A stretch of DNA of 6,085 nucleotides from Candidatus Thorarchaeota archaeon. GTDB taxonomy: Archaea > Asgardarchaeota > Thorarchaeia > Thorarchaeales > Thorarchaeaceae. The DNA lies in the NCBI GenBank assembly GCA_016841005.1, contig JAEORG010000401.1:1-6085 (forward strand), given 5' to 3'. The notes beneath the pieces are model-generated. The model did not search any database and was not told the DNA's origin. It was given only the letters and a program-made list of their open reading frames with translations. Each line of letters opens with the position of its first letter. Position 1 is the stretch's first letter. Positions 1 to 6,085 of the stretch are shown here, one piece after another. The position numbers were made by a program, and so were the translations under genes.

Positions 1-2
1 AC

Positions 3-149
3 CACGTAGAGGTGTAAAGAGTTTATTCAGAAAGATCTCACCCCAGAGGGCCCTTTGGCATCACGGTCAACGACAGCGACTATAATGTCATAACTTATGC
101 GCCGGTGGCCTTTTACACGGAGAAGAAATCGAACGAAAAGAAAAAGTAA
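3..149 (+). pseudogene. C-terminal fragment of an unrecognised protein, frame disrupted
   Basis: Frame 3 is open from 18 to the TAA at 147-149 and reads like a genuine C-terminus: RGPFGITVNDSDYNVITYA, then PVAFYTEKK and a lysine-rich tail. It has no start codon of its own, and a TAA at 15-17 blocks it upstream. Frame 1 over about 16-50 reads KEFIQKDLTPEGP, which joins smoothly to the frame-3 part if one C is restored in the GGGCCC run at 48-53. A further single-base change near 15 would connect it back to HVEV in frame 3. I read this as the decayed or mis-sequenced 3' end of a gene that extends left of the window. I do not recognise the family. Alternatively, frame 3 is a short chance ORF. 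Confidence 0.3.
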
Positions 150-164
150 CCTTCGTAAAATGGG

Positions 165-365
165 CTACTTAATATTGGCGGCTAAAGAAGTAGAGGAGCC
201 GAGTATAATTGAGAAGAGTATTTGGGTGGTGAGCGAAATTTGTGGCTCATTTTCAGTTTGCGGCACACAATTCATTGCAAAGGCTTTGAAGGTGATCGTG
301 ATGTTCTTCATTTGTGGCTTTAGTTCTGCCACCGTAGCCTCAACAGGCTCTCTCTCGTAACTCAT
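165..365 (-). pseudogene. Truncated N-terminus of an RPA/SSB-like OB-fold protein
   Basis: On the minus strand, an ATG at 365-363 begins MSYEREPVEATVAELKPQ and continues MKNITITFKAF. This resembles the opening beta-strand region of archaeal single-stranded-DNA-binding OB-fold proteins, whose usual pattern is V-x-x-L-x-P-x-M-x-x-[IV]-x-[IV]-T-F-K. After about residue 30 the resemblance stops. The remaining ~36 residues up to the TAG at 167-165 do not continue the OB-fold (no DGS/VADA/VGDETG-like strand or loop), and the other minus frames do not restore it. A full family member needs at least ~100 residues, so this is probably a broken, non-functional copy. No good ribosome site precedes the ATG. 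A TTG at 398 would extend the frame by 11 residues without adding family similarity. Confidence 0.35.
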
Positions 366-370
366 TGGAA

Positions 371-460
371 TCACTCGTGTATATTGCAGGTTACTCAAAA
401 CAAGGAACGCTTCTGTGGAAATGCGATGTTTGGTTGGCCAATCTCGAAACTCCGGTGTAG
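371..460 (+). pseudogene. Possible remnant of a secreted beta-propeller repeat
   Basis: The frame from 371 to the TAG at 458-460 reads SLVYIAGYSKQGTLLWKCD, then VWLANLETPV. This loosely recalls the blade repeat of large secreted archaeal propellers (YVAGYT...DLLLVKWD..GN..W). Only one blade-sized segment is present. There is no ATG start and no neighbouring coding sequence, so if the similarity is real this is a gene scrap. It lies next to the minus-strand OB-fold remnant and is read divergently from it. The similarity was judged by eye and is weak. Confidence 0.15.
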
Positions 461-508
461 AAACTGCCTATGAATGTGGGATACCTGCACTTACTTGTTT
501 TTCATTTT

Positions 509-520
509 TCTTTATTAGCT
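509..520 (+). promoter_or_regulatory. Candidate TATA box of the leucine-rich-repeat gene
   Basis: TCTTTATTAGCT follows a T-rich run and is the best TATA-like element before the LRR gene. It predicts a transcript start near 540 and a leader of about 85 nt. The rest of 461-619 shows no gene or strong hairpin. Confidence 0.25.
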
Positions 521-625
521 TGTCCATTTTAACGATTTTGAGTTTGTAGGTGCTCTTAAGCAGAATTCTACAATGGTAGTATGAACTGAAAGGTTCTGAG
601 GACTTAGGGAGTTTGGAGAATGAGC

Positions 626-1831
626 ATGGTATCTATTGTGAGATATAGTACACGAGCAGGACCAGATAATCAATTAATCCACCGTATATCTCACGACAAC
701 ATCAAATTAAAGAATCATGGAGTAACATTTGTAGATCTCTCAGGAATCACAAAGATGGAAAATCTCCAGAGAGTCGACATAGCGAACAACAGACTAGAAA
801 GAGTTGATCTTTCACCTCTTTCAGAATGCAAGGAACTTCGTTATCTTGACATTAGTGAGAATAAAATTCGAGAAATTGACCTTTCTCCACTTGAAGCATG
901 CAAACATCTTGAACGTTTGGACCTCTCACATAACATGCTTGCCACTATTGACATTAGTCCTCTCTATAACTGTACTGAGCTCAAGTATCTCTATTTGCAT
1001 TATAATAGCATAAAGAGACTTGATGCAACTGTTCTTCTAAATTGCCCCAACATAGAGCAGCTTACTCTAACCTACGGTGGAACACTAAGTGTTGGCCATA
1101 TTGTAGAAGATGAGAATGGGATTACATACTTCGGTGATCCACTGCTTGATTACGCAATCAAAGAAAAGAAACCATCATGGTTGAACCATGAAAAGATGGC
1201 TCCAGTTCCAAAGAAACAGAATTACTCATGGCTAGTTCGTAAATATGGATGGCAACGGACCAAACGGTGGATGCTCCAGATTAGTAAAATACTTGGAGAA
1301 TCCCATGGATATCCCTTACAGTTGGAGCTCCTCAAGAATTTTGGAATTCCAGAGCTAGCATGTTTCGACGGTTCATTTGAAAAAGTAGTTCAGATGCTTC
1401 CAGATCAAGGTTCGTTTAGAAAAGGACTTGAGATTTTTAGAGGAACCCTACTTGAGGTGTTATACAAACAACTTGAAAATAAAGGAAGTACGTTGTTCTT
1501 TGATATAGATATCTTAAGTACCCAAGATGCGAGTATCCTTATACCTCAGATTCTGAAGCGTAGAAAAAAGGAACTTGACAAAGTCAAGTTACTCTGTATA
1601 GGGCAATCTATTGATTTAACACCTCTCTGGAAGACAGGATATGGATATGAAATCCTACGGGCATTAGGTTTGAAAAAACGAATTCACAAGGAGAGGTTTT
1701 TGAAGGTGAAGAAGGCTCTTGCTGAGATAGGAGTAAAAGTTTCACTGACTCATGATCCTAAAGTATCTAAGAAATATAGACCTCCAACACTCTCAACAAC
1801 ATTATGTAAATTCATCATACCTGAACACTAA
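626..1831 (+). CDS. Leucine-rich-repeat protein with an uncharacterised C-terminal region
   Basis: The protein has 401 residues. I chose the ATG at 626 because GGAG at 615-618 sits 7 nt before it. The in-frame ATG at 620 would be only 1 nt from that site, giving 403 residues. Four complete 24-residue leucine-rich repeats start at residues 47, 71, 95 and 119 (unit: LxxLDxSxNxIxxIDLSPLxxCxx), with partial units on both sides. Each unit keeps a cysteine (C68, C92, C116, C140). Such arrays form curved solenoids for protein binding. There is no signal peptide or membrane segment, so it is probably cytosolic. Residues ~150-401 are a mixed, Lys- and Trp-containing region with no motif I recognise (for example SWLVRKYGWQRTKRW and a later FFDIDILSTQDASILIPQIL). 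Its stop overlaps that of the converging acetyltransferase. The partner protein cannot be told from sequence. Confidence 0.92.
   Translation: MVSIVRYSTRAGPDNQLIHRISHDNIKLKNHGVTFVDLSGITKMENLQRVDIANNRLERVDLSPLSECKELRYLDISENKIREIDLSPLEACKHLERLDLSHNMLATIDISPLYNCTELKYLYLHYNSIKRLDATVLLNCPNIEQLTLTYGGTLSVGHIVEDENGITYFGDPLLDYAIKEKKPSWLNHEKMAPVPKKQNYSWLVRKYGWQRTKRWMLQISKILGESHGYPLQLELLKNFGIPELACFDGSFEKVVQMLPDQGSFRKGLEIFRGTLLEVLYKQLENKGSTLFFDIDILSTQDASILIPQILKRRKKELDKVKLLCIGQSIDLTPLWKTGYGYEILRALGLKKRIHKERFLKVKKALAEIGVKVSLTHDPKVSKKYRPPTLSTTLCKFIIPEH
764..1051 (+). repeat. Four 72-bp leucine-rich-repeat coding units
   Basis: Units start at 764, 836, 908 and 980, each exactly 24 codons long. Protein similarity is high (DLSPL/DISPL and the Cys are conserved), but the DNA copies have diverged. 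The array is therefore old rather than a fresh tandem expansion. Confidence 0.85.
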
Positions 1832-2283
1832 ATTTGTTTCATAAGACACGGAGAACTTGGACATAATGTTGTGAACTCCACACTTTGCAACATATCTTCA
1901 GGGACATCTTTACGATTAATTATTTTAAATCCCCTTTTTTTGAAAAATTCCTCTGCATTATCTGTTAAGAGATAGACTGCTTCTACTCCGTTCTTCTTTG
2001 CATGTCCAATTATCAATTCAACAAGTCGCGAACCCAATCCCTGCTTTCTAAGGTCGGGATGGACTGCTAAAGAGCGAAGTAAAGCACTACTCCCATAGAT
2101 TTCAAGTCCGATACATCCTATTACTATTTCAGGACCTAATGCTACATCTTGGCTTTTGACCACGATGAAGTTGTTGATATGAGGTGCTATTCCGTCGATT
2201 GGGAGGTCACTTTCCTCTAGTAAGAATTGTATTGCTGTCAGATCATCTGTCCTAGCCTGATTCACAAGTAAGTCTTCAATCAT
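1828..2283 (-). CDS. GNAT N-acetyltransferase, ArsN2-like
   Basis: The protein has 151 residues, a complete single GNAT domain. Motif A is clear: LLRSLAVHPDLRKQGLG (residues 68-84) contains the acetyl-CoA pyrophosphate-binding R79-K-Q-G82-L-G84 loop. Motif B follows as VYLLTDNAEEFFKKRGF (103-119). The C-terminus EFTTLCPSSPCLMK (136-149) resembles the [ST]LCPxSxxxM ending typical of proteins named ArsN2, which are often found with arsenic-resistance genes. The acceptor substrate of that family is not firmly established, and no arsenic gene lies in this window, so a role in arsenic detoxification is only a family-based hint. The ATG at 2283 is supported by TAGGT at 2295-2291, 7 nt upstream, and by a TATA-like element. 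The stop overlaps the converging LRR gene by 4 bp. Confidence 0.93.
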   Translation of the reverse strand: MIEDLLVNQARTDDLTAIQFLLEESDLPIDGIAPHINNFIVVKSQDVALGPEIVIGCIGLEIYGSSALLRSLAVHPDLRKQGLGSRLVELIIGHAKKNGVEAVYLLTDNAEEFFKKRGFKIINRKDVPEDMLQSVEFTTLCPSSPCLMKQI

Positions 2284-2307
2284 CTCGCGGACCTACAGAA
2301 AATATGG

Positions 2308-2318
2308 TACTATATCGT
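2308..2318 (-). promoter_or_regulatory. Candidate TATA box of the acetyltransferase gene
   Basis: On the minus strand the sequence is CGATATAGTAC, centred about 30 bp before the ATG at 2283. This predicts a very short leader that still includes the AGGT ribosome site. Confidence 0.35.
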
Positions 2319-2425
2319 GAAAAAGGCTTGCATCCCCTTACACTTCCAGAATGTTACGAATGTAGGAAACAGAAGAACGAAAATAATTACTAAGAATGGA
2401 ATTATGTGAGACTTTACTTAACACA

Positions 2426-2436
2426 TGTTTATAGTA
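2426..2436 (+). promoter_or_regulatory. Candidate TATA box of the small secreted-protein gene
   Basis: TGTTTATAGTA is the clearest TATA-like element in the 2284-2577 gap. It would start a transcript near 2457, giving a ~120-nt leader. That leader has a weak stem (CCTC at 2511-2514 with GAGG at 2534-2537, plus CAG/CTG inside). Nothing else is evident in this gap. Confidence 0.4.
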
Positions 2437-2577
2437 GAGTAGGGTAATATTCTGGGTATCTCCTACACTAGAGAATACAGAGAAGCTTGATGGAATTTGA
2501 CAATTGGCTGCCTCTATCAGATCTCCGTTCTGAGAGGCAAACTTTGGTTCGGAGATGAGCTTGAAGAGGTGCTAAGA

Positions 2578-2814
2578 ATGAAAAAGAGAATAACCCGAAT
2601 TGCTGCAATCAGTTTAGGACTCTGTTTCGCAATAACATTTCTTTCGGTTGGAGCTGTAATCGTTGCTTATGGGCAAGCGGTTCCACCAGAAACGATTCCA
2701 CCGACTGAAAAACCTGTGAAAAATGAGCCTGTCGTGATTGACGATGGATCTTATGGCGGAGGACCCAAAGTCCCCTTACCAAAAGTTGACCATCGGATGG
2801 ATTTGACGTTATAA
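2578..2814 (+). CDS. Small secreted or membrane-anchored proline-rich protein
   Basis: The protein has 78 residues and an unknown family. The ATG at 2578 is chosen because AGAGGTG (2565-2571) lies 6 nt upstream, an ideal archaeal ribosome site. An upstream TTG at 2497 would add 27 residues in front of a good signal sequence and has no ribosome site. The N-terminus is KKR plus a long hydrophobic stretch (residues 9-31) ending at AYGQA-V (30-35). This fits a cleavable signal peptide cut after A34 or an uncleaved anchor. The outer part is short, rich in Pro, Glu and Lys (PPETIPPTEKP), then a glycine patch (SYGGGPK, 58-64) and an acidic/basic tail. There is no Cys after the membrane segment and no catalytic motif. 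It could be an extracytoplasmic tether or peptide. It lies just upstream of the structured-RNA region, but no terminator separates them. Confidence 0.7.
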   Translation: MKKRITRIAAISLGLCFAITFLSVGAVIVAYGQAVPPETIPPTEKPVKNEPVVIDDGSYGGGPKVPLPKVDHRMDLTL

Positions 2815-2918
2815 AGTCAGGTACTTTGGGATTCAGTCCAAAATGGAAGAAGTAGAGTATACAGAACTTGGAAAATTCAAATCAGAATGACCGAAGTGAA
2901 ACTCTTCGTTTAACGCGT

Positions 2919-2946
2919 CTTTATACCCATGTAGCACACTTTATAC
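2919..2946 (+). promoter_or_regulatory. Twin TATA boxes in front of the structured RNA
   Basis: CTTTATAC occurs twice, at 2919-2926 and 2939-2946, exactly 20 bp apart. Archaeal TATA boxes sit about 25 bp before the start, so starts near 2949 and 2969 are predicted. The first would include the whole 5' hairpin (2964-2990) of the RNA, while the second would begin inside it. No closer TATA-like element serves the regulator gene at 3310. Confidence 0.5.
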
Positions 2947-2963
2947 ATATTCTCCTAAAAAGA

Positions 2964-3281
2964 TCTCAATGGAAAGAAATTTCCATGAGACCATCTTCCA
3001 GTTCCCCCGTACTGGAAGGCAGTGCGTGATTAGGAGAGTATTTCCAAAGGTGCTTGATGAGAGATAGTAATCTCGTATGCTCATGATGAGTATCTCATCC
3101 CAGACGGGATGTACGACGAATAGTCGAATGATACTCTGAGATAATCGTGACTCTTCACCGGTCACACCCAAGTCAACACCCGCCTAGCATCGGTCCATAG
3201 GTATACTCCTCTGTCCATGATTGATAGTCACGGACAGGATCATTGTGGATAGGTGCTAGGCACCAATTTGTCACGCACTGA
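2964..3281 (+). ncRNA. Large structured RNA (independent ncRNA or long leader), family not recognised
   Basis: Helices seen by eye are as follows. H1 is 2964-2967+2969-2975 with 2980-2990 (11 bp, one bulged A, GAAA tetraloop). H2 is 2995-3002/3011-3018 (8 bp). H3, the long-range closure, is 3020-3029/3271-3280 (10 bp perfect). H4 is 3061-3065/3070-3074. H5 is 3088-3094/3130-3136, enclosing hairpins 3096-3101/3106-3111 and 3114-3117/3123-3126 as a three-way junction. H6 is 3147-3151/3161-3165. H7 is a rod, 3182-3191/3252-3261, one G-A mismatch, 3193-3200/3243-3250, then apical 3211-3216/3232-3237 and 3218-3220/3228-3230. H7 contains four G-U pairs that would be A-C mismatches on the minus strand, which favours plus-strand RNA. 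There is no credible ORF and no signature of RNase P, SRP RNA or tRNA. It ends ~30 nt before the regulator at 3310, so a leader or riboswitch-like role is equally possible. Confidence 0.5.
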
Positions 3282-3296
3282 ACCTCAACCATCCTC

Positions 3297-3302
3297 AGGG
3301 TG
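3297..3302 (+). promoter_or_regulatory. Ribosome binding site of the first Lrp-like regulator
   Basis: AGGGTG lies 7 nt before the ATG at 3310 and fixes this start. It sits outside the closing helix of the structured RNA, so it would be accessible unless an alternative fold captures it. Confidence 0.55.
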
Positions 3303-3309
3303 CAATTGA

Positions 3310-4287
3310 ATGGACCAATTAGATAAGAACATAATAGCTCAGCTGATGGGGTGTTCACGAAGATCCTTCCGAAGTATAGCTGACATTCTTGGTATCTCCT
3401 GCCCAACTGTTAAGAAACGGGTCGAGAGACTTCGCCAATTTGGAGTGATTCAAAGATTTTCTGTCGAGATGGCTCAAGAAACACTTGGCACTAGATATGT
3501 AATAGCAGAACTTGAATCAAATGGAACAGGACAGAAAGCTGAATTTTTGCAGAAATTTGATGAACATGAGTGTATACGAGAGGTGTTGATATTAAGTAAT
3601 GGTCATTATTTACTGTTTGCAGAAGTCACACCTAGTGAAAAATCGCAGTGCAAGCAATTTCTTGAATCACTTCCTGATTTGGAATCGTCAAGAGTATCTT
3701 ACATCAATCAAATTCCAAGTGAAACAGTTGGTGGTCAATGTAAATTTGCCAAGAAGGGTGAAAGGGTCAATCTCACTAAGGAACAACTTGAACTATTATG
3801 GTACCTTGCTAGAAACTCAAGAATACCTATCAAGACTCTTTCACGACAAACTGGATATACAATAAAACATGTAAGAAGAATAGTAAGCCAGATACTGGAA
3901 AATCCAGGAATACATTTCACGACTCACTTAAACTTAGTCGCCTCAGGTGATATCAACATTGTTCTTGCAGCGGATTGTGAGGACATTTCCACACCGGCAA
4001 AGATAGCACTTCATCTATCAAAACGATTTCCTCAGGAACATTGGTTCTCGATGAACACAATTGACAGAAACACACTGTACTCATATATGACAGCCAAGCA
4101 TCTTGCTCAGGTTGAACAAATTATGGAATCAACCTTAGCCTATCCTAATGTCTATAATGTTGATGCCAAAATTGTGTATAGTGTATTGAAATCTGAAGGA
4201 CGAAGTGAACAGTTCATTAACGATTTTGCTGCTGATCAACTTAGATTAATTTCTAGGACAAGTCGAAAAAGATTCTCAGGACTTTAA
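3310..4287 (+). CDS. Lrp/AsnC-like regulator with two HTH and two RAM-like domains
   Basis: The protein has 325 residues, about twice a normal Lrp/AsnC protein (~150). Residues 1-50 form an AsnC-type winged helix: it opens MDQLDKNIIAQL, the recognition helix is near CPTVKKRVERL (31-41), then comes GVIQRF. Residues ~58-137 look like a RAM ligand/oligomer domain, with SNGHYLLFAEV (96-106) at the usual G-x-Y-x-L effector loop. The Asp normally following the aromatic is absent. Residues ~155-205 are a second HTH (SRQTGYTIKHVRRIV, 178-192), and ~213-290 a second alpha/beta domain. A basic tail, SRTSRKRF (315-322), ends the protein. It probably binds DNA and responds to a small molecule, but its targets and ligand are unknown. 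AGGGTG lies 7 nt before the ATG. It follows the structured RNA and converges with its paralogue. Confidence 0.92.
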   Translation: MDQLDKNIIAQLMGCSRRSFRSIADILGISCPTVKKRVERLRQFGVIQRFSVEMAQETLGTRYVIAELESNGTGQKAEFLQKFDEHECIREVLILSNGHYLLFAEVTPSEKSQCKQFLESLPDLESSRVSYINQIPSETVGGQCKFAKKGERVNLTKEQLELLWYLARNSRIPIKTLSRQTGYTIKHVRRIVSQILENPGIHFTTHLNLVASGDINIVLAADCEDISTPAKIALHLSKRFPQEHWFSMNTIDRNTLYSYMTAKHLAQVEQIMESTLAYPNVYNVDAKIVYSVLKSEGRSEQFINDFAADQLRLISRTSRKRFSGL

Positions 4288-5231
4288 CATACAACTTCGT
4301 TTGATTCAAGGAGTTCCAACAACTTTGTACGACCTATGCTATCGAATATCTTGTTTGGATATTTTATAATTGGCTCAACTGAATTTACATAAGTTAAGTT
4401 TCTAACTTCTTCTGTTATGTCTTCAATTATATTCAAGCTCTGGACTGAAAAGAAATTTCTCATAATTGGTCTTGTAGTAAGAAGCCACGAGTTCCAATAT
4501 TCTAAATTGAAATTACTGTCTAACCAGACAACTATGTCTGTTGGTTTTACCTTTTCTTCATTGAATTCCATGTGCAAATAGAAATCTGTATTGCCACATG
4601 CACATGGTGATAGATATAGAGTGAACATAATAGCTCGAGTATCGTATAATTCTTGTATAATTTTCTTTATACTTCTTGAACTATAACCTGTCTGTCTGGA
4701 AATTTCTGCAATAGACATTCTAGCATCTATCACAAGACAACCTAGAATTCTAAGATGACGAGTAGTTAGAGTTTCTTTCTTTCCTAATGATAGAAAACCT
4801 GCATTTGTCATAGAAGTATTCTCAACAGCTATCAGCCGTTCCATATTCACATCAACAACACATGAAATAGATCTGAGATATCTACCAAGATTATAGGCAC
4901 CAGAAGGTCCAACAATCTGACCAAATATTAAGAACCTATTACCACCCAATCTATTCAATACAAAAACCATAGGATGTTGTGAAATTGCATCTATCAAAGA
5001 GTCGGTTGTTTCAGACCCATCCGTTTCGATTTCAATCCAGTACCAATCATACCCCACCATCATTCGACTTAGTTCAACAGTGAATCGCTCAATAACTCCT
5101 TTTTCATTTAGTCGATCAACTCGTTTCTTAATTGCTGCGCGTGTCAAACCAACCTGCTTACCAAGTTCTTCATAGGATGCTCTACAGTTATCATTAAGCA
5201 ATTGAAGTATTCTTTTGTCAACTACGTCCAT
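4284..5231 (-). CDS. Paralogous two-HTH/two-RAM Lrp/AsnC-like regulator
   Basis: The protein has 315 residues from the ATG at 5231. A TTG at 5237 would add only two residues, and the ATG gives the same MDxxDKxI opening as the neighbour. HTH1 spans 1-50 (RAAIKKRVDRLNEKGVIERF, 31-50), RAM1 ~58-137 (LGGNRFLIFGQI, 95-106), HTH2 155-205 (SRQTGYSSRSIKKII, 178-192), and a second RAM-like part ~213-290. Matched motifs (KKRV 35-38, GVI 45-47, SRQTGY 178-183) fall at identical positions in both proteins. Of the first 60 residues I count 23 identical. A second difference from standard Lrp is C209-A-C at 210-212, unlike the neighbour. The basic tail of the paralogue is replaced by an acidic/hydrophobic end. 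Likely a DNA-binding sensor with unknown ligand. It may form mixed oligomers with its neighbour or regulate the shared upstream region (inference). Confidence 0.92.
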   Translation of the reverse strand: MDVVDKRILQLLNDNCRASYEELGKQVGLTRAAIKKRVDRLNEKGVIERFTVELSRMMVGYDWYWIEIETDGSETTDSLIDAISQHPMVFVLNRLGGNRFLIFGQIVGPSGAYNLGRYLRSISCVVDVNMERLIAVENTSMTNAGFLSLGKKETLTTRHLRILGCLVIDARMSIAEISRQTGYSSRSIKKIIQELYDTRAIMFTLYLSPCACGNTDFYLHMEFNEEKVKPTDIVVWLDSNFNLEYWNSWLLTTRPIMRNFFSVQSLNIIEDITEEVRNLTYVNSVEPIIKYPNKIFDSIGRTKLLELLESNEVVC

Positions 5232-5266
5232 ACACAAGCATCCCGGGCCTCTGTAATACTACATTC

Positions 5267-5278
5267 ATTATATGTAAA
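5267..5278 (-). promoter_or_regulatory. Candidate TATA box of the second regulator gene
   Basis: On the minus strand the sequence is TTTACATATAAT. It predicts a start near 5246 and a leader of only about 15 nt before the ATG at 5231. No convincing ribosome site fits in that leader, apart from GGGATG at 5245-5240. Confidence 0.45.
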
Positions 5279-5288
5279 TGAAACTTAA

Positions 5289-5300
5289 ATGCGCATATGC
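5289..5300. promoter_or_regulatory. Overlapping palindromes, candidate operator
   Basis: ATGCGCAT (5289-5296) and GCATATGC (5293-5300) are perfect palindromes overlapping by four bases. They lie just upstream of the TATA box of the minus-strand regulator and before the possible TATA of the plus-strand zinc-ribbon gene. The position suits a binding site for an Lrp-like protein, perhaps its own product. This is inferred from placement and symmetry only. Confidence 0.3.
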
Positions 5301-5309
5301 ACACATATA
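5299..5309 (+). promoter_or_regulatory. Weak candidate TATA box for the zinc-ribbon gene
   Basis: GCACACATATA overlaps the edge of the palindromic element and would start a transcript near 5330. That gives a leader of about 90 nt containing the short upstream ORF and hairpin. Confidence 0.25.
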
Positions 5310-5355
5310 CTTGCATTGCGGCATTTTGAGGGTTACAATTTGAAACATAAGGAAT

Positions 5356-5393
5356 TATGAGGAGGAAAGTGTTTGCCATTGCTCATCCTCATA
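5356..5393 (+). promoter_or_regulatory. Leader hairpin hiding a GGAGG site, with an 18-codon upstream ORF
   Basis: TATGAGGA (5356-5363) pairs perfectly with TCCTCATA (5386-5393). The stem covers the ATG at 5357 and part of the window's strongest Shine-Dalgarno-like run, GGAGGA (5361-5366). That ATG opens an 18-codon frame, MRRKVFAIAHPHIQIINY, ending at TGA 5411-5413. The stop overlaps the AAGGTGA ribosome site of the zinc-ribbon gene. The same GGAGG is 7 nt from a TTG at 5373, which could give the zinc-ribbon protein a hydrophobic 17-residue extension. The arrangement could couple translation of the leader ORF to the main gene, but no expression evidence exists here. Confidence 0.3.
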
Positions 5394-5423
5394 TTCAAAT
5401 TATTAATTATTGAAGGTGAAAAT

Positions 5424-5966
5424 ATGGCATTCGAATCGACTGGACGAACGTCTTGTCCAAACTGTGGAACCCAATTGACTGAGCTTGAAATGAGTTCTAT
5501 TCAAAATGGTTCAATTGTTAAATGCAGAGGTTGTTCCTATATTATTTCTAGTGAAGGAGCATATCCCGGGGGGGTCTCGGATGGTTCAATGGTAAGAGAT
5601 CCTTATTCAACATCCACAGCTCCAGGACAATGGACACAGCAGGGAGGAATAAAACCAACGACAATATTTTTCATTGGTCTGATTATCCTGAGTCTTGGGC
5701 TTTATTCTTGGATATTCTACATCCCTCTATTTAGTGAGTTCTACTTTGGAGAACTAATTGGTGGAATTGCAGTGCTCATAGGTCTGAGAGGTATTTGGTC
5801 TCAGGCATCGAACAAATCAGGTGTTTGGTTCATCCTTGGAGGGCTTCTAATCTATATCATTGGATGGCTTTCCTGGTTAGTATACATACCAATCTTTTCC
5901 GATTTCTTCTTTGGGGAGATCGGCGGACTAGTATTGATTTTCTTGGGATATCAAAAGGTGAGATAG
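5424..5966 (+). CDS. Zinc-ribbon protein with four transmembrane segments
   Basis: The protein has 180 residues from the ATG at 5424, which has AAGGTGA (5413-5419) just upstream. An in-frame TTG at 5373, preceded by GGAGG, would add MPLLILIFKLLIIEGEN and cannot be excluded. The N-terminus is a zinc ribbon with two CxxC knuckles: C11-PN-C14 and C34-RG-C37. A flexible Gly/Ser/Pro linker (~45-78) follows. The membrane half has four hydrophobic segments (about 80-99, 110-125, 134-154, 165-176). It consists of two copies of one unit 55 residues apart: W96..YIPLFSEFYFGE and W151..YIPIFSDFFFGE. Zinc-ribbon plus TM proteins are common in archaea, often with unknown roles. The ribbon would face the cytosol and may bind nucleic acid or protein. 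It is divergent from the second regulator and may be its target (inference). Confidence 0.88.
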   Translation: MAFESTGRTSCPNCGTQLTELEMSSIQNGSIVKCRGCSYIISSEGAYPGGVSDGSMVRDPYSTSTAPGQWTQQGGIKPTTIFFIGLIILSLGLYSWIFYIPLFSEFYFGELIGGIAVLIGLRGIWSQASNKSGVWFILGGLLIYIIGWLSWLVYIPIFSDFFFGEIGGLVLIFLGYQKVR

Positions 5967-5980
5967 GTAGTAACTATATC

Positions 5981-6046
5981 AAGAGTAATGACATTGGAGA
6001 AATTGCAAGGATTTTACTTAGTAATTCAGATTGTGTCATTACTCTT
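5981..6046. repeat. Perfect 13-bp inverted repeat with a 40-nt spacer
   Basis: AAGAGTAATGACA (5981-5993) is the exact reverse complement of TGTCATTACTCTT (6034-6046). It begins 15 nt after the zinc-ribbon stop codon. As RNA it would be a 13-bp stem with a 40-nt loop that contains the small palindrome TTACTTAGTAA (6014-6024). No T-run follows the right arm, so it is not a classical intrinsic terminator. It could protect the 3' end of the mRNA, be a protein-binding site, or be a mobile-element scar. The rest of 5967-6085 shows no gene with a start codon. Confidence 0.6.
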
Positions 6047-6085
6047 CAAGAATCCTCTATTTCCAAGCTGCATAATACCTAATTC

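Follow-up and report, generated by a model that had tools for sequence, protein, structure and literature searches.

The window analysed here (the whole stretch of 6,085 nucleotides of Thorarchaeota DNA) contains a densely folded region at 2964-3281, shortly before a gene for an Lrp-type regulator, and the question that it raises is whether this region is an RNA in its own right or part of a message. The reading preferred here, held with a probability of roughly 0.72, is that the mRNA of the Lrp-type regulator (3310-4287) begins with this stretch as a 5' part some 360 nt long, which stems from a duplicated unit in which a small open reading frame, ORF B, has decayed. Along this mRNA the predicted order of parts is promoter, structured leader, ORF B remnant, hairpin, rod, Shine-Dalgarno sequence and Lrp gene, as mapped below together with ORF A of the companion unit A.

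2578-2814, plus strand: ORF A, an intact paralogous small-protein gene of 78 aa with a signal-peptide-like start and no Pfam domain.
2919-2926, plus strand: sequence which we take, from archaeal promoters in general, to be the TATA box of unit B (TTATA at 2921; its spacing to TCTCC is conserved).
2948-2958, plus strand: 5' strand of leader helix P1, 11 bp with 3030-3040; the 5' end of the RNA is predicted nearby.
2964-2990, plus strand: leader hairpin H1 with a GAAA loop, -11.0 kcal/mol.
2994-3019, plus strand: leader hairpin H2 with a C-rich loop, shuffle P 0.001.
3020-3029, plus strand: 5' strand of the long-range helix, a perfect 10 bp with 3271-3280.
3030-3040, plus strand: 3' strand of leader helix P1 (TTAGGAGAGTA), 11 bp with 2948-2958.
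3048-3052, plus strand: Shine-Dalgarno-like AGGTG of the lost ORF B, recognised by sequence; the same place in the orthologous locus L001 precedes an intact ORF.
3057-3143, plus strand: ORF B remnant, frameshifted and shortened, with a putative 3' limit; contains a three-way junction confined to the window.
3147-3165, plus strand: hairpin GTGAC-(TCTTCACCG)-GTCAC, identical at L001 6688.
3182-3261, plus strand: rod of 10 bp, a G.A mismatch, 7 bp and apical helices, with covariation.
3271-3280, plus strand: 3' strand of the long-range helix, pairing with 3020-3029.
3298-3302, plus strand: Shine-Dalgarno-like GGGTG of Lrp, recognised by sequence; AGGTG stands at the same place in L001.
3310-4287, plus strand: Lrp/AsnC-type regulator of 325 aa (PF13412, 6.7e-14; PF13404, 4.7e-13).

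The folded structure in 2964-3281 is real. When its folding energy was compared with that of shuffled sequences, a check proposed along with the original prediction, the plus strand gave an MFE of -127.6 kcal/mol (z -7.22) and 0/100 shuffles were as good; the minus strand also reached a z of -5.70, with 0/100 shuffles as good, so that the strand preference over the whole of 2964-3281 is modest. In a scan of the window by 150-nt segments at steps of 50 nt on both strands, the best two of the 238 segments were 2901-3050 (z -4.92) and 2951-3100 (z -4.70), both on the plus strand, and the 218 segments starting outside 2800-3290 had a mean z of -0.23 (sd 1.07, minimum -3.54).

The helices that had been named in this region were recovered at their places, both in the MFE structure and in checks of single helices. 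The 10-bp pairing of 3020-3029 with 3271-3280 is perfectly Watson-Crick; among shuffles of 2948-3309, 11/500 contained an equal or longer helix closing a loop of at least 100 nt, which makes it mildly unusual only. The GAAA-capped hairpin is exact, with 11 bp and one bulged base (P 0.0025 in 2000 shuffles). The rod has its 10-bp and 7-bp helices around one G.A mismatch as described, and its tally has to be revised from 18 pairs with four G-U to 31 pairs with 5 G-U once the apical part is included. The three-way junction is present in the MFE structure as two hairpins around 3087-3138; it lies inside the decayed ORF B and is not conserved as had been predicted. The helices had also been said to nest without conflict, which overlooked P1 (2948-2958/3030-3040), a helix that starts upstream of 2964 and crosses the long-range helix.

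As to the statement that the region holds no credible ORF, the remnant of ORF B inside it had gone unseen. The ORFs of at least 50 aa that overlap the stretch are one of 53 aa on the plus strand (2868-3029) and two on the minus strand, of 76 aa (2941-3171) and 77 aa (3173-3406); we know of no relative of any of the three. The claim that no known RNA family is involved was borne out: the window yielded no Rfam match at the gathering score, and neither did the related loci L001, L002 and L071. Two matches below threshold were at chance level, the best having 15.1 bits as against a gathering score of 37.7, and a search for tRNA and tmRNA found none.

The identity of the region becomes legible by comparison with a relative. 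A scan of genome contigs returned four loci, of which L001 and L002 are relevant, both being on one 37-kb contig (C8) of another Thorarchaeota MAG (G001); loci of Halogeometricum and Rhizobiaceae were dropped as weak partial matches. L001 is the orthologous locus and the only close relative reached; close carriers of the unit are the window and this one other genome. The gene order LRR - GNAT - ORF A - unit B - Lrp - opposed Lrp is common to both, and their Lrp proteins are 59% alike. Between its leader and its rod, L001 has an intact ORF B of 75 aa (6458-6685); the corresponding piece of the window is a frame-shifted remnant of about 87 nt. Its opening 39 nt match the start of L001 ORF B with a score of 19 (null mean 5.2; 0/5000 shuffles as good), L001 ORF A with P 0.0004 and window ORF A with P 0.059; the gapped alignment of the whole remnant with ORF B is not significant (P 0.148). 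The unit is homologous and syntenic in the two genomes, and ORF B has been lost in the window. The arrangement of small ORF, hairpin and Lrp recurs at the more distant loci L002 and L071.

Database relatives of the window's Lrp number 7, the two with names coming from Thorarchaeota MAGs; one relative in a Thorarchaeota MAG is 92% identical, and two more reach 69% and 67%. Contig C8 carries five Lrp-type regulators of one family within about 20 kb, and other genomes of the class to which G001 belongs have up to 11 members of that family. The leucine-rich-repeat protein of the window (620-1831) has no listed Pfam match beyond about residue 145 and has a homologue at the same place in L001.

Because the stretch in L001 consists of a promoter, a leader, an intact small-protein gene, a hairpin with rod and Lrp, it is read as an mRNA leader and intercistronic region. 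A trans-acting RNA in its own right, structured and about 320 nt long, as the original prediction had it, would agree with the very stable fold, the lack of a family match, the RNA-level selection on the rod and the persistence of the structures despite the loss of ORF B. It is nevertheless improbable, since the same stretch encodes a protein in L001 and the layout of promoter and Shine-Dalgarno sequence is that of an mRNA. Moreover, covariance models of the hairpin plus rod (R1) and of the leader (R2), both built containing window B and L001 B, matched credibly in 47 genomes of the class at the L001 locus of G001 alone, under filters strict enough to miss weak matches; one more rod match had an E of 0.38. 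With an intact ORF in the middle of the stretch in L001, the region is not conserved as a unit free of coding, and the proposal of a single RNA class of about 320 nt finds no support. The case shows that strong folding by itself is no proof of a free-standing RNA class.

The 10-bp repeats that bound the region could also be the ends of a miniature transposable element, in which the perfect terminal repeats 3020-3029/3271-3280 would find a ready explanation. However, L001 has both ends at the matching positions and different content in between, the end motif TGCGTGATTRGGAGA is found free of mismatches twice in G001, both times at the L001 locus (6 matches when up to 2 mismatches are allowed), and no target duplication is visible by eye. 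This scarcely credible explanation was rejected on these three grounds.

Covariation with homologues, another check named at the outset, was found in the rod and, on a model-fitted alignment only, in the leader; the junction and the long-range helix were not conserved in the predicted form. In the structure-blind test, the fold of one sequence was carried to the other through a structure-blind alignment, and the null scattered the substitutions randomly over the paired positions, ignoring relatedness. Of the 31 pairs of the window rod, one was lost to a gap in L001 and 5/30 were broken (11.9 expected, P 0.0002), with 4 compensated pairs (P 0.009). In the opposite direction 4 of 29 pairs were lost to gaps and 1/25 was broken (6.6 expected, 0/5000), with 4 compensated pairs (P 0.0012). 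RNAalifold on the two sequences gave 37 pairs, none broken and 4 compensated, under a two-sequence shuffle control that is weak (39/500).

R1 made one independent find, a further rod that follows ORF A of L001 (39.6 bits), brings the copies to three, has another stem sequence and retains 10/10 outer pairs, 5 of them through double change; folded alone, it keeps the outer helix and has a different apex. For hairpin and rod in three copies, 9/32 pairs were compensated (0/500 shuffles; 1-2 in slid controls) on a model-fitted alignment, which leans to the model; 4/95 cells were unpaired, and the count of further pair types was not above shuffles (173/500). As must happen with a near-palindrome, the minus strand of both rods gave R1 matches too. 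After window ORF A there was no R1 match and no rod (post-ORF z 1.36). From these comparisons of sequence, the rod is selected as RNA. Directly before the rod, at 3163-3181, the window has a 12-nt near-duplication (CACACCCAAGTCAACACCC) that is absent from L001.

The hairpin at 3147-3165 is identical in 19/19 positions at L001 6688 and has 4 changes at L001 6004, where the stem reads GTGAT/GTCAT; the alignment of four hairpin rows is poor. Inverted repeats beside a regulator gene might be DNA operators for autoregulation by Lrp rather than RNA structure, and at the DNA level GTGAC-N9-GTCAC is indeed a flawless inverted repeat that L001 shares unchanged. Yet the changes at L001 6004 turn both changed pairs into G-U, so that the palindrome in DNA is broken and the stem in RNA is kept, and the stems of the rod vary in sequence and still pair; operators are thus a quite improbable reading of these repeats. 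A possible sequestration of the Lrp Shine-Dalgarno sequence by a CACC directly upstream of the rod is seen in the two-sequence consensus; its four pairs never vary, and in single-sequence folds this Shine-Dalgarno sequence pairs with other bases in both the window and L001. The CACC-bearing loop of the 19-nt hairpin (window 3147-3165, L001 6688-6706) could pair with GGTG Shine-Dalgarno motifs.

The leader occurs in four copies (window A, window B, L001 A and L001 B), in each on the coding strand between promoter and start codon. In the isolated leader of window B the TCTCC/GGAGA pairing has a probability of 0.89-1.0. P1 has a probability of at least 0.77 in three copies and of 0.03 in window A folded to its start codon; in a shorter piece of window A it is part of the MFE structure (z -1.4), and R2 missed this leader, its independent find being L001 A only. 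At the position that matches H1, L001 B has a hairpin that differs in sequence (P 0.016). H2 is a hairpin in 4/4 copies, with unlike stems, three of the four being better than 99% of shuffles (P 0.001 in window B, 0.003 in window A, 0.006 in L001 A and 0.10 in L001 B). Since MAFFT misaligned the leader ends whenever the A copies were included, the leader was counted pairwise and by model. On the model-fitted alignment of three copies, 7/21 pairs were compensated (0/500 shuffles); in the structure-blind count over 12 ordered pairs of copies, the P for broken pairs was always above 0.1 and that for compensated pairs below 0.05 in 2/12. The structure of the leader is probably, though not provably, conserved as RNA.

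Since P1 crosses the long-range helix, the two must form either a pseudoknot or alternative folds. Pseudoknot-free folding of the full window RNA prefers the long-range helix, and forcing P1 costs 6.1 kcal/mol; in L001, P1 has a probability of 0.6 and the long-range helix a probability of 0. In L001, 9/10 pairs of the long-range helix are kept, one by double change, and one is broken (C.C). The crossing would in principle allow a riboswitch-like switch; two to four copies bear on this.

The four copies agree in the layout of a putative promoter. The spacing from TTATA to TCTCC is 30 nt in both window copies, 29 nt in L001 A and 31 nt in L001 B, which predicts an RNA start inside P1 or slightly upstream of it; in window B another TTATA stands at 2941, 10 nt before TCTCC. 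GGTG or GTG precedes each of the four start codons. Between the rod and Lrp no TATA or TTTA was found in the window or in L001, so that the simplest route to Lrp leads through the rod; the TATAC inside the rod at 3202 may act as a weak internal start. A single transcript would run from about 2948 into Lrp.

With respect to strand, post-ORF segments had a better z on the plus than on the minus strand in window B, L001 A, L001 B and L002; for L071 the values were -2.49 (plus) and -2.63 (minus), and with a different cut -4.07 and -2.78. The ORF B remnant leans to the minus strand (z -2.87 plus, -3.30 minus). Selection on a plus-strand RNA, as had been argued for the whole region, therefore applies to the hairpin and rod, by covariation and strand z, and is at most possible for the rest; the leader of window B shows no strand difference (z -5.29 plus, -5.16 minus).

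In L001 B, L002 and L071 the interval from the small ORF to Lrp contains a hairpin or rod. The rod of L001 A is followed by another promoter and not by Lrp, and since it is not directly before Lrp, a rod may serve the 3' end of the small gene. The main rival is accordingly that hairpin and rod are a 3'-end structure of the small-protein mRNA (a terminator, a stabiliser or a ribosome-termination structure), with Lrp merely downstream. That third rod far from Lrp speaks for it, as do a hairpin after the small ORF in L071, another in L002 that is followed by five T, and a bacterial precedent of structures just past stop codons that insulate translation (PMC7518266). It is still judged rather unlikely, because the window keeps the rod where only Lrp remains and has none after its intact ORF A, and because the interval between rod and Lrp lacks TATA and TTTA. 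The retention of rod and leader before Lrp after the loss of ORF B, with unit A devoid of a rod, suggests from one lineage only that the structures in the window serve Lrp.

The preferred reading is thus of a cis-acting leader, most likely one that controls the expression of Lrp by a putative mechanism. That the stretch is a cis-acting mRNA structure of some kind is very probable. Points against the preferred reading are the unconvincing structure-blind covariation of the leader, the divergent copy A of the window, the L001 A rod away from Lrp, the TATAC within the rod and the presence of a close unit in one other genome only. It would have originated from a duplicated unit of promoter, structured leader, small exported protein, and hairpin and rod, in which ORF B has decayed in the window, its promoter, leader and downstream hairpin and rod persisting before Lrp. 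P1 would clamp the first bases of the transcript, which might give the mRNA protection, or P1 might take turns with the long-range helix; the amount of transcription or translation that reaches Lrp would be set by the hairpin and rod. The more specific proposal that the rod acts by limiting read-through or translation of Lrp is possible but rather doubtful.

The small proteins beside Lrp-type genes in Thorarchaeota have 75-97 aa at these loci and a signal-peptide-like start (window 2578-2814; L001 5738-6001 and 6458-6685; L002 9650-9907; L071 1739-2029, minus strand). Common to them are a basic N-terminus and a hydrophobic segment; a C-terminal motif is seen in several, and several contain repeated D(H/Y/F)(R/K)xDxP-like or ADP units. 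A profile search listed 17 such proteins, including the window's own, and all those with an organism name are from Thorarchaeota; in the 47 genomes of the class, the profile was present in 2 (E 0.01 or better), and a search with ORF A as single sequence matched in 14/47 at E 1 or better, with a best E of 0.0245 outside G001. Among viral contigs, neither Lrp nor the small ORF had a relative. The family could be one of exported peptide precursors. That it forms part of a lineage-specific, RNA-controlled peptide-regulator cassette, with the exported small proteins as signals to the double-HTH Lrp, their receptor or response regulator, whose output the rod and the pseudoknotted leader switch, would be a speculative and improbable extension.

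The element is narrowly distributed. A DNA search with 2900-3320 gave a match at E 0.1 or better in 11 of the 47 genomes of the class, the matches outside G001 being of 20-33 bases (best E 0.0097). Among the papers listed by a literature search on Thorarchaeota 5' UTRs and Asgard RNA, none described a structured mRNA leader in Thorarchaeota, and a survey of 104 structured RNAs (PMC2864571) makes no mention of Lrp.

Among described systems, a ribosome termination structure (RTS) is a stable structure just past the stop codon in an operon, reported for bacteria (PMC7518266). The L001 B hairpin resembles it in beginning two bases after the stop, and a stable fold soon after the stop, as in an RTS, was found in 4/5 units with an intact small ORF (z -2.8 in L001 A, -5.2 in L001 B (150 nt), -3.6 in L002 (93 nt) and -2.5 in L071 (100 nt)), window A being the exception with 1.4. 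The window differs from an RTS in that its ORF is decayed, its structure has a specific covarying shape and RTSs have been described for bacteria. Coupling in Haloferax is almost abolished once the gap is about 20 nt (PMC10666635). In L001 the gap spans about 150 nt, and termination-reinitiation across it is, by this analogy, unlikely.

The lrp mRNA of E. coli reportedly has a long leader that is targeted by small RNAs, and it resembles the window in joining an Lrp-family gene to a long 5' UTR; it belongs to another domain of life and another protein subfamily, and the likeness meant here is one of description. Structured 5' leaders and attenuators of regulator mRNAs are a known general kind, with which the window shares a long folded region between promoter and regulator gene and covarying stems. 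In contrast to known leaders and attenuators, the element in the window has no Rfam family, is confined to one small group of Thorarchaeota and was derived by the decay of a small gene, any ligand or mechanism being putative. It is a new, narrow example of this known kind, the structured mRNA leader, and one that joins covariation with a readable history, in which a protein gene was lost within a retained RNA frame.
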